From the NCBI GenBank assembly GCA_002746605.1, contig PDPT01000039.1, positions 16,478-80,477 on the forward strand: a stretch of 64,000 bases of DNA, read 5' to 3'. The notes under the pieces are model-generated. The model searched no databases and had not been told where the DNA came from. It saw only the letters and a program-made list of their open reading frames with translations. This document shows positions 1-64,000 of the stretch, piece after piece. Source of the DNA: Ignavibacteriota bacterium. GTDB taxonomy: Bacteria; Bacteroidota; Ignavibacteria; Ignavibacteriales; Melioribacteraceae. The translations under genes and the position numbers were made by a program. Within the stretch, counting starts at the first letter, position 1; each line of letters starts with the position of its first letter.

Positions 1-935
1 TATGCCAAATTTGTAATAAAACAAATGAAGTAAAAAGATATAGAGTAGAAATACAAAATGGAAAACAAAACTTTGTTGTAAGCCTTAGTGGTAATACATT
101 TAAAAATAATAAAGGTGAGATTGTTTATTTTGATGGTACAATGGAAGATGTAACTATGCAACAAAGGTACGAAGAAAAACTTGTTAAAGCTAAAGAAAAA
201 GCTGAAGAATCTGATAGATTGAAAACAGAATTTCTTGCCGGAATGTCACACGAAATAAGAACACCCGTAAATACAATAATGAATTACTTATCACTTTTAC
301 GTGATAGCCTTACGGACATAGAAAAATCAACTTATGACGATGTTTTTAGTGCTATACAAGTTGGAAGTTTAAGACTTACAAGAACGATAGATTCTATAAT
401 AAACATGGCACAGTTTAGAGCGGGTACATTTGAAATATTTAAAAAAGAAATGGATCTTTATGAAGATGTTCTTAAAACTATTAATAAAGAATTTGAATAT
501 ACGGCAAAACAACGAGGCTTAGAACTTAAACTTACTAACTATGCAACTAATACGAAAATTTTTGGAGATAAATATTCCTTATCACAATTGTTTACCAATC
601 TCGTTGATAACGGACTTAAATATACAGAAAAGGGTTCTGTAGAAATTAAAATTTATAATTTGGATAATGGCGGATTAGTTGTTGATATTAAGGATACCGG
701 TATAGGAATTTCCGAAGAATTTTTGCCAATATTATTTAAACCTTTTTCTCAAGAAGAACAGGGCTATACAAGAAGCTTTGATGGTAACGGGCTAGGACTT
801 GCATTAGTGCAAAAATATTGCGGGTTAAATGATGCAAAAATAAAAGTAAGAAGTAAAAAAGATGTAGGTACTATTTTTACTATTCAATTTTTGCAAAATG
901 AATTAAATAGTAAAATTAAAGTTAAACAAAAGTAA
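1..935 (+). CDS. PAS-containing sensor histidine kinase, 5' end outside window
   Basis: This is the C-terminal part of a two-component sensor kinase. The reading frame is open to the left edge (first full codon at position 3), so the ATG at 141 is internal. The residues before it resemble the end of a PAS/PAC domain. A short coiled linker leads to a HisKA domain with the H-box SHEIRTP, whose His is the phosphoacceptor. The HATPase domain then shows an N-box (LVDNGLKYT), G1 (DTGIGIS), F-box (LFKPFSQEE) and G2 (GNGLGLAL). All catalytic motifs are intact. No receiver domain follows, so this is a simple rather than hybrid kinase at its C-terminus. Its input is unknown because the N-terminus is missing. 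It ends 7 bases before the next gene, a lipoprotein. Confidence 0.92.
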   Translation, partial: CQICNKTNEVKRYRVEIQNGKQNFVVSLSGNTFKNNKGEIVYFDGTMEDVTMQQRYEEKLVKAKEKAEESDRLKTEFLAGMSHEIRTPVNTIMNYLSLLRDSLTDIEKSTYDDVFSAIQVGSLRLTRTIDSIINMAQFRAGTFEIFKKEMDLYEDVLKTINKEFEYTAKQRGLELKLTNYATNTKIFGDKYSLSQLFTNLVDNGLKYTEKGSVEIKIYNLDNGGLVVDIKDTGIGISEEFLPILFKPFSQEEQGYTRSFDGNGLGLALVQKYCGLNDAKIKVRSKKDVGTIFTIQFLQNELNSKIKVKQK

Positions 936-942
936 ATTATGC

Positions 943-1740
943 ATGAAGAATATTAAAATTATAACACTAATAGTTTTAAGTATGGTGTTTTTTTATGCCT
1001 GCGAAAAAAGCGATAATGGAACAGAACCCGACGATAAAGACAACAACAATTTGACTTTATTGCTCCCTTACAAAATTGGTAATATTTATACATTTAATAT
1101 TGATACATTAAATTTATCTACACAGAGTTATGAAAATATAGGAACAAGAAAAACTACAGTACTTACCAAAATTGAAATAGATGATTACAGCAATATTTTA
1201 TGTGAAAATAAATATTTTTTTCAAAATGTAACTCAAAGTTTTAATGTAATGTTTAAAGTATCCGAAACTGAAATTTCTTGTTATGCCGATACAATTGCAA
1301 TTAAACAATTAGTTCCTGATTCTTTATCTCAAAATTTTCAACTAATTACAGATGGTACGTTTAATTTATTAAATAGAAATTATTCTGATAATGAGAGTTG
1401 GGTAGTTTATAAAGTTGCAGCTAAAACTTTGTTTGGTAAATTTAATATTTTGATTATTGATGGTAGTTACATTGGTGAAGAAGAAATAAAACTTAATGAG
1501 TTAAATAAAACGGTAACTGCAAAAAAAGTAGAATATTCAATTAAACTAAAAATCCCCGATATAAATAATCCTTTACAAACGCATACTAAAAATACTAAAG
1601 CTTATATCTGGTTTACACAAGAATATGGAATTATAAAATTAGAAGGCTCTGCACTTTTAATTAATCCTATCGGCGGATATTTATTCACTCCTGCTGATTC
1701 AAGTAGAACGGTAAGGCATATTTTAACTGCATCCGAATAA
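943..1740 (+). CDS. Hypothetical lipoprotein
   Basis: A 265-residue protein of unknown function. It begins with a lipoprotein signal: a hydrophobic stretch followed by the lipobox FYAC at about residues 17-20, so it should be anchored by Cys20 in the outer membrane or periplasm. The region after the Cys is rich in Asp and Asn (about residues 23-36), a flexible tether. The remainder alternates short beta-prone segments and carries no catalytic motif I recognise. It follows the histidine kinase by 7 bases on the same strand and may be co-transcribed. A link to that kinase's signal is only inference. Confidence 0.75.
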   Translation: MKNIKIITLIVLSMVFFYACEKSDNGTEPDDKDNNNLTLLLPYKIGNIYTFNIDTLNLSTQSYENIGTRKTTVLTKIEIDDYSNILCENKYFFQNVTQSFNVMFKVSETEISCYADTIAIKQLVPDSLSQNFQLITDGTFNLLNRNYSDNESWVVYKVAAKTLFGKFNILIIDGSYIGEEEIKLNELNKTVTAKKVEYSIKLKIPDINNPLQTHTKNTKAYIWFTQEYGIIKLEGSALLINPIGGYLFTPADSSRTVRHILTASE

Positions 1741-1840
1741 AAAAGACAGTCTTGAATTGGCTTTAATCTGCAAGGATTGAGAACATATCTTTCTATAATT
1801 TTGTAACAAAAAATTTCACAGAAGTTTAATATATTACCTT

Positions 1841-2683
1841 ATGAAAAAATTTATACTTTCGGCTGTAACAATACTTTTTTTACTTTTGGGTGGTTTCTTT
1901 TTAGGTGGTTTTTTATTAACTAATCATAGTACTAACAAAAAGATTAATGAAATAAAAAATACTACAGACTTTACTAAAAAAGAATCTTTTTCCTATTCAA
2001 TTATAGAGAATCAACCGAGTATTATACAGAACTATATAAAAGCAGTATTAAAAGATAGTTTGTCTATTCCTAATTTTGCAACAATAAATTTTATGGGCAA
2101 ACTTAAAACTGATTTAAATTCAGAGTGGCAGCCTGTGGAAGTTTCGGCTTATTTTAATTTACAGAAACCAAATTATTTATGGTTTTCGGAAATGGCAAAA
2201 TCAAAACTATTTTCTATAAAAACTATTGAGAGCTACTGCAATAATAAGGCGAATGTATTAATCAAGCTTGCTTCCAGCATAACTATTGGCGATTCTTGGG
2301 GAAAAGAAATTGATAAAAGTAGTTTGTTCAGGTATTTGTCCATGTCGGTTTACTATCCTTTTAACTTAATACAAAGTGAAAATTTAATTTGGAGTGTGCT
2401 TGATTCAAATATAGTGGAAATCAAATTTCAAGAGGGCGAATCTTCAATTGTAGCTAAACTCTATTTTGATGAAAACAATTTGATTTCAAAAATTGAGACT
2501 AAAGATAAATACAAAGCTGTTTTTAATGATTATGAAGAATCACTATATACTATTTATTATAGTGAATATAAAACTTTGGATAATGGTTACAAAGTTCCAA
2601 ATAAATTTGAGCTTGAATGGAATTTATCTTCAGGAAAGTTTAAGTATGGAATTTTTGAACTTAAAAATATAAAATATGAATAA
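1841..2683 (+). CDS. DUF6544-like membrane-anchored protein
   Basis: A 280-residue protein with one N-terminal hydrophobic segment (about residues 5-27, Gly-rich) and a long extracytoplasmic domain. The pattern resembles DUF6544. There is an early IQNYIK segment (where the family has a conserved RYL-type helix). A WxPVEVxAYF strand pair and an aromatic PNYLWF strand follow, then a FRYLSMSVYYPFNLI helix with WSVLD after it, and LYFDENNLISKIETKDKYKA near the end. The biochemical role of the family is unknown. It stands alone, 100 bases after the preceding gene, and ends just before a hairpin shared with the convergent gene. Assignment is by remembered pattern, not by search. Confidence 0.65.
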   Translation: MKKFILSAVTILFLLLGGFFLGGFLLTNHSTNKKINEIKNTTDFTKKESFSYSIIENQPSIIQNYIKAVLKDSLSIPNFATINFMGKLKTDLNSEWQPVEVSAYFNLQKPNYLWFSEMAKSKLFSIKTIESYCNNKANVLIKLASSITIGDSWGKEIDKSSLFRYLSMSVYYPFNLIQSENLIWSVLDSNIVEIKFQEGESSIVAKLYFDENNLISKIETKDKYKAVFNDYEESLYTIYYSEYKTLDNGYKVPNKFELEWNLSSGKFKYGIFELKNIKYE

Positions 2684-2687
2684 AGAT

Positions 2688-2722
2688 AAAAGCCTGCTAA
2701 TTATTTTTAACTAACAGGTTTT
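2688..2722. terminator. Bidirectional hairpin between convergent genes
   Basis: An imperfect inverted repeat pairs bases 2688-2702 (AAAAGCCTGCTAATT) with 2709-2722 (AACTAACAGGTTTT). The core is CCTG/CAGG with an A-tract on one side and a T-tract on the other. It lies between the stop codons of two convergent genes (2683 and 2735), where a terminator for both directions is expected. Confidence 0.6.
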
Positions 2723-2734
2723 ATTTATCTCGAA

Positions 2735-4435
2735 CTAAGATTTCATTCTCTTGCCTTTTTCTTCGTGGATGAAGAGCCAGCTTACAACTTTACCAATATT
2801 GATTTTTCTGAAATCATTCCAATATTTTTTTGTCCTTACATGCATAGAGCTTGTATCATCAACTGATATTGAAGATGCTTCATTAATAATTGAATTTATT
2901 CTGTTTATCCATAATTCCATATTTTCTTTTCTTAAATCTACCCAACCGTCACTTGCCCAATGGTTTATGTTGGTATCTGTAACTTTTAATTTATTTTTCC
3001 CTCTAAAAGGAGGTATCTTCATTTCATTCCCCCGAAGTAACGATTTTCCATCAGGCAGTAGAATAGGAATTCCAATAGAAATGATTTCACTTCTTAGTTT
3101 TTTATTTTTAGCTAAATAATCATTTACTTCAGTTGATAATTGAACGGGATTATACTTGCTTATTGTTTCCATTTCGGGAACAACTTTTCTGATTAAATTC
3201 AATTCATGCAAAAGTTTTGATAATCTTGGTGGTCCGAGCAATTCAAAAGCAACACTATCGATGCCATGTAATTCTTCTAATTCCTCAAGCTTTTCAACTG
3301 CGGAATGTTGCAAATAGCCGGCGCGGTAAGTAGGTTCAAGAGTAGCATTATCAAGAGCATTGATAATATCGTGCCCTGTATTTCCACCTCTAATTTCAAA
3401 AATAGCGTCATCTGCAATTTCTTCAGGAGTAACATATTCCATTTGACCTTGTGCGGTTATTGCTTCAAATTCACCTCTCGAAAAAGTGCCGTTTTCACCT
3501 GTATCAATGAAAACCGATTTTAATTTTTCTCCTGTTGTTTTAAATTTTGTATTTAGACTTAATTGTAATTCATCATCCAATTTAATTACATTCTCGAAAG
3601 TCGGGTCAACCAAGTCAATCGTTTTTCCTCTTTTTTTGATTTCATCAAACGCAATTCTTTTCCAAGCAATTGCTCCGGTAGGTTTAATCTCTTTGGTTAT
3701 TGCACCCTCGGGAGTTCTTCCCATTAGGAATAAAAGAAGTGTATGTGCACCTGCCACAGAGGATTTGCTTAGTAAAACTCTAGACGGTCTTTCCTCACTG
3801 TGTGTGTAGGGAATATTTAGTCCCATGCCACCTGTGCCGCTTGTTCCAATCTTAATGTAAATGCTTGTTTTTGCTTCGTTCATGGAATTATACAAAATTT
3901 GAATATGTCTTATCAGTTGAGGAATATATTGTGTGCAAAGAAGTTTTTCGGTTTCTTCAATAATATCTTCTCTTGTAGAATCAGATTCAATTGTTTTTGT
4001 TATTTTATGGTAAGTTGAATAAATATTCTGATATGCAATTCCGGTTGCAGAGTTTATGCAATCAACTATTATATCCGGTTTATATTTAAGTATGAGTTTG
4101 TAAAGAGATGAAGCTTGTAAAATATCAGGAGTCATTTCTTCCATAATATCTTTTAGCAGAATTTTTCTTTTTACTGTATCGTTTAAAATTTCAAAACGAT
4201 TTGTATCCTTAAATTCTTCTCTTACAAAAATATTTCCCCACCAAGGAATAAAATAATCTTTGGGTAATTGAGGAAATTCATTAATTAATTTTTCTGCATA
4301 TGATTCTGCTTCTTCTTTGAAAAGAGATGTTACAATGATTTGTTTTGGGTTCTCGGCGATAAGTTTTCTTGTTACTGCGTTACCAACCAAACCATAAGCT
4401 CCTAAAACTAAAACGGTTTTGTTTTGAATATCCAT
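2735..4435 (-). CDS. NAD(P)-binding Rossmann-fold protein, unusually long
   Basis: A 566-residue protein whose N-terminus is a Rossmann dinucleotide-binding fold: a strand KTVLVLGAYGLVG (about residues 6-18) with the GxxGxxG-type glycine turn, as in extended or atypical short-chain dehydrogenases. Residues 110-130 (KPDIIVDCINSATG) look like the fourth strand of that fold. The remaining 400 residues do not match a family I can name, and I cannot see a convincing Tyr-x3-Lys catalytic pair. It has no signal peptide, so it is cytoplasmic. It is transcribed alone, convergent with the gene to its left and divergent from the ptsN-like gene. Start at the ATG on the complement of 4433-4435. The substrate is unknown. 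Confidence 0.7.
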   Translation of the reverse strand: MDIQNKTVLVLGAYGLVGNAVTRKLIAENPKQIIVTSLFKEEAESYAEKLINEFPQLPKDYFIPWWGNIFVREEFKDTNRFEILNDTVKRKILLKDIMEEMTPDILQASSLYKLILKYKPDIIVDCINSATGIAYQNIYSTYHKITKTIESDSTREDIIEETEKLLCTQYIPQLIRHIQILYNSMNEAKTSIYIKIGTSGTGGMGLNIPYTHSEERPSRVLLSKSSVAGAHTLLLFLMGRTPEGAITKEIKPTGAIAWKRIAFDEIKKRGKTIDLVDPTFENVIKLDDELQLSLNTKFKTTGEKLKSVFIDTGENGTFSRGEFEAITAQGQMEYVTPEEIADDAIFEIRGGNTGHDIINALDNATLEPTYRAGYLQHSAVEKLEELEELHGIDSVAFELLGPPRLSKLLHELNLIRKVVPEMETISKYNPVQLSTEVNDYLAKNKKLRSEIISIGIPILLPDGKSLLRGNEMKIPPFRGKNKLKVTDTNINHWASDGWVDLRKENMELWINRINSIINEASSISVDDTSSMHVRTKKYWNDFRKINIGKVVSWLFIHEEKGKRMKS

Positions 4436-4597
4436 TTAAGCCTCACAATTTGTAAATTTATAATGGAATTTAACTTAATGTGTATAACTCTGCAAGTAAA
4501 ATAAGATTTATTTTCCCAAGTTTATAAAAGGGATTGAAAATACTAATATCCTTTATTAACTTAATAAGTTAAAATTTTTTTATAAGGAAATTATTTT

Positions 4598-5062
4598 ATG
4601 AAAATTTGTGAAGTATTAAATAAGGATACAATTATACCCGAACTTAAAGCTGCAACAAAAGAAGAAGCTATTGATGAGTTGTTAAATGTTTTTAAAGATG
4701 ATAAAAGAGTTCTTAATCTTAAAGATATTAAGGATTCCATTATGGAAAGAGAAAAAATTATGTCAACCGGTGTGGGGCACGGTTTCGGAATTCCACATTG
4801 CAAAACAAATCAAGTTAAAGAAATTCTTGCAGCATTCGGAAAAACAAAAGAACCTATTGATTTTGAAGCATTAGACGGTAAGCCCGTTAATCTATTATTC
4901 CTTTTAATTGGTAAAGATAATTTGGTCGCTCCTCATATAAAACTGTTAAGCCGAATTTCTCTGTTAATGAATAATGAAGACATAAGAAAAAAAATCTTAA
5001 GTGCAAAAACTGAAGAGGAAATTTTTGCTGTTTTTCAAAATGGCGAAAATAGTATTTCCTAA
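4598..5062 (+). CDS. ptsN: PTS EIIA(Ntr/Fru)-type phosphocarrier
   Basis: A 154-residue PTS_EIIA type 2 domain covering the whole protein. The phosphorylatable histidine is His67 in GHGFGIPHCKT, the family signature. No sugar permease (EIIB/EIIC) lies nearby, which favours a regulatory PtsN-like role over transport, as in nitrogen-PTS systems. It is the first gene of a run with hisS and rlmB. An A/T-rich leader precedes the start, with AAGGAAAT a few bases upstream of the ATG as a plausible ribosome binding site. Confidence 0.88.
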   Translation: MKICEVLNKDTIIPELKAATKEEAIDELLNVFKDDKRVLNLKDIKDSIMEREKIMSTGVGHGFGIPHCKTNQVKEILAAFGKTKEPIDFEALDGKPVNLLFLLIGKDNLVAPHIKLLSRISLLMNNEDIRKKILSAKTEEEIFAVFQNGENSIS

Positions 5063-5099
5063 TGTTAAACTTCTAATACTAAACTTAACTTTTGAAGCT

Positions 5100-6350
5100 A
5101 TGATTAAATCAATAAAAGGTACAAATGATATTCTACCCGATGAAATTAAGAAGTGGGAATATCTGTTAAACATTGTTAAAAATGAAATGGAAGTTTTTAA
5201 CTATAAAGAAATTCGTACTCCGGTTTTTGAACATACGGAACTTTTTGCCAGAGGTATCGGAAACGAAACTGATATAGTCAGTAAAGAAATGTATTCGTTT
5301 ACGGATAAAAGCGAAAATAATATTACGCTGCGGCCTGAAATGACCGCTTCGGTAGTTCGTGCTTTTATTGAACACTCACTTGGTAAACAAGCCGGTCTGC
5401 ACAAGCTGTTTTACATTTCTCCAATGTTCCGACAAGAAAGACCACAAGCCGGAAGATTGAGGCAATTTCATCAATTCGGAATTGAAGCAATCGGGAGTAA
5501 TAATCCTTCGCTCGATGCCGAAATAATTCAAGTTGCTTATAACATCTTAAAAAAAACAGGACTTAAAAATTTAACTGTTTTAATAAATTCATTAGGGACT
5601 TCTGAAGAAAGAACCGCTTACACAAATGCTCTTAAAGAATTCATAAAACCGAAACTAAATCAACTTTCCGAAGAGAGTCAAAGAAGATTTGAAACAAATG
5701 TGTTAAGAATACTTGATAGTAAAGATAAAAACGATCAACAAATTGTTGATAATGCTCCTTCGATTTTAGAATTTTTAAAAACTGAAAGTAATCAACATTT
5801 TGAAAAAGTGAAAACTCTTTTAAATGTTGCTGATATTCCTTTTGAGGTTTCACCAAAACTTGTAAGAGGATTAGATTATTATACTCATACAACTTTCGAA
5901 ATTCTAAGTACATCCGTTGGTTCTCAAAGTGCACTTTGCGGCGGCGGAAGATATAATCCTTTAATTGAATGGTTGGGCGGACCTTCGATTCCTGCAGTAG
6001 GTTTTGCAGCAGGAATAGAACGAATTTTACTTGCTTGTAAAACCGAAGAAGCTTTTCAAGTAAAGGATGACGAAATTGATATTTATATTGTAGATATAAC
6101 AAAAGAAGAAAATGAAAAAGTTTTTGAGTTTGCTTCAAACTTAAGAAATAAAAATTTTAAGGTTGAGTTTGATTATTTATCACGAAGCGTAAAAGCCCAA
6201 ATGAGAGAGGCAAACAAATTAAATGCTAAATATGTAATTTTTGTTGGTGGTGATGAACTTATTAAAAATCAAGTTCAAGTAAAAGATATGAATAGCGGTG
6301 ATCAGGAAAATATCGAAATAGAAGAGTTGACGAACTATTTCTCGAAATAA
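5100..6350 (+). CDS. hisS: Histidyl-tRNA synthetase
   Basis: Charges tRNA-His with histidine in the cytoplasm. The start at 5100 gives a 416-residue protein beginning MIKSIKGTNDILP, the usual HisRS N-terminus. An upstream in-frame ATG at 5001 lies inside the ptsN-like gene and adds 33 residues with no family match. Class II motifs are visible: motif 1 near EIRTPVFEHTELF, motif 2 FRQERPQAGRLRQFHQFG, the histidine-specific LVRGLDYYTHTTFE and GGGRY elements, and motif 3 AVGFAAGIERI. An anticodon-binding domain forms the last 90 residues. Length is normal. It lies 37 bases after ptsN and 5 bases before rlmB, so the three are probably co-transcribed. Confidence 0.97.
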   Translation: MIKSIKGTNDILPDEIKKWEYLLNIVKNEMEVFNYKEIRTPVFEHTELFARGIGNETDIVSKEMYSFTDKSENNITLRPEMTASVVRAFIEHSLGKQAGLHKLFYISPMFRQERPQAGRLRQFHQFGIEAIGSNNPSLDAEIIQVAYNILKKTGLKNLTVLINSLGTSEERTAYTNALKEFIKPKLNQLSEESQRRFETNVLRILDSKDKNDQQIVDNAPSILEFLKTESNQHFEKVKTLLNVADIPFEVSPKLVRGLDYYTHTTFEILSTSVGSQSALCGGGRYNPLIEWLGGPSIPAVGFAAGIERILLACKTEEAFQVKDDEIDIYIVDITKEENEKVFEFASNLRNKNFKVEFDYLSRSVKAQMREANKLNAKYVIFVGGDELIKNQVQVKDMNSGDQENIEIEELTNYFSK

Positions 6351-6355
6351 AAATT

Positions 6356-7081
6356 ATGCAAAAAATTTTTGGTCGTAAGCCGGTTATTGAAGCTTTAAAA
6401 TCTAAAACTAAGTTAGATCAGATTTATCTACAATTCGGGCAGCATGGTTCTGTTATAGAGCAAATAAAAAACTTAGCTAAGCAAAAAAATATTAAGCTTA
6501 CACAAATATCAAATAGCAAGTTTAATCAATTGTCCGAAGGTAAAAATACACAAGGAGTTATAGCCCTCAAAAGTTCATTTGATTATTCTGAATTAGATGA
6601 AATCTTAATCGAAGCTGAAGAATCAGAATTTCCACTTATATTAGTTCTCGATTCAATTCAAGACACACACAATCTTGGTGCAATAATAAGATCAGCTGAA
6701 TGTTCAGGTGTAAACGGGATTATTACCACAACTCGTAATAGTGCTTCCGTAAATAACACAGTTCAAAAAACATCTGCAGGAGCAGTAAGTTATGTTAAAA
6801 TTGCAAGGATAAATAATCTTGCCCAAACTATAGATATTCTAAAGCAGAACGGATATTGGATTGTCGGTTCTAAATTGGGTAATTCTGTAAATTATACAAA
6901 AATAGATTACAAGCAGCCGATTGCTTTAATTATGGGAAACGAAGAAAAGGGAATCAGACAGCATGTTGCAGAAAAGTGTGATTTTCTAGCCAAGATTCCG
7001 ATGAAAGGTAAAATCCAAAGTCTCAATGTTTCGGTTGCAACAGGTATTTTACTCTTTGAAATTTTAAGACAAAGAAATTAA
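6356..7081 (+). CDS. rlmB: 23S rRNA 2'-O-methyltransferase, SpoU/TrmH family (RlmB-like)
   Basis: A 241-residue S-adenosylmethionine-dependent RNA ribose methyltransferase of the trefoil-knot SPOUT class. The N-terminal RNA-binding domain (about residues 1-75) starts IFGRKPVIEALKS, as in RlmB. The knot domain shows motif 1 (DTHNLGAIIRSAE), motif 2 (IMGNEEKGIR) and motif 3 (IPMKGKIQSLNVSVA). The N-terminal domain favours RlmB, which modifies the ribosomal peptidyl-transferase region in E. coli, over TrmH. It starts 5 bases after hisS. Confidence 0.93.
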   Translation: MQKIFGRKPVIEALKSKTKLDQIYLQFGQHGSVIEQIKNLAKQKNIKLTQISNSKFNQLSEGKNTQGVIALKSSFDYSELDEILIEAEESEFPLILVLDSIQDTHNLGAIIRSAECSGVNGIITTTRNSASVNNTVQKTSAGAVSYVKIARINNLAQTIDILKQNGYWIVGSKLGNSVNYTKIDYKQPIALIMGNEEKGIRQHVAEKCDFLAKIPMKGKIQSLNVSVATGILLFEILRQRN

Positions 7082-7290
7082 ATACTTTTATTATCATTTT
7101 GGAATTCATACAGGGAGAAGACGAAATATTCTTTAGTGATCTGTTGTTAAGTTAGGCCAAAACAAATCTTAAATTCCCCTTTAATTTACTTACTATAATA
7201 TTCCCAAATTATCTTTCACTATAGTAGATAATTTTGCTTTAATAATAATAATTTATCGATTTTTATAATCATAAATAAATCACGAGTTTA

Positions 7291-7341
7291 ATCTTGACTT
7301 TTTTGTCAAGATTACTTAGAATTACTTTCTAAAAATAGGAG
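7291..7341 (+). promoter_or_regulatory. suf operon promoter with overlapping palindromic operator
   Basis: A perfect inverted repeat has arms ATCTTGAC (7291-7298) and GTCAAGAT (7305-7312) separated by six T. The left arm contains a -35 hexamer TTGACT (7294-7299). Exactly 17 bases downstream lies a -10-like TAGAAT (7317-7322). A ribosome binding site TAGGAG (7336-7341) stands 7 bases before the sufB ATG. A palindrome on the -35 and spacer is the classic layout for a repressor. The TTGAC-N-GTCAA arrangement resembles sites of Rrf2-family Fe-S regulators, although E. coli IscR type 1 sites have a 7-base centre between GAC and GTC. The Rrf2 gene at the end of this operon is the obvious candidate regulator (inference). 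Confidence 0.7.
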
Positions 7342-7348
7342 TTATTTA

Positions 7349-8809
7349 ATGAGTAAAGAAGAATCCAGAGAAGATGTTCAGTTAATAAACGAGCATACAA
7401 GTTCTGAATATAAATGGGGATTTGTAACGGATATAGAAACAGATGAATTTCCGAAAGGATTGAATGAAGATATTATAAAGAAAATTTCTGAAAAGAAAGA
7501 TGAACCTGAGTGGATGACAGAATGGAGATTAAAAGCTTACAAGCATTGGCTTACAATGAAAGAACCGAATTGGGCAAAAGTAAAGTATGATAGAATTGAT
7601 TATCAGGATTTAAGATATTATTCAGCTCCTAAAAAGAAACCGGAGCTCGAAAGTTTAGATGAAGTAGATCCTGAACTTCTTGCCACTTTCGAAAAATTAG
7701 GAATTCCTCTCGAAGAACAGAAAAGATTAACCGGAGTTGCCGTAGATGCGGTTTTTGATTCGGTCTCTGTGGCTACAACATTTAAAGAAACTTTAGCAGA
7801 AAAAGGTGTCATTTTCTGCTCGATTTCCGAAGCTATTAAGGAATATCCGGAACTTGTAAAAAAATATATCGGAACATCTGTACCTGTTACTGATAATTAT
7901 TTTGCAGCACTTAATTCGGCTGTTTTCAGTGACGGTTCTTTCGTCTATATTCCCAAAGGCGTTCGCTGCCCAATGGAGCTTTCAACTTACTTTAGAATAA
8001 ATGCAATGGATACCGGACAATTTGAAAGAACTTTAATAATTGCAGATGATAGCAGTTATGTTAGTTATCTCGAAGGCTGTACTGCTCCGATGCGAGATAC
8101 TAATCAGCTTCATGCCGCTGTTGTTGAGCTTATTGCTTTGGATAATGCGGAAATTAAATATTCAACTGTGCAGAACTGGTTCCCGGGTGATAAAAACGGT
8201 AAAGGTGGAATTTATAATTTTGTAACAAAGCGAGGAATATGTAAAGGAAACAATTCTAAAATATCTTGGACGCAAGTAGAAACCGGTTCTGCAGTTACCT
8301 GGAAATATCCGAGTTGTGTGCTAAGAGGTGATAATTCTGTAGGTGAGTTTTATTCTGTTGCAGTAACAAATAATTTTCAGCAAGCAGATACCGGAACAAA
8401 AATGGTTCATATTGGAAAGAATACAAAGAGCACAATTATTTCCAAAGGCATTTCTGCAGGTAGAAGTGATAATTCTTACAGAGGATTAGTTAAAGTTTCG
8501 AAGAATGCTGAAAACGCAAGAAACTTCTCTCAATGCGATTCAATGCTTATGGGTAATGAATGCGGTGCTCATACATTTCCTTATTTGGAAATTGGTAATC
8601 CCAATGCTCAAGTTGAACATGAAGCAACTACATCAAAAGTCGGGGAAGACCAAATCTTTTATCTAAACCAAAGAGGTATAAGTACCGAAGATGCTGTGAA
8701 TATGATTGTAAACGGATTTTGCAAAGAAGTGTTTAATGAATTACCGATGGAATTTGCAGTTGAAGCACAAAAGCTATTAGCTATAAGTCTGGAAGGAAGT
8801 GTAGGCTAA
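7349..8809 (+). CDS. sufB: Fe-S cluster assembly scaffold SufB
   Basis: A 486-residue subunit of the cytoplasmic SufBCD scaffold on which Fe-S clusters are built. The family hallmarks are present. The N-terminal half has a [20 protein letters not shown] region, and [20 protein letters not shown] follows. The beta-helix core includes [17 protein letters not shown] and the C-terminal block has [13 protein letters not shown] and [20 protein letters not shown]. Length is usual for SufB. It is first in the operon, behind a promoter with an overlapping palindrome and a good TAGGAG ribosome binding site. A 75-base gap separates it from sufC. Confidence 0.98.
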
Positions 8810-8884
8810 CCGAAAGCACCAGGAAATGGGCAAAAAGATATAAAAAAAGAAAAAAAATAATTTAGAAGAAAAGGATAAAATTAA

Positions 8885-9643
8885 ATGATCAAAATTAAAA
8901 ATCTTCACGCTAATGTTGAAGGAAATGAAATTTTAAAGGGACTTGATTTATCAGTTAATGCCGGTGAGATTCATGCAATAATGGGACCGAACGGTTCGGG
9001 TAAAAGTACACTTGCCAATGTTCTTGCAGGCAGTGAAGCTTACGAAGTTACGGAAGGTGAAATAATTTTTAATAACCATGATATTATTGAAATGGAACCT
9101 GATGAAAGAGCAAGAGAAGGTTTGTTCTTGGCATTCCAATATCCAATAGAAATTCCGGGTGTAAGTAATTCCGTATTTCTAAAAACTGCTCTCAATGAAA
9201 TTAGAAAACACAGAGGCGAGGAGGAAATTTCAGCTAAAGATTTTCTCGCTTTAATAAAAGAAAAGACAGAAATTCTAAATATGGATAATTCACTTATCGG
9301 GCGTTCTGTTAATCAAGGGTTTTCTGGTGGAGAAAAGAAACGTAACGAAATTTTACAGTTGCTCACACTAAATCCCAAACTTGCTGTGCTCGATGAAACT
9401 GATTCCGGTTTAGACATTGATGCACTAAAAGTTGTAGCTCGTGGCGTAAATAAATTTAAGAACGAAAACAATGCTGTAATTTTGGTAACCCATTATCAAA
9501 GGTTACTTGATTACATTGTTCCCGATTTTGTGCATGTTCTATATAAAGGTAAAATAGTTAAATCAGGCGATAAAACTCTAGCGTTGGAACTTGAAAAACA
9601 TGGTTACGATTGGTTAATTAAAGAACAATCTGCAGAAGTTTAA
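8885..9643 (+). CDS. sufC: Fe-S cluster assembly ATPase SufC
   Basis: A 252-residue ABC-type ATPase that powers conformational change of the SufB-SufD scaffold; it is soluble and not a transporter. Visible motifs are Walker A GPNGSGKST (about residues 33-41), the SufC-type Q-loop region FLAFQYPIEIPGV, the ABC signature FSGGEKKRNE, Walker B LAVLDETDSGLD and the H-loop VTHYQRLLDYI. It is located between sufB and sufD with 21 bases to sufD, and the ribosome binding region GAAAAGGAT lies just upstream of the start. Confidence 0.98.
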   Translation: MIKIKNLHANVEGNEILKGLDLSVNAGEIHAIMGPNGSGKSTLANVLAGSEAYEVTEGEIIFNNHDIIEMEPDERAREGLFLAFQYPIEIPGVSNSVFLKTALNEIRKHRGEEEISAKDFLALIKEKTEILNMDNSLIGRSVNQGFSGGEKKRNEILQLLTLNPKLAVLDETDSGLDIDALKVVARGVNKFKNENNAVILVTHYQRLLDYIVPDFVHVLYKGKIVKSGDKTLALELEKHGYDWLIKEQSAEV

Positions 9644-9664
9644 ATAAAGAGAGGATGAATTTTT

Positions 9665-10981
9665 ATGAGTAGTGAAAATAGTATTAAAAAATGGTATTCG
9701 GAAAACTTCAAAGAGTTTCATAAATTAAACAATGATGGTGCTTTTGATGATTTAAGAAAAAATGCGTTCGAGGGTTTTAACGATTCTAAATTTCCAACCA
9801 AAAAAGATGAAGAATGGAAATATACAAATGTTTATAATATTTTTAATGAACAATTTATCCCTTCACCTCTGAAACAGAGAGAAAACAATATTGAAAATAT
9901 CTCTGAATATTTAATTCCTGGCTTAGATGTGCATCTAATTGTTCTAGTTGATGGAATTTTTAATGATGAATTGTCTAAAATCGGAAATCTACAAAACGGT
10001 GTTATTATTGATAGCTTTTATAATCAGTCCAAAGTGAATAAAGAGTTTTTGTTGCAATACATTTCAAAAAAGGAAACTGTTGAAAACTCTTTTGATTATT
10101 TAAATAAAACTTTTACTTACGATGGATTTGTAATTTATTTACCCAAAAATCAAATAGCTGAAAAACCTATTCACATTTTGAATATTTCTACAGATGGAAA
10201 AGAAAAAAACTTAATACAACCGAGGAATTTAATTGTTGCCGAAGAAAATTCGCAAGCCAAAATTATAACTGAATATATCAGTACAAGCGAGCTGGAATAT
10301 TTTACAAATATAATTACTGAAATTTATATTGATGAAAATGCTAATGTTAGTTTTTACAAATTACAAAGTGAATCAAAAAAAGCTTATCACATTGATAAAA
10401 CGGAAATAATTCAAAAAGAGCAAAGTGTATTCAACCATTTTTCACTTTCTTTTGGGAGTAGAATTGCTCGTAATGATATAAATACTAAATTAGATGGTGA
10501 AAATATTGAACTGCATCTTTATGGTTTATATCTCGGAAACGAAGAGCAGCATATCGATCATCATACTTTTATTGATCATGCCCATCCGAATTGTGAAAGC
10601 AATGAATTGTACAAAGGAATTCTTGACGATAAAGCAACAGGAGTTTTTTCGGGAAAGATTTATGTTAACAAAATTGCACAAAAGACAAATGCTTTTCAAT
10701 CAAATAAATCCATTTTGCTCTCTGATGAGGCAACAATAAACGCTAAACCGCAATTAGAAATTTATGCTGACGATGTAAAATGTTCGCATGGAGCAACAGT
10801 TGGTAAATTAGACGAAAAAGCATATTACTATATTCGTTCAAGAGGTGTACCTGCTGAATCGGCTCGTTCGATGTTGATAAGAGCGTTTGTTGATGATGTT
10901 ATAAGCCAATGTAATATTCAATCGCTTAGAGAAAAAATTAATCATACAATTTTTGAAAATTTACATAGAGAAGAATTTTAA
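9665..10981 (+). CDS. sufD: Fe-S cluster assembly protein SufD
   Basis: A 438-residue paralogue of SufB that pairs with it in the SufBC2D scaffold. The N-terminal helical region contains KFPTKKDEEWKYTNV, typical of SufD. The beta-helix core has HIDHHTFIDHAHPNCES and GVFSGKIYVNKIAQKTNA, and the end has DDVKCSHGATVGKLDEKAYY followed by SRGVPAESARSMLIRAF. The conserved His in CSHG is kept. Its stop overlaps the sufS start by one base (TAATG), so translation is probably coupled. Confidence 0.97.
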   Translation: MSSENSIKKWYSENFKEFHKLNNDGAFDDLRKNAFEGFNDSKFPTKKDEEWKYTNVYNIFNEQFIPSPLKQRENNIENISEYLIPGLDVHLIVLVDGIFNDELSKIGNLQNGVIIDSFYNQSKVNKEFLLQYISKKETVENSFDYLNKTFTYDGFVIYLPKNQIAEKPIHILNISTDGKEKNLIQPRNLIVAEENSQAKIITEYISTSELEYFTNIITEIYIDENANVSFYKLQSESKKAYHIDKTEIIQKEQSVFNHFSLSFGSRIARNDINTKLDGENIELHLYGLYLGNEEQHIDHHTFIDHAHPNCESNELYKGILDDKATGVFSGKIYVNKIAQKTNAFQSNKSILLSDEATINAKPQLEIYADDVKCSHGATVGKLDEKAYYYIRSRGVPAESARSMLIRAFVDDVISQCNIQSLREKINHTIFENLHREEF

Positions 10982-12255
10982 TGAATTTTGATCAGTCTTT
11001 TATAACTACAAAAAAATCAAAAAAAAATTATCGCAAGTTTGATGTAGATGAAGTGAGAAAAGATTTTCCTATTTTGAAAAGAAAAGTAAATAACAAACCT
11101 TTAATTTATTTTGATAATGCAGCAACTTCACAAAAACCGCAGAGAGTTATTAATGCAATAACACAATATTATTCCTATGAAAATGCTAACATCCACAGAG
11201 GATTGCATTTTTTAAGTGAGCTTGCTACGGAATCGTATGAAGGAGCAAGACTTAAAATTAAAGAGTTTTTAAATGCAATGAGTGTTTCTGAAATAATTTT
11301 TGTGAGGGGTGCTACTGAAGGAATTAATCTTATAGCTAATTCATTTTGTAAAGCAAATTATTTTAAGGAAGGTGACGAAATAATAATTTCGCACATGGAA
11401 CATCATTCAAATATAGTCCCTTGGCAATTACTTTGCGAAAGAAAAAAATTAAATCTGAAAGTAGTTCCAGTAAATGATAAAGGCGAGTTTATTTTTGAAG
11501 AATATGAAAAACTTTTTTCGAAAAAAACTAAGTTGGTATCAATTGTTCACATTTCTAACGCACTTGGAACAATAAATCCGGTAAAAGAAATTGTTAAGAA
11601 AGCTCACGAAAATAATGTACCTGTTTTGCTTGATGGTGCACAAGCGGTTCCGCACACAACGATTGATGTGCAAAAATTAGGTTGTGATTTTTATGTCTTT
11701 TCCGGTCACAAAGTTTTTGGTCCGACCGGCATAGGTGTTCTTTACGGTAAAACTGAATTTTTAGAAAAGATGCCACCGTTTCAAGGTGGTGGAGATATGA
11801 TAAGAGAAGTAACTTTTAAAAAAACAACTTATGAAGATTTACCTCAAAAGTTTGAAGCGGGAACTCCGAATATTGTTGGTGGCATTGCACTTGGTGCAGC
11901 TATTGATTATTTAAGTTCTTTCAACTTTTCCGAAATTAAAGAGTATGAACATAAAATGCTAAAGTATGCAACAGATAAATTAAATGAAATTGACGGCTTA
12001 AAAATTATCGGAACTTCAGATAAAAAGGTATCTGTAATTTCTTTTGTCATAGAAGGCATTCATCCTTACGATATTGGAACAATAATAGACACGGATGGAA
12101 TTGCAATTAGAACCGGTCATCATTGTACAATGCCGCTGATAAAGAGATTTAATCTGCCTGCTACGGCAAGAGCATCTTTTTCAATTTATAATAAAATTGA
12201 AGAGGTTGATATATTAATTAAAGCTTTACTTAAAGTAAAAAAAATGTTTTCATAA
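10981..12255 (+). CDS. sufS: Cysteine desulfurase SufS
   Basis: A 424-residue PLP-dependent group II cysteine desulfurase that takes sulfur from cysteine for cluster building. Seen in the sequence are YFDNAATSQKPQRV near the N-terminus, the cofactor Lys244 in SGHKVFGPTG, and Cys382 in GHHCTMP, which carries the persulfide. RAGHHC-like context and length fit SufS rather than IscS. No SufE or SufU partner is encoded beside it; the next gene is a SufT-like protein, so the sulfur acceptor must be elsewhere or bypassed. The first 25 residues are a basic extension (KKSKKNYRK) not usual for the family. Confidence 0.97.
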   Translation: MNFDQSFITTKKSKKNYRKFDVDEVRKDFPILKRKVNNKPLIYFDNAATSQKPQRVINAITQYYSYENANIHRGLHFLSELATESYEGARLKIKEFLNAMSVSEIIFVRGATEGINLIANSFCKANYFKEGDEIIISHMEHHSNIVPWQLLCERKKLNLKVVPVNDKGEFIFEEYEKLFSKKTKLVSIVHISNALGTINPVKEIVKKAHENNVPVLLDGAQAVPHTTIDVQKLGCDFYVFSGHKVFGPTGIGVLYGKTEFLEKMPPFQGGGDMIREVTFKKTTYEDLPQKFEAGTPNIVGGIALGAAIDYLSSFNFSEIKEYEHKMLKYATDKLNEIDGLKIIGTSDKKVSVISFVIEGIHPYDIGTIIDTDGIAIRTGHHCTMPLIKRFNLPATARASFSIYNKIEEVDILIKALLKVKKMFS

Positions 12256-12266
12256 GGAAAAATATT

Positions 12267-12581
12267 ATGGTTGACAAAGGTTATTTAGAACAAAAAATTA
12301 TATCTGTGATAGAAACAGTTTACGATCCTGAAATTCCGGTTAATATTTATGAGCTGGGAATGATTTACAATGTAAAAGTTGAAGATAATGCCGATGTTGA
12401 AATCACGATGACATTAACTTCTCCCGCTTGTCCTGTTGCTGAGTCTTTGCCTATCGAGGTACAACAAAAAATTAAAGAGATAGATGAAGTAAATGAAGTG
12501 AACATAAATCTGGTTTGGGAACCTCCATGGAATAAAGATATGATGAGTGATGAAGCAAAATTAAATCTCGGATTTTTATAG
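12267..12581 (+). CDS. sufT: SufT-like MIP18/DUF59 Fe-S maturation protein
   Basis: A 104-residue single-domain protein of the MIP18 (DUF59, PaaD-like) family. It shows the characteristic TVYDPEIPVNIYELGMIYNV segment, the TSPACP motif with its conserved Cys, and a C-terminal VWEPPWNKDMMS block. Members at this operon position (SufT) aid maturation or delivery of Fe-S clusters to target proteins. It starts 11 bases after sufS behind AAGGAAAAA and precedes the Rrf2 gene, so it is part of the suf transcript. Confidence 0.95.
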   Translation: MVDKGYLEQKIISVIETVYDPEIPVNIYELGMIYNVKVEDNADVEITMTLTSPACPVAESLPIEVQQKIKEIDEVNEVNINLVWEPPWNKDMMSDEAKLNLGFL

Positions 12582-12646
12582 TTCAAAGAATGTGCGGTTA
12601 TAAAATTGCTCTCAATAAAGAAAACTAAAAAAAGTATTTTGCTACA

Positions 12647-13108
12647 ATGAAATTTACAACACAAGAAGAATATGGTTTAAGGCTTTTGGTAAGACTTGGT
12701 TATGCCTACAATAAAGGTGTCGGTTTAACTATTCCCGAAATTAGTGAACACGAAAATTTATCTCAACATAATGTTGCAAAAATTTTACGTATTTTAAGAC
12801 TTGGTGGTTTATTAGAAAGTGAACGCGGAAGACTTGGCGGTTATGCTTTAACGAGAAATCCCAAAGAGATGCTTATTAGTAATATTCTTGATGTTCTTGG
12901 CGAAAAATTTTTTGATATAAATTATTGTAACTCTCATATATCTGATAATGAAATGATGATTTGTAAGCATACTGCGAATTGTTCAGTAAGATCTTTATGG
13001 AGAATAATTCAATATTCAATTGATAATGCAGTTAAAGATTTAACTTTAAATGATTTGTTGCAAGAAGAGACATTTTTGTTTAAGCAAATTAATAAGCAGG
13101 TTTCTTAA
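12647..13108 (+). CDS. Rrf2-family Fe-S-responsive transcriptional regulator
   Basis: A 153-residue Rrf2 protein. The N-terminal winged helix (about residues 1-85) has EYGLRLLVRLGYA, LTIPEISEHENLSQHNVAKI and RGRLGGYALTR, as in IscR. Three cysteines follow in the ligand region (NYC, MIC, ANC), spaced C-x11-C-x5-C, compared with C-x5-C-x5-C in E. coli IscR, so a 2Fe-2S cluster is plausible with a longer first loop. It sits last in the suf operon, 65 bases after sufT, and probably controls it through the palindrome at 7291-7312 (inference). It ends 7 bases before the convergent dehydrogenase gene. Confidence 0.92.
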   Translation: MKFTTQEEYGLRLLVRLGYAYNKGVGLTIPEISEHENLSQHNVAKILRILRLGGLLESERGRLGGYALTRNPKEMLISNILDVLGEKFFDINYCNSHISDNEMMICKHTANCSVRSLWRIIQYSIDNAVKDLTLNDLLQEETFLFKQINKQVS

Positions 13109-13115
13109 TATTGCT

Positions 13116-15950
13116 TTATCCGTTGCTGCATTTATCAACTAAGTAAATGATTGAATTGTACTCAATGCCGCTGTAGAGCGATAAACCAATTTCGCAAGTT
13201 CTGCTCGAAGAATAACCACTTCTGCAATTATTTTTAACTACTGTTTTTTTCAAATTAGAAAGTGCTGAGTTATTTAATTCAGGAAATGTAAAACCTCTAT
13301 CACCTGCAAATCCGCAACAATTTATATCTTCGGGAACAATAACTTTATCAGAACAAGCATTTGCAATGTTTAATAGTTTATCTACAAGTTCCATTTTGGT
13401 TGTACTGCATGTAGAATGAATTGCAATCGGTTCGTTAGTTTTGGTTATTTCTAAATTTTGTAAAATTTCATCAGCAATAAATTCAACACTGTCATAAATT
13501 GTAATATCGGTTAATTTATTTTTTCCTAAATATTCCTTAAAAGTTTTAACACACGGACTAGTATCAAAAACAACCTGAATATTATTTTTTTTATTTATTT
13601 CTTTTAGCGAGTTGTATAACTCATCAGCTTTTTTGTTTGCTGCATCAATATAACCTTTACTTGAAAAAGGCATTCCGCAACATAAATTATTTAAGTTCTT
13701 AGGATATATAATATTAAAACCTGCTTTGGTTAAAAGTCTTTTGAATACTGTAGATTGGTCTTCCTTAAATTTGCTATCGGAATAGGTTCCCATTGATCTG
13801 CTGATACAACTTGGGAAATAAATAATTTCTTTGTTATTGTTCTCTTGAATTATATCCTTAAAATCAGCACCTGAACCTTTTGGTAAAAATTTATTCCACA
13901 TTGGGATTTTATTGTTTGAAATTTTCCTCAAGAACATCGATATATTGTGTAGAAAACCTACACCCAAAATATTTCTAATAAAATTTACCAAACTTAAAAT
14001 TTTCTTTAATAAGAATGTAATTTTACTAAAATGATTTACAAAGAAATCAGCAATTTTACTATTCAATGGAATAATGTTCTCTTTACGGATAGTTTTTATA
14101 AGCTTGCCGGTATCAATATCAACCGGACAGCTAAGCTCACATAAACCATCGGTTGCACAAGTGTTGTTCCCAAAGTAATTATAACTTGTTTGCAACTCAT
14201 TAATTATTTCTTTGCTGCCATTACTTTTTTCAAGTCTATTAATTTCCCTCCAAACCGCTATTCTTTGTCGAGGTGTTAATGTCAAATTTTTAGAAGGACA
14301 AATATTTTCACAGAAACCACAATCTATACATTTATCAATCATGGGATTTACAATCGGGGTTTCTTTTATGTTTTTAATATAAATTAATTCATCTAAATTG
14401 ATTAACACACCGGGATTAAGGATCTCAGTCGGGTCAATTGCTTTTTTTATTCTCAGCATTAAATTATAAATTTCATGTCCCCATTCATACTTTACAAAAG
14501 CAGCCATATTTCTCCCCGTTCCATGTTCCGCTTTTAAGGAGCCGTCATATTTTTTTACAACTAACTTAACAACATCCTGCATAAATTTTTGATAACGTTT
14601 TACTTCATTTATATCATTGAAATCCTGTGCAAATACAAAATGAATATTTCCGGAAAGTGCATGTCCCCAAATAATAGTTTTAGTATAATCATGAACTTTG
14701 AAAAGATTTTGTAAATCCATTACGGCATCGGCAAGTTTATTTGTCGTAAAATTTACATCTTCAATGATTACGGTTGTTCCGGGTTTTCTTGACTTACTCA
14801 CGGAAGGAAAAAGTCCTTTTCTAATTTTCCATAACTTTAAATATTCGGTAGGAATTTTAGTAAACTCAATAGGTCTTATGGTTTCAATTGATTTCAAATT
14901 AGATTGTATTTCAGAAATATTTTTATCCAATGCTTCAATTGTTTCTGCGGAAGTTTCAATGAGCAATGCAGCTGCATTTTCATTTAATTCTTTTAAGTAT
15001 TCTGGCATTCCTTTTTTATTTTCTACTGATTTTAAAGATGCTCTATCCATAATTTCTGCAGCATCCACCGGTAGTTTTTTTAAGATTGGTATTGCCGAAC
15101 AAGCACCTTTTACACTTGGAAAAATAATTAATGATGAAGCTTTGTTAGGTAAAGAGGGAACTGTGTTTAAAGTAATTTCAGAAATAAAACCAAGTGTACC
15201 TTCAGCTCCAATCATTAAATGTTTAATTATATCTGTAGGGGCTTGGTAATCTGTAAAGGAATTTATTCCGTAACCGGTTGTATTTTTTATTTTATATTTT
15301 TTCTCAATTCTATCTTTTAATTCATTATTATTTGATATTTCAGATTCAATGTTTTTAATTTCAGTTATTATATCTTTATGAGTTTTAAGAAAATCTTGGC
15401 AGCTCTTTTGGTCGGAAGTATCAAGAAGTGTTCCGTCAGAAAAAATTATTCTTAAATCTTTAAGAGTGTTGTAAGAATTTTTTTCAGTACCACTTGTCAT
15501 TCCGCTTGCATTGTTTGATGCTATGCCAACAACAGTTGCAGCATTTATCGAAGCCGGGTCGGGACCAATTTTTTTATTAAACTCATTTAATCTTAAATTT
15601 GCTTGTATGCCAAGTGTTGCTGGCGAAAGAGTAATTGATTGCTTATCATCACTAATCTTTATCTGATTCCAACTTCTATCGGCAACAAGTAAAACCGAAG
15701 CGGAGATTGATTGTCCGGATAAACTTGTGCCCGAAGCTCTAAATGTGATTGGAATATTTAGTCTGTAACATGCTTTAATTACATGAATAGCTTCTTCTTC
15801 AGAAATAACTTTTACAACAAGTTTAGGAGTTAATCTATAAAAACTTGCGTCTGTACCAAAGGCAAAAGTTCTTAGCTTATCAGTATAAACTCTTTCTTTC
15901 GGGATAACATGATCAATATCAGATAATAAAGAGTTAAAATTGTCTTCCAT
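13116..15950 (-). CDS. FAD- and Fe-S-dependent 2-hydroxyacid dehydrogenase (D-lactate/YdiJ type)
   Basis: A 944-residue fusion oxidoreductase. Residues 1-240 form a FAD-binding-4 (PCMH) domain, with FRASGTSLSGQSIS and NNASGMTSGT as cofactor contacts. A FAD-oxidase C domain follows, with a conserved HALSGNIHF region and HGTGRN. Then come two 4Fe-4S clusters (CIDCGFCENICP and CATDGLCELSCP) and a pair of CCG domains (NLCCGMPF and INCCGFAGD) as in GlpC/LutA. This order is that of YdiJ-like D-2-hydroxyacid or D-lactate dehydrogenases that pass electrons to quinone; the exact substrate cannot be told. It is slightly shorter than the roughly 1,000 residues I recall for YdiJ. It is co-transcribed with pepP (6-base gap). 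Confidence 0.9.
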   Translation of the reverse strand: MEDNFNSLLSDIDHVIPKERVYTDKLRTFAFGTDASFYRLTPKLVVKVISEEEAIHVIKACYRLNIPITFRASGTSLSGQSISASVLLVADRSWNQIKISDDKQSITLSPATLGIQANLRLNEFNKKIGPDPASINAATVVGIASNNASGMTSGTEKNSYNTLKDLRIIFSDGTLLDTSDQKSCQDFLKTHKDIITEIKNIESEISNNNELKDRIEKKYKIKNTTGYGINSFTDYQAPTDIIKHLMIGAEGTLGFISEITLNTVPSLPNKASSLIIFPSVKGACSAIPILKKLPVDAAEIMDRASLKSVENKKGMPEYLKELNENAAALLIETSAETIEALDKNISEIQSNLKSIETIRPIEFTKIPTEYLKLWKIRKGLFPSVSKSRKPGTTVIIEDVNFTTNKLADAVMDLQNLFKVHDYTKTIIWGHALSGNIHFVFAQDFNDINEVKRYQKFMQDVVKLVVKKYDGSLKAEHGTGRNMAAFVKYEWGHEIYNLMLRIKKAIDPTEILNPGVLINLDELIYIKNIKETPIVNPMIDKCIDCGFCENICPSKNLTLTPRQRIAVWREINRLEKSNGSKEIINELQTSYNYFGNNTCATDGLCELSCPVDIDTGKLIKTIRKENIIPLNSKIADFFVNHFSKITFLLKKILSLVNFIRNILGVGFLHNISMFLRKISNNKIPMWNKFLPKGSGADFKDIIQENNNKEIIYFPSCISRSMGTYSDSKFKEDQSTVFKRLLTKAGFNIIYPKNLNNLCCGMPFSSKGYIDAANKKADELYNSLKEINKKNNIQVVFDTSPCVKTFKEYLGKNKLTDITIYDSVEFIADEILQNLEITKTNEPIAIHSTCSTTKMELVDKLLNIANACSDKVIVPEDINCCGFAGDRGFTFPELNNSALSNLKKTVVKNNCRSGYSSSRTCEIGLSLYSGIEYNSIIYLVDKCSNG

Positions 15951-15956
15951 AAAAAA

Positions 15957-17348
15957 TTATTTTTTTGAACAAGCCTCTTCAACTTCTTCAACTGTTTTAG
16001 GAATTGGTTTCCCTAAAATTTTGTAACCATTTTTAGTTAAAAGAATATCATCTTCAATTCGTATGCCACCAAAGTTGTTATATTTTTTTACAGTAGAATA
16101 GTTGATAAATTCCGCATGTTTCTTCTCTTTTTTCCATTGCTCAATTAATGCGGGAATAAAATAGCAACCGGGTTCTACGGTAATAACAAAACCTTCTTTC
16201 AATTTTTTACCTAATCTCAAATAAGCCAATCCAAACTGATTGCTTCTTTCAATTGATTTATTGTAACCGACATAATTTTCACCAAGATTTTCCATGTCAT
16301 GTACATCTAAGCCCATCATATGCCCGAGTCCATGAGGAAAAAATAAAGCATGTGCACCTGCCGCTACTGCTTCATCTACATCTCCTTTCATTAAACCTAT
16401 ATCCTTTAATCCTGAAGTAATAACTCTTGCAGCTTGTAAATGAATATCTTTGAATTTAATTCCCGGTTTTATCATTTTTATTGCTTGAAGTTGGGAATCG
16501 AGAACAATATTATAAATATCTTTTTGTTTTTTTGTGAATTGACCGTTAACGGGGAATGTTCTTGTAATATCGCTGGCGTAACCTTCAGTTGTTTCTGCAC
16601 CGGAATCAAGTACGGCAATTTGTCCGGCCCTCATAACATTATTATGAGAATGGTTGTGCAGAGTTTCTCCGTGAACGGAGAAGATTATTGGGAAGGAAAC
16701 TCCGTTGCCTTTCGATAAAGCAATTCCTTCAACCACACCAAAAACTTCTCTTTCAATAATTCCGGGTTTAGTCAATTTCATTGCAAGAGTATTCATTTCG
16801 TAGCTTATATCAAGGGCTTTTTCTATTTCAACAATTTCTTCATTACTCTTTATAGATCTTTGTTTTACAACAGCTTTAATAAATTTTTTGGATACTTTAT
16901 CATTTATCTTTGAGTGTTTAATATTTAATAATTTAGATAAAAACAAAACGTTATCAGCTCTGTACTGCGGGAGGAAGTGAATGTTCCTTTTATTTTTTTT
17001 TGCTTTATCTAAATAATTACTCAATTTGGAAAAAGATTTAACCTTATGAACGCCAACTTTCTCAGCTTTATTTTTGATCGTATCATCATGTCCCATCCAA
17101 ATTATATCATCAACAGGACGATTATCACCAAAGATTATTTCCTCATTTTTTTCGAGATCAATTATTGCGGCAACACCGGGTTCATTTAAGCCCCAATAGT
17201 AAAGGAAAGTGCTATCTTGTCTATAGTGGTAAGTGTTGGATGCAAAATTCATAGGCATTTCATTATTACTCAAAAAAAGTAAAACACCTTTGGAAAATTC
17301 TTGCTTTAAAGTTTCTCTTCTGTTTTCATAAGTTTTTGTGTTAAACAT
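15957..17348 (-). CDS. pepP: Xaa-Pro aminopeptidase, M24B
   Basis: A 463-residue cytoplasmic metallopeptidase that removes N-terminal residues before proline. The N-terminal aminopeptidase-P domain (about residues 1-150) has FLYYWGLNEPGVAAIIDLE. The pita-bread catalytic domain supplies the five metal ligands: Asp in LDSGAETTEGYASDITRT (two Asp), His in FFPHGLGHMMGLDVHD, Glu in FVITVEPGCY and Glu in GGIRIEDDIL. Length is normal. It is the first gene of a two-gene minus-strand operon, with its start in an AT-rich gap opposite a lipoprotein gene on the other strand. Confidence 0.95.
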   Translation of the reverse strand: MFNTKTYENRRETLKQEFSKGVLLFLSNNEMPMNFASNTYHYRQDSTFLYYWGLNEPGVAAIIDLEKNEEIIFGDNRPVDDIIWMGHDDTIKNKAEKVGVHKVKSFSKLSNYLDKAKKNKRNIHFLPQYRADNVLFLSKLLNIKHSKINDKVSKKFIKAVVKQRSIKSNEEIVEIEKALDISYEMNTLAMKLTKPGIIEREVFGVVEGIALSKGNGVSFPIIFSVHGETLHNHSHNNVMRAGQIAVLDSGAETTEGYASDITRTFPVNGQFTKKQKDIYNIVLDSQLQAIKMIKPGIKFKDIHLQAARVITSGLKDIGLMKGDVDEAVAAGAHALFFPHGLGHMMGLDVHDMENLGENYVGYNKSIERSNQFGLAYLRLGKKLKEGFVITVEPGCYFIPALIEQWKKEKKHAEFINYSTVKKYNNFGGIRIEDDILLTKNGYKILGKPIPKTVEEVEEACSKK

Positions 17349-17502
17349 TACAACTCCTTGTTAATTCATACAGCAAATATATAAAAACATTTAATGTGAT
17401 TTGGACAATTGTTTATTTCAGTATAAATTTATGTATATGTTTGATATTAAAAAATTATTTTTTATATATGAAATACAATAATTAAAACTCTAAGAGGTAA
17501 AT

Positions 17503-17862
17503 ATGAAGACTAAGTTAATAATATTATTCGGTTTTATTGCAATATCTTGGTTAGTTTCTTGCAGTTCAAAAAATGAAGTTAAGATTCAAGAAAATATTTC
17601 TAAATCAGATAGTTTAAAATATGTAGAAGGTACAATAATTATGGTAGGAAATGAGCCTTTTGTAGAATTGGCGTTAAATGTAAATGATTCGTTAGTTTAT
17701 GTTTTAGATTGCCCAAAAGAAATGCAAGATAGTTTGAAACAAAAACAAGGTGAAAGTTTTATAATTTATTATTCGGATAAAATAAAAAATGAAATCGGTA
17801 CAAAATTAATTGTAACCGAAAATAAAAAAATTGAAAAACAAACTAAAGAAGGTGAAAAATGA
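17503..17862 (+). CDS. Small hypothetical lipoprotein
   Basis: A 119-residue lipoprotein of unknown function. A signal peptide ends at the lipobox WLVSC (Cys20), followed by a charged linker, about 75 residues that look like a small beta domain (YVEGTIIMVGNEPFVEL...), and a Lys/Glu-rich tail. The stop overlaps the ATG of the downstream protease by four bases (ATGA), so the two are translationally coupled and likely act together. Guesses such as a protease partner or chaperone are not supported by any motif. Ribosome binding site AAGAGGT lies just before the ATG. Confidence 0.75.
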   Translation: MKTKLIILFGFIAISWLVSCSSKNEVKIQENISKSDSLKYVEGTIIMVGNEPFVELALNVNDSLVYVLDCPKEMQDSLKQKQGESFIIYYSDKIKNEIGTKLIVTENKKIEKQTKEGEK

Positions 17863-20168
17863 AAAAAAATCTGATATTAATTTTAGTGTCTTTTCTTTTA
17901 ACAAGTAATATATGGGCACAATATTCTAAAGTAGAATTGGCGAAAGAAACGGAAGTTCGTAAATCTTATAAGCTCGATCCTCAAATTTTACTTAAAAAAG
18001 AAAATGAGAAAGTTGAAAAATTTTTAAGAGAAAATCCTACATATTTTGAAACACAAAAACTACTTAAAAAATCTGCTTGGAATTTTACAGTTGGGAGCAA
18101 AAAATCATGGTTTTCTATTGATTTTACAAATCAAGAGTATTATTCTGTTGCCTCTACTTGTAGAGCAGTTGGAACAAATTGTTATATTTTTGTTGAAGAT
18201 GATATCTGGAATTCGAGAGTTACTGCTGATAATGTAACTGCAGTTATGAATGCTTTCGATAATTCAACTCCGGCTAATCCAAATAGAGGAATTTATGATA
18301 TTACTACATCTACTTTTGGTGATCCTCCGAATGTTGATGGTGATGATAAAATTATAATCCTTATTCTTAATATAAAAGACGGTTCTGACGGAAGTGGCGG
18401 TTACGTTGCCGGATATTTTAATTCTATAAATGAAATATTTACTGAAAATAGTAATAATGCAGAAATTTATTATCTTGATGCAGACCCTGCTAATCTTAGT
18501 ACACAAGCAGGTTTAGAAAATGTAATGAGCACAACTGCTCACGAATTTCAACATATGATTCATTTTAATTATCATGATGGAACTTCCAGTAAGCCAAGAC
18601 AATTAGTTTTTATGAATGAAGGTTGTTCTCTTGTCTCGGAAGTTTTATGCGGATATCCCGTTTATAATCAAAGCTTGTTTAACGGAGAGTATAATCATTA
18701 TCTTTTTGATTGGAGAAACCTTGCCGAGAATGATGATGTATTAAGTGATTATTCAAGAGCCGCAAGATATTTTACTTATATGTATGAACAATTCGGTAGT
18801 GATTTTCTAAGTAAGTTTGTTAAAAGTAAGAAAGTAGAAATTTCAGGTATAAATGATGCATTAAGTAAATTAGATGTAGCAACTAACCTAAGATTTGCTG
18901 AATCTCTAGAACATTGGTTTTTAGCAAATATTGTCCATGATCCGGGTATAGATTCTAAATGGGGTTACTCTACCGAAAATATTACTCCTGTTAACTCGTT
19001 AAGTATTTTTAACCCGAATTATGTGTCAGAAGATGTTACTGTTGAAAGAGGTGCTGCCGATTATATTTCATTTGTTAACGGAAAAAATTTAACGGTTAAT
19101 TTTGATAACTACAATATTGAAGGATTAAAATTTAGAGCTGTTATCTTTTATGGTAACGGAAATATTGAAGTAAATGAACTGAATCCTAAAACTGAATACA
19201 CATATCCTGAATTTGGAAATACTATAGAGAAAATTACTTTTGTTATTTCTAACAGTAACATAGAAAGTACTTATAAATACGGCTGTGTTACTTCGGGCGA
19301 AACTGCTACAGTTGAATTGGCTTATGATAAAAATAAACCAACCGGAGTTTTACGTTTAAGTGATAAGGATACTGTATGTGTGGTCTTTGATGGTGTTCCT
19401 AATTCCAAATTGGATTCAATAAAAGTAGCGCTTCGCCAAGCAGGTTCCGTATATGGAGGAATTTATCAATATACAGGTTCAGTGAGACCAACGCCACTTG
19501 GTAAAAAATTAAAAGATTTGACAGTTACTTCTACAATTACTGAAAAACCTTCATATCCTTATCCTGAGCCTTGGCCTAACTGGGTTACCGTAGATGTTTC
19601 AGAAGATAATATAGATATATCAAAACCATTTGTTGCTGCTTTTGTTGTTGAAGGTACTTACCCTGAAAAAAATAGAATTATGATAACAGAACAAGAAAAG
19701 GCAGATAATCATAGTTTTACTTATCTTAATAATCCGAGTTCGGGAAACCCTGCTTGGTATTATATTTCTTCCAGCGATGCAGGAGATTCTGTTTTTGCTT
19801 ATTTAATAAGAGCTTATGCAGCTCCTACAAAAACTGATATAGATGAAAACAGCAATGAAATATTACCGACTGAATATAATTTATCTCAAAACTATCCAAA
19901 TCCATTTAATCCGGTAACAACAATAAATTATACTATTCCGTCAAATGTGAAACGGTTTACTAATTCTATGACCGGTGAAATGTCAAATGTAAAATTGATA
20001 GTTTATGATATTCTTGGAAACGAAGTGGCAACCTTGGTTAATGAGCAACAAAATCAAGGGAACTATCAAGTTAAATTCGATGCCTCTAATTTGTCCAGTG
20101 GGATTTATTTTTATAAACTACAAGCAGGTAATTTTGTAGCAACAAAGAAAATGATTTTGCTCAAATAA
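17859..20168 (+). CDS. T9SS-exported HExxH metalloprotease-like protein
   Basis: A 769-residue secreted protein. It has a signal peptide (about residues 1-20, ending IWAQ) and a propeptide-like charged region. The catalytic domain has the zinc motif HEFQH (His228-His232) followed by a conserved MNEGCS stretch whose Glu is probably the third ligand, as in gluzincin-type M30/M6-like proteases. Beta-sandwich segments follow. A T9SS type A sorting domain forms the last 85 residues (NYPNPFNPVTTINY... ILGNEVATLV... SSGIYFYKLQ... KKMILLK). It should be exported through Sec, then T9SS, and anchored or released at the surface. It is coupled to the preceding lipoprotein. The MEROPS family is uncertain. 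Confidence 0.85.
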   Translation: MKKNLILILVSFLLTSNIWAQYSKVELAKETEVRKSYKLDPQILLKKENEKVEKFLRENPTYFETQKLLKKSAWNFTVGSKKSWFSIDFTNQEYYSVASTCRAVGTNCYIFVEDDIWNSRVTADNVTAVMNAFDNSTPANPNRGIYDITTSTFGDPPNVDGDDKIIILILNIKDGSDGSGGYVAGYFNSINEIFTENSNNAEIYYLDADPANLSTQAGLENVMSTTAHEFQHMIHFNYHDGTSSKPRQLVFMNEGCSLVSEVLCGYPVYNQSLFNGEYNHYLFDWRNLAENDDVLSDYSRAARYFTYMYEQFGSDFLSKFVKSKKVEISGINDALSKLDVATNLRFAESLEHWFLANIVHDPGIDSKWGYSTENITPVNSLSIFNPNYVSEDVTVERGAADYISFVNGKNLTVNFDNYNIEGLKFRAVIFYGNGNIEVNELNPKTEYTYPEFGNTIEKITFVISNSNIESTYKYGCVTSGETATVELAYDKNKPTGVLRLSDKDTVCVVFDGVPNSKLDSIKVALRQAGSVYGGIYQYTGSVRPTPLGKKLKDLTVTSTITEKPSYPYPEPWPNWVTVDVSEDNIDISKPFVAAFVVEGTYPEKNRIMITEQEKADNHSFTYLNNPSSGNPAWYYISSSDAGDSVFAYLIRAYAAPTKTDIDENSNEILPTEYNLSQNYPNPFNPVTTINYTIPSNVKRFTNSMTGEMSNVKLIVYDILGNEVATLVNEQQNQGNYQVKFDASNLSSGIYFYKLQAGNFVATKKMILLK

Positions 20169-20182
20169 GCCTTTGTGTAATT

Positions 20183-20233
20183 CTCTACTCTCTGTGGTGA
20201 AAAGTTATTCACCACAGAGAAGACTGAGAGAAC
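20183..20233. terminator. Strong hairpin between convergent genes
   Basis: A perfect 12-base inverted repeat, CTCTGTGGTGAA (20190-20201) and TTCACCACAGAG (20208-20219), has a 6-base loop. It extends imperfectly outward through TTCTCT/AGAGAA elements to about 20183-20233. It fills the 66-base gap between convergent genes and probably stops transcription from both sides. No long U-tract follows, so it could also be a member of a dispersed palindromic repeat. Confidence 0.65.
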
Positions 20234-20234
20234 A

Positions 20235-20930
20235 TTAAAAATTCGGTGTAAGTTTTTTCCCTTTATGAAAGTTGAAAATAATTTGTGCAGCTTCTTTTGG
20301 ATCATCGGTTACAGAAAATAAATCCAAATCTCCGGGACTAATGTAACCGTTTTTTAATTGAGTATTTTTTACCCAATCTAATAATGGTGCCCAAAATTCT
20401 TTTCCCATAAAAACAATTGGTACTTTACTGGTCTTACCAGTTTGTATTAAAGTTAGAACTTCAAAGCCTTCATCAACTGTTCCGAATCCGCCGGGCATTA
20501 CTATGTAACCTTGTGCATATTTAAAAAACATTAACTTTCTTACAAAGAAATATCTGAAGGTTAAAAGTTTATCCGTATCTATATAAGGATTTGCTCCTTG
20601 CTCGTGAGGTAATTCAATATTTATTCCTGTGCTACTTCCATTTGCTTCTTGAGCTCCGCGATTTCCTGCTTCCATAATTCCGGGTCCACCGCCTGTTGTA
20701 ATTCCAAAGCCTTTATAGACAAGTTGTTTAGCTGTTTCAACGGTTAGTTTGTAATAGTGCTCTTCGGGTTTTGTTCTTGCCGAACCAAAAATTAAAACAC
20801 TTGGTTTTATTTTTGCCATTCCTTCAAAGCCTTCAACAAACTCCGACATTATTCTAAAGATACGCCACAAATCTTCTTGAGAATCTTGTAGCTGTTGTTC
20901 TATTTCAGTATTGTTATTAGTTTTTTCCAT
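20235..20930 (-). CDS. LOG-family protein (TIGR00730)
   Basis: A 231-residue Rossmann-like protein of the LOG / 'lysine decarboxylase-like' family. It shows the phosphate-binding signature PGGFGTVDEGFEVLTLIQ and an upstream GITTGGGPGIMEAGNRGA. Characterised members hydrolyse nucleoside 5'-monophosphates (cytokinin ribosides or purine nucleotides) to base and ribose 5-phosphate; the old decarboxylase name is wrong. It is the last gene of a four-gene minus-strand run, 28 bases after the nucleotidyltransferase. Its relation to that pathway is unclear. Confidence 0.9.
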   Translation of the reverse strand: MEKTNNNTEIEQQLQDSQEDLWRIFRIMSEFVEGFEGMAKIKPSVLIFGSARTKPEEHYYKLTVETAKQLVYKGFGITTGGGPGIMEAGNRGAQEANGSSTGINIELPHEQGANPYIDTDKLLTFRYFFVRKLMFFKYAQGYIVMPGGFGTVDEGFEVLTLIQTGKTSKVPIVFMGKEFWAPLLDWVKNTQLKNGYISPGDLDLFSVTDDPKEAAQIIFNFHKGKKLTPNF

Positions 20931-20958
20931 TAATTCTTCCTATTCCAAATCTTAATAA

Positions 20959-21693
20959 TTATTTTATTTCTTTAATGATTTCATCTTTTGCAGCTTCAAT
21001 ATCTTCAGCTGTATCAAGTTCCATACATTTAAGATTTTCTACATCTTCAATATAAATTTTTGAACCTTTTTTTATAGATTTTTCAAATGCAGCTTCGTAA
21101 AAAATATTGACTTTGTTTTCTTTTAGAATCATTTCATCTAAGATAGAAAAAAGTTTTGAGGAATATTCTTTTGAAAATTTTTCAATTCCTATTGATTCAC
21201 CAATTGCAAGTTTAGGATTAATCACCTTGCTTATTTCAGAAATTGATTTATCATCATTAAGAATTACTTTTATTTCTTCTTCACCAAGTTCATGAACCGA
21301 TTTTACTGCCAAAACATTTTTATGCTTAGAGTTTAACAGTTTTTCAATAATTCTGTAATCAAAAAGAATGTCACTATCTAAAAGTAAAATATCAGAATCC
21401 TTCACACTTTTTTTTGTTAGCCACAAAGAATAAATATTATTTGTGGAATCATATTTTGGGTTGTAGATAAATTCAATATTTATTTTAGGGAAATTATTTT
21501 TTACATAATCAATTATTTGTTCTTGAAGATATCCTGTTACAATAATAAAATCTTGGATATTATTTTTGATTAAATTTTTGATTGTTCTGCCAAGAATAGT
21601 ATCTTCGCCAAGTTCTAATAAACATTTTGGAGTGTTATCTGTTAAGGGGCGCAACCGAGATGCAATTCCTGCTGCGAGAATAACTGCTTTCAT
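20959..21693 (-). CDS. Sugar-phosphate/alcohol-phosphate nucleotidyltransferase
   Basis: A 244-residue NTP-transferase (GT-A-like) protein. The N-terminus MKAVILAAGIASRLRPLT followed by DNTPKCLLEL is the NTP-binding loop with the activating Lys. A metal-binding acidic pair lies in LLLDSDILFD. Small stand-alone enzymes of this type activate phosphocholine (LicC), inositol 1-phosphate, glycerol or phosphonates as CDP-linked compounds, or sugars. Because the next upstream gene encodes a CDP-alcohol phosphatidyltransferase only 2 bases away, a CTP-dependent cytidylyltransferase is the likeliest role (inference). The acceptor cannot be read from sequence. Confidence 0.85.
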   Translation of the reverse strand: MKAVILAAGIASRLRPLTDNTPKCLLELGEDTILGRTIKNLIKNNIQDFIIVTGYLQEQIIDYVKNNFPKINIEFIYNPKYDSTNNIYSLWLTKKSVKDSDILLLDSDILFDYRIIEKLLNSKHKNVLAVKSVHELGEEEIKVILNDDKSISEISKVINPKLAIGESIGIEKFSKEYSSKLFSILDEMILKENKVNIFYEAAFEKSIKKGSKIYIEDVENLKCMELDTAEDIEAAKDEIIKEIK

Positions 21694-21695
21694 TT

Positions 21696-22574
21696 TTATC
21701 CTTTTAAGTTTAAACTGTTATCAATTTTCTTTTGCCAAATAAAAAGTATTAAGGCAAGTAAATTTCCGAATATTATCATTCCGATTAAATATGTATGCAG
21801 AGCATTAAAGAATGAGCAAATTATCATAAATGTAAGTTGCGTTGTAGGACCAATGTATGTCCATAAATGTATTATGAGTTTATTTTTTTTATAAAATATA
21901 TCGGAATTTATCAGGGGTTTGCTTTTGTTCTTTTTATTGTTTGCCATTTTTACTTGAAATTCAGAATATTGAAGATAGATTTTTATAATCCATTTTTCAA
22001 AAAGCTTTCCTTCAATATTTTTTAATCGTTCATTTTCTCTTTTAAACTCTTGCAGTTCCGATTCCAATACACTTTCTCTTTTAAGAACTATATCGAGGAA
22101 TCTGTTTCTGTAAAAATCTAATAATATCGAAAGGATTGCACTTGTAATGCCTGCCCCAACTGTTAAAGCCCAAGAGGTTGCAGCGTTGTCCGTGTACTTT
22201 GTGAGACCAATCCCGATTCCAATATAGGCAGCAATTGTAGCAATATAATCTGCAACGCCATCAAGAATTCTCCCAAGTTTAGTTCCGTTTTTTTTTAGTC
22301 TAGCGAGCTGCCCGTCACTACAATCTAAAACATCGTAAAGTATGAATAAGATTCCGGCAACAACGAAATATTCGGGTTTACCTAAGCTGTAAAAAATACC
22401 TCCGATTACTCCAAGTATGACTGCTGCAACTGTTAATTGGTTTGGGGTAATGTTTGTTGGATAAACTATTTTTACAAGTAAAAATGCTAATGGACGATAA
22501 AAAATGAGGTCAAAGACTTCTTCGACCTCAAGCATCTTTAACGTACTGATAAATTTGTTAAACCAGTCTATCAT
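21696..22574 (-). CDS. CDP-alcohol phosphatidyltransferase
   Basis: A 292-residue integral membrane enzyme that transfers a phospho-alcohol from a CDP-linked donor to an acceptor alcohol. The family motif is intact: DCSDGQLAR followed by GRILDGVAD, giving the four catalytic aspartates. The N-terminus TPNQLTVAAVILGVIGG is typical. Several membrane segments surround a charged insertion (about residues 160-215) rich in Lys and Glu. It overlaps the upstream aminotransferase by four bases and is followed closely by the nucleotidyltransferase. This suggests the donor is made by that neighbour. Candidate products include a phospholipid with an unusual headgroup or a soluble phosphodiester. Confidence 0.92.
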   Translation of the reverse strand: MIDWFNKFISTLKMLEVEEVFDLIFYRPLAFLLVKIVYPTNITPNQLTVAAVILGVIGGIFYSLGKPEYFVVAGILFILYDVLDCSDGQLARLKKNGTKLGRILDGVADYIATIAAYIGIGIGLTKYTDNAATSWALTVGAGITSAILSILLDFYRNRFLDIVLKRESVLESELQEFKRENERLKNIEGKLFEKWIIKIYLQYSEFQVKMANNKKNKSKPLINSDIFYKKNKLIIHLWTYIGPTTQLTFMIICSFFNALHTYLIGMIIFGNLLALILFIWQKKIDNSLNLKG

Positions 22575-23590
22575 TTTTTCATGAACTCTTTGATTGCTTC
22601 AATCAGCATTCTGTTCTCTTCTTGTGTTCCGAGTGTAATTCGTAAATGATGATTTAATAGTGCTTCGTTCATAAATTTTACAGAAAGATTTTTGCTTAAT
22701 AAAAATTCTTTGAGAGGATTGATAATTTCCATAGGAATTTCAACAAGAATGAAATTTGCAAATGATTTAAAAACTTGAAAACCATCGAGTTTATTTAATT
22801 CGGTAAAAAATAATTCTCTATCTTCTTTCATTTTGTTAGCAATATCTTTGTAGTAATCTTTAGAGTCTAATGCGGCAATTGCAACTTCTTCCGATAATCT
22901 GTGGTAGCCTAAATACCTGTTTGTAAATTTTGAAACATCTGATAAATTTTTACCTATTACTCCATATCCGATTCGCATTCCCGCAAGAGCATAATATTTA
23001 GAGAAAGTTCGGATAAGAATTAAGTTAGGATTATTATCAATTAAACTTCGAACATAATCATTATTCCCGAGATGAGCGTATGCTTCATCAAAAACAACAA
23101 TGGATTCTTTAAATTTTGAGACGATTTTTTCAATGTCTGTAATTTCGAGTGCATTACCGGTAGGATTATTTGGGCTTGCAATAAAAATGATATTTGGTTT
23201 TTCACGATTATAGATTTTTACCATTTCATCGAAATCATAGTAGAATGTGTCCGTACCTTTAAGCAAAGGATATTCAATTGTAATGCCGTCAACTTCATCA
23301 GCAATTCTTTTATAGTACCACCAAGAATAAGTAGGAATTAAAAGTTTACTTCCTTTTTCTAAATAGCATTGAACTGTTTGCTTTAGTAAATCTTCGGCTC
23401 CATAACCGAGAACAATTTGTTCTTCCGGTACATTTAGTTCTTTTGAAAGTCTTTCGGATAAAATACTTTTTACCCCTCTTTTATAAGCTTTTGTGTACCA
23501 GCTTAATTTTGTTAGATCTGCATTCTTCAAAGCTTCGAAACAAGCGGGTGCAGGTCCGTAATTACTTTCATTTCTGTCTAAGTAAATCAT
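22571..23590 (-). CDS. HisC-like PLP aminotransferase
   Basis: A 339-residue fold-type I class I/II aminotransferase closest in pattern to histidinol-phosphate aminotransferase (HisC) or threonine-phosphate decarboxylase (CobD). Seen motifs are LDRNESNYGPAP at the N-terminus, ASPNNPTGN, VVFDEAYAHLG with the pyridine-binding Asp, and FSKYYALAGMRIGYG with the Schiff-base Lys. No other histidine or cobalamin genes are near. It heads an operon with a CDP-alcohol phosphatidyltransferase (4-base overlap) and a nucleotidyltransferase. This suggests it makes or consumes an amino-alcohol phosphate for that pathway, though a displaced hisC cannot be excluded. Confidence 0.85.
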   Translation of the reverse strand: MIYLDRNESNYGPAPACFEALKNADLTKLSWYTKAYKRGVKSILSERLSKELNVPEEQIVLGYGAEDLLKQTVQCYLEKGSKLLIPTYSWWYYKRIADEVDGITIEYPLLKGTDTFYYDFDEMVKIYNREKPNIIFIASPNNPTGNALEITDIEKIVSKFKESIVVFDEAYAHLGNNDYVRSLIDNNPNLILIRTFSKYYALAGMRIGYGVIGKNLSDVSKFTNRYLGYHRLSEEVAIAALDSKDYYKDIANKMKEDRELFFTELNKLDGFQVFKSFANFILVEIPMEIINPLKEFLLSKNLSVKFMNEALLNHHLRITLGTQEENRMLIEAIKEFMKK

Positions 23591-23775
23591 ATTAAACTCA
23601 TTTTAAAATCAAAAAAAATATTTATGAAAATTAAATAATAAAGTTACAAAATCAAAAAATAATGTTATATATAAAGTGAAATATTCCAACGGCTTCATAA
23701 TTAAAAAAATATTATTTTGAAGAACTAAAAAAGCTTAAATACGTCTTAATATATAATTACAAAAATGAAAGTAAA

Positions 23776-24861
23776 ATGAACAAACAGAGCAAAAAATTAT
23801 ACGATACATTAAAGAATGATATTTCAGATGGTGGTTTTACGGATGATGTTCATTCGGATTTTGAAGAACTGAAAGAATATTATTTGAATGAAGAGCGGAA
23901 AAAAGAACTTTCTAAGATGAGTATTGTTAAGAAATATTTTTTAATGACTTGGTGGCTTCTGCAAGAATTATTATTGAATTTAACCCCGGCAAGGAGATTA
24001 CTTTTATTACTTGGCATACTTATTTTACCTATTCTGAATTTCAAAGTTGGAAATTTTGGATTGAATACAAGTTTTATAGGCAGCATAATAATTTTATTTG
24101 TTCTTATGTTAGAATTAAAAGACAAACTGCTTGCCAAAGATGAATTAAATGTTGGAAACTCAGTACAAGAAGCGTTGATGCCCGAGAAAAATCCTAAAAT
24201 AAGCGGTTGGGATGTTTGGCTTTTTACAAAGCCTGCAAAAGAAGTCGGCGGTGATTTGGTGGATATAATAAAACTGAAAGATAAAAAATATGGAATTACA
24301 ATAGCAGATGTTTCGGGAAAAGGTTTGGGAGCAGCACTTTTAATGGCAAAATTACAAACAATAATTCGAACGCTCGCCCCGGAAAATTCAAAACTTGATT
24401 TACTGTTTCGAAGAGTAAATAATGCATTTTATAGAGATATTTTACCAAATAGTTTTGCCTCGGCAATTTTTTTGGAAATTGAAGAAAATGGAAATAGTAT
24501 TAGTTATGTTAATGCAGGGCATCTGCCTCCGATAATCATTCAAGATAGACAAATAAAAGAGCTGCCAAAGGGTAATATGGCTCTCGGATTATCTAAAGAA
24601 GTAGAATTTGATAATAGAAAAATAGCAATAGAACCTAACGAATATTTTGTTGCCTTCTCTGATGGTGTAACCGAAGCGAAGAACAAGAATGGTCAATTTC
24701 TTGGACTAAACAGCTTAAAAATTATGCTCAAAGAATCGGTTTATCACACATCTGACCAACTTGGAAATAAAATACTTAATTATGTTAAAAGTTTTATTGG
24801 TAACTCCAAAACTGCAGATGATTTATCAATTGTAATAATTAAAAAAAAGAACGCTATTTAA
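23776..24861 (+). CDS. SpoIIE/RsbU-type PP2C serine phosphatase, membrane-anchored
   Basis: A 361-residue protein with a cytoplasmic N-terminal segment, two hydrophobic segments (about residues 74-92 and 98-115) and a PP2C-like SpoIIE domain. Metal-binding and catalytic motifs are present: AKEVGGDLVDI, ITIADVSGKGLGAALLMA, VAFSDGVTEA and ADDLSIVII. Such phosphatases act in partner-switching pathways that dephosphorylate anti-anti-sigma (STAS) proteins. No STAS or anti-sigma kinase gene is in the window, so its partner is elsewhere. It lies 106 bases before the propeller histidine kinase on the same strand. Confidence 0.9.
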   Translation: MNKQSKKLYDTLKNDISDGGFTDDVHSDFEELKEYYLNEERKKELSKMSIVKKYFLMTWWLLQELLLNLTPARRLLLLLGILILPILNFKVGNFGLNTSFIGSIIILFVLMLELKDKLLAKDELNVGNSVQEALMPEKNPKISGWDVWLFTKPAKEVGGDLVDIIKLKDKKYGITIADVSGKGLGAALLMAKLQTIIRTLAPENSKLDLLFRRVNNAFYRDILPNSFASAIFLEIEENGNSISYVNAGHLPPIIIQDRQIKELPKGNMALGLSKEVEFDNRKIAIEPNEYFVAFSDGVTEAKNKNGQFLGLNSLKIMLKESVYHTSDQLGNKILNYVKSFIGNSKTADDLSIVIIKKKNAI

Positions 24862-24967
24862 CATTACCAAATAAAGTTTTAAGCAATCCGGTTATGATTT
24901 AATATATTTCAAGATTCTGTATAAATGATTAAATTTATTATGCAAAAAATAAAACTCATAGTAATTA

Positions 24968-27900
24968 ATGTTATATTATCATAAAATTAAATTAACGATT
25001 CTAATTCTTTTCTTTGTACTGTCTTCTGTATTTGGTCAACATAATAAAGATAATTTTGTAAGAATCGGGACTGAACAAGGCTTAACTCCCGGGAATGTTA
25101 ATGATATTCTTCAAGACTCATTAGGTTTCCTTTGGTTCGGTACTGAAAGCGGACTTTGTAGATACGATGGTTATACATTTAAAATTTTTCAAAATGAGTT
25201 GGGAGACAGCAATTCTTTGAGTTTTGATAATATATTTAGTTTGTTGTTAGACGAAGCAGGTATTATTTGGATTGGTACGCTGGGTGGCGGCTTAAATAGA
25301 TTTGATACTAAAACCGAAACTTTCAAAAGATATGATAAAATAAAAAACTCTTTAAGTTATAATACAATATTTAAGGTCTATAAAGATTCTGAAAATCGTA
25401 TTTGGATTTCAACACTTGGCGGAGGATTAAATCTTTTTAACAAAGATACCGAACAATTTATTGTTTATAAAAATGTACCCGATAACCTTAATTCTATAAG
25501 CAGCAACACGGTAAGCTCCATTTACGAAGATAATAAAAAGCGATTATGGGTCGGTACTTTCGATGGAGGTCTCAATCTTTTTAACCCCAAAACAAATTCT
25601 TTTACTCACTTTAAGAACGATAAAAATAATAAAATGTCAATAAACCACAATCAAATAATGGATATTATTGCATGTGGTGATGATAGTTTAATGATTGCGA
25701 CTTTTGGCGGTGGAATAAATATTTTTGATATTAAACGGAAAAAGTTTTTTAATAGCGAAAATGAAAAAGACTTTTTTTATTCTACTGAGCATAAAAATGT
25801 GAGAAAATTCTACAAAGAAAATGATAATATTTGGGTGGGGACCTATAATGGTTTGTATAAATTTAATACAAAAAGAAAAAGCAAAAAGCGATATATTTAT
25901 GAGCAAAATAATCTTGCTTCTCTCAGTAATAATAAAATAAGAGAAATATTTAAAGATAAAAGTAATAATATTTGGATTGGTACAATCAATGGAGCAAATA
26001 AATTAAACTTAAATAAAAAAAAGTTTGACTTTGTGAAATATGACGATAAGGATTTAATTAAATCCGGTAATTTAGTTGAATTAGCAAACTATATTAAAAG
26101 CAGCAGTCTTATATGGGGAGAAAAAGTAAATAAAAAAATAAAATATTTTAACAATAATTACTCAGTATCAAAAAAACAATTGTATTATTCCAACTCGTAT
26201 TTTGACGATAAAGGAAGATTATGGATCGGTAATTATAACGGATTAAAATATTTTAATAAAAATAATAAAGAGTTTAAATATGTTGAGTATGTTTCTCATG
26301 GTTCTTCGGAGGTCTTAAATAATTTGGTAAAAAGTTTTTATATTGATAAAAATGGAGATTTATGGGCAGGTACACTTGGTGGAGGATTAACATATTATGA
26401 TATGCAAAGGAATATTTCTAAGAATTTTATACATAGTGAAGAAGATAGATATTCAATTAGTGATTCAAGAGTGTTCCCAATTTATGAGGATTCATATAAT
26501 AACTTTTGGGTAGGAACTTATGGGGGATTAAACAGATTTGTAAAAGAACAAGAAAAATTTATAAAATATATTTACGATCCGAGTAATGAAACATCACTTT
26601 CTAACGATAGAATTTACTCTATTTTTGAAGCGGAAGATAGAACATTGTGGATCGGTACCTATCAAGGATTAAATAAGTATATAAAAGATAAAGATAATTT
26701 TGAAAGAATTACTGTAAAAGAAGGTCTCCTTGATAATACAATTTATTGTATTTTAGAAGACGAAAGAAACAATCTTTGGTTAAGGACGGGGAAAGGAATA
26801 TCAAAATATAATCCCCAAAAAAAGATAATAAGAAATTATACTATCGAAGACGGTATAGATGCAATTGAAGCAAATGGAAGTATTTGCTTTAAAGATAAAA
26901 ATGGAAAAATGTTTTTTGGTGGTCTAAACGGCTTTAATACATTTTATCCCAAAGACATAAAAAATAACAATGATGCCCCAAAAATTGTTTTTACTGATTT
27001 GAAAATATTTGATAAATCGATAAACATCAGTAAAGAAAATGATTATCTAAACCAAAGTCTTAATGAAATAAATGAACTTGAACTTTCTTATAAAGACAAA
27101 ATATTTACAATTCAATTTTCTGCATTAAATTTTACGATACCTTCAAAAACCAACTATGCTTATAAATTAAAAGGCTTTAATGATAATTGGAAATATATAG
27201 GTTCAGAAGAAAGGGAAGTTACATTTACTAATCTAAATTCCGGAAAATATGTTTTACATGTTAAAGCAACCAATAATGATGGTGTTTGGAGTGATAAAAG
27301 TAGAAAACTAATTATAATAATTTCTCCGCCGTATTGGCAAACTTGGTGGTTTAGGCTTCTAATTGCGGGATTTATCATGGCAATTATATTTATTTTCTAC
27401 GAAGTTAAGCTAAGTAAATTACTTGAAATTGAAAAAACGAGAGCAAAAATTGCTCGAAATTTACATGATGATGTAGGCGGCACTTTGGCAAGTATCCAAT
27501 ATTTTGTTAATGCCATAAAACAAAGTAAAGATCAAAAGAATACTGAAAAGTTTTTAGATTTAATAGTCGAAAGTTCAAATGACGTTCAGGAGAAGGTTCG
27601 AGATATAATTTGGACGGTAAATCCAAAAGAGGACGGTCTTTCAAAATTTATGGTAAAGTTTAACAGATATGCTTCGGATATTTTTGATTCCAACGGAATA
27701 AACTATAAAATAAATTTTCCTAAAATTGAAACTGAGAAAAAAATAAGCATGGAAAAAAGACAGCATTTTTGGTTTATCTGTAAAGAAACGGTTATAAATA
27801 CGGTAAAGCATTCGAAGTGTGATAATGTTAAAGTAGATTTTATTTTAACCGGAAACAAATTGGAATACATAATTTACGATGATGGAATCGGTTGTAAAAA

Positions 27901-28030
27901 AAATAACAAAAACAAAGGTTACGGACTGAAAAATATTGAATTTAGAGCCGGAAAAATTAATGCTGATTATAAGTTTGAACCGAACTTTCCGCAGGGTATG
28001 AAAACAACAGTATTATTTGAATTAAGTTAA
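24968..28030 (+). CDS. Two-component-regulator-propeller sensor histidine kinase
   Basis: A 1,020-residue membrane sensor. A signal segment (about residues 5-22) is followed by two seven-bladed propellers built from repeats of the form W(I/V)GT..GGLN.(F/Y) (about residues 25-640). A Y_Y_Y domain follows (about 690-755, YKLKGFNDNW), then a membrane helix near residues 788-812. The HisKA_3 dimerisation domain carries the phospho-His near residue 833 (NLHDDVGGTLAS), and the protein ends in a HATPase_c domain (YDDGIG, GYGLKNIEFRA). The design is that of NarL-type sensors sampling periplasmic ligands, often glycans. The cognate regulator starts 63 bases downstream. Unlike classic hybrid sensors it carries no AraC domain. 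Confidence 0.95.
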   Translation: MLYYHKIKLTILILFFVLSSVFGQHNKDNFVRIGTEQGLTPGNVNDILQDSLGFLWFGTESGLCRYDGYTFKIFQNELGDSNSLSFDNIFSLLLDEAGIIWIGTLGGGLNRFDTKTETFKRYDKIKNSLSYNTIFKVYKDSENRIWISTLGGGLNLFNKDTEQFIVYKNVPDNLNSISSNTVSSIYEDNKKRLWVGTFDGGLNLFNPKTNSFTHFKNDKNNKMSINHNQIMDIIACGDDSLMIATFGGGINIFDIKRKKFFNSENEKDFFYSTEHKNVRKFYKENDNIWVGTYNGLYKFNTKRKSKKRYIYEQNNLASLSNNKIREIFKDKSNNIWIGTINGANKLNLNKKKFDFVKYDDKDLIKSGNLVELANYIKSSSLIWGEKVNKKIKYFNNNYSVSKKQLYYSNSYFDDKGRLWIGNYNGLKYFNKNNKEFKYVEYVSHGSSEVLNNLVKSFYIDKNGDLWAGTLGGGLTYYDMQRNISKNFIHSEEDRYSISDSRVFPIYEDSYNNFWVGTYGGLNRFVKEQEKFIKYIYDPSNETSLSNDRIYSIFEAEDRTLWIGTYQGLNKYIKDKDNFERITVKEGLLDNTIYCILEDERNNLWLRTGKGISKYNPQKKIIRNYTIEDGIDAIEANGSICFKDKNGKMFFGGLNGFNTFYPKDIKNNNDAPKIVFTDLKIFDKSINISKENDYLNQSLNEINELELSYKDKIFTIQFSALNFTIPSKTNYAYKLKGFNDNWKYIGSEEREVTFTNLNSGKYVLHVKATNNDGVWSDKSRKLIIIISPPYWQTWWFRLLIAGFIMAIIFIFYEVKLSKLLEIEKTRAKIARNLHDDVGGTLASIQYFVNAIKQSKDQKNTEKFLDLIVESSNDVQEKVRDIIWTVNPKEDGLSKFMVKFNRYASDIFDSNGINYKINFPKIETEKKISMEKRQHFWFICKETVINTVKHSKCDNVKVDFILTGNKLEYIIYDDGIGCKKNNKNKGYGLKNIEFRAGKINADYKFEPNFPQGMKTTVLFELS

Positions 28031-28093
28031 TTGATGAGAGATTACCCAACTGTGTAGTAAAAAAAAGATGAGAAAAATTAAATTTAACGTATT

Positions 28094-28738
28094 ATGATAA
28101 AAATAGTAATAGTAGAAGATAATGCCTATGCGCGCAAAGGTTGGGAAGCAGCTTTAGATACAGTAGATGATTTTGTCATCTTAAATTCTCATTCATCTTT
28201 CGAAGAAGCATTAAGTTCTTCTTCGTATATGAAAGCGGATGTAATTTTGTTAGATATTAATCTACCGGGAGCAAATGGGATAGAAGCCGCCGAAAAGTTT
28301 GTCAATACCAATGCTAATGCTTTGATAATAATGGTTACAATACAAGATGATGATAAAAGTATTTTCGGTTCTCTGCAAGCCGGAGCAATAGGATACTTGC
28401 ATAAATCGGTTTCACCTGAGGAATTAATTGATGCAATAAGAGTAGCTGTAAAAGGGGGATCCCCAATGTCGCCTCAAATTGCTCGAAGAGTTCTAAAATC
28501 TTTCCACAAATTTACACCAGAATTTGAAGAGGATAGACTAAATAAAAAAGAAGAAACCATTTTGTTCTTTTTGGCAGAAGGAAAATCTTATAAAAAAATT
28601 TCTGAAGAGATAAATTTATCCGTAAACGGTGTTAAATATCACATCAGAAGTATTTACGAAAAATTACAAGTAAACAGTAGAGCAGAAGCTGTAAGCAAAG
28701 GAAGAAAACTTAGAATTTTACCAAAATTTTATTCGTAG
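28094..28738 (+). CDS. NarL/LuxR-type response regulator
   Basis: A 214-residue response regulator. The receiver domain has Asp54 as the phosphoacceptor (LLDINLPGANG), the conserved Thr in MVTIQDDD and Lys in LHKSVSP. The C-terminal LuxR-type HTH spans about residues 148-210 (LNKKEETILFFLAEGKSYKKISEEINLS). It is the evident partner of the kinase 63 bases upstream, whose HisKA_3 domain is of the class that pairs with NarL-type regulators. The next gene downstream is a secreted glycosidase-like protein and then a TonB-receptor operon, which are plausible targets (inference). Confidence 0.95.
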   Translation: MIKIVIVEDNAYARKGWEAALDTVDDFVILNSHSSFEEALSSSSYMKADVILLDINLPGANGIEAAEKFVNTNANALIIMVTIQDDDKSIFGSLQAGAIGYLHKSVSPEELIDAIRVAVKGGSPMSPQIARRVLKSFHKFTPEFEEDRLNKKEETILFFLAEGKSYKKISEEINLSVNGVKYHIRSIYEKLQVNSRAEAVSKGRKLRILPKFYS

Positions 28739-28830
28739 ATTTTTTTCTACCTTTACGAGTAGGATAATATCCTTAAAAAATAATTTTGTTTCAAACATTA
28801 TTGTATTTGTAATTAAATTTTAATTTTATT

Positions 28831-31194
28831 ATGAAAAAATTAGCGTTTATTTTAGCTTTAACAATCACAACTTTCGCTCAAGATAATTTTATCAAAAGAG
28901 AGTTTAGAGGTGCTTGGGTTGCTTCTGTTATAAACTTAGATTGGCCCTCAAGCAAGTATCTTTCCACAGAGGAACAGAAAAAAGAATTGATCCAATTGTT
29001 CAACAAGTTAGAAGCAACAAACATTAATGCCGTAATATTCCAAATTAGAACAGAGTGCGATGCCTTTTATAATTCACCCTACGAACCTTGGTCTTATTGG
29101 TTAACCGGTTCTCAAGGAACAGCTCCAAGTCCGTATTACGATCCTTTGGAATTTGCAATTGAAGAAGCTCACAAAAGAGGTATGGAATTGCATGCTTGGT
29201 TTAATCCTTATAGAGTTGAAAGACAAATCGGAAATTATACCACCGCATCAAATCATGTTACCAAAGTTCATCCTGAGTGGACTCTCTCATTTGGAAGTGG
29301 TACAAACAAAATTAAAATTTTAAATCCCGGTCTTAAAGAAGTTAGAAAGTATGTAACAAATGTTGTAATGGATGTTGTAAACCGATATGATGTTAACGGT
29401 ATCCATTTTGATGATTACTTTTATCCTTATCCTCCTAATAAAATTTCCGGTGAAGATTATCAAACATTTAATGCTGATCCAAGAGGTTTTCTTGACATTA
29501 ATGATTGGAGAAGAGATAATGTTAATGAGTTATTAAGAATGATTTATGATTCAATTCAAGTTGCTAAGCCTGAAGTCAAATTTGGAATGAGTCCGTTTGG
29601 TATTTATAAGAATGGAGTTCCTAAAGGCACCTATGGATTAGATGCATATAGTACAATTTATTGTGATCCTGTTGCATGGTTAAATGAAAAAATTATTGAC
29701 TATATTACTCCCCAATTATATTGGGCATTTGGCGGCGGACAAGATTATGGTAAACTTTTACCATGGTGGGCTTCACAAACAAATGGAAGACACTTGTATC
29801 CTGGACAGGCAATTTATAGAGTTGGTAAGCCTTTTAACAAAACTGAAATTCCCCGCCAAATACGTCTTGACAGAGCAACTGATAATTGTCAAGGAAGTAT
29901 TTTCTTTAGAGCAAAATTTCTTGAATATAATCCTTTGGGTTTAACAGATTCTTTAGAAAATAATTACTACAAAAATAAAGCGTTAATTCCTCAAATGAAT
30001 TGGAAAGATTCGATAGTACCAAATGTACCTACAAACTTGAGATACGAAAAACTTGCCGGTCAACGAGGAAACGGATTGGTTTGGGATAGGCCTAATTTGG
30101 CTGCAGATAATGATTCGGCATCAATGTATGTTGTATATGAGTTACAGAATAATACACCTCAACAATCGGATTTTGATAATCCTGCAAATATTTCAAAAAT
30201 TACGTCTGGAAATTCTACTCCGATTAGCTCAAGAAGTAATAATTCAAACCTATTTTTCTCAGTTACTGCCTTAGATGGTAATAATAATGAAAGTATAAAT
30301 TCGGAAGTTTTAGAATTACAATTAACCGTTCCCCATATACCAGATTTAGAGTATCCTTTAGCAAATGCAAACAAACAAAGAGATACTACACAATTAGTAT
30401 GGTTTGATTCGGAAGGAGCTAATACAAATCGCTTACAAGTTGCAACTGATTCTAGCTTTAGTGATATAATACTAAATAAAGTAAATTTAGTTGATACATC
30501 TTATTTGGTAACTAATATAGATGGTTTAACAAATTATTATTGGAGAGTATCGGCGAGTAATATAGCAGGTGAGAGTGAGTTTTCTGAAGTAAGACGTTTT
30601 ACAACGGGCTTCCCTATATCTCCACTTTTAGTTTCACCTGCAAACAAAACTTTAGATGTAGCTTTGGATACATTCTTTGTTTGGAATTATTCAGATAGTT
30701 CAGTATCTTATCAATTTCAATTAGCAGAAGGATTATCAATTGGAGAAACCAATGTTGTTATTGACACAGTATTGAGTGATACTTTACTGTTATTAAAAAA
30801 TTTAAAACCTAAGCAATTATATGCTTGGCATGTAAGGGGAATAAATGAATTTGGTAATAGCAAATGGTCAAAATCTTTTCAATTTAAAACAATTAAACCA
30901 ACCGGTTTAAATGATGATTTCAGTATCCCGAATGATTTCTATTTGTCACAGAATTATCCAAATCCTTTTAACCCTGAAACAACCATTGAGTTCAGTATTT
31001 CAAAAAGCGGTTTAACAATTTTAAAAATATATGATATATTAGGTAAAGAAGTTCTTACACTTAAGAATGAATTTATGAATAGCGGAAAATACTCAGTTAA
31101 ATTTGATGGAAGTAAATTATCCAGTGGTGTTTATATCTACGTTCTTAAGAATAATCATAATTTTGCTCGGAAGAAAATGTTATTGTTGAAGTAA
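28831..31194 (+). CDS. GHL10-type glycoside hydrolase-like protein with T9SS sorting domain
   Basis: A 787-residue secreted protein. A short signal peptide (ending TTFAQ) leads to a glycosyl-hydrolase-like 10 (DUF187) TIM barrel over about residues 20-370: REFRGAWVASVINLDWPS, IFQIRTECDAFY, LHAWFNPYRV, GIHFDDYFYPYP. Family members resemble amidases or glycosidases acting on cell-wall or glycan substrates. Fibronectin-III-like segments follow (about 390-690). The end is a T9SS type A domain (NYPNPFNPETTIEF... SSGVYIYVL... KKMLLLK). It lies between a response regulator and a TonB-receptor operon. Export and surface attachment through T9SS are expected. Confidence 0.9.
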   Translation: MKKLAFILALTITTFAQDNFIKREFRGAWVASVINLDWPSSKYLSTEEQKKELIQLFNKLEATNINAVIFQIRTECDAFYNSPYEPWSYWLTGSQGTAPSPYYDPLEFAIEEAHKRGMELHAWFNPYRVERQIGNYTTASNHVTKVHPEWTLSFGSGTNKIKILNPGLKEVRKYVTNVVMDVVNRYDVNGIHFDDYFYPYPPNKISGEDYQTFNADPRGFLDINDWRRDNVNELLRMIYDSIQVAKPEVKFGMSPFGIYKNGVPKGTYGLDAYSTIYCDPVAWLNEKIIDYITPQLYWAFGGGQDYGKLLPWWASQTNGRHLYPGQAIYRVGKPFNKTEIPRQIRLDRATDNCQGSIFFRAKFLEYNPLGLTDSLENNYYKNKALIPQMNWKDSIVPNVPTNLRYEKLAGQRGNGLVWDRPNLAADNDSASMYVVYELQNNTPQQSDFDNPANISKITSGNSTPISSRSNNSNLFFSVTALDGNNNESINSEVLELQLTVPHIPDLEYPLANANKQRDTTQLVWFDSEGANTNRLQVATDSSFSDIILNKVNLVDTSYLVTNIDGLTNYYWRVSASNIAGESEFSEVRRFTTGFPISPLLVSPANKTLDVALDTFFVWNYSDSSVSYQFQLAEGLSIGETNVVIDTVLSDTLLLLKNLKPKQLYAWHVRGINEFGNSKWSKSFQFKTIKPTGLNDDFSIPNDFYLSQNYPNPFNPETTIEFSISKSGLTILKIYDILGKEVLTLKNEFMNSGKYSVKFDGSKLSSGVYIYVLKNNHNFARKKMLLLK

Positions 31195-31249
31195 ATATAG
31201 ATTAATGTTTTTTTAATTTTATAAAAATTATCTTAAAGGGATAGGTAAC

Positions 31250-34200
31250 ATGAAAAATGTTATAGTTTTTCTTTTTTTGTCTTTTCAAATTTTTGCACAA
31301 ACTACTGGCAAAATATCCGGAAAAATTACAGATGCTTCAACCGGAGAGCCTATCATAGGTGCAAATGTTATTGTTGAGGGAACTAATTTAGGTGCGGCAG
31401 CAGATATTGACGGATATTATGTTATATTAAACATAAAACCCGGACTTTATAATTTAAAAGTATCTTCAATTGGTTATCAAGCAACCAAAGTTTTAAAAGT
31501 TAGGGTAAATATAGATCAAACAACTGAAGTTGATTTTAAGTTATCTGAAGAAATTTATGAAACCGGAGAAGTTGTTGTTGTTGCCAAAACACCAATAGTG
31601 CAAAAAGATGTTGCTTCAAGCGGCGTAAATCTTAATGCCGAAGAAATTCAAAATTTACCTGTTGTCAATGTTACAAGTGTTGTTGGTTTACAAGCGGGAG
31701 TTATAGGTGGTAATATTAGAGGTAGTAGTTCAGGGGATGAAATCATATATCAAGTAAATGGTGTAACCATGAAAGATAGCAGAAATAATACTCCTTACTC
31801 AAACGTTAGTTTTACCTCTGTTGAGCAAGTAAAAGTACAAACAGGAGGTTTTACGGCTGATGTTGGTGATGTAAGGTCCGGCGTGGTTCAAATAGTTACA
31901 AAAGAAGGTGATGTAAATAATTATTCGTTTAGTTTTTATTCTCAGTTAAGAAATCCCGGTAACAAACACTATGGTCCTTCTGTTAATGATCCTAATTCAT
32001 ATTACTTAAGACCGTATTTAGATGATGATGTTGCTTGGACCGGTACTAATAATGGTGCTTGGTCGGATTATATAAAAAGACAATATCCTGAGTTTGATGG
32101 TTGGAATGCTTTTGCACAATCAACATTAGAAAATAATGACCCGAATGATGATTTAACACCTGAAGCTGCTCAGCAATTATTGTTGTGGCAATCAAGGAAA
32201 ACATTTGATATTGATAAACCTGATTATGATATTGACATGAGTTTTGGAGGACCGGTTCCATTAGTGAGTAAAAGTCTAGGGAATTTAAGATTTTTAGCTT
32301 CTTACAAACAAAATAGAACAATGTTATTAATTCCTCTTTCTACAGAAGACTATAGAGATTATGATATTGGCTTAAAATTAACCTCAGATGTAAGTAAGGG
32401 AATGAAGCTTTTTATTGAAGGGCATTATGGAAAACAAGAAGGAACTGCAACCAGCACAATAGGAGCACCCGGAATATTTAAGGGCAATTGGAGTTTAGCT
32501 GATAGAGTAGATTTTGGAAGTTATACAAGGGATGCAATTTTTTCTGATGCTTATTTTTCTCCTACAACAATAATCCGAAATAGTTTGGCAGCTAAATTTA
32601 CTCATGTGATTTCTCCTTCAACATATTATGATGTAATTTTTAATACATTTGGTTCAGATTACTCAACTAATCCGGGAAGATCTAGAAATCTAACAAAAAA
32701 TAAGTTGATTGGAAATAATTATTATGTTGATGAAGCACCTTTTGGACATTATCAAGGTAATGTTGATGCTATTAGTCCGGCAGGAATGTTGTTAGGGATT
32801 GTTTACAGTCAAGCAAGGGATAGCAGTAAAGTAAGAAATTATAACTTAAAGTTTGATTTTAATAGTCAGTTAGATCAAAATAATCAAGTAAAAGCCGGAA
32901 TTGACTTTAAAATACTTAATAATGATGTTAACTATGGGGTAAGGTCAGTTCTCTTTACTCAAAATAATATTGACCGTAAATGGAATACAACACCAATTCA
33001 AGCCGCTGCTTATATACAAGATAAATTAGAGTTTGAAGGGATGGTAGCAACCGTAGGGCTTAGAGCAGAATATTCTGATCCAAATACAAAATGGTATGAC
33101 TACTCACCATACGATCCTGCCTTTTCTGCTGCTAATTCAGAAAATAGAGATAAATTATTGAAAAAGGTTGATTTACCAGCCCAGTTATCATTCTTACCAC
33201 GTCTGGGTGTATCTTTTCCAATTGGTTTGAGTAGTAAAATCTTTTTAAACTATGGGCATTATCAAACCTTACCTACTCCTTCAAATTTATATCTAATCAT
33301 TTACGATTTTAATGGTAAGCTAGATTACATTTCTAATCCTGAAGCCGAATTAGAAAAGACAATAGCTTATGAGTTAGGTTATGAACAAAGTTTAATGGAA
33401 CAGTTTTTTATAAGGGCTACAGGTTATTATAAAGATATTAGCAATGAATCCAGGGATATCAAATATATAAATAGTGACAATGGAACTGTGAGTTATAAAA
33501 AAGTTGAGCCTGTTCAATATAGAGATATCCGAGGTTTTGAACTTGAAATAAATAAAAATAGAGGTAATTGGATTACAGGATTCTTGAATTACAATTATAT
33601 GGTTTCTTCCAGAGGTAAATTTGGTTGGGGTAGATATTATGAATCAAAAACTGCCCAAGATGAATATATAAGAGAGTCAGGAGAAAGTTGGTACAAACAA
33701 GATAAATGGCAGCCAAGACCTATTGCGAGATTAAATATAGATGTTTTTACACCCAATGAATTTGGTCCGAAATTAGGGGGAATCTTTCCTTTTGAAGGTT
33801 TAAGATTGAATATTTTATCTACGTGGAGAGCAGGTGCTTCTCAAACATGGTATGGTGGGGGACCTCTAATTGTAAAAAATAGAAATAATTTGCAATGGCT
33901 CGATTATTATAATACTAATTTAAGATTATCTAAAGTGTTTTATTTTGATAATTTTGATATTCAACTTTTTGTGCAAATAAATAATTTATTTAATACTAAA
34001 AGATTATCAAAAACAGGCTTCAAAAATTATTTTGACGAAAGAGATTACTATGAATCATTACATCTTTCTGAAAATACAACCGGTATAGAAGATTTTGCAT
34101 ATATAAATATTCCCGGAGATGATAAGCCCGGTGATTATAGAGATTTTGATGTTGAATTTGTCCCAATTCAGGGTGTTAGGAATATTTATGATATTTCCAG

Positions 34201-34405
34201 CCCTAAAAATAATTTAATTTATTATGACGCTGCAACAAAAAACTATTATGAATTTAATAATTCTAATTGGAAAATGGTTGATAAAAGCAAAATAGATAAA
34301 ATTTTAGATGATAAAGCATATATAGATATGCCAAATTTATCTTTCTTTTCATTTCTTAATCCGAGAGATGTATATTTGGGAATAAAACTTAATATAAACT
34401 TATAA
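31250..34405 (+). CDS. TonB-dependent receptor with carboxypeptidase-like N-terminal domain
   Basis: A 1,051-residue outer-membrane receptor. It has a signal peptide (about residues 1-17), a CarboxypepD_reg-like domain (KISGKITDASTGEPIIGANV, residues 19-105), a plug domain (about 110-225) with GEVVVVAKTP and VNGVTMKDS, and a long beta-barrel. There is no paired SusD gene, so it is not a standard SusCD transporter. It opens a five-gene group with short gaps (19-47 bases) encoding a secreted protein, a PorV-like barrel and two propeller or TIG proteins. The substrate is unknown. A purine-rich AAAGGGATAGG precedes the ATG. Confidence 0.93.
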   Translation: MKNVIVFLFLSFQIFAQTTGKISGKITDASTGEPIIGANVIVEGTNLGAAADIDGYYVILNIKPGLYNLKVSSIGYQATKVLKVRVNIDQTTEVDFKLSEEIYETGEVVVVAKTPIVQKDVASSGVNLNAEEIQNLPVVNVTSVVGLQAGVIGGNIRGSSSGDEIIYQVNGVTMKDSRNNTPYSNVSFTSVEQVKVQTGGFTADVGDVRSGVVQIVTKEGDVNNYSFSFYSQLRNPGNKHYGPSVNDPNSYYLRPYLDDDVAWTGTNNGAWSDYIKRQYPEFDGWNAFAQSTLENNDPNDDLTPEAAQQLLLWQSRKTFDIDKPDYDIDMSFGGPVPLVSKSLGNLRFLASYKQNRTMLLIPLSTEDYRDYDIGLKLTSDVSKGMKLFIEGHYGKQEGTATSTIGAPGIFKGNWSLADRVDFGSYTRDAIFSDAYFSPTTIIRNSLAAKFTHVISPSTYYDVIFNTFGSDYSTNPGRSRNLTKNKLIGNNYYVDEAPFGHYQGNVDAISPAGMLLGIVYSQARDSSKVRNYNLKFDFNSQLDQNNQVKAGIDFKILNNDVNYGVRSVLFTQNNIDRKWNTTPIQAAAYIQDKLEFEGMVATVGLRAEYSDPNTKWYDYSPYDPAFSAANSENRDKLLKKVDLPAQLSFLPRLGVSFPIGLSSKIFLNYGHYQTLPTPSNLYLIIYDFNGKLDYISNPEAELEKTIAYELGYEQSLMEQFFIRATGYYKDISNESRDIKYINSDNGTVSYKKVEPVQYRDIRGFELEINKNRGNWITGFLNYNYMVSSRGKFGWGRYYESKTAQDEYIRESGESWYKQDKWQPRPIARLNIDVFTPNEFGPKLGGIFPFEGLRLNILSTWRAGASQTWYGGGPLIVKNRNNLQWLDYYNTNLRLSKVFYFDNFDIQLFVQINNLFNTKRLSKTGFKNYFDERDYYESLHLSENTTGIEDFAYINIPGDDKPGDYRDFDVEFVPIQGVRNIYDISSPKNNLIYYDAATKNYYEFNNSNWKMVDKSKIDKILDDKAYIDMPNLSFFSFLNPRDVYLGIKLNINL

Positions 34406-34423
34406 TAAAAGTTTAAGGCAAAA

Positions 34424-36541
34424 ATGAATAAAATATTTTTTTATAACAGAATAATATTAGCAGTTATTTTCTTACTAAGTTCACTAACTGAATTAAATGC
34501 TCAAACAAGTAATATGAGTAAAATTGAAAGATGGCTTTCAGTGGGAGAGCTGGCTAATTGGTATTCAAGTATTGGTTGCGAAAGAGAAGAAGATGGTCCC
34601 GTAAAAAGTCAACAAGCAGGTTGGAGATGGCCTTCTCCATATCCTAATCAAGATATGCAGGCTGCTAAAGGGTTATGGATTGGGGCAAAAAATTATTATG
34701 ATCCTGATGTTGATAGAACTTTCGATTTTAAAGTAGTACATTGTGGGCCACGCCCTCAAACCGGAGGTATAAATAAAGAATTTTTTCCTGTTGAGTTTAA
34801 ACATTATGCTAAATTTAATCCTTCACCTGTAACTGTAGATGGACAAAGTTCCTACTTGTATAAAAATACTGTAGAAGATGTAGATGTTTCAATGCCATAT
34901 GATCAAATGTTGTATAATGTTGTCAATACCCAAATTGGCATTACAATGAAAAGAAAAATATTTCAATTTAGTAATGAATATCACAGTAACTATATAGTTC
35001 AGGATATTACTTTTGTTAATACCGGTAATTTGGATGGTGATTCTGATATAGAAAGAACTTCAGGAACCTTGGAAGATGTTTATTTTTATTTTCAGTATAG
35101 GATGGCTCCATGTAAAGAAACCAGACAAGTTATAGGCAATGGTTCCGGATGGGGGATAAATACACTAAATGATGAAAGAGGAACTTATCGTGAAGATTCT
35201 GATAATCCTGAAAAATTAAGATATCAATATGCCTGGCATGGTTTTTTTGCTAAGAAAAAAGTGTCATATAATAATATAGGTGGACCTATTTTTGCTCCTA
35301 AGGGTACTATCTCAGATGCTGATACTGTAGGGCGTTTGGCTGCTCAACAATTCCCCGGTGTTCTGGTTTTACATGCAGATAAGAATGTAAATGATAGAGA
35401 TAATGATCCTGAACAGCCGAGAACAACAGGTGTTATTTCTTCTGATGGGCAATATAATTACGCTTCCAATCCTTTTAATATGACTGAAATGCAGGCAAGA
35501 TACGGAATGATGACAGCAGGGCATTCTGCTAAAAGTCATGCAGAAAGAATAACAGATGGAAATTTTGCTACCTCAACTGCCGATCCCAGTGAAGGCTCTG
35601 CAAATTCAGCGGGTTATTCTTTTGTTAATGGTTTTGGTCCTTATAATATTCCATATGGAGACAGTATAAGAATAGTTTTAGTAGAAGCTGCAGCCGGATT
35701 AAGTAGAGATGAAGCAATTAGGATAGGGAAACTTTTTAAAAGGGAACAAATAAATGCAGCCCAGAAAAATGAATACTTTTTGCAAGGTAGAGATTCATTG
35801 CACCAGACTTTCAAAAGGGTTGTTAATAATTTTGAAAATAATTGGGAACTCTTAAATAAGCAACCCTTACCACCGGCTAATTTTACGGTTAATTCCAGAG
35901 GTGGTAGAATTGACTTGGAATGGGGAATATACAATCAAGGTGAAATTCCAAAAGGATTTGAAATTTATCGTTCCAGTTTTGAACCTGTGGAAGGATATAC
36001 TAGTAGTAGTTATTATTCTAAATTTGAATTAATTGCAGAACTACCTGCGGATGCAAGAAGTTATTCGGATACAGCTATAGCATTAAATACTGCCTATTAT
36101 TATTATATCCTTTCTGTAGGTGATGAAGTACCGGGCAATCCTGAATTAAATATACCTGCACACAAATTAAAGAGCAGTAAATTTTATACTAAAACCTATG
36201 CTCCGGCTTACAAAAGAAGTCCCGGTGAAAAAAATATTACAAGTAAAGTCAGGGTTGTTCCAAATCCTTATATAGTCTCTGCTAATTCAGAATATTTACT
36301 TTATCCCAATGAACCTAATAAAATTGTATTTGTTAACATATCGGGTAATTGTACAATTAAGATTTTTACAGAAATTGGTGAATTAGTCGAAACTATTGAA
36401 CATAATGATGGAAGTGGTTCACATGATTGGTCACTAAGAACATCTTCTAATCAATTTGTAGTTAGTGGTATTTATATTGCTGTATTAACTGATAATATCA
36501 CGGGTGATAGAGAAATAGTTAAATTTACTATAATTAGATAA
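34424..36541 (+). CDS. Large secreted protein with FN3-like and C-terminal sorting-like domain
   Basis: A 705-residue exported protein of a type common in Ignavibacteria-like genomes but without a named function. A signal peptide of about 27 residues ends at LNAQ. The first 480 residues form an unknown domain with many aromatic and Gly residues (GWRWPSPYPNQDMQAAKGLW). A fibronectin-III-like unit follows (about 490-580). The last 100 residues begin VRVVPNPYIVSANSEY and end in a beta-sandwich like FVVSGIYIAVL, resembling a diverged T9SS sorting module although the KKMxLLK end is absent. It is the second gene of the receptor operon, 19 bases after the receptor. Confidence 0.7.
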   Translation: MNKIFFYNRIILAVIFLLSSLTELNAQTSNMSKIERWLSVGELANWYSSIGCEREEDGPVKSQQAGWRWPSPYPNQDMQAAKGLWIGAKNYYDPDVDRTFDFKVVHCGPRPQTGGINKEFFPVEFKHYAKFNPSPVTVDGQSSYLYKNTVEDVDVSMPYDQMLYNVVNTQIGITMKRKIFQFSNEYHSNYIVQDITFVNTGNLDGDSDIERTSGTLEDVYFYFQYRMAPCKETRQVIGNGSGWGINTLNDERGTYREDSDNPEKLRYQYAWHGFFAKKKVSYNNIGGPIFAPKGTISDADTVGRLAAQQFPGVLVLHADKNVNDRDNDPEQPRTTGVISSDGQYNYASNPFNMTEMQARYGMMTAGHSAKSHAERITDGNFATSTADPSEGSANSAGYSFVNGFGPYNIPYGDSIRIVLVEAAAGLSRDEAIRIGKLFKREQINAAQKNEYFLQGRDSLHQTFKRVVNNFENNWELLNKQPLPPANFTVNSRGGRIDLEWGIYNQGEIPKGFEIYRSSFEPVEGYTSSSYYSKFELIAELPADARSYSDTAIALNTAYYYYILSVGDEVPGNPELNIPAHKLKSSKFYTKTYAPAYKRSPGEKNITSKVRVVPNPYIVSANSEYLLYPNEPNKIVFVNISGNCTIKIFTEIGELVETIEHNDGSGSHDWSLRTSSNQFVVSGIYIAVLTDNITGDREIVKFTIIR

Positions 36542-36561
36542 GTTAAAATGGGAAAAATTCA

Positions 36562-37584
36562 ATGAATAAAAAATTAACTCTTTTTTTGTCTGTTCTAATT
36601 ATTAGTGTATCATTTAATAATTTTTATGGTCAAGTAAAACTTGCACAAACAGGCTTAAAATTTTTAAGTGTAAGTCCTGATGCCAGAGCTTCTGCAATAG
36701 GTGATGCCGTTACTTCTTTAATTGGAAATTCATCTTCAATGTTTTATAATCCTGCGGCAATGTCCGATCAAAAAAATTATTTAGATGCTACCTTTAACAT
36801 GACAAAATGGATAGCCGATATTAACTATATGCATGCCAGTGCTTCAATTGTACCAAGTAACGGATTATACGGCGTGTTTGGTTTATCAATTGCTAGTGTT
36901 GATTATGGTACTTTCCATAAAACAAGATATCTTAAAGCTGCAAGTGGGGAAGACTCTTATGTGGACCTTGGTACTTATAGTCCTAAGTCAATGGCAATTG
37001 GTCTTGGATATGCAAAGGCGTTATCAGATAAATTTTCAATAGGTGGTAATGTAAAATATGTATATCAAAATCTTGGTGCTGATCATGTAATTGATATAAA
37101 TTCCGCAACAGGCAAATATACAACAACTAATTTTGATATAAATGTTCTTTCATTTGATTTTGGACTGCTTTATAAAACAGGTTTTAAAAGCTTAAATTTT
37201 GGGATGTCTGTTAGAAATTTTTCACAAGAAATTGAATACATCGAAGAAAGTTTCCAATTGCCTTTAACATTTAAACTTGGTTTATCAATGAATGTTTTTG
37301 ATTTGTTTGATTTTGATAGTAAAAAGCAAAAATTAAATGTTGCTATAGATGTGTTGCACCCTAGAGATTATAATGAACAAATAAATATAGGTTGTGAATA
37401 TGTATTTTATGACATACTTTCTTTACGTGCAGGCTATATTTCACCAACAGATGAACAAGGAATTAGTGCAGGAATAGGTTTGAAAAAAGAATTAGCTGGT
37501 ATTTTACTTGGTATTGATTATGCTTATTTAGATTTTGGTATTTTGAATGATGTTCATAGATTCTCGGTTAATATTTCATATTAG
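36562..37584 (+). CDS. PorV/PorQ-family outer-membrane barrel
   Basis: A 340-residue outer-membrane beta-barrel with a signal peptide (about residues 1-24, ending FYGQ). Its start, GLKFLSVSPDARASAIGDA followed by SMFYNPAAM, is the signature of PorV/PorQ (UPF0164) proteins related to FadL barrels. In T9SS, PorV shuttles cargo from the translocon to the attachment complex. Additional paralogues in the same phylum are of unknown role. Being embedded between a TonB receptor and surface proteins, this copy is probably a dedicated paralogue rather than the main PorV (inference). Confidence 0.9.
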   Translation: MNKKLTLFLSVLIISVSFNNFYGQVKLAQTGLKFLSVSPDARASAIGDAVTSLIGNSSSMFYNPAAMSDQKNYLDATFNMTKWIADINYMHASASIVPSNGLYGVFGLSIASVDYGTFHKTRYLKAASGEDSYVDLGTYSPKSMAIGLGYAKALSDKFSIGGNVKYVYQNLGADHVIDINSATGKYTTTNFDINVLSFDFGLLYKTGFKSLNFGMSVRNFSQEIEYIEESFQLPLTFKLGLSMNVFDLFDFDSKKQKLNVAIDVLHPRDYNEQINIGCEYVFYDILSLRAGYISPTDEQGISAGIGLKKELAGILLGIDYAYLDFGILNDVHRFSVNISY

Positions 37585-37608
37585 GAATATTTAAAATTAA
37601 GGTAAATT

Positions 37609-38829
37609 ATGAAAAATAATAAAATTATTAAGAGTCTCATCTTTTCATTTATAATAATTGTTTTCTCATTTGGATGTGCTGATGATACTACTCCCACAAT
37701 ATATAGGGATATACCAAACGGTAAAGCTCCCGTTATTACTGCGGTAGAGCCCGCAGATACTTGTTTAGCAGGTGTTTCAAGAGTAACTATTACAGGAGAA
37801 AATTTTTCTTCGGATATTTCTAAATTGGTGGTCTTTTTCAATTCGGAAAAGGCAAAAATATTTGAAGCATCTGAAACAAGGATAGTAGTTCAAGCTCCTT
37901 ATGTACTGGGGGATTCCATTGCCATAAAAATTGGAGTTCAAGGAAGTCTCTTATATAATGAACCGTATTACATCGAAGGAAAACCTCCGGTTGTCTCGGT
38001 AATTAATTTTTTAGAAATTGAAGAACCGTATGGTATTGCATTAGATAATAAAAATACTTTATTTTTTAATATGGTACTAAATAGTGTTAGTAACGGACTT
38101 AAAAAATTTACTGCAGCTGAAGGAGTTATTGACTTTTCTCCCAAAGGAGGGGAATCAAATTACTTGGAACTACGATATTTTGATAATGCACTATACGGAA
38201 CTCGTATACAAAAAGTTCGAGCAATCTTTAAAAGTGTGGAAAATACATCCCCTAAAGCATTGCCAGTTAGTAATAAAAAAATGAAATTTACAACTTTAGA
38301 TTTTGATAAAGATAAAAATATTTGGGCTGGAGGAGAAGGTGGAGAAATTTACAGTTTCAGCCAAGATTTTAATACTAAGGTAGCTTTCAGTTTTGATGGT
38401 AAAATTCAGAGTATGAGGTATTTTGATAAATATTTATATTTTGTTGGACAAAAAGATTCTTTATATAAAATTTGGCGAACTGAAATATTTTCTGCTGATA
38501 GCATAGGACCTATTAAAGAATATTATAATTTAACCGAAAATTTGGGTGATTATACAGCTACTTCTATAACATTTTCTAAAGATGGAAAATTATTTATTGG
38601 TACTTCTGCAGAGGGTTATGATCCCAATGCTTTAGTTTATTTAGATGAGAACAAAAATATTGTTCAATGGTATCCAGGCTTAATTTCCGGACCTGTTTTA
38701 AATCTTACTTGGGATAATACAGTAAACTTATATTATGTACGCCAAAAAGTTGAAGATAAATCACAAAGCCAACTTATTATGAGGATAAATACCGGGCTTG
38801 AAGGTGCACCACAATTTGGAAAAGATTAA
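37609..38829 (+). CDS. IPT/TIG-domain lipoprotein with propeller-like C-terminus
   Basis: A 406-residue lipoprotein. The signal ends at the lipobox FGC (Cys23). Residues about 40-125 form an IPT/TIG immunoglobulin-like domain (PVITAVEPADTCLAGVSRVT, ITGENFSSD). The rest has NHL-like repeats (PYGIALDNKNTLFF, TLDFDKDKNIWAGGEGG, SITFSKDGKLFIGT) indicating a beta-propeller. TIG domains are frequent in SusE/F-like or SusD-neighbour binding proteins, so a surface binding lipoprotein for the receptor of this operon is plausible. It is separated by 24 bases from the PorV-like gene and 47 from the next propeller protein. Confidence 0.8.
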   Translation: MKNNKIIKSLIFSFIIIVFSFGCADDTTPTIYRDIPNGKAPVITAVEPADTCLAGVSRVTITGENFSSDISKLVVFFNSEKAKIFEASETRIVVQAPYVLGDSIAIKIGVQGSLLYNEPYYIEGKPPVVSVINFLEIEEPYGIALDNKNTLFFNMVLNSVSNGLKKFTAAEGVIDFSPKGGESNYLELRYFDNALYGTRIQKVRAIFKSVENTSPKALPVSNKKMKFTTLDFDKDKNIWAGGEGGEIYSFSQDFNTKVAFSFDGKIQSMRYFDKYLYFVGQKDSLYKIWRTEIFSADSIGPIKEYYNLTENLGDYTATSITFSKDGKLFIGTSAEGYDPNALVYLDENKNIVQWYPGLISGPVLNLTWDNTVNLYYVRQKVEDKSQSQLIMRINTGLEGAPQFGKD

Positions 38830-38876
38830 ATAAGATAGTTAATAAATCATTTATAAATTACTTAGGAGGTAATATA

Positions 38877-40151
38877 ATGAAAAAAATACTTATAACTGTA
38901 ATATTCTCTGCATTTGTATCTACTATGATAAATGCACAATGGGAAGCTGCCGGTCCGTGGCCTGATTCAAACTATATTGGCGGGTCGCATGGTATTGCTG
39001 TAGATCCTGATGGTAAGGTTTGGACTTCAAGCTATTATTTTTCTAACTGGGCAACTCCTGGTGGAGATACTTTGAAAGCTACGCCTATTTTTGTTTTTAA
39101 TGCTGATGGAACACCTGCAGATACAATTTATACTGTTACTGATGGAACAGTAACAGATTCTCTAACAGGAAAGTGTAGAGGTTTGGGAACCGATGAAGTT
39201 GGAAATATAATTTATGTACAATCAGGTCCTGCAAAAGGTATTAAAATAAATTATAAAACTATGGCAAGAATGTCTAGTGCATTATTAGAAGAATTAGGTT
39301 CTTCACCAACCGCACCCGCTGTTGATGAAAACGGTAATATTTTTATTGGTCCTGTAGTTGGTGGAGGTACTAATGCTATAGCAATTTATAATACTGAGTT
39401 TGAATATCAAGGAAACGCAGTAGTAGGTCCTCCTGCTATTGCTAGAACAATGGAAGTATCGAAAGATGGTAATACGATTTATTGGTTACCGTTTACTGCT
39501 CAAGCAGGATATGTATATTCAAGAAACGATGAGTTTTCCAGTTATGAATTAACAGATTCATTATTTTTGGGAATGAGTATTGAGTCTTCTGCATGGCAGC
39601 CTGTTTCAAACTTACTATGGGTTTCTCATGATGTTGATCGTGGAACTGATTCTACCAAAAGTGATTTAACTTGGTATGGGTATGATCTTACTTCGAAAAC
39701 TTTTGTTGATAGTTTTACTTTAATGGAAGCTGTTAATGCCGGAGATAAATATCCAAGAGCATTAGATTTTAGTCCTGATGGAAAAATTGCTTATGTTAGT
39801 TTATTTGGTACTAAGTTTCATAGAATTTATAAATTCACTACTGATAGTGTGAAAGTTGATATCGAAGAAATACCTGGAACCATTCCGAATGGTATCGAAT
39901 TAGCACAAAATTATCCTAATCCTTTTAATCCATCAACTTCAATTTCATTCTCTATTCCAAAGAGTGATATTGTAACTCTTAGGGTCTTTGATATGCTAGG
40001 ACAACAAGTAGTTGAGTTATTAAATGAGCAAAAATCAGCTGGTAACTATAAGGTAACTTTCGATGCAAGTAAATTAGCTTCGGGTACTTATGTTTATATG
40101 TTGCAAGTAGGTGATGTAAGTATTAGTAAGAAAATGCTGCTGTTAAAGTAA
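38877..40151 (+). CDS. T9SS-exported propeller protein
   Basis: A 424-residue secreted protein with a signal peptide (about residues 1-20, ending INAQ). A propeller-like region has repeats such as SHGIAVDPDGKVWTSS, APAVDENGNIFIGP and RALDFSPDGKIAYVS. It ends in a complete T9SS type A sorting domain (NYPNPFNPSTSISF... MLGQQVVELL... ASGTYVYMLQ... KKMLLLK). It has a strong AGGAGG ribosome binding site 10 bases before the ATG. It shares the propeller theme with the lipoprotein upstream and ends the operon at a clear terminator. Its ligand is unknown. Confidence 0.87.
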   Translation: MKKILITVIFSAFVSTMINAQWEAAGPWPDSNYIGGSHGIAVDPDGKVWTSSYYFSNWATPGGDTLKATPIFVFNADGTPADTIYTVTDGTVTDSLTGKCRGLGTDEVGNIIYVQSGPAKGIKINYKTMARMSSALLEELGSSPTAPAVDENGNIFIGPVVGGGTNAIAIYNTEFEYQGNAVVGPPAIARTMEVSKDGNTIYWLPFTAQAGYVYSRNDEFSSYELTDSLFLGMSIESSAWQPVSNLLWVSHDVDRGTDSTKSDLTWYGYDLTSKTFVDSFTLMEAVNAGDKYPRALDFSPDGKIAYVSLFGTKFHRIYKFTTDSVKVDIEEIPGTIPNGIELAQNYPNPFNPSTSISFSIPKSDIVTLRVFDMLGQQVVELLNEQKSAGNYKVTFDASKLASGTYVYMLQVGDVSISKKMLLLK

Positions 40152-40176
40152 GTATTAAAATATTTAATTCTTTATT

Positions 40177-40208
40177 AAAAGTCCGATTGAAATATATCGG
40201 ACTTTTTT
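40177..40208 (+). terminator. Rho-independent terminator of the receptor operon
   Basis: A perfect 11-base stem, AAAAGTCCGAT (40177-40187) and ATCGGACTTTT (40196-40206), with an 8-base loop and a run of six T at 40203-40208. It stands 25 bases after the last gene of the TonB-receptor operon and marks its end. Confidence 0.92.
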
Positions 40209-40267
40209 ATTTTAGAAAACTAATAAGCATGAGTTAATAATTAGAAGTTTAAGAACTCGGTTTGTTG

Positions 40268-40807
40268 TTATAAAACTTTATTTTTTATAATACTTGATAT
40301 TTGATCTAGATTTTCTTGTAATTTATGTAATTCTTTTTCCAGCTTTTCTATTTTGTGATATTCCAAAGATTCTGAGCCACTTAATAACCAATTAATATCA
40401 CATCCCTTGTTTAAAAGTTTTAATAATATTTTAGAACCGGGTTCCCTTTTACCGCTAATATATTGATGAAGTTGCTGAGGAGAAATATCTATAGCTTGAG
40501 CTAATTTTTTTAAAGTTCCATACTTTTTTTTCGCAAAAATTCTGATTCTTCCACCAATACCAATACGTAGTTTTTCATCAGCAAATAAGTCTAAATTATT
40601 TTCAGAAATTCTACTGAAAAATTCCATCTCGTTATCTTTGTTATTTAATATATCTTTAATTTTTGTATAAAGGTGTTTGTCTATCTTGTTGCTGTCATTT
40701 AAAAGGTAAGAAAATGTTTGCGGCTTTAGCCCGAGTTTTTTTGCTAACCAGTTTTGTTTAATTCCATGTGAATGGATCAGATATTTTATTTCTTCTTGTA
40801 ATGTCAA
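40268..40807 (-). CDS. Double helix-turn-helix (XRE-type) regulator with coiled-coil tail
   Basis: A 179-residue DNA-binding protein. The N-terminal HTH spans about residues 2-52 (IKQNWLAKKLGLKPQTFSYL). A second, separate XRE HTH spans about residues 82-140 (GTLKKLAQAIDISPQQLHQY). The C-terminus (about 150-178) is a heptad-rich helix (IEKLEKELHKLQENLDQISS), likely a dimerisation coiled coil. Two HTH units in one short chain are unusual for the XRE family. It lies alone between a terminator and a 529-base gene-free gap. No ligand domain is present. Target unknown. Confidence 0.82.
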   Translation of the reverse strand: MTLQEEIKYLIHSHGIKQNWLAKKLGLKPQTFSYLLNDSNKIDKHLYTKIKDILNNKDNEMEFFSRISENNLDLFADEKLRIGIGGRIRIFAKKKYGTLKKLAQAIDISPQQLHQYISGKREPGSKILLKLLNKGCDINWLLSGSESLEYHKIEKLEKELHKLQENLDQISSIIKNKVL

Positions 40808-41336
40808 ATTATATGATTCTTATTTTATAATTTTAAGTAGTTACAAGTTAATAAGAAAAATTTAAATATAAAAAAACTTTAAACAAACATGTTTTGATAG
40901 TTTACTAAAAAATTATAAAAATTTTGTTTCGTATAAAAATACAATAACCAGAGATAACTGAATCTTATACAATTGTACTTTTTTAGAATTTTTCATTAGG
41001 TGTTTGTATGTTGTAAATAGAATCTTTTAAATCGTATAACTTGCTATGGACTTAATATTGTGTTTTTACAACTTGTCCGTAGTTTGGAAAGAAAGTATTA
41101 TGTGAGAGAGATTGTCTTATCTTTTAGATTTCTCCAGCCAGATGTAGGATTGCAATAACACTCGCTTTATGTTTTGAGGTTTTTACTTTTCTAAAATTGT
41201 TTTTTAATACTTACGATAATTCAGTATTACCTATTGACTTTTCACGAGATTATTGTACTTCGTTTTGCTCCAACCGGAATGACAATCTCTTGTCTCACAT
41301 CTCAAATTTTACATTCTCATATATAGAATCTGATGG
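40808..41336. other. Gene-free region with inverted-repeat-bounded element
   Basis: No convincing gene is seen in these 529 bases. Inside it, ATGTGAGA+GAGATTGTC (41100-41116) recurs in inverted orientation as GACAATCTC+(TTG)+TCTCACAT (41281-41300), bounding about 200 bases. An internal hairpin-like pair AGATTATTGT / ACAATCT is also near 41246-41289. This might be a MITE-like or REP-like repeat or the arms of a structured RNA. The ends have no clear target-site duplication. The rest is AT-rich upstream sequence of the HTH gene. Confidence 0.35.
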
Positions 41337-42338
41337 CTACGTTCCAAGTGTAGCAACCATTACAGCTTTAATTGTGTGAACTCTATTTTCAGCTTCATCA
41401 AAAACAATTGAGTGTTCCGATTCAAACACTTCTTCGGTAACTTCCATTCCGTCTAAACCGAATTTTTGGAAAATTTCTTCACCAATTGTTGTTTCTCTAT
41501 TATGGAATGCTGGTAAACAGTGCATAAATTTAACATTAGGATTACCTGTTAATTTTATTGTATCCATATTGATTTGATAAGGTTTTAAGAGTTTAATTCT
41601 TTCTTCCCAAGCTGAATCAGCTTCACCCATTGAAACCCAAACATCAGTATAAAGAAAATCAACTCCCTTTACACCTTCTTCCAAATCACTTGTTAAAGTA
41701 ATTTTAGCACCCGATTTTTTTGCAATTTCTTTACATTGATTTATCAAATCTTCCGAAGGTAAAATTTCTTTTGGGGCACAAAGTCTAACATCCATTCCCA
41801 TAATTGCTCCCCCCACAAGAAGAGAATTACCCATATTGTTTCTTGCATCACCTAAATAACAGAAAGAAATTTCCGAAAGCGGCTTTGTTGAGTGTTCAAT
41901 CATTGTTAAAAAGTCAGCAAGTATTTGTGTCGGATGATATTCATCGGTCAATCCGTTCCAAACAGGAACATTAGAATACTCGGCAAGTTCTTCAACTATT
42001 TTTTGGCCAAATCCTCTGTACTCAATTCCATCATACATTCTGCCCAGAACTCTTGCGGTATCTTTCATCGATTCTTTATGACCGATTTGCGAACCACTTG
42101 GTCCAAGATAAGTTACTCTTGCCCCTTGATCAAATGCTGCTGTTTCGAAAGCACATCTTGTTCTGGTGGATGACTTTTCAAAAATTAAAGCTATATTTTT
42201 ACCTTTTAAGGTTGGTCGTTCATAACCGCCATATTTAGCGTCCTTTAAATTTTTTGAAAGCTCAAGTAAAAATGTTAATTCCTCTTTTGTGAAATCTAAT
42301 AACTTCAGAAAACTTCTGTTTCTTAGATTAAAAGCCAT
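41337..42338 (-). CDS. argF: Ornithine carbamoyltransferase
   Basis: A 333-residue enzyme that joins carbamoyl phosphate and ornithine to give citrulline (or the reverse in catabolic forms). Carbamoyl-phosphate-binding motifs are [10 protein letters not shown] and HPTQILADF, and ornithine-binding motifs are DVWVSMG and [10 protein letters not shown]. The length and the [18 protein letters not shown] segment fit both anabolic ArgF and catabolic ArcB. With no arginine deiminase or carbamate kinase nearby, the biosynthetic role is the default. Transcribed alone. The 3' end lies against the gene-free region. Confidence 0.95.
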
Positions 42339-42427
42339 AAATATTTCTCCTATTAAAATTATTATTAGTTAAAAAAATTGATTATGTTAAGATATTGAAC
42401 TAAAACGAGAACAAAAAATTTAAATCA

Positions 42428-44149
42428 ATGAAAAAATCAACTTATTTCAAAAATGTTCTTCTAATAACATTATTATTAATTTTTGTACTAAATGCTAAAA
42501 CCTTTTCTCAATTTGCAAATCCAGTAAAAGCCAAAAATGGAATGGTTGTTTCGGCATGCTCGCTTGCTTCAGAGGTAGGGATTGATATTATGAAAAAAGG
42601 CGGTAATGCAATAGATGCCTCAGTTGCTGTAGGATTTGCTCTTGCTGTTACTTACCAATATGCCGGTAATATTGGCGGTGGCGGATTTATGGTTTTACAC
42701 TTTCCCGATGGAAAAAGTACTACAATCGATTTTAGAGAAAAAGCTCCCAAATCTGCTTATAAAGATATGTATCTTGATGAAAAAGGGAATTTAATTCCTG
42801 AATTAAGTCAAAAAGGTATTAAATCTGTTGGAGTTCCCGGAAGTGTAGCGGGTTTAATTTATGCTTTAGAAAAATACGGAACAATGAAACTTTCAGAAGT
42901 AATACAACCTGCAATTGATTTGGCAAAAAAAGGTTTTATATTAAATGAAGCCCAAGCAAATTCCTTTGAACGCTATTTGAAAAGGTTTGAGAAATATCCT
43001 TCTACCATAAAAGCATTTACCAAAAACGGAATTCCGTATAACGAAGGTGAATTATTTATTCAAAATGATTTAGCTAACACTTTAAGCTTAATAAAGAAAA
43101 ATGGTCGAGACGGGTTCTACAAAGGCAAAGTTGCCGATTTATTTATCAAACAAGTTAATGAAATGAACGGATACATAACTCATTCAGATTTAGAAAACTA
43201 TAAACCGGTTGAAAGAAAACCCGTAAAAGGAACATACAAAGATTATGAAATAATTTCTATGGGTCCGCCAAGTTCCGGTGGAATAGCAATAATTCAATTA
43301 TTAAATATTTTGGAAAATTTTAATTTTAACAAAACAGAATGGAACAGTAGTAATTATATCAATAAACTTGTGGAGGCTATGAAATATGTTTATGCAGATA
43401 GAGCAGAGCATCTTGGTGATGAAGACTTTTATCCCGTTCCCAAAGAAAAATTATTATCCAAAAAATATGCGAAAAAAATTTATAATAGAATAAAAAATAA
43501 AGCTGTTCCTTCTGATGAGATTAAATCACAATTACCAAATGATTATTACGAAAGTAACGAAACTACTCACTATTCGGTTTATGATAAGTACGGCAATGCT
43601 GTTAGCGTTACAACTACGGTAAATTCAGGTTACGGTTCTAAAGTTGTTGTAGAGGGAGCAGGATTTATACTCAATAACGAAATGGATGATTTTGTTTCTA
43701 AAGCCGGAGAACCGAATCAATTTGGATTAGTCGGGGGGAAGGCAAATTCAATACAACCCGAAAAAAGAATGTTGAGTTCAATGACACCGACTATTGTTTT
43801 AAAAAATGGAAAACCTTTTTTAATTGTTGGTTCTCCCGGAGGTTCAACAATAATTACAACTGTTTTACAGGTTATATTAAATGTTATTGAGTTTGATATG
43901 AATATTAAGGAGGCTGTAAGTGCTCCTAGAATTCATCATCAATGGCTGCCCGATAAAATTTTTATTGAAAAGTTTGCGGTTAATTCTGATACAATAATTA
44001 AATTGGAAGAAATGGGTTATAATTTTTCTGATAGAAATTCAATGTTTACAATTCTCGGTTCTGCTCAATCTATTTTAATTGATAACAACAAAAATGAAAT
44101 TTATGGTGCATCAGATTCAAGAAGTAACGGAAGAGCAATCGGTTATTAA
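42428..44149 (+). CDS. ggt: Gamma-glutamyltransferase
   Basis: A 573-residue exported Ntn-hydrolase that cleaves gamma-glutamyl compounds such as glutathione. It has a signal peptide (about residues 1-27). The large subunit contains the substrate-binding FREKAP motif. Autocleavage is expected before Thr379 in the motif TTHYSVYDKYGNAV, which becomes the N-terminal nucleophile of the small subunit. Oxyanion and substrate residues are seen in LSSMTPTIVL and GSPGGSTIIT. Length is normal. It is divergent from argF with a 90-base shared upstream region. Confidence 0.95.
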   Translation: MKKSTYFKNVLLITLLLIFVLNAKTFSQFANPVKAKNGMVVSACSLASEVGIDIMKKGGNAIDASVAVGFALAVTYQYAGNIGGGGFMVLHFPDGKSTTIDFREKAPKSAYKDMYLDEKGNLIPELSQKGIKSVGVPGSVAGLIYALEKYGTMKLSEVIQPAIDLAKKGFILNEAQANSFERYLKRFEKYPSTIKAFTKNGIPYNEGELFIQNDLANTLSLIKKNGRDGFYKGKVADLFIKQVNEMNGYITHSDLENYKPVERKPVKGTYKDYEIISMGPPSSGGIAIIQLLNILENFNFNKTEWNSSNYINKLVEAMKYVYADRAEHLGDEDFYPVPKEKLLSKKYAKKIYNRIKNKAVPSDEIKSQLPNDYYESNETTHYSVYDKYGNAVSVTTTVNSGYGSKVVVEGAGFILNNEMDDFVSKAGEPNQFGLVGGKANSIQPEKRMLSSMTPTIVLKNGKPFLIVGSPGGSTIITTVLQVILNVIEFDMNIKEAVSAPRIHHQWLPDKIFIEKFAVNSDTIIKLEEMGYNFSDRNSMFTILGSAQSILIDNNKNEIYGASDSRSNGRAIGY

Positions 44150-44304
44150 CTCTTAAAAATTTTTATGCTAACTTTTATTAAAGTAACAGAGTTTGATAAC
44201 ACTTTTTATATGACTTTTTTGAAAAAATTAATAACTTACTTTTGATGTAGATTTTTTTTAATATAGATGATAAAATAAAAATGAAATATAAAAAAGGAGA
44301 AAAA

Positions 44305-44853
44305 ATGTTAAAAAAACATTTAACTATCGGTTTATCAATATTTTTAATTTTGTTATTTTCTGTTGCTTGCGATCAAACTAAAGATACAGTTGAGAAAGCA
44401 AAAGATGCCGTAAACAAAACAGCGGAATCTGTAAATAAAACGGCAGAAGAGGCAGTTGATAAAGTTGGCGAAACAACAGAAAAAGTTGTAGAAGAAACAA
44501 AAGATGTTACCAAAAAAGTTGCTGAAGAAGTTAAAAATCTTTTTGATTCCAACAAATTGGTTGGGGCTTGGAAAGGTAAATTAGCCGGTAGAGAAACTAT
44601 ATTAACAATTACATCGGCAAAAAATAATAAAGTTAACGGAAAAACAGTTGTTAATTTAGGAAAACTAATTAGACAAGATGTTAAAGGAATATTCAATGCC
44701 GAAACAAGAACTTTAAATCTGCAAGACCAACTTAATCTAAAAGACAAAGGAAAATACGAAGGTACAATTTCTAAAGATGGAAAATCTTATTCGGGAACAT
44801 TTACCGTTTTAAAAAGTAATGAAAAAGTAAAATTTAAATTATTCAAAAAATAA
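44305..44853 (+). CDS. Lipoprotein with amphipathic-helix repeats
   Basis: A 182-residue lipoprotein. The start at 44305 is preferred because AAGGAG lies five bases upstream; an in-frame ATG at 44281 would place charged residues before the signal. The lipobox is SVAC. Next comes a Lys/Glu/Thr-rich stretch (about residues 25-80) with 11-residue-like repeats (EKAKDAVNKTAESVNKTAE) resembling apolipoprotein- or LEA-type amphipathic helices. The final 95 residues appear to form a small beta domain (VGAWKGKLAGRETILTITS). Function unknown. The following lipoprotein gene is 19 bases away. Confidence 0.75.
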   Translation: MLKKHLTIGLSIFLILLFSVACDQTKDTVEKAKDAVNKTAESVNKTAEEAVDKVGETTEKVVEETKDVTKKVAEEVKNLFDSNKLVGAWKGKLAGRETILTITSAKNNKVNGKTVVNLGKLIRQDVKGIFNAETRTLNLQDQLNLKDKGKYEGTISKDGKSYSGTFTVLKSNEKVKFKLFKK

Positions 44854-44872
44854 ATCAATAAGGAAATCAAAA

Positions 44873-45637
44873 ATGAAAAAAATAATTAATCTTCTACTAC
44901 CGCTAATTTTTGTAATTGCTATTATTAGTTGCGGAGATGATAATGGTACAACAGACCCGATTCTGGATGAAAAGGGAGCTTTACAAATTTTATCTTCCCC
45001 TGAAGGTGCAAAAATTTATATTGATAGTGTTGCTACCGGAGATGTTACTCCATATACTTATGGTTCTAAGGATGTTAAGGAGTATAAAGTAAAATTAACA
45101 CTTGATAATTATCAAGATACTACCTTTACAGTTTCCGTATTAAAAGGTCAAACTACAACAGTTAATATAAAATTAACACCTGAATATGTAGTTTATGGAC
45201 CTGTTAAAATTTGGGAATCTTTGGATCCAAGTACAAATCATCCAAGCGGATTAAGTCTAAAATTAGGAAAAGCTTACAGTATTGCTCAATCTAAAGATAG
45301 TTCTGCATTTAATGATATCTATTACAATTCTGATGGTTTTTTAGTTGTAAGTGCTGATAATAGAAATAATAACAATAAAATGACTAGAGAAACATTCTTT
45401 AAAGTAGGTAGTTCTACAAACCTAAGTGATGGTGTTGCTGCATCAGTCAAAGATCAAACTTGGGGAAAAAGTATTGATGCAAATGAAAGAAATTACATCT
45501 TTTTATATGATGCTGATGGTCATTACTCAAAATTAATTATTTTAGAAAAGAATGATCCTTCTTCACTTACCTCTAAAGATGGAAATTTAGTAGTTAAATG
45601 GATTTACAATAAAGCTGAAAATAATACCAGTTTTTAA
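44873..45637 (+). CDS. PEGA-domain lipoprotein
   Basis: A 254-residue lipoprotein. The lipobox is IISC (Cys20). Residues about 33-105 form a PEGA domain (GALQILSSPEGAKIYIDSVA, DNYQDTTFTVSVLKGQTTTV), a beta fold common in surface-layer and envelope proteins. The C-terminal half has no recognised family. It is probably co-transcribed with the helical lipoprotein before it and is closed by a terminator 20 bases downstream. Confidence 0.8.
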   Translation: MKKIINLLLPLIFVIAIISCGDDNGTTDPILDEKGALQILSSPEGAKIYIDSVATGDVTPYTYGSKDVKEYKVKLTLDNYQDTTFTVSVLKGQTTTVNIKLTPEYVVYGPVKIWESLDPSTNHPSGLSLKLGKAYSIAQSKDSSAFNDIYYNSDGFLVVSADNRNNNNKMTRETFFKVGSSTNLSDGVAASVKDQTWGKSIDANERNYIFLYDADGHYSKLIILEKNDPSSLTSKDGNLVVKWIYNKAENNTSF

Positions 45638-45657
45638 CTTATGTACTTTTTAATTTG

Positions 45658-45686
45658 AAGGTGTACTAAAAAAAGTGCACCTTTTT
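45658..45686 (+). terminator. Rho-independent terminator
   Basis: AAGGTGTACT (45658-45667) pairs with AGTGCACCTT (45674-45683), one G-U pair, with an A-rich loop and five T at 45682-45686. It follows the PEGA lipoprotein stop by 20 bases. Confidence 0.85.
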
Positions 45687-45775
45687 GTTTTTAAAGATTT
45701 TTATTTTTTTGACTTTTTTATTTTATTAGAAAATGTTAAAATAAACTTTTCATTAAAAGATTATATATCTATTTT

Positions 45776-47029
45776 ATGCGACCAATAATTATATTTTTTT
45801 TCCTATTGCATCTTCACTTAATGGGTCAAACCAAGATTTTTATTCCTATGGATATAAATCAAAAAGATCATTTAAAAGCTTATGGAATCACTTTTAATTC
45901 ATTAAAATCCGGTTATAAAGCGGATTGGCTTTTAAACTACAGAGGTGGTTCATTTTTATTAGACTATTCCGAAAAAATTGTTATGGAATGCAGAATTAAA
46001 AATGTGAGTTTCGAACTTTTAGAAAACAGCTCCGTAGTGGAAATCTATTCATTAGTGCAAAGCGATGATAACAATACCGAAGTTGTACGATTAGAAAAAG
46101 CTCCAAAGATAGCTGTTTATGTTCCTCCCGGATTTCAACCTTGGGACGATGCTGTTACTCTCGTTTTGGAGTATGCCGAAGTTGATTATGATAAAATATG
46201 GATAGAAGAAATTTTAACCGGAAAACTAAAAAAATACGATTGGCTTCATCTTCATCACGAAGATTTTACAGGGCAATTTGGCAAATTTTATGCAAGCTAC
46301 AGGAGTGCGAGATGGTATCAAGAAAATCAATTGCTCTACGAAAAGGAAACCGAAAAGTTTAACTTTAAAAAAGTTTCGGAAATGGAGAAAGAGGTTGTAA
46401 ATACAATCAAAGATTATATCGGGCAGGGCGGATTTCTTTTTGCAATGTGTTCCGCTACGGATAGTTATGACATTGCTCTTGCGGCAAACAATGTTGATAT
46501 CGTTGATAAAATGTATGACGGTGATGCCCCTGATCAAAATGCTCAAACACTACTCAATTTTAAAAATACACTAGCATTTAAAGATTTTAAGTTAGAAATG
46601 AATCCTATGGTTTATGAGTATAGTGATATTGACATTCAACTAAATGAAATTGGACTGGAACAAAATGATTATTTTACTCTGTTTGAATTCTCTGCAAAGT
46701 TCGATCCGGTTCCCACAATGCTTACTCAAAATCACGTTAATACCATCAGAGGATTTATGGGACAGACAACAATGTTTCGCGAAAGTAAAATAAAAAAATC
46801 AGTTGTAATTATGGGCAAACGAGCAGACACAGATCAAGTAAAATATATACATGGAAAATACGGAAGAGGAACTTTTACTTTCTATGGTGGGCACGATCCG
46901 GAAGATTACAGACATGCTGTTAACGATCCGCCAACTGATTTGAGTTTGTTCAAAAACTCACCGGGTTATAGATTAATTCTAAATAATATTTTATTTCCTG
47001 CAGCAAAAAAGAAAAAACAAAAAACTTAA
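45776..47029 (+). CDS. Conserved exported protein, often mislabelled asparagine synthetase B
   Basis: A 417-residue protein with a signal peptide (about residues 1-17, ending LMGQ). The mature start TKIFIPMDINQKDHLKAYGI and LLNYRGGSFLLDY match a family that, as I recall, is often annotated 'asparagine synthetase B' in Bacteroidota. It has neither the N-terminal Cys2 glutaminase nor the ATP-pyrophosphatase of that enzyme. The middle (YIGQGGFLFAMCSATDSYDI) resembles a class I glutamine-amidotransferase-like flavodoxin fold, with a Cys in AMCSA at a nucleophile-elbow-like position. The C-terminal HGKYGRGTFTFYGGHDPEDY is conserved-looking. A periplasmic role is expected; the activity is unknown. 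The basic tail KKKKQK is notable. Confidence 0.7.
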   Translation: MRPIIIFFFLLHLHLMGQTKIFIPMDINQKDHLKAYGITFNSLKSGYKADWLLNYRGGSFLLDYSEKIVMECRIKNVSFELLENSSVVEIYSLVQSDDNNTEVVRLEKAPKIAVYVPPGFQPWDDAVTLVLEYAEVDYDKIWIEEILTGKLKKYDWLHLHHEDFTGQFGKFYASYRSARWYQENQLLYEKETEKFNFKKVSEMEKEVVNTIKDYIGQGGFLFAMCSATDSYDIALAANNVDIVDKMYDGDAPDQNAQTLLNFKNTLAFKDFKLEMNPMVYEYSDIDIQLNEIGLEQNDYFTLFEFSAKFDPVPTMLTQNHVNTIRGFMGQTTMFRESKIKKSVVIMGKRADTDQVKYIHGKYGRGTFTFYGGHDPEDYRHAVNDPPTDLSLFKNSPGYRLILNNILFPAAKKKKQKT

Positions 47030-47163
47030 TATTGGGTTAGATGAATATATTCTGATGCTAAAGTTAAACAAAATTTTGAATTAACTACTTACTTTAGCAA
47101 TTTTGAGTAAATTTGGATAAAGTTAAATTTGTTATGATTGCAGTTATATTTTTAAAATATTTG

Positions 47164-48048
47164 CTATTTATTTGTTTGAATAACCTTATCAAACAAGTTT
47201 ACACCTCCTTTTACTCCAAAGTCCAATGTTGTAACAGAATAGGCAATAGATATATTCTCTTGTTCAAAACGTTTTTTAATACGTATTATGGTTTCACTCA
47301 TAGCTTTCAAATAGTCCTCCTGATTTGAGAAATGAACCCAAAAGCGAAGCTCGAAATTATATGTAGAATTTCCTATACCTGTAAAATAAAAATCAATAGC
47401 ATCCTCTTTTAACAGTGAATCAATTTTCCGAACTTCATCTAAAGCTACTGCTCTCACATGCTCTAAATCATCTCCATAAGAAACACCACTTTTAAAAATA
47501 ATGCGGCGCTTTTTGAAAGTTGAATAATTCTTGAAGGTTGTATTATAAATTATTTGATTAGGTATAAAAACTTTTTGTCCTTCAATTGTTCTTATTGATG
47601 TATTAATCCAGCCTATTTCTTTTATAGTTCCAAAATTATTATCAATCTCTACCCATTCTTTAGGTTTAAAAGGACGTTGTACATTTAACAAAAAACCTGC
47701 AAAAGCATTTGATGCTATTTCCTTAAAGGCAAAACCTGCAACAATACCAACAATTCCTGCTCCCGCTAATAATTTTGTTAAAACACTTTCCAAACCTAAT
47801 ACTTCTAATGCTAAGAAAATACCTGAAAGTAGAAAGAAAAAGTAAACAATAACAGAAATTACTTTTACAACATCAGATTGTTTCTTGAATGTTTTTGAAT
47901 AGAATTTTAAACTTAAATTTCTGAACAACTTTGCAATAAAATAGAATGCTGTAAGTACTAATAAAGCAAGAAATATTTTAGGTAAATAATCGAAGATTGA
48001 ATGTTGCCATCTATTTAGAAGAATTTCTATATCTTTAAAGTTATTCAT
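47164..48048 (-). CDS. Small-conductance mechanosensitive channel, MscS family
   Basis: A 294-residue inner-membrane channel that opens under membrane tension to release solutes. Three membrane helices are visible (about residues 21-38, 60-82 and 88-115). The third is the Gly/Ala-rich pore helix (AGIVGIVAGFAFKEIASNAF). The beta domain that follows has the conserved RPFKPKEWVEI and a typical C-terminal alpha/beta vestibule. Length matches MscS (about 286). It is transcribed alone, convergent with the exported protein gene. Confidence 0.93.
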   Translation of the reverse strand: MNNFKDIEILLNRWQHSIFDYLPKIFLALLVLTAFYFIAKLFRNLSLKFYSKTFKKQSDVVKVISVIVYFFFLLSGIFLALEVLGLESVLTKLLAGAGIVGIVAGFAFKEIASNAFAGFLLNVQRPFKPKEWVEIDNNFGTIKEIGWINTSIRTIEGQKVFIPNQIIYNTTFKNYSTFKKRRIIFKSGVSYGDDLEHVRAVALDEVRKIDSLLKEDAIDFYFTGIGNSTYNFELRFWVHFSNQEDYLKAMSETIIRIKKRFEQENISIAYSVTTLDFGVKGGVNLFDKVIQTNK

Positions 48049-48442
48049 TCCTAAGTTTCCTTTTGTAGGTTAAATATTTTTCTACAATTTTTTTTCGTAA
48101 TTTTTACTAACAGTATCGCTAAGTCCAATTGAATTTTCAATTTTTATTTTTCATTTGAAATTATTCATAAAAATAATAAAAGACAAGGAAAGCATTCTAA
48201 ATTATATTTAAATTTCTGTTTTGAGATATAAATTTAAGAAAAGAGTAAAATATTTGATTCGGCTCTTGAGAGAAAAGTAAAAATGGAAATGCACGAACTA
48301 ATTTTAAATTTTAGAAAGTAGAATTGAGAATACTAAATTATTAACTTAGAAATTAATATCTCATATCTTCAATGCCTATAAGCTTCTTTACTAAAAGTGG
48401 ATTTTTTAATCTTTGTTTGATACTATGTAATGTAATGGATAG
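48049..48442. other. Gene-free intergenic region
   Basis: These 394 AT-rich bases lie between the MscS gene and the 3' end of a histidine kinase gene. I see no ORF with coding character, no RNA gene and no strong hairpin. In the kinase frame the sequence stays open for about 26 codons past the TAA stop, which is most likely chance. Confidence 0.5.
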
Positions 48443-49432
48443 TTACTTTTTCAAAGGAATCTTGAAGCTAAAAGTAGAGCCAAAACCTTTTTGACTTTTA
48501 ACCCAGACTTTGCCGTTATGTGCCTCAACTATTTTTTTTGCTATCCATAAACCAAGACCTGCTCTGGTTTCATCTCCGGTAGGCTTATTACTTAGTTTTG
48601 TTCCTTTATCAAAAGCATGGTTTAGTTCTGTTTCTGTAAGTCCGTAACCGTCATCAGTTACATCAACAAAAACGTAGTTCCCCTCAACCTTGCTTATAAC
48701 TTTAATATTACTTTCTTTAGGACAGTATTTAACAGCGTTGCCTAAAAAATTATCAACCACTTCCATCATTTTATCTTTATCACATTCAACCATCACTTCA
48801 GATTTAGGTTGATATAAATTTATTTTTATCTCTTTTGTGATTGCTTTTGCTCTATTTGCCTTGACTATACTTTCAACAATTTCTCTTATATCATTATTTT
48901 TTTTATTTAACTTAAATGGAGTATAGTCTTCAGAAATTACATTATTAAACTCATCAGCTAATTTTATTAAGCGAGAAGAAGTTTCCATTAAACCTTTTAA
49001 GATATCTTGCTGTTCTTGTGCGGTCAAATCATATGATTCCAGTAGTTTTACAAAACCTTTTATTGCAAAAGCAGGATTTTTCATATCGTGCGCAACAACT
49101 ACAAGTGCTTCTTCTTTTTGTTCGCGTAAATCTTTTAATTTTTTTGAACTATTTTCCAACTGACTTTTTTGCTTTTCTAAAGATTGAATGATATTTCTCA
49201 TTCTATCAATTTTTAGTCTAAGCTTTCTATTTTTCTTCTCCAAAAAAGCAATTTCTTTTTCCAGTGATTCGTTTTCTGTTTGTAATTCTATTAAAATATT
49301 TTCTTCACTCTCATCAACTGTTTGTTTAGAAGTATTTGATGAAAATATATTTTTCTTCATCAGTAAAAAAATAATTCCTATAAAACATAGAAAAACAATG
49401 ATAATTATAGTTATTCCAATAGCTGAATTCAT
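48443..49432 (-). CDS. Membrane-anchored sensor histidine kinase
   Basis: A 329-residue sensor kinase. There is one N-terminal membrane helix (about residues 4-26), then a long coiled coil (about 40-110, Lys/Glu/Leu-rich) with no sensory domain. HisKA carries the H-box VVAHDMKNPAFAIKGF. The HATPase domain shows N-box NFLGNAVKYCP, G1 DDGYGLTE, G2 RAGLGLWIAKK and a normal C-terminus. The coiled coil may sense membrane state or partner proteins. No response regulator is adjacent, but a LuxR-HTH-like remnant lies about 125 bases upstream on the same strand. Confidence 0.92.
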   Translation of the reverse strand: MNSAIGITIIIIVFLCFIGIIFLLMKKNIFSSNTSKQTVDESEENILIELQTENESLEKEIAFLEKKNRKLRLKIDRMRNIIQSLEKQKSQLENSSKKLKDLREQKEEALVVVAHDMKNPAFAIKGFVKLLESYDLTAQEQQDILKGLMETSSRLIKLADEFNNVISEDYTPFKLNKKNNDIREIVESIVKANRAKAITKEIKINLYQPKSEVMVECDKDKMMEVVDNFLGNAVKYCPKESNIKVISKVEGNYVFVDVTDDGYGLTETELNHAFDKGTKLSNKPTGDETRAGLGLWIAKKIVEAHNGKVWVKSQKGFGSTFSFKIPLKK

Positions 49433-49556
49433 TAAGAGAGTTTTTCCTTAAAAATTTTTTATTATTTATAATATTTCAATAAATAATCGTAAAAAAATTA
49501 AATTATGTTAACTATTAACAAATATGGTACTTAAGTTCTAAACAAAGTTCAGATTC

Positions 49557-49661
49557 TTATTTTGTAGCAAGTTTTTTTGAAACGGACAATATAGAAACTT
49601 CTCTTTCGGTTAAAGCTGAATGCAAGATTTGATCTAAATTATAAAATATTAAAAATTTCAA
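49557..49661 (-). pseudogene. Possible remnant of a LuxR-type HTH
   Basis: A 34-codon open stretch, readable from a TTG on the complement of 49659-49661, ends in LTEREVSILSVSKKLATK. This aligns well with the start of the LuxR HTH (LTERExEIL..xAKGLxNK). The frame then stops. Without the recognition helix it cannot bind DNA, so it looks like a decayed or truncated response regulator upstream of the orphan kinase gene. Short length makes chance resemblance possible. Confidence 0.35.
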
Positions 49662-49738
49662 TATTTATTTGCTAATACTGAAAAATTGCCTTATTATTGA
49701 AGGCTTAAATATATAAAGTAACTTAATTTCTAAGATTG

Positions 49739-50182
49739 ATGGATGCTATAGATAAAAAAATACTTAACACTTTGCAAGAAAAAGCAAGAGTTAAACGTAG
49801 TGAAATTGCAGAATATGTCGGATTATCGCTTCCGGCATTAAGCGATAGATTAAATAAATTGGAAGAAAATAAAATTATAGAAGGATATTATGCCAAATTA
49901 AACAGAAAAGAATTCGAATATGATCTAATGGCTTTTATTAATGTTTTTATGCAGTCATCAACAAAATTTGAAGAATTAATTGAACACGTTAATGAAACGC
50001 CGGAAATTTTAGAGTGCTATGCCGTATTAGGAGAAGGCTCTCACATGCTGAAAGTTATTGCGAAAGACACTTTACACTTAGAAACTCTTCTCGCAAAAAT
50101 TCAAGCTTGGGATGGTGTTACAAGAACATTAACAAGCTTTGTTTTATCAACAATTAAAGAAACAACAAAAATAAAAATATAG
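49739..50182 (+). CDS. Lrp/AsnC-family regulator
   Basis: A 147-residue regulator. The N-terminal HTH (about residues 1-50: MDAIDKKILNTLQEKARVKR, EIAEYVGLSLPALSDRLNKL) is followed by a RAM ligand-binding/oligomerisation domain (about 65-140; ECYAVLGEGSHMLKVIA). ATG at 49739 is preferred over the overlapping TTG at 49736. It ends 11 bases before the glutamine synthetase gene, strongly suggesting one transcript and local control of nitrogen assimilation (inference from neighbourhood). Confidence 0.93.
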   Translation: MDAIDKKILNTLQEKARVKRSEIAEYVGLSLPALSDRLNKLEENKIIEGYYAKLNRKEFEYDLMAFINVFMQSSTKFEELIEHVNETPEILECYAVLGEGSHMLKVIAKDTLHLETLLAKIQAWDGVTRTLTSFVLSTIKETTKIKI

Positions 50183-50193
50183 GAGGTTAATTA

Positions 50194-51213
50194 ATGCCGA
50201 AATGTAAATTAGAGTATATCTGGCTGGATGGTCATTTACCTACCCAAAAGATGCGGAGCAAAACAAAAATTATAGAAAACTTTTCGGGCAATGCACAAGA
50301 TGCACCAATGTGGTCGTTTGATGGTTCTTCTACTTATCAAGCCGAGGGTGGCAGCTCCGATTTGTTATTAAAACCTGTGCGGGCTTTTTTAGATCCTGCA
50401 AGGGATAATGCTTATCTTGTTATTTGTGAAGTGTTGAACGCAGACCAAACTCCGCACCCTACAAACGGGAGAGCTACAATTCATGATGATAATAATGATT
50501 TTTGGTTTGGATTTGAACAAGAATATGTTTTATGGGATTTAAATCATCATACTCCGTACGGATTTCCGGCACCGGGATATTATCCTCCGCCGCAAGGACC
50601 ATTTTACTGCTCGGTTGGTGCAGAATATAACATAGGCAGAGAAATTGTAGAAGAGCATCTCGATATTTGCATTAAAGCCGGATTAAATATAGAAGGAATT
50701 AATGCAGAAGTTATGAAAGGACAATGGGAATATCAAATTTTTGCTAAAGGTGCCAAAGAAGCAGGTGATCAACTTTGGGCTGCCAGATATTTGTTAGAAA
50801 GAATTGGTGAGCAACATAATATCAGAATCAACTTAGATCCAAAACCAGTTTCGGGCGATTGGAATGGGTCCGGTATGCATTGCAATTTTTCAAACGATGT
50901 TATGAGAACTTGCGGTGATAAGGAAATTTACAATAAAATATGTTCGGCTTTTGGAACTCAGGAAGCAATTAATAGACATATTAAAGTTTATGGTGAAAAT
51001 AATCATTTAAGATTAACAGGAAAACACGAAACTCAATCAATCGATAAATTTAATTGTGGAATTTCTGATCGAGGTGCCTCAATAAGAATTCCTATTGCAA
51101 CTGTTCAAGCAGGCTATAACGGTTATCTTGAAGATAGAAGACCAGCTTCAAATGCTGACCCTTACAAAGTTGCAGCGGTAATTATTGATACGATTAAAGC
51201 TGCTTTGAAGTAA
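50194..51213 (+). CDS. glnII: Glutamine synthetase, type II (GSII, eukaryote-like)
   Basis: A 339-residue enzyme that makes glutamine from glutamate and ammonia with ATP. It is short and eukaryote-like. Its N-terminus has LEYIWLDG and MWSFDGSSTYQAEGGSSDL. The metal-binding core is FGFEQEYVLWDL, later INAEVMKGQWEYQIF. The catalytic loop is GDWNGSGMHCNFS and the glutamate/ATP site lies near HLRLTGKHET and FNCGISDRGASIRIP. These are GSII signatures; bacterial GSI proteins are about 470 residues. AGGAGG precedes the ATG by 7 bases. A co-transcribed Lrp-type regulator sits just upstream. GSII is not the common type in bacteria. Confidence 0.93.
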   Translation: MPKCKLEYIWLDGHLPTQKMRSKTKIIENFSGNAQDAPMWSFDGSSTYQAEGGSSDLLLKPVRAFLDPARDNAYLVICEVLNADQTPHPTNGRATIHDDNNDFWFGFEQEYVLWDLNHHTPYGFPAPGYYPPPQGPFYCSVGAEYNIGREIVEEHLDICIKAGLNIEGINAEVMKGQWEYQIFAKGAKEAGDQLWAARYLLERIGEQHNIRINLDPKPVSGDWNGSGMHCNFSNDVMRTCGDKEIYNKICSAFGTQEAINRHIKVYGENNHLRLTGKHETQSIDKFNCGISDRGASIRIPIATVQAGYNGYLEDRRPASNADPYKVAAVIIDTIKAALK

Positions 51214-51255
51214 AAATATTCGTAAGTGAAAATATAAACTCAGATAAATAACTAA

Positions 51256-51303
51256 GAAGAAATCTGTTAACATTACCTTTTCTTTTAGCGGATTTCTTCT
51301 TCA
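51256..51303 (+). terminator. Probable terminator after glnII
   Basis: GAAGAAATCTG (51256-51266) pairs with CGGATTTCTTC (51289-51299) with one G-U pair across a 22-base loop, followed by TTTCATTT-like sequence. It lies between convergent genes (glnII and the sirtuin), 43 bases after the glnII stop. The long loop makes it weaker than the others. Confidence 0.5.
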
Positions 51304-51365
51304 TTTAAGATAAATCTAATCCTTTAGAATTAAATTGTTTTCCTAAATTTATTAAACAATTTTGT

Positions 51366-52100
51366 CTAAAATACTGTTACAGCTTCTACAATTTTTGGAA
51401 GTATTTCTCCTGATTTACCAATAATTGAATAATTAGTCTGTCTTGTTAATTCAGTTGGTTCAATATTTATTTCTACTATATAAGCTCCGCTCTCTTGAGC
51501 TGTTAAAGGAATATAAGCAGCAGGATAAACAATTGCAGAAGTACCTACAACAAAGCAAATATCACAATTGCGTGCTTTTTTTTCGCTGTTAGGAAAAGCA
51601 CTACCGCGTAATGCTTCGCCAAACCAAACAACATCAGGTCTAATCAAACCGTTGCATTTTTTGCACTTGGGTACTTTCTTGTCTTCCATATCAATTTCAT
51701 CATTATAAAAAGTACCGCAATCAACACAAAAATTTCTAACAATACTACCGTGTAATTCTTCAATGCTGGTGCTGCCGGCTCTTGCGTGAAGATTATCTAC
51801 ATTTTGAGTTACTACATCTACTTTATAAAATTTTTCTAATTCAGCTATTGCCAAATGTCCTTTGTTCGGTTGGGATTCTTCCACAATTTTTCTTCTGTAT
51901 TGATACCATTCCCAAACCATATCTGGATTTTTCATGAAAGCATTAAAGTTGGCAAGCTCTTCGGGTTTTAATTTGTTCCATAATCCGTCTTTGCCGCGGA
52001 AAGTAGAAATACCACTTTCGGCAGAAATGCCTGCCCCGGTAAAAAATAGCAATTGTTTTGCGTCTTTTAATTTTTGTATAAAGTTTTTATCGAAATTCAT
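51366..52100 (-). CDS. cobB: Sir2-family NAD-dependent protein deacylase (CobB-like)
   Basis: A 244-residue sirtuin that removes acyl groups from lysines using NAD. Motifs are FFTGAGISAESGISTFRG for NAD binding, TQNVDNLHARAG, the catalytic His in ELHGS, a structural zinc site (CVDCG and CKKC) and the late WFGE. A Tyr-x-x-Arg (YQYR in WEWYQYRRK) sits where class III enzymes such as CobB/SIRT5 bind acidic acyl groups, so desuccinylase activity is possible. It is the last gene of a three-gene minus-strand set, 22 bases after the HD-domain gene. Confidence 0.95.
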   Translation of the reverse strand: MNFDKNFIQKLKDAKQLLFFTGAGISAESGISTFRGKDGLWNKLKPEELANFNAFMKNPDMVWEWYQYRRKIVEESQPNKGHLAIAELEKFYKVDVVTQNVDNLHARAGSTSIEELHGSIVRNFCVDCGTFYNDEIDMEDKKVPKCKKCNGLIRPDVVWFGEALRGSAFPNSEKKARNCDICFVVGTSAIVYPAAYIPLTAQESGAYIVEINIEPTELTRQTNYSIIGKSGEILPKIVEAVTVF

Positions 52101-52122
52101 AGTACCTTTGTTATTTTAATTT

Positions 52123-53112
52123 TTAGAATAAAGTTTCTTTAAATTCATTAGTATTACCAAAATCTTTTGGAATGTAAAGAGATGTTTCAGCTAAAGGTAA
52201 ATATCGTGTCCAATTAGTATTGCCGGTAGTTTCTGCAATTATGGCACTTTTGTATGCATTTGTCTTTGCACTCAGTTCATCTGCATGATAAAGTATAATT
52301 GCTTCTAATGTTTTGGGTACAACAGGAGAAGCATATTCTAATTTTCCTTGATGACTTAGTACAAGATGAAGAAGCTGGTCCTTTAACCATTCGGGAAAGT
52401 CCGATATTTTTACGGCGGCTTTTTCAATTAAATTTGCAACAATAACAATATGCCCAAGTAATTTTCCTTTGTTTGTGTATTCAAATCCGTTAGTAATTTC
52501 CAATTCTTCTATTTTACCGAGATCGTGTAAAATTGCTCCGCTTATAACTAAATCACGGTTTACCTCCGGATGAATATCGCACATCAAATCACAAATTTTT
52601 ACTATTTCCAAAGTATGTTCTAATAATCCACCTATATAAGCATGGTGCCAGGCTTTACCGGCAGGAACTTTTTTATATTTTTCAAAATTATCTTTGCTAA
52701 GAATTTCTTTTATAATTCTTTTCAGACATTTATTTTCTATTCTTTCTATTCGGGAATTAAGTTCATTTTCCATTTCGGTAAAGTTACGTGAAGACTTTGG
52801 TAAGAAGTCTTCAATTGATACATTATCGGAAGCAGCAGTAATTCTAATTTTATCAATTTTAATTTGGGGTTGATTATTAAATTCATCCATAGTACCTAAA
52901 ACTTTAACTATATTGCCAGCCCTTGCCTGAAGAACAAACTCATCAAAATTATCCCATTTTTTTGCATTTATTGAAGTGCTTTTATCTCTTAACACCAAAT
53001 CCAAATATTTTTTCCCGTTTTTGGTTTCTTTTTCTATGATATTAGTTAACAATAAAAAAAGTTCAACTCTTTCTTTTACGGAAATTTGCTTTAATTCTTT
53101 TTGCTTCAACAT
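52123..53112 (-). CDS. YhaM-like HD-domain 3'-5' exoribonuclease
   Basis: A 329-residue protein. An N-terminal OB-fold (about residues 1-100; KERVELFLLLTNIIEKETKNG, KYLDLVLRD) is joined to an HD domain (about 155-280). The metal ligands are visible as HAYIGGLLEHT and ILHDLGK. That order is YhaM/CbfJ: a 3'-to-5' exoribonuclease with an OB nucleic-acid-binding part. It follows the NusG-like gene with 2 bases and precedes the sirtuin. Exact substrates unknown. Confidence 0.9.
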   Translation of the reverse strand: MLKQKELKQISVKERVELFLLLTNIIEKETKNGKKYLDLVLRDKSTSINAKKWDNFDEFVLQARAGNIVKVLGTMDEFNNQPQIKIDKIRITAASDNVSIEDFLPKSSRNFTEMENELNSRIERIENKCLKRIIKEILSKDNFEKYKKVPAGKAWHHAYIGGLLEHTLEIVKICDLMCDIHPEVNRDLVISGAILHDLGKIEELEITNGFEYTNKGKLLGHIVIVANLIEKAAVKISDFPEWLKDQLLHLVLSHQGKLEYASPVVPKTLEAIILYHADELSAKTNAYKSAIIAETTGNTNWTRYLPLAETSLYIPKDFGNTNEFKETLF

Positions 53113-53114
53113 AA

Positions 53115-53645
53115 TTATGTCTCTGTCTGTTTTGTTTCGATTAAACTATCTTTTGGAATTTTTACACGTACGGTTCGTTTCAATAAATCAATACTTATTG
53201 ATAAAGTTTTATTTTGGTTTGCGTCTTCTTCTACGATGCCAATAATATCTTTGAAAGGACCCGAAATAATTTTAACGGGAGTTCCGGCTTTTATTTTGTC
53301 AGTTACCGTAATATCACCATTTCCTTCTAACATTTTTTTTAGATTTTCAATTTGCCAACTTGGAACAATTGCTGGTGCACCTTGAAAAAATATAGACCGA
53401 ACTACTGCATATTGTTCAAGAGCAAGTAACCGGTCTCGTTCGTTTCCTCTAATGAAAATATATCCTGAAAAAAGAGGTTCTTTTACTTTTTTCTTTCTAT
53501 CGCTCCACTGCTTTACTCTAATTACCGTTGGCAGATAATGCTCTATTCCGCAAGCAGTTAATTGTATTTCTGCTTTAAATTCATGTCTTGGTTTAGTATA
53601 AAGAGCATACCATTTACTGTCTTCCGAAAAATTGGGATTTATCAA
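53115..53645 (-). CDS. NusG/RfaH-like antiterminator (UpxY type)
   Basis: A 176-residue NusG paralogue. The NGN domain (about residues 8-105) has WYALYTKPRHE, LPTVIRVKQW and EPLFSGYIFIR. A KOW domain follows (about 118-155; GTPVKIISGPFKDIIGIVEE). UpxY-type paralogues antiterminate long capsule or polysaccharide operons in Bacteroidota. Here it heads a short set of housekeeping genes, so it may be a remnant or act elsewhere. Start is a TTG (complement of 53643-53645), supported by AAGGAAG five bases upstream and by a stop just before; no ATG fits. Confidence 0.88.
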   Translation of the reverse strand: MINPNFSEDSKWYALYTKPRHEFKAEIQLTACGIEHYLPTVIRVKQWSDRKKKVKEPLFSGYIFIRGNERDRLLALEQYAVVRSIFFQGAPAIVPSWQIENLKKMLEGNGDITVTDKIKAGTPVKIISGPFKDIIGIVEEDANQNKTLSISIDLLKRTVRVKIPKDSLIETKQTET

Positions 53646-54330
53646 AATACTTCCTTAATTTTCTTTTGCTTAATAGTAAAAATAAGAAATATATTTATTA
53701 AAATAAGATGGTATCAGAATTTATTTAATCAATATTTTTAATCTGAAATTAGCTTTCCTTTTCATATCAAACAGTTAATAGGAGTAGCTCTACGAAGAAA
53801 TGAGACATCTAAACTTGTACCAATTATTAATAGCAATTTATTAAAACTTTTGAAAAGTTAAAAAGAATTAAATAAAAAAATTCCACTTGTAGTTTCCCAA
53901 GATTTTGAAATATTTTAAAGAACAATCTTTTTATGCATAAGCAAATAATACTACAAGAACAACTACTATAGCAATCCCTAAATAGTACAAAACTCAATTA
54001 AGAAAGTATCTAAAATTGCTTCTCCTGCATTATTGAGTCGTTTTACTATAAGATAAAACAACGATGATTTTTTAGTAATTGTTTTGGCTATTAATACAAA
54101 TAAAATCCACCCAAAATATTCATTTTTTATCCTCTTTTATTAAAATTGCAGGTTATAAAATGATACTTTAAGATAAACACTTCATCTTAGGTAGACTAAT
54201 ATGTTAAGATAATATTATTAAATATTTTAAAATATCTGGAAATAATTTGTAATTATTTATAATTATTTATAATATTATATATGCTTATTTAATAATTATG
54301 AATATTCACTAAATAATCAAGGGGATGTGT
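53646..54330. other. Gene-free divergent region upstream of SusC and NusG-like genes
   Basis: About 685 AT-rich bases between divergent transcripts. It should hold both promoters. I see no complete gene. On the minus strand around 53931-54115, two adjacent frames read as hydrophobic segments, one ending VVVLVVLFAYA before a stop at 53931. This may be a decayed small membrane protein, but no start codon or conserved motif supports it. No RNA gene is seen. Confidence 0.4.
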
Positions 54331-54405
54331 ATGGGCATAAAACTAATTAATTTCATTTTATTAAAAAAAAGAAAAACTATTTTTAAAACAAAATGCGGGA
54401 TCTAA
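54331..54405 (+). CDS. Possible 24-residue leader ORF before susC
   Basis: A short ORF with a good ribosome binding site (AAGGGG, 54319-54324, six bases before the ATG) encodes 24 residues, basic and hydrophobic (MGIKLINFILLKKRK...). Its stop TAA (54403-54405) ends one base before the ATG of the SusC gene. The tight spacing suggests translational coupling or a leader peptide rather than chance. Nothing is known of such a peptide here; function is inferred only. Confidence 0.4.
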   Translation: MGIKLINFILLKKRKTIFKTKCGI

Positions 54406-54406
54406 C

Positions 54407-57400
54407 ATGAAAGAGATTTCTAAAACAAAAAAAATAATTCAAAATATTATAGTATTATTTACTGTTATCGTGTTTAGTACCGGAATGGTTTCAACTAAAT
54501 TATGTGCACAACAAATGCGAACAGTAAGCGGTACCGTTACTGATGCCGAAACAGGTGCTTCTTTATTTGGGGCAAGTATTTTAGTGGTTGGGACCACTGT
54601 CGGAACAAGTACCAATAAAGCAGGAGAGTACAAGCTAAAACTTCCTAATAATGCAAAAACTCTCCGGTTCTCTTATATCGGATATAAAACTCAATTAATA
54701 GAGATTGGGACTTTATCCCAAATTGATGTTGACTTAGTTCCTGATGTCGCTAATCTTGAAGAAGTAGTTGTCGTAGGGTACGGTACTACAAAAGTCGAAA
54801 ACTTAACCGGTGCAATTTCTACATTAGATGTAAATAAAATAAAAAACAGACCTTTAACAAATGCGGGGCAAGCACTTGCCGGTTTAACATCTGGTGTTTA
54901 CTTGAATCAAACTTCAGGACAACCCGGTAAAGATAATCCTACTATTAGAATTAGAGGTGTGGGGACATTAGGCAACAACAATCCTTTGGTACTTATTGAT
55001 GGTGTAGTTGGCAGACTTGATTTACTTAACCCTAATGATATTGAAAGCTATACAGTACTTAAAGATGCAAGTTCTGCTGCAATATATGGTTCAAGAGCAG
55101 CAAACGGTGTTATATTAATCACTACTAAAAGTGGTGCAAAAGGTATAAGTAAGGGTAAAACTTTTAATGTTACTTATGACACTTATTTTGGTGTGCAAGA
55201 AGCAACTAAGTTACCAGAGCCTGTTACAAGTGCAGTTGAGTTTATGGAACTATATAATATTGCTATGAAAAATGAAGGTAAAAATCCTGCTTATAGTGAA
55301 GAAGTAATAAATGAATTTAAAAACGGAAATAATAAATATCTTTATCCAAATACAAATTGGGTAGATATATTATTTAGACGAGCAAATATTCAAGAACACA
55401 ATATTGGTATTGCAGGTTCTGGCTCAGGAACTAATTATGCATTATCTCTAAAATTTTTAGATCACGAAGGGATATTGATCAATACAAACCAAGAGAAATA
55501 TAGTCTTAGAACAAATATTGAATCACAAATATCAAGCAGATTGAAATTATCAGGTAGATTTTCCGGAGTTTTTCAAGATTATGATGAACCAATTTATGGT
55601 ACAACCGGGACAATAAGGACAGGATTTAGAGCAACTCCATTGCATGTTCCATATCTTAAAGATGGAAAATACGGTGGCTCATGGGTTGCCGTTGGTCCTC
55701 AAGATGTAAATCCATTACCTTTTGCTGAGAGTGGAGAAAATAATTTTGAAAGAGAGTACTATACTGCTAATCTTAGAGCTGAATTTAAAATTTTACCGGA
55801 ATTAACATTAGCCGGAAATTTTGCAGCAAATAGTAGAACAGATTTAAGACATAGATTTTGGCCGGAAGAGTATGTTTATGATCCTAAAACATTGACTGGA
55901 ATAAAAGTTAATTATTATAATCAAAGAAGTACAAGAGACGATGCAACATATGTTAAAAATATTACTGCATTTACAACTTTAACCTTTGAAAAAACATTTA
56001 TCGAATTACATGAACTAAAAGCAATGGTAGGTTACCAACAAGAAGAAACAAATGCTCGTTGGAACAGAGCTTCTACGGAAGGATATCCTAATAATCAGTT
56101 ACACGAAATAGATGCCGGTTCTTCCAATCCATTGGCATCCGGTAGCAGTTACAGAGATGCTCTGCAATCGGTTTTTGGCAGAATTAATTATACTTTCGAT
56201 AAAAAGTACTTATTAGAAGGGAATCTTAGATATGATGGCTCCAGCAGATTTGATGAAAATGAAAGATGGGGACTGTTTCCATCATTCTCTATTGGTTGGA
56301 GACCTCTGCAAGAATCTTTTATTCCTAAACCTGATTTCTTAGATGAACTTAAAATAAGAGGTTCTTGGGGACAACTTGGTAACCAGGATATTAGAGATGC
56401 AGACGGTTATCAATTACGTTGGGCTTATTTAACATCATTAAATTTGGGACAAAATTATCCACTTGATGATAAAGTGGCTTCAGGAGCAGCACAAACTGCA
56501 CTTGCCAACGCCCTTATTTCTTGGGAATCTACAACTACCACAAATATAGGTTTCGATGCAAATCTTTTCCGCAGCTTAGGACTCAGTTTTGATTACTTTA
56601 CTAAAGTAACCGATGGTATTTTAAGACCAATCGAACTTTCTGCTATGGTTGGAGCCTTAAATGCTCCGGTAAAAAATCTTGCAGAAGTAACAAATAAAGG
56701 TTGGGAATCTACATTAAGCTATGATACAAAATTCGGTGATGTAAACTTTGGGGCTTCATTTAATGTTACACACGTAAATAATGAAGTTACAAAAATTGAT
56801 GCACAAGTTATAAGCGGTTCTACAATTTTAGATACAAACTATGCAATAGATTCATGGTATATGTACGTAGCAGATGGAATTTTCCAATCGCAAGAAGAAG
56901 TAACGGAATATGGTGCACAACCAAATGCACAACCGGGAGACATTCGTTATAAAGATTTGAATGGCGATGGAGTAATAAATAACAAAGATAAAAAAATTGT
57001 TGGAAATACAATTCCCGAATGGACATTTGGATTAAGTATTTATGCAAATTGGAATAACTTTGATTTTTCAATGATTTGGCAAGGAGTTCAAAATGTTGAA
57101 TCAATGCCAAGAATGGAATTGGTTGAACCTTTCTTTAATGGTGCCGGTATAGATACAAAATGGCGAAATGCTTGGACACCCGAAAATAAATCAACTGAAT
57201 TACCAAGATTAACAACGGCAAGTCATGGTTACAATCATCCTAATAAAAGACCATCTACATTTTGGTTACAAGATGCTTCATTTTTTAGGTTAAAAAATAT
57301 TCAACTCGGATATACTTTTACTCAAGATTTTATTAAAAATTACGGTTTTGAATCTATAAGACTTTATGTTAATGCTAATAATATTCTTACCATAACTGAA

Positions 57401-57499
57401 TTTGAAGGATTGGATCCGGAAAGAAGTATAAAACAACTTCGTTCAGATTCTCATCCCAATGTAGCGATATGGTCTTTTGGTTTGAATATTAGACTTTAA
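54407..57499 (+). CDS. SusC/RagA-family TonB-linked outer-membrane transporter
   Basis: A 1,030-residue TonB-dependent transporter. It has a signal peptide (about residues 1-35) and a CarboxypepD_reg-like domain (RTVSGTVTDAETGASLFGAS, residues 39-120). The SusC-specific EEVVVVGYGTTK motif (about 122-135) is followed by a plug domain (RIRGVGTLGNNNPLVLIDGV, LKDASSAAIYGSRAANGV), then a barrel ending NVAIWSFGLNIRL. It imports large substrates, usually oligosaccharides or peptides, with the SusD partner encoded next. No glycoside hydrolase or anti-sigma/ECF pair is adjacent, so the substrate cannot be inferred. Confidence 0.97.
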   Translation: MKEISKTKKIIQNIIVLFTVIVFSTGMVSTKLCAQQMRTVSGTVTDAETGASLFGASILVVGTTVGTSTNKAGEYKLKLPNNAKTLRFSYIGYKTQLIEIGTLSQIDVDLVPDVANLEEVVVVGYGTTKVENLTGAISTLDVNKIKNRPLTNAGQALAGLTSGVYLNQTSGQPGKDNPTIRIRGVGTLGNNNPLVLIDGVVGRLDLLNPNDIESYTVLKDASSAAIYGSRAANGVILITTKSGAKGISKGKTFNVTYDTYFGVQEATKLPEPVTSAVEFMELYNIAMKNEGKNPAYSEEVINEFKNGNNKYLYPNTNWVDILFRRANIQEHNIGIAGSGSGTNYALSLKFLDHEGILINTNQEKYSLRTNIESQISSRLKLSGRFSGVFQDYDEPIYGTTGTIRTGFRATPLHVPYLKDGKYGGSWVAVGPQDVNPLPFAESGENNFEREYYTANLRAEFKILPELTLAGNFAANSRTDLRHRFWPEEYVYDPKTLTGIKVNYYNQRSTRDDATYVKNITAFTTLTFEKTFIELHELKAMVGYQQEETNARWNRASTEGYPNNQLHEIDAGSSNPLASGSSYRDALQSVFGRINYTFDKKYLLEGNLRYDGSSRFDENERWGLFPSFSIGWRPLQESFIPKPDFLDELKIRGSWGQLGNQDIRDADGYQLRWAYLTSLNLGQNYPLDDKVASGAAQTALANALISWESTTTTNIGFDANLFRSLGLSFDYFTKVTDGILRPIELSAMVGALNAPVKNLAEVTNKGWESTLSYDTKFGDVNFGASFNVTHVNNEVTKIDAQVISGSTILDTNYAIDSWYMYVADGIFQSQEEVTEYGAQPNAQPGDIRYKDLNGDGVINNKDKKIVGNTIPEWTFGLSIYANWNNFDFSMIWQGVQNVESMPRMELVEPFFNGAGIDTKWRNAWTPENKSTELPRLTTASHGYNHPNKRPSTFWLQDASFFRLKNIQLGYTFTQDFIKNYGFESIRLYVNANNILTITEFEGLDPERSIKQLRSDSHPNVAIWSFGLNIRL

Positions 57500-57540
57500 A
57501 TAATGTAAAAATGAAAAGTATAAATAAAGAGGAATTTAAA

Positions 57541-59043
57541 ATGAATAAAAACATAAAAAAATTATTATTTCTTTTGCTGGTTAGTTTGCTATTTGCAACC
57601 GGTTGTAAAGAAAACTTTTTAGAAACAAATCCACCGAATAAATTATCGCCGGCTACATTTTGGAAGACAGAAAACGATGCCAAAATGGCTTTAGTTGCAA
57701 TTTATGATCCTTTAGATAGTTATGCTTTGTATGGTGCCGCAATTTATCTTGAAGTATGCGGTCCTAATGCATACAATAACTATCCTTGGGAAGGATATAA
57801 AACTGTAGGAACGGGGGAATTAAATCCCGAAGGCCCTTGGGTTATAGCTAATAAATGGAAAACATGCTGGAGTGGTATTGGAAGAGCAAATACATTCTTG
57901 AATAATGTCGGGAATGTTACTATGGATGAAGCTACTAAAAAAGAATTTATTGCAGAAGCAAAATTCTTACGAGCATTATATTATCATAATCTTGTTAATT
58001 ATTATGGTGGCGTACCTGTAATTACCGAATCTCCCAAAGAAGAACATGGGCAATTACCAAGGAATACAAGAGAAGAATGCGTAACACAAATATTAAAAGA
58101 CCTAGACGAAGCTATAATAGACTTACCTGAAGATGCTAAAGAAGAAGGTAGAGTTACCAAAGGTGCAGCTTTATCATTAAAAGCAAAAGTTCTGTTATAT
58201 GCAAGCAGATGGAAAGAAGCTGCAGATGCAGCCAAAGCTGTTATGGATCTTGGTAAATATTCATTAGACAATAATTATAGAGAACTATTTCTTGGTTCAA
58301 GTGCAGGAAAACCTGAAGTTATTTTTGCACTCAAGAAAAAATCTCCTGAATTTACAAATGCTTGGGATACATACCTCGCTCCTATGAACTCAGGTGTTTC
58401 AGGCTGGGCATCTATCGTACCTATGAAAAATCTTGTTGATGATTATCATATGAAAGACGGTAAACCAATAACTGAATCTGCATTGTTCGATGCTAACGCT
58501 CCTTACGAAAATAGAGATCCCAGATTTAAGCAGACAATTTTTTATCATGGCGGTAAATGGAATGGAACTACTTTTGATTCTGCCAATACTTATACAGGAT
58601 ATGCTTTCCAAAAATATTCTTCATACGATTCTTCTGCATCGGATGCAGTTGGTTATGGAAAATCAGTTAATGATTATTTGATTTTGAGATATGCAGATGT
58701 ACTGTTAATGTATGCTGAAGCTGAAAATGAAGCAAACGGACCAAGCCAAGCTGTTTATGATGCGATAAATCTGGTTAGACAAAGAGCAGGAATGCCTGAT
58801 GTGGGAGCTCTTGGAAAAGATGCTTTAAGAGATTTTATAAGACACGAAAGAAGAATTGAATTTGCAGGAGAAGGTTACTATTATTCTGATATTAGAAGAT
58901 GGAAAATAGGACCGGAAGTAACCCGAAAAGTAACATTCGAAGCAAGAACTTTTGATCCTAATAAGAATTATTTATGGCCTATACCTGCACGGGAATTTGA
59001 AATAAATAAAAACCCTGGTTTCAAACAAAATCCGGGATATTAA
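57541..59043 (+). CDS. SusD/RagB-family outer-membrane lipoprotein
   Basis: A 500-residue surface lipoprotein that caps the SusC barrel and captures substrate. The start at 57541 is preferred over 57511: AGAGGA lies shortly upstream and it gives a clean lipoprotein signal with the lipobox TGC followed by KENFLETNPPNKLSP. Typical SusD features are FWKTENDAKMALVAIYD, AEAKFLRALYYHNLVNYYGG (TPR helix), AEAENEANG and the C-terminal YLWPIPAREFEINKNPGFKQNPGY. It lies 41 bases after susC and ends before a strong terminator. Confidence 0.97.
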   Translation: MNKNIKKLLFLLLVSLLFATGCKENFLETNPPNKLSPATFWKTENDAKMALVAIYDPLDSYALYGAAIYLEVCGPNAYNNYPWEGYKTVGTGELNPEGPWVIANKWKTCWSGIGRANTFLNNVGNVTMDEATKKEFIAEAKFLRALYYHNLVNYYGGVPVITESPKEEHGQLPRNTREECVTQILKDLDEAIIDLPEDAKEEGRVTKGAALSLKAKVLLYASRWKEAADAAKAVMDLGKYSLDNNYRELFLGSSAGKPEVIFALKKKSPEFTNAWDTYLAPMNSGVSGWASIVPMKNLVDDYHMKDGKPITESALFDANAPYENRDPRFKQTIFYHGGKWNGTTFDSANTYTGYAFQKYSSYDSSASDAVGYGKSVNDYLILRYADVLLMYAEAENEANGPSQAVYDAINLVRQRAGMPDVGALGKDALRDFIRHERRIEFAGEGYYYSDIRRWKIGPEVTRKVTFEARTFDPNKNYLWPIPAREFEINKNPGFKQNPGY

Positions 59044-59061
59044 AAGCTTCATAAAGTTGTC

Positions 59062-59097
59062 AAACCTTCACAATTTAATTATTGTGAAGGTTTTTTT
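59062..59097 (+). terminator. Strong Rho-independent terminator after SusCD
   Basis: A perfect 13-base stem, AAACCTTCACAAT (59062-59074) and ATTGTGAAGGTTT (59081-59093), with a 6-base loop and a T-run to 59097. It stands 18 bases after the SusD stop codon. Confidence 0.95.
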
Positions 59098-59225
59098 ATA
59101 ACCACACAAAAAATAAAATTTTTTGGTATCACCAATGTTTTAATTTTTTTTATTACCTTTCTAAATTCAAATCTGTAAACTGTTGGATACTATTTAATAA
59201 ATACTTTTAACTTAAAGGAATATTT

Positions 59226-59681
59226 ATGAAGACAAAAATTAAACTCATAATATCGATGCTGATACTATCTGCATTATTAAATAATTTTTTTGCACAGCAC
59301 GATGAAATAACCGGATTGTGGAAAACCATCGATGATGAAACGGGTAAAGCTAAATCTGTTGTAAAAATTTATATCAAAGACGGAAAACTCTATGGAGATA
59401 TAGAAAAACTTTTTAATGTCCCGGGTGAAGTAAAAAATCCGATTTGTGATAAATGCGATGAAGATGATCCTCGTTATAAAAAAGAAATTATTGGAATGAC
59501 TATCATAAATGATTTGGAATATAATGAAGATGATAAAACTTGGGAAGACGGAAATATTCTTGATCCTAAAAAAGGTAAAGTTTATGATTGTAAGCTTTGG
59601 GTCGAAAACGGTAAACTGCAAGTTCGCGGTTATGTTCTCTTTTTTCACAGAACGCAAGAATGGTTAAGATATAAAGAATAG
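59226..59681 (+). CDS. DUF2147 exported protein
   Basis: A 151-residue secreted protein with a signal peptide (about residues 1-22, ending FFAQ). The mature part is a DUF2147 domain: TGLWKTIDDETGKAKSVVKI, CDKCDEDDPRYK (two Cys that could form a disulfide), IIGMTIINDLEY, the GNILDPKKGKVYDCKLWVEN block and the end FFHRTQEWLR. The family is periplasmic, about 150 residues, lipocalin-like in pattern, and of unknown function. Monocistronic, with AAGGAAT just before the ATG. Confidence 0.9.
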   Translation: MKTKIKLIISMLILSALLNNFFAQHDEITGLWKTIDDETGKAKSVVKIYIKDGKLYGDIEKLFNVPGEVKNPICDKCDEDDPRYKKEIIGMTIINDLEYNEDDKTWEDGNILDPKKGKVYDCKLWVENGKLQVRGYVLFFHRTQEWLRYKE

Positions 59682-59730
59682 TAAAACTATATGTAAATTT
59701 TCTTTTTCCGGAGATTAGAAAATTGCACTA

Positions 59731-60384
59731 ATGATGATAACCGAAAATGAAATAAAAATAGAAAGAACCGCTACATATTTTTTACTTGGTAAAATAAATA
59801 AAGAGATTAAAGAAATTTGGTTTGTTTTCCACGGTTACGGACAACTTGCAAAAGACTTTATTAAAAATTTTGAAGTTCTGCAAAGTAATAAAAGGCTAAT
59901 TGTAGCTCCTGAAGCACTTAACAAGTTTTATATAAAAAGTTTTTTTGGTAAAATCGGTTCAACTTGGATGACCAAGCATAATAGAGAAAATGAAATTAAA
60001 GATTATGTTTTGTTTATAGATAAATTATACGAAAAAATTATTTCTGAGCTGAATGATAATGTTAAAATAATTTTCTTTGGTTTTTCACAAGGAGTTCATA
60101 CAGCAGCTAGATTTTTAGACTTTAAAAAACCTAAAATAGATGAATTCATCTTGTGGTCAAGTTCTTTTCCGCATAATTGCAATTATAAAGAAAATCAAAA
60201 GTATTGGCAGAGTATTTCAAAAAAAATTTTTGTTGGAACAAAAGATAAATTAATTAGTAATACAAAGTACGAAGAAGAAAAAGAGTTTATTAGATTGCAA
60301 ATGCTGAGTGTTGATTTTATTAAGTTTGATGGCGGACATGAAATAACTGAGTTGGAATTATCTAAATTTCTAAAAACTAAATAA
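59731..60384 (+). CDS. Alpha/beta-hydrolase, carboxylesterase/phospholipase-like
   Basis: A 217-residue cytoplasmic alpha/beta-hydrolase. Motifs: VFHGYGQLAKDF (oxyanion region), the nucleophile elbow FGFSQGVHTAAR with the catalytic Ser, an acid in VGTKDKLIS and the His in FDGGHEITE. The full triad is present. Length and pattern match small esterases of the YpfH/carboxylesterase type. Substrate unknown. Two adjacent ATGs (59731 and 59734) are possible starts. Confidence 0.88.
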   Translation: MMITENEIKIERTATYFLLGKINKEIKEIWFVFHGYGQLAKDFIKNFEVLQSNKRLIVAPEALNKFYIKSFFGKIGSTWMTKHNRENEIKDYVLFIDKLYEKIISELNDNVKIIFFGFSQGVHTAARFLDFKKPKIDEFILWSSSFPHNCNYKENQKYWQSISKKIFVGTKDKLISNTKYEEEKEFIRLQMLSVDFIKFDGGHEITELELSKFLKTK

Positions 60385-60460
60385 ATTTTTTGCACAAATC
60401 ATTTGTAGAAATGTAAGAATTATATATATTAACTTATCATTATAAAAAAAAGGGGAAAAT

Positions 60461-61036
60461 ATGAGTAATATTTTAGAAGATTTTATGGGATCAATTGGCG
60501 GAGAAGCTGTTTCAAAACTTTCTTCTCAATTAGGTATTGACAAAAGTACTGCCGGAGCGATAATTCCACAAGTTTTGCCGATGGTTCTTGGCGGATTAAA
60601 AAAACAAAAGGATAGCAACGGTGGTGAAGAAAGAGTTGAGCATATCTTAAATAAATATGGCAGTTCCAATGTATTAGATAATGTTGGCGATTTATTTTCT
60701 GCAAAAGCTAAAGACCCAAATCCCGATCCTTCTTTAGGCGGTTTGCTTGGAAATGCAGGTGAACAAGCGTCAAATTTAATTGGTAAACAATTTAATTTGG
60801 ATAGTAATACGGCAACAAAAATAATTCCTATGGTTGCTCCATTGGTATTAGGTTTCTTAACTAAAAAGAAAAATGAAGGAGCCGGTTTAAGCGGTATTGC
60901 ATCTTTGTTAGATCAAGATGGAGACGGAAATATCCTTGATGATGTAGGAGGATTTTTATTGAATAGTCTTGGTGATTCCTCGTCAGGTGGTGCTCTTGGC
61001 GGTTTGCTTGGCGGAATTTTAGGTGGTAAAAAGTAG
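60461..61036 (+). CDS. DUF937-family protein
   Basis: A 191-residue cytoplasmic protein made of two similar parts: helices like AVSKLSSQLGIDKSTAGAIIPQVLPMVLGGL (residues 14-44) recur as ASNLIGKQFNLDSNTATKII with APLVLGFL (about 105-140). Linkers and an end rich in Gly (GGLLGGILGGKK) surround a DQDGDGNILDD calcium-loop-like segment. This is the DUF937 (YidB-related) pattern. Function is unknown. It is 8 bases before htpX and probably co-transcribed. Confidence 0.88.
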   Translation: MSNILEDFMGSIGGEAVSKLSSQLGIDKSTAGAIIPQVLPMVLGGLKKQKDSNGGEERVEHILNKYGSSNVLDNVGDLFSAKAKDPNPDPSLGGLLGNAGEQASNLIGKQFNLDSNTATKIIPMVAPLVLGFLTKKKNEGAGLSGIASLLDQDGDGNILDDVGGFLLNSLGDSSSGGALGGLLGGILGGKK

Positions 61037-61044
61037 AGACTGCT

Positions 61045-61863
61045 ATGTCAGGTGGACTTAAAACATTTTTTCTTATGACACTACTCACACTAATTTTAGT
61101 GTGGGTAGGTGGTATTCTCGGTGGAAAAACCGGAACTATAATTGCTCTTCTTTTTGCAGCCGGTATAAATTTTTACAGTTACTGGTTTAGCGATAAGATG
61201 GTTCTAAAGAGATATGCAGCCGGTGAAATTACTGCGGGGCATCCAAGCGGATTATATGAATTAGTACAAAATTTGGCTCGTAAAGCTGAATTGCCAACTC
61301 CTAAAGTTTTTATAATTCCCGAGGCAACACCAAATGCTTTTGCAACCGGAAGAAATCCTCAGCACGCAGCAGTTGCAGCGTCAGAAGGTATTTTACGTTT
61401 ACTTACTAAACAAGAACTTGCGGGTGTAATGGCACACGAACTGGCTCACATAAAGAACAGAGATATTTTAACAAGTTCAATAGCTGCAACTTTTGCAGGT
61501 GCCATTTCCGCTTTGGGACAGTTTGCTTATCTCGGAAACAACAGAAGAGAAAATCCTATACTCGGCATTGTAATGATGATTCTTGCACCAATTGGAGCAA
61601 TGATTGTTAAAATGGCAATTTCTAGAGTAAGAGAATATGCTGCTGATAAAGGAGGAGCTGAAATATCAGGTAAACCTCTTGCATTAGCAAGTGCACTAAA
61701 TAAAATTCAAAACGGTGTAAAGCAAGTCCCGATAAGAAGTGGCAGAGCTTCAGATTCACATATGTTTATTGTAAATCCTTTTTTTGGCGGAATGCAGAAA
61801 TTATTTTCTACTCATCCTCCCACAGAAGAAAGAATAAGAAGGTTAAAAGAATTGGCTAAATAA
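61045..61863 (+). CDS. htpX: HtpX-like M48 zinc metalloprotease
   Basis: A 272-residue membrane protease that degrades misfolded membrane proteins. Two N-terminal membrane helices (about residues 8-27, 33-50) precede the catalytic domain. The zinc motif is HELAH (His131-His135) in GVMAHELAHIKNRDI, and the third ligand is likely in VREYAADKGGAEI. Two further hydrophobic segments follow (about 150-165, 175-195). The end THPPTEERIRRLKEL is characteristic. Length is near E. coli HtpX (293). Confidence 0.95.
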   Translation: MSGGLKTFFLMTLLTLILVWVGGILGGKTGTIIALLFAAGINFYSYWFSDKMVLKRYAAGEITAGHPSGLYELVQNLARKAELPTPKVFIIPEATPNAFATGRNPQHAAVAASEGILRLLTKQELAGVMAHELAHIKNRDILTSSIAATFAGAISALGQFAYLGNNRRENPILGIVMMILAPIGAMIVKMAISRVREYAADKGGAEISGKPLALASALNKIQNGVKQVPIRSGRASDSHMFIVNPFFGGMQKLFSTHPPTEERIRRLKELAK

Positions 61864-61872
61864 ATTTATAAG

Positions 61873-61941
61873 AAGCTAAAACAGTAAAAATTAGCTTATG
61901 CATAGTAAAAGAAAATCCGTTAAATTTTGGAGGATTTTTTT
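61873..61941. terminator. Two hairpins between htpX and the convergent Fic gene
   Basis: A first stem AAGCTAA/TTAGCTT (61873-61879 and 61891-61897) is followed by AAAATCC/GGATTTT (61912-61918 and 61932-61938) with a T-run to 61941. Located between convergent genes (stops at 61863 and 61951), they are probable terminators for both. Confidence 0.6.
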
Positions 61942-61950
61942 GATTTAAAT

Positions 61951-63076
61951 TTAATCTCTAAAAATATTTATGTATTCTTCGTATGCATATAATCGATTAC
62001 GTTGTGCGCCTGTTATTTCTTTTAGAACTTTAACTTCTTCTAATTTGTTGATTAATTGATAAGCCGATTGAGATTTTTTATTAATAATTTTACTTACTAT
62101 TTGTGCATCAATTACAGGATGATTATATAAATATTCTATTACTTTATGAGCATCTGAACTTCGGGCTCCTAATCCAGTTATTTTTTCTTCAGTTTGTTTA
62201 GATAATTGTATAATTTCATCAAAAGTATTCACTCCTTTTTTAGCAGTTTCTATAATACCCCTTAAAAAAAACTTAAACCATTGTGAAATATCATTATGTG
62301 TACGTACACGCATTAAATTATCATAGTATAATATTCTGTGTCTTTCAAAAAAATCAGATAAATAAAGTATAGGACGTTTTAATATTTCTTTGTTAACTAA
62401 ATAAAGTGTAATTAATAAACGTCCAACTCTTCCATTACCATCAAGAAAAGGATGAATTGTTTCAAATTGATAATGAATTAAAGCTATTTTTAATAAATCC
62501 GGCATTAAATTCTGTTCATCATTCGCTAATTTTTCAATAGCTAAAATTAGATTATCTATTGTTGTATAAATAGGGGATATAAAAGTTGCATTGTTTATTG
62601 AAGTTCCTCCTATCCAATTTTGACTTCTTCTAAATTCGCCTGGTAATTTGTGTTTGCCTCTTACATCTTGTAATAATAATTGAATGTACTTGCTTAATTA
62701 AACGTGCTGAAAAAGGCAGGTCTTTTAAAAGATTAACAGCATGATTCATTGCTTGAATATAATTTTGTACTTCTGCCCAATCTTTATATTTTTCTTTTAA
62801 TATATCTTCTTCTTTGAGAAATGCTTCTTCTATATTTGTCTGTGTACCTTCAATTTTTGAAGATTCGGTAGCTTCTTTAGCAATATGCATTTGTATAAAT
62901 AAATCAATATTTACATATTCAGAATACATATCTAATCGTCCAATATTTCTATCAGCCAAACTTAAAAGTTGTAACACTTTCATATCATCTATTAACCAGT
63001 TTCTGTTAATAGGTTCAGGTTGAAAACTTGTGTAGAATTTTTGATTTTCGTAATTACCTGATTTAAAATTTTTCAT
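61951..63076 (-). pseudogene. Fic-family AMP transferase, frameshifted
   Basis: A Fic gene of the long class (expected about 370 residues) split by a one-base change in the TAATAATAAT run at 62671-62680. The N-terminal part (63076-62630) has the inhibitory helix SSKIEGT and ends LPFSARLIKQVHSI before the frame fails. The next frame resumes LLQDVRGKHKLPGEFRRSQN at once. It leads to the catalytic motif HPFLDGNGRVGR and a C-terminal winged-helix-like part ending at 61951; the ATG at 62505 is internal. Removing one base restores one protein. Fic enzymes AMPylate target proteins. It may be a true pseudogene or a sequence error. Confidence 0.85.
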
Positions 63077-63107
63077 ATTTAAATAAATTGTTATTGTTAA
63101 TAATTAA

Positions 63108-63146
63108 AAAAAATCATAATAAATATAACTCTTATTATGATTTTTT
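63108..63146. repeat. Perfect 15-base inverted repeat
   Basis: AAAAAATCATAATAA (63108-63122) and TTATTATGATTTTTT (63132-63146) with a 9-base loop. A T-run on either end gives it terminator form in both directions. It lies between the divergent starts of the Fic gene and the small gene at 63342, where no gene ends, so it may instead be an operator or a boundary. Confidence 0.6.
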
Positions 63147-63341
63147 ACCAAAAGTCACAATAACGATAAGTTTTAACGGAATTTTTACAGTAAATAATAT
63201 GTTGCGAGTTTTATATTGGTCTCTGTATATATTTCAGTAGCCGTAAAAATAACCTAAGTTACGCTCTTTAAAGTGAAAAGCTTCTTTTCCGTTGTGATTT
63301 GCTTTGAATTTATTATTTGACAAAATTTAAAACAGCATTGA

Positions 63342-63647
63342 ATGAGTAATGTAAAAACTTATAAGCTTGCCGGCAAAGAATTTACTGCGAAAAAAAGATA
63401 CAGTCTAAAAGACTGGGGGAAAATTATTGAACAGTTAGAGGGTTTCGATCCGGAAAATCCTATTGCCGGAACTGCTGTTTTGCTTAAAGGTAATACTGTT
63501 AACAATATTCTTGATGCAATTTTTGAAGAAGATTTTAATGAGGAATTATACGAAGATGATTTTACGAAGGCGATGAAAGTAATCAATGATTTTTTTACAA
63601 GAAAAAAAAGTTTGATGAACGCTTCGGCAAGCTCTTCGAAGGATTAA
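63342..63647 (+). CDS. Small protein, possible phage tail-assembly-chaperone-like (short product)
   Basis: A 101-residue acidic, helix-rich cytoplasmic protein with no named match (MSNVKTYKLAGKEFTAKKRY ... LLKGNTVNNILDAIFEEDF). The end of the frame is RKKKSLMNASASSSKD. About 13 codons before its stop lies an eight-A run, where a second frame with good coding character begins. Size, helical nature and the overlapped second frame resemble lambda G/GT or similar tail-assembly chaperones. This is inference from layout; no neighbouring phage gene is visible before the window ends. Confidence 0.6.
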   Translation: MSNVKTYKLAGKEFTAKKRYSLKDWGKIIEQLEGFDPENPIAGTAVLLKGNTVNNILDAIFEEDFNEELYEDDFTKAMKVINDFFTRKKSLMNASASSSKD

Positions 63648-63895
63648 ATAGAGGGTATAATTTTTACACTCAAAAGTTTGAACAGTTACAAGATAAAAAA
63701 TACAACTATTATGAGCCGGAAGCAGTTAATATAGATTTGATTCTATACAGACTTGCAGACAGTGATTTAAGTAAAGTTAGAATAATTGAACAAGAAGAGA
63801 TAAATAAATGTTATGAGTGGTTTTATCTTTTAAAAGTAAAAGAGTTAAATAAGCTTATTAACGATGTTGGGGAAATGGAAAGGTTGAAGGGCTAA
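63590..63895 (+). CDS. -1 frame extension (GT-like) of the small protein at 63342
   Basis: This frame opens after a stop at 63587-63589 and reads to a TAA at 63893-63895 with no usable start codon of its own. From the slip point it encodes about 95 residues (FDERFGKLFEGLNRGYNFY ... IIEQEEINKCYEWFYLLKVK ... ERLKG) of clearly protein-like composition. Continued by a -1 shift at 63602-63608 it would make a 184-residue fusion with the 63342 product. A one-base loss in the A-run by sequencing or mutation would give the same picture. Confidence 0.55.
   Translation, partial: FFYKKKKFDERFGKLFEGLNRGYNFYTQKFEQLQDKKYNYYEPEAVNIDLILYRLADSDLSKVRIIEQEEINKCYEWFYLLKVKELNKLINDVGEMERLKG
63602..63610 (+). promoter_or_regulatory. 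Candidate -1 ribosomal slippery site
   Basis: Eight A then G (63602-63610). In the frame of the upstream ORF this reads A-AAA-AAA-G, which meets the X-XXY-YYZ rule for tandem slippage. The zero-frame stop is about 13 codons downstream and the -1 frame is open beyond it. No downstream pseudoknot was modelled. Confidence 0.5.
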
Positions 63896-64000
63896 GAGTA
63901 ATATTTACGCTGAATTTTAGTAGCATAATAAATGACTAAGGCGGAAAACGGAAACGTAAAAAAATGAACTGCATCACCAATTACTGAATGGAGAAGAGTA

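Follow-up and report, generated by a model that had tools for sequence, protein, structure and literature searches.

A probable two-frame phage gene for a tail-assembly chaperone pair at the end of an Ignavibacteriota contig, with a run of T as its most likely slip site

At the end of contig C39 of an Ignavibacteriota genome, a 101-codon open reading frame (ORF) overlaps an open -1 frame without an ATG, which raises the question of what such an arrangement encodes and how the second frame would be reached. The window, that is, the whole stretch of 64,000 nucleotides analysed here (G000:C39:16478-80477), is the end of this contig, which stops at window position 64000. A preliminary description of the same DNA proposed a pair of phage tail-assembly chaperones made by slippage on a run of A, and a prophage beginning at this point. 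The reading that we favour, with high confidence, is that of a two-frame phage gene encoding two chaperones, a short G and a longer GT that would arise by a slip at T TTT TTT (63590-63596).

Two overlapping frames and their relatives

The G frame occupies positions 63342-63647 of the plus strand and encodes a short product of 101 aa, the candidate tail-assembly chaperone G. On the same strand, the T frame (-1) covers 63590-63895, with 101 codons and a stop and no ATG, and would supply the C-terminal part of a predicted 184-residue GT. It is open from 63590 to 63892, is closed by the stop codon at 63893-63895, and is preceded by another stop immediately 5' of 63590. The preliminary description had placed such an overlapping pair near a run of eight A (63602-63609), and all of these elements are found there; its remark that the second ORF has no start of its own also holds, the sole listed internal start being a TTG at 63737 that would yield 52 aa. 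From the coordinates, the fusion measures 184 residues whether the slip takes place on the T-run or on the A-run. An open -1 frame of 101 codons is not expected by chance: at least 101 open codons occurred in none of 20000 Markov samples of the segment and, when four long genes of the window were read in their -1 frame, at none of 1625 positions. The short product had been described as helical; its model does contain helices, preceded by a beta hairpin that this description did not include. Downstream of the T stop lies an 11-codon ORF (63932-63967) with an A7 run just before its TGA stop, and the 105 bases between the T stop and the contig end hold no start of a tape-measure gene.

Relatives of G were found in genomes of Ignavibacteria and in uncultivated viral contigs. 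A first genome search matched 5 of 58 genomes, the window's own included, and a first scan of IMG/VR gave four loci; a profile scan of IMG/VR gave 12, four of them already present in the first scan. GTDB contigs contributed at least four loci, and 10 of 391 genomes of the class matched at E <= 0.001, including the window's own and several weak matches. A large protein database holds 14 G proteins, among them the window's own, which is listed there with two contigs; the closest other protein, P0002, is 76% identical. Searches of viral contigs with the T part, with P0002 and with a slip-site pattern of 33 bases gave no match, nor did searches of phage records with the G and T parts.

Profiles of G and T were run on six-frame ORFs of the fetched loci, and the 34 G hits obtained were reduced to 21 loci including the window: 12 hits duplicating a place already counted (L015, L022, L023, L026, L027 and L033-L039) were dropped, as was L040, a weak hit without the Asp-Phe-Phe motif, and L011 and L012 were both counted although they are 99.5% alike over 400 bases. 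G homologues are thus present in 20 other loci, and in these profile searches 19 of the 20 also have a T homologue. The -1 frame, read from the T-site, spans 91-108 codons in 18 of the 21 loci, including L031, where it runs off the contig. In the other three it leaves the contig after 53 codons (L020), is broken after 30 codons with the T match resuming in another frame (L017, IGN3), or comprises 24 codons only and has no T match (L021). An alignment of T from eight loci has 10 invariant columns. In 13 chosen pairs, dN/dS of G ranges from 0.07 to 0.36 (11 pairs, two being saturated) and that of T beyond the overlap from 0.07 to 0.29 (eight pairs, five being saturated), and both frames are under purifying selection where this is measurable. 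The comparison of homologues that had been suggested as a check thus bears out the second frame. As an aside, the MAG contig of L020 (label Bacteroidetes; 2329-2649 and 4947-5250) has a second T-profile match in addition to the G that loses part of its T to the contig end; by eye, a G-like frame ends ahead of this match, and what resembles the start of a tape measure comes after it.

Chaperone identity and the slip site

Profile searches with both frames, as the preliminary description had put forward, returned no chaperone match for G or T in Pfam, PHROG and NCBIfam. According to one article, tail-assembly chaperone genes share little sequence between phages (PMC5009743), so a missing family match alone does not decide membership. 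A G profile compared with the sequences of solved chains gave eight rows, with a best E of 0.22 and none credible, and the T model compared with viral folds gave a best E of 1.2. In related loci, the tape-measure homologue, defined by the L011 or L021 protein, lies downstream of G in 16 of 20, and a homologue of a 315-aa protein of L011 lies upstream of G in 15 of 20. Of the four loci that lack a downstream match, three (L019, L020 and L031) stop shortly past G, and in the remaining one, L009, the next ORF is tape-measure-like by eye only. The tape measure of L011 is recognised by Pfam (TMP_3, 2.2e-29) and PHROGs, those of L029 and L021 are called by PHROGs, and the L011 contig also carries a terminase. 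The 315-aa protein belongs to no named family in the Pfam and PHROGs searches; its position suggests that it is the tail-tube protein. The chaperone reading of the preliminary description is well supported by the tape-measure genes beside the homologues, by the conserved -1 frame and by purifying selection on both frames where measurable. Locus L021 (1343-4175 of a viral contig) has a G without T part and without T TTT TTY, a natural case without frameshift, and upstream of its G a helicase-like gene stands, by eye, instead of tail genes.

Near the end of G, the window has two heptamers of the form X XXY YYZ, both in the right phase. One is A AAA AAA (63602-63608), within the A8 run of the plus strand on which the preliminary description had placed the slip; the other, which it did not remark, is T TTT TTT (63590-63596, plus strand), 12 bases upstream of the first, on the codons Asp-Phe-Phe. 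Of the 21 loci, 20 have T TTT TTT or T TTT TTC (T TTT TTY), whereas at the place of the A-run nine loci have A AAA AAA, one has A AAA AAT and 11 have no heptamer. For this reason the slip site is reassigned: it is most likely T TTT TTT and not the A-run, which is not the conserved site. Of the 11 loci without a heptamer at the A-run place, 10 retain the T-site; the eleventh is L021, which reads TTC TTC and whose tape-measure gene follows G immediately; in this single case the slip site and the T part are missing together. Two observations count against the T-site: four of these 10 loci (L018 and L030-L032) carry a further heptamer, A AAA AAT, at a distance of 27 bases downstream from the GAT codon, and in L018 and L028 a T TTT TTA overlaps the T-site. 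Away from the site, Asp is encoded by GAT in 102 of 128 cases and Phe by TTT in 41 of 49, and at the site all 21 loci have GAT for Asp and 20 have TTT for the first Phe; this codon choice points the same way, toward the T-site as the probable slip site, for loci that are related and not independent. The place of the A-run is occupied mostly by Lys codons in both frames, which for the most part explains its presence. On a tree of G built without L012, the best fit assigns three changes to A8, a single gain being conceivable and the placement of the window unsure. The conservation of a site among relatives can thus pick out the slip site, the conspicuous A-run being the less conserved of the two candidates.

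No stimulatory RNA structure was found downstream of the site in the 18 loci folded (all except L012, L017 and L021), either from per-locus energies or from a consensus fold. The former scatter (mean z -0.8, range -4.7 to +2.0), and the latter pairs only the T-run with the A-run, a pairing that includes the slip site and whose energy was reached by 1 of 100 column shuffles. According to the same article, many copies of G in phage lambda bind the tape measure; GT, the less abundant form at a G:GT ratio of 30:1, uses its T part to bind the tail-tube protein as well. Most long-tailed phages are little alike in these sequences, yet the frameshift is widely conserved among them (PMC5009743). In the window, most ribosomes would stop at 63645 and release the 101-aa G, while in a minority two Phe-tRNAs would move back by one base, pair anew with the U-run and let translation run on to 63892 to give the 184-aa GT. 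By analogy with lambda, many G and few GT would coat the tape measure and the T part would recruit the tail-tube protein; the A-run 12 bases downstream would at most add to slipping.

Several explanations of the two frames compete with a slip at T TTT TTT. The same chaperone pair could be produced with slippage mainly on the A-run, which the window and eight other loci have as a textbook, correctly phased heptamer. It is nevertheless absent from the corresponding place in 11 of 21 loci and altered to A AAA AAT in one, nine loci without it keep a homologous -1 frame of at least 91 codons, and its repeated changes on the G tree, if the best fit is right, argue against it as well, so that this alternative is improbable. 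It is somewhat less unlikely, albeit still doubtful, that T7 and A8 both work, in series, yielding fusions of equal length that differ in two junction residues and jointly set the G:GT ratio; the T-site would then be the constant element and the A-run, with the same low likelihood, a booster in some lineages only. Slippage of RNA polymerase on either run, giving mixed products without any ribosomal event, is very improbable: homopolymers of seven and eight are present, but polymerase slippage usually needs longer runs, and L008 and L009 keep the -1 frame with only T6 near the site. The idea that a base-calling or assembly error has split one continuous 184-codon gene could draw on the roughness of the contig end and on the Fic-family gene 265 bases upstream, which is also split between two frames. 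Its probability is negligible, given that the two-frame layout is seen again in independent assemblies, one of them the single-contig genome G046. This recurrence in relatives rules out a single-frame gene with a sequencing error, unless every relative carries the same error, and G and T share one frame in 0 of the 21 tabulated loci; a search for homologues encoding the protein in one frame, one of the checks that could have overturned the two-frame claim, leaves it standing.

Taken as such a chaperone pair, G and T would define a tail-chaperone family of phages of Ignavibacteria and their relatives that the profile libraries used do not name, and for that reason a short G and a start-less T are likely to be missed or annotated as unrelated hypothetical proteins. 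A literature search on Ignavibacter prophages and tails brought up nothing on this gene in titles or in the opening lines of abstracts.

The junction upstream of G

Directly upstream of the G start, a solitary CRISPR repeat of 47 bases (63291-63337, plus strand) marks the junction with a flank that does not look phage-like. It is 93-94% identical to four repeats spaced at 75-77 bases on a contig of the same genus (G001:C110), and 91% identical to a copy on contig C67 of the window's own genome that has an incomplete cas9 match next to it (positions 2-79 in a model of 1070; 74 bits, short of the family's cut-off of 100 bits); from its length and sequence we take it to be of type II-C. To the left of G, in place of the usual tail genes, the window has the repeat, then non-coding DNA that borders a Fic-family gene, and no gene of the 315-aa type. 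This Fic-family gene lies on the minus strand (61951-63076) in two frames, with Fic_N in one ORF and the Fic core in the other. Between it and the repeat, 81 bases (63087-63167) show a 72% match to their own reverse complement and look terminator-like by eye. On C67 (locus L002, about 1150-1640), the cas9 N-terminal match runs, by eye, into a CRISPR repeat and the leader-like side of an array, and this is either an odd join or a real deletion of cas genes. An Rfam scan of the window and a tRNA scan found nothing.

A search of this genome for other phage genes was run first without a positive control and then alongside five other genomes. Queries with the tape measure, the 315-aa protein and the terminase had no match in it or in the same-genus G001; the tape measure matches four of the six genomes tested (G006, G021, G046 and G359), and the 315-aa protein and the terminase each match three (G006, G046 and G359). 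The earlier suggestion that a prophage begins here is not demonstrated, given that the contig ends at 64000, that these three genes are unmatched in this genome and that the upstream DNA consists of a CRISPR repeat and a non-coding flank. Because the gene follows a CRISPR repeat and not the usual tail genes, an assembly chimera or a remnant is possible: the phage piece may be joined in the assembly only, may be such a remnant, or may bear a lone repeat unit. The repeat itself would come from an array that the assembly has joined to the gene, or would be a solitary unit like those of RNA anti-CRISPRs.

There is a nearly even chance that the junction is an assembly-only join of a phage piece to the chromosome through a CRISPR spacer matching the phage gene. 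The 47-bp repeat would then be array DNA and the next 30 bases or so a spacer, a detail that falls equally just short of an even chance. Such a join would account for a G start directly after a repeat where most relatives have tail genes, and it agrees with the near-identical repeat and 29-30-base spacers of the G001 array, with phage queries that match other genomes and not this one, and with the second repeat of the assembly, on C67, where the DNA next to the incomplete cas9 match also looks, by eye, oddly joined. Against it, an array would have a second repeat on the left, where none is found, the left flank is by eye unlike the leader side of the sister array, and the words that modern assemblers work with mostly exceed a spacer in length. 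A real prophage, or a prophage remnant, cut by the contig end is a serious possibility that stays below even; the counterparts of G, the tape measure, the 315-aa protein and the terminase lie near each other in the single-contig genomes G046 and G359, but here the upstream tail genes are missing and the three other phage genes are unmatched in an assembly that is 88% complete.

Comparison with known systems

The lone repeat beside a phage gene and outside an array resembles solitary CRISPR repeat units and RNA anti-CRISPRs (PMC10651486). It differs from them in that a search of the 20 related loci at E <= 0.01 found no such repeat and in that the junction is doubtful. The tail-assembly chaperone of HK97 (PDB 2ob9) shows 12% identity over the aligned residues, with a Z too low to claim a shared fold. 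The arrangement proposed here comes closest to gpG and gpGT of phage lambda, in which a short G is joined by a C-terminal T part through a -1 slip near its end. Levin in 1993, and Xu, Hendrix and Duda in 2004, reportedly described these proteins as tail assembly chaperones and their -1 frameshift as conserved. The lambda slip heptamer is G GGA AAG, unlike the T TTT TTY found here; like the lambda pair, the gene lies upstream of a tape-measure gene, a position seen here in the relatives.
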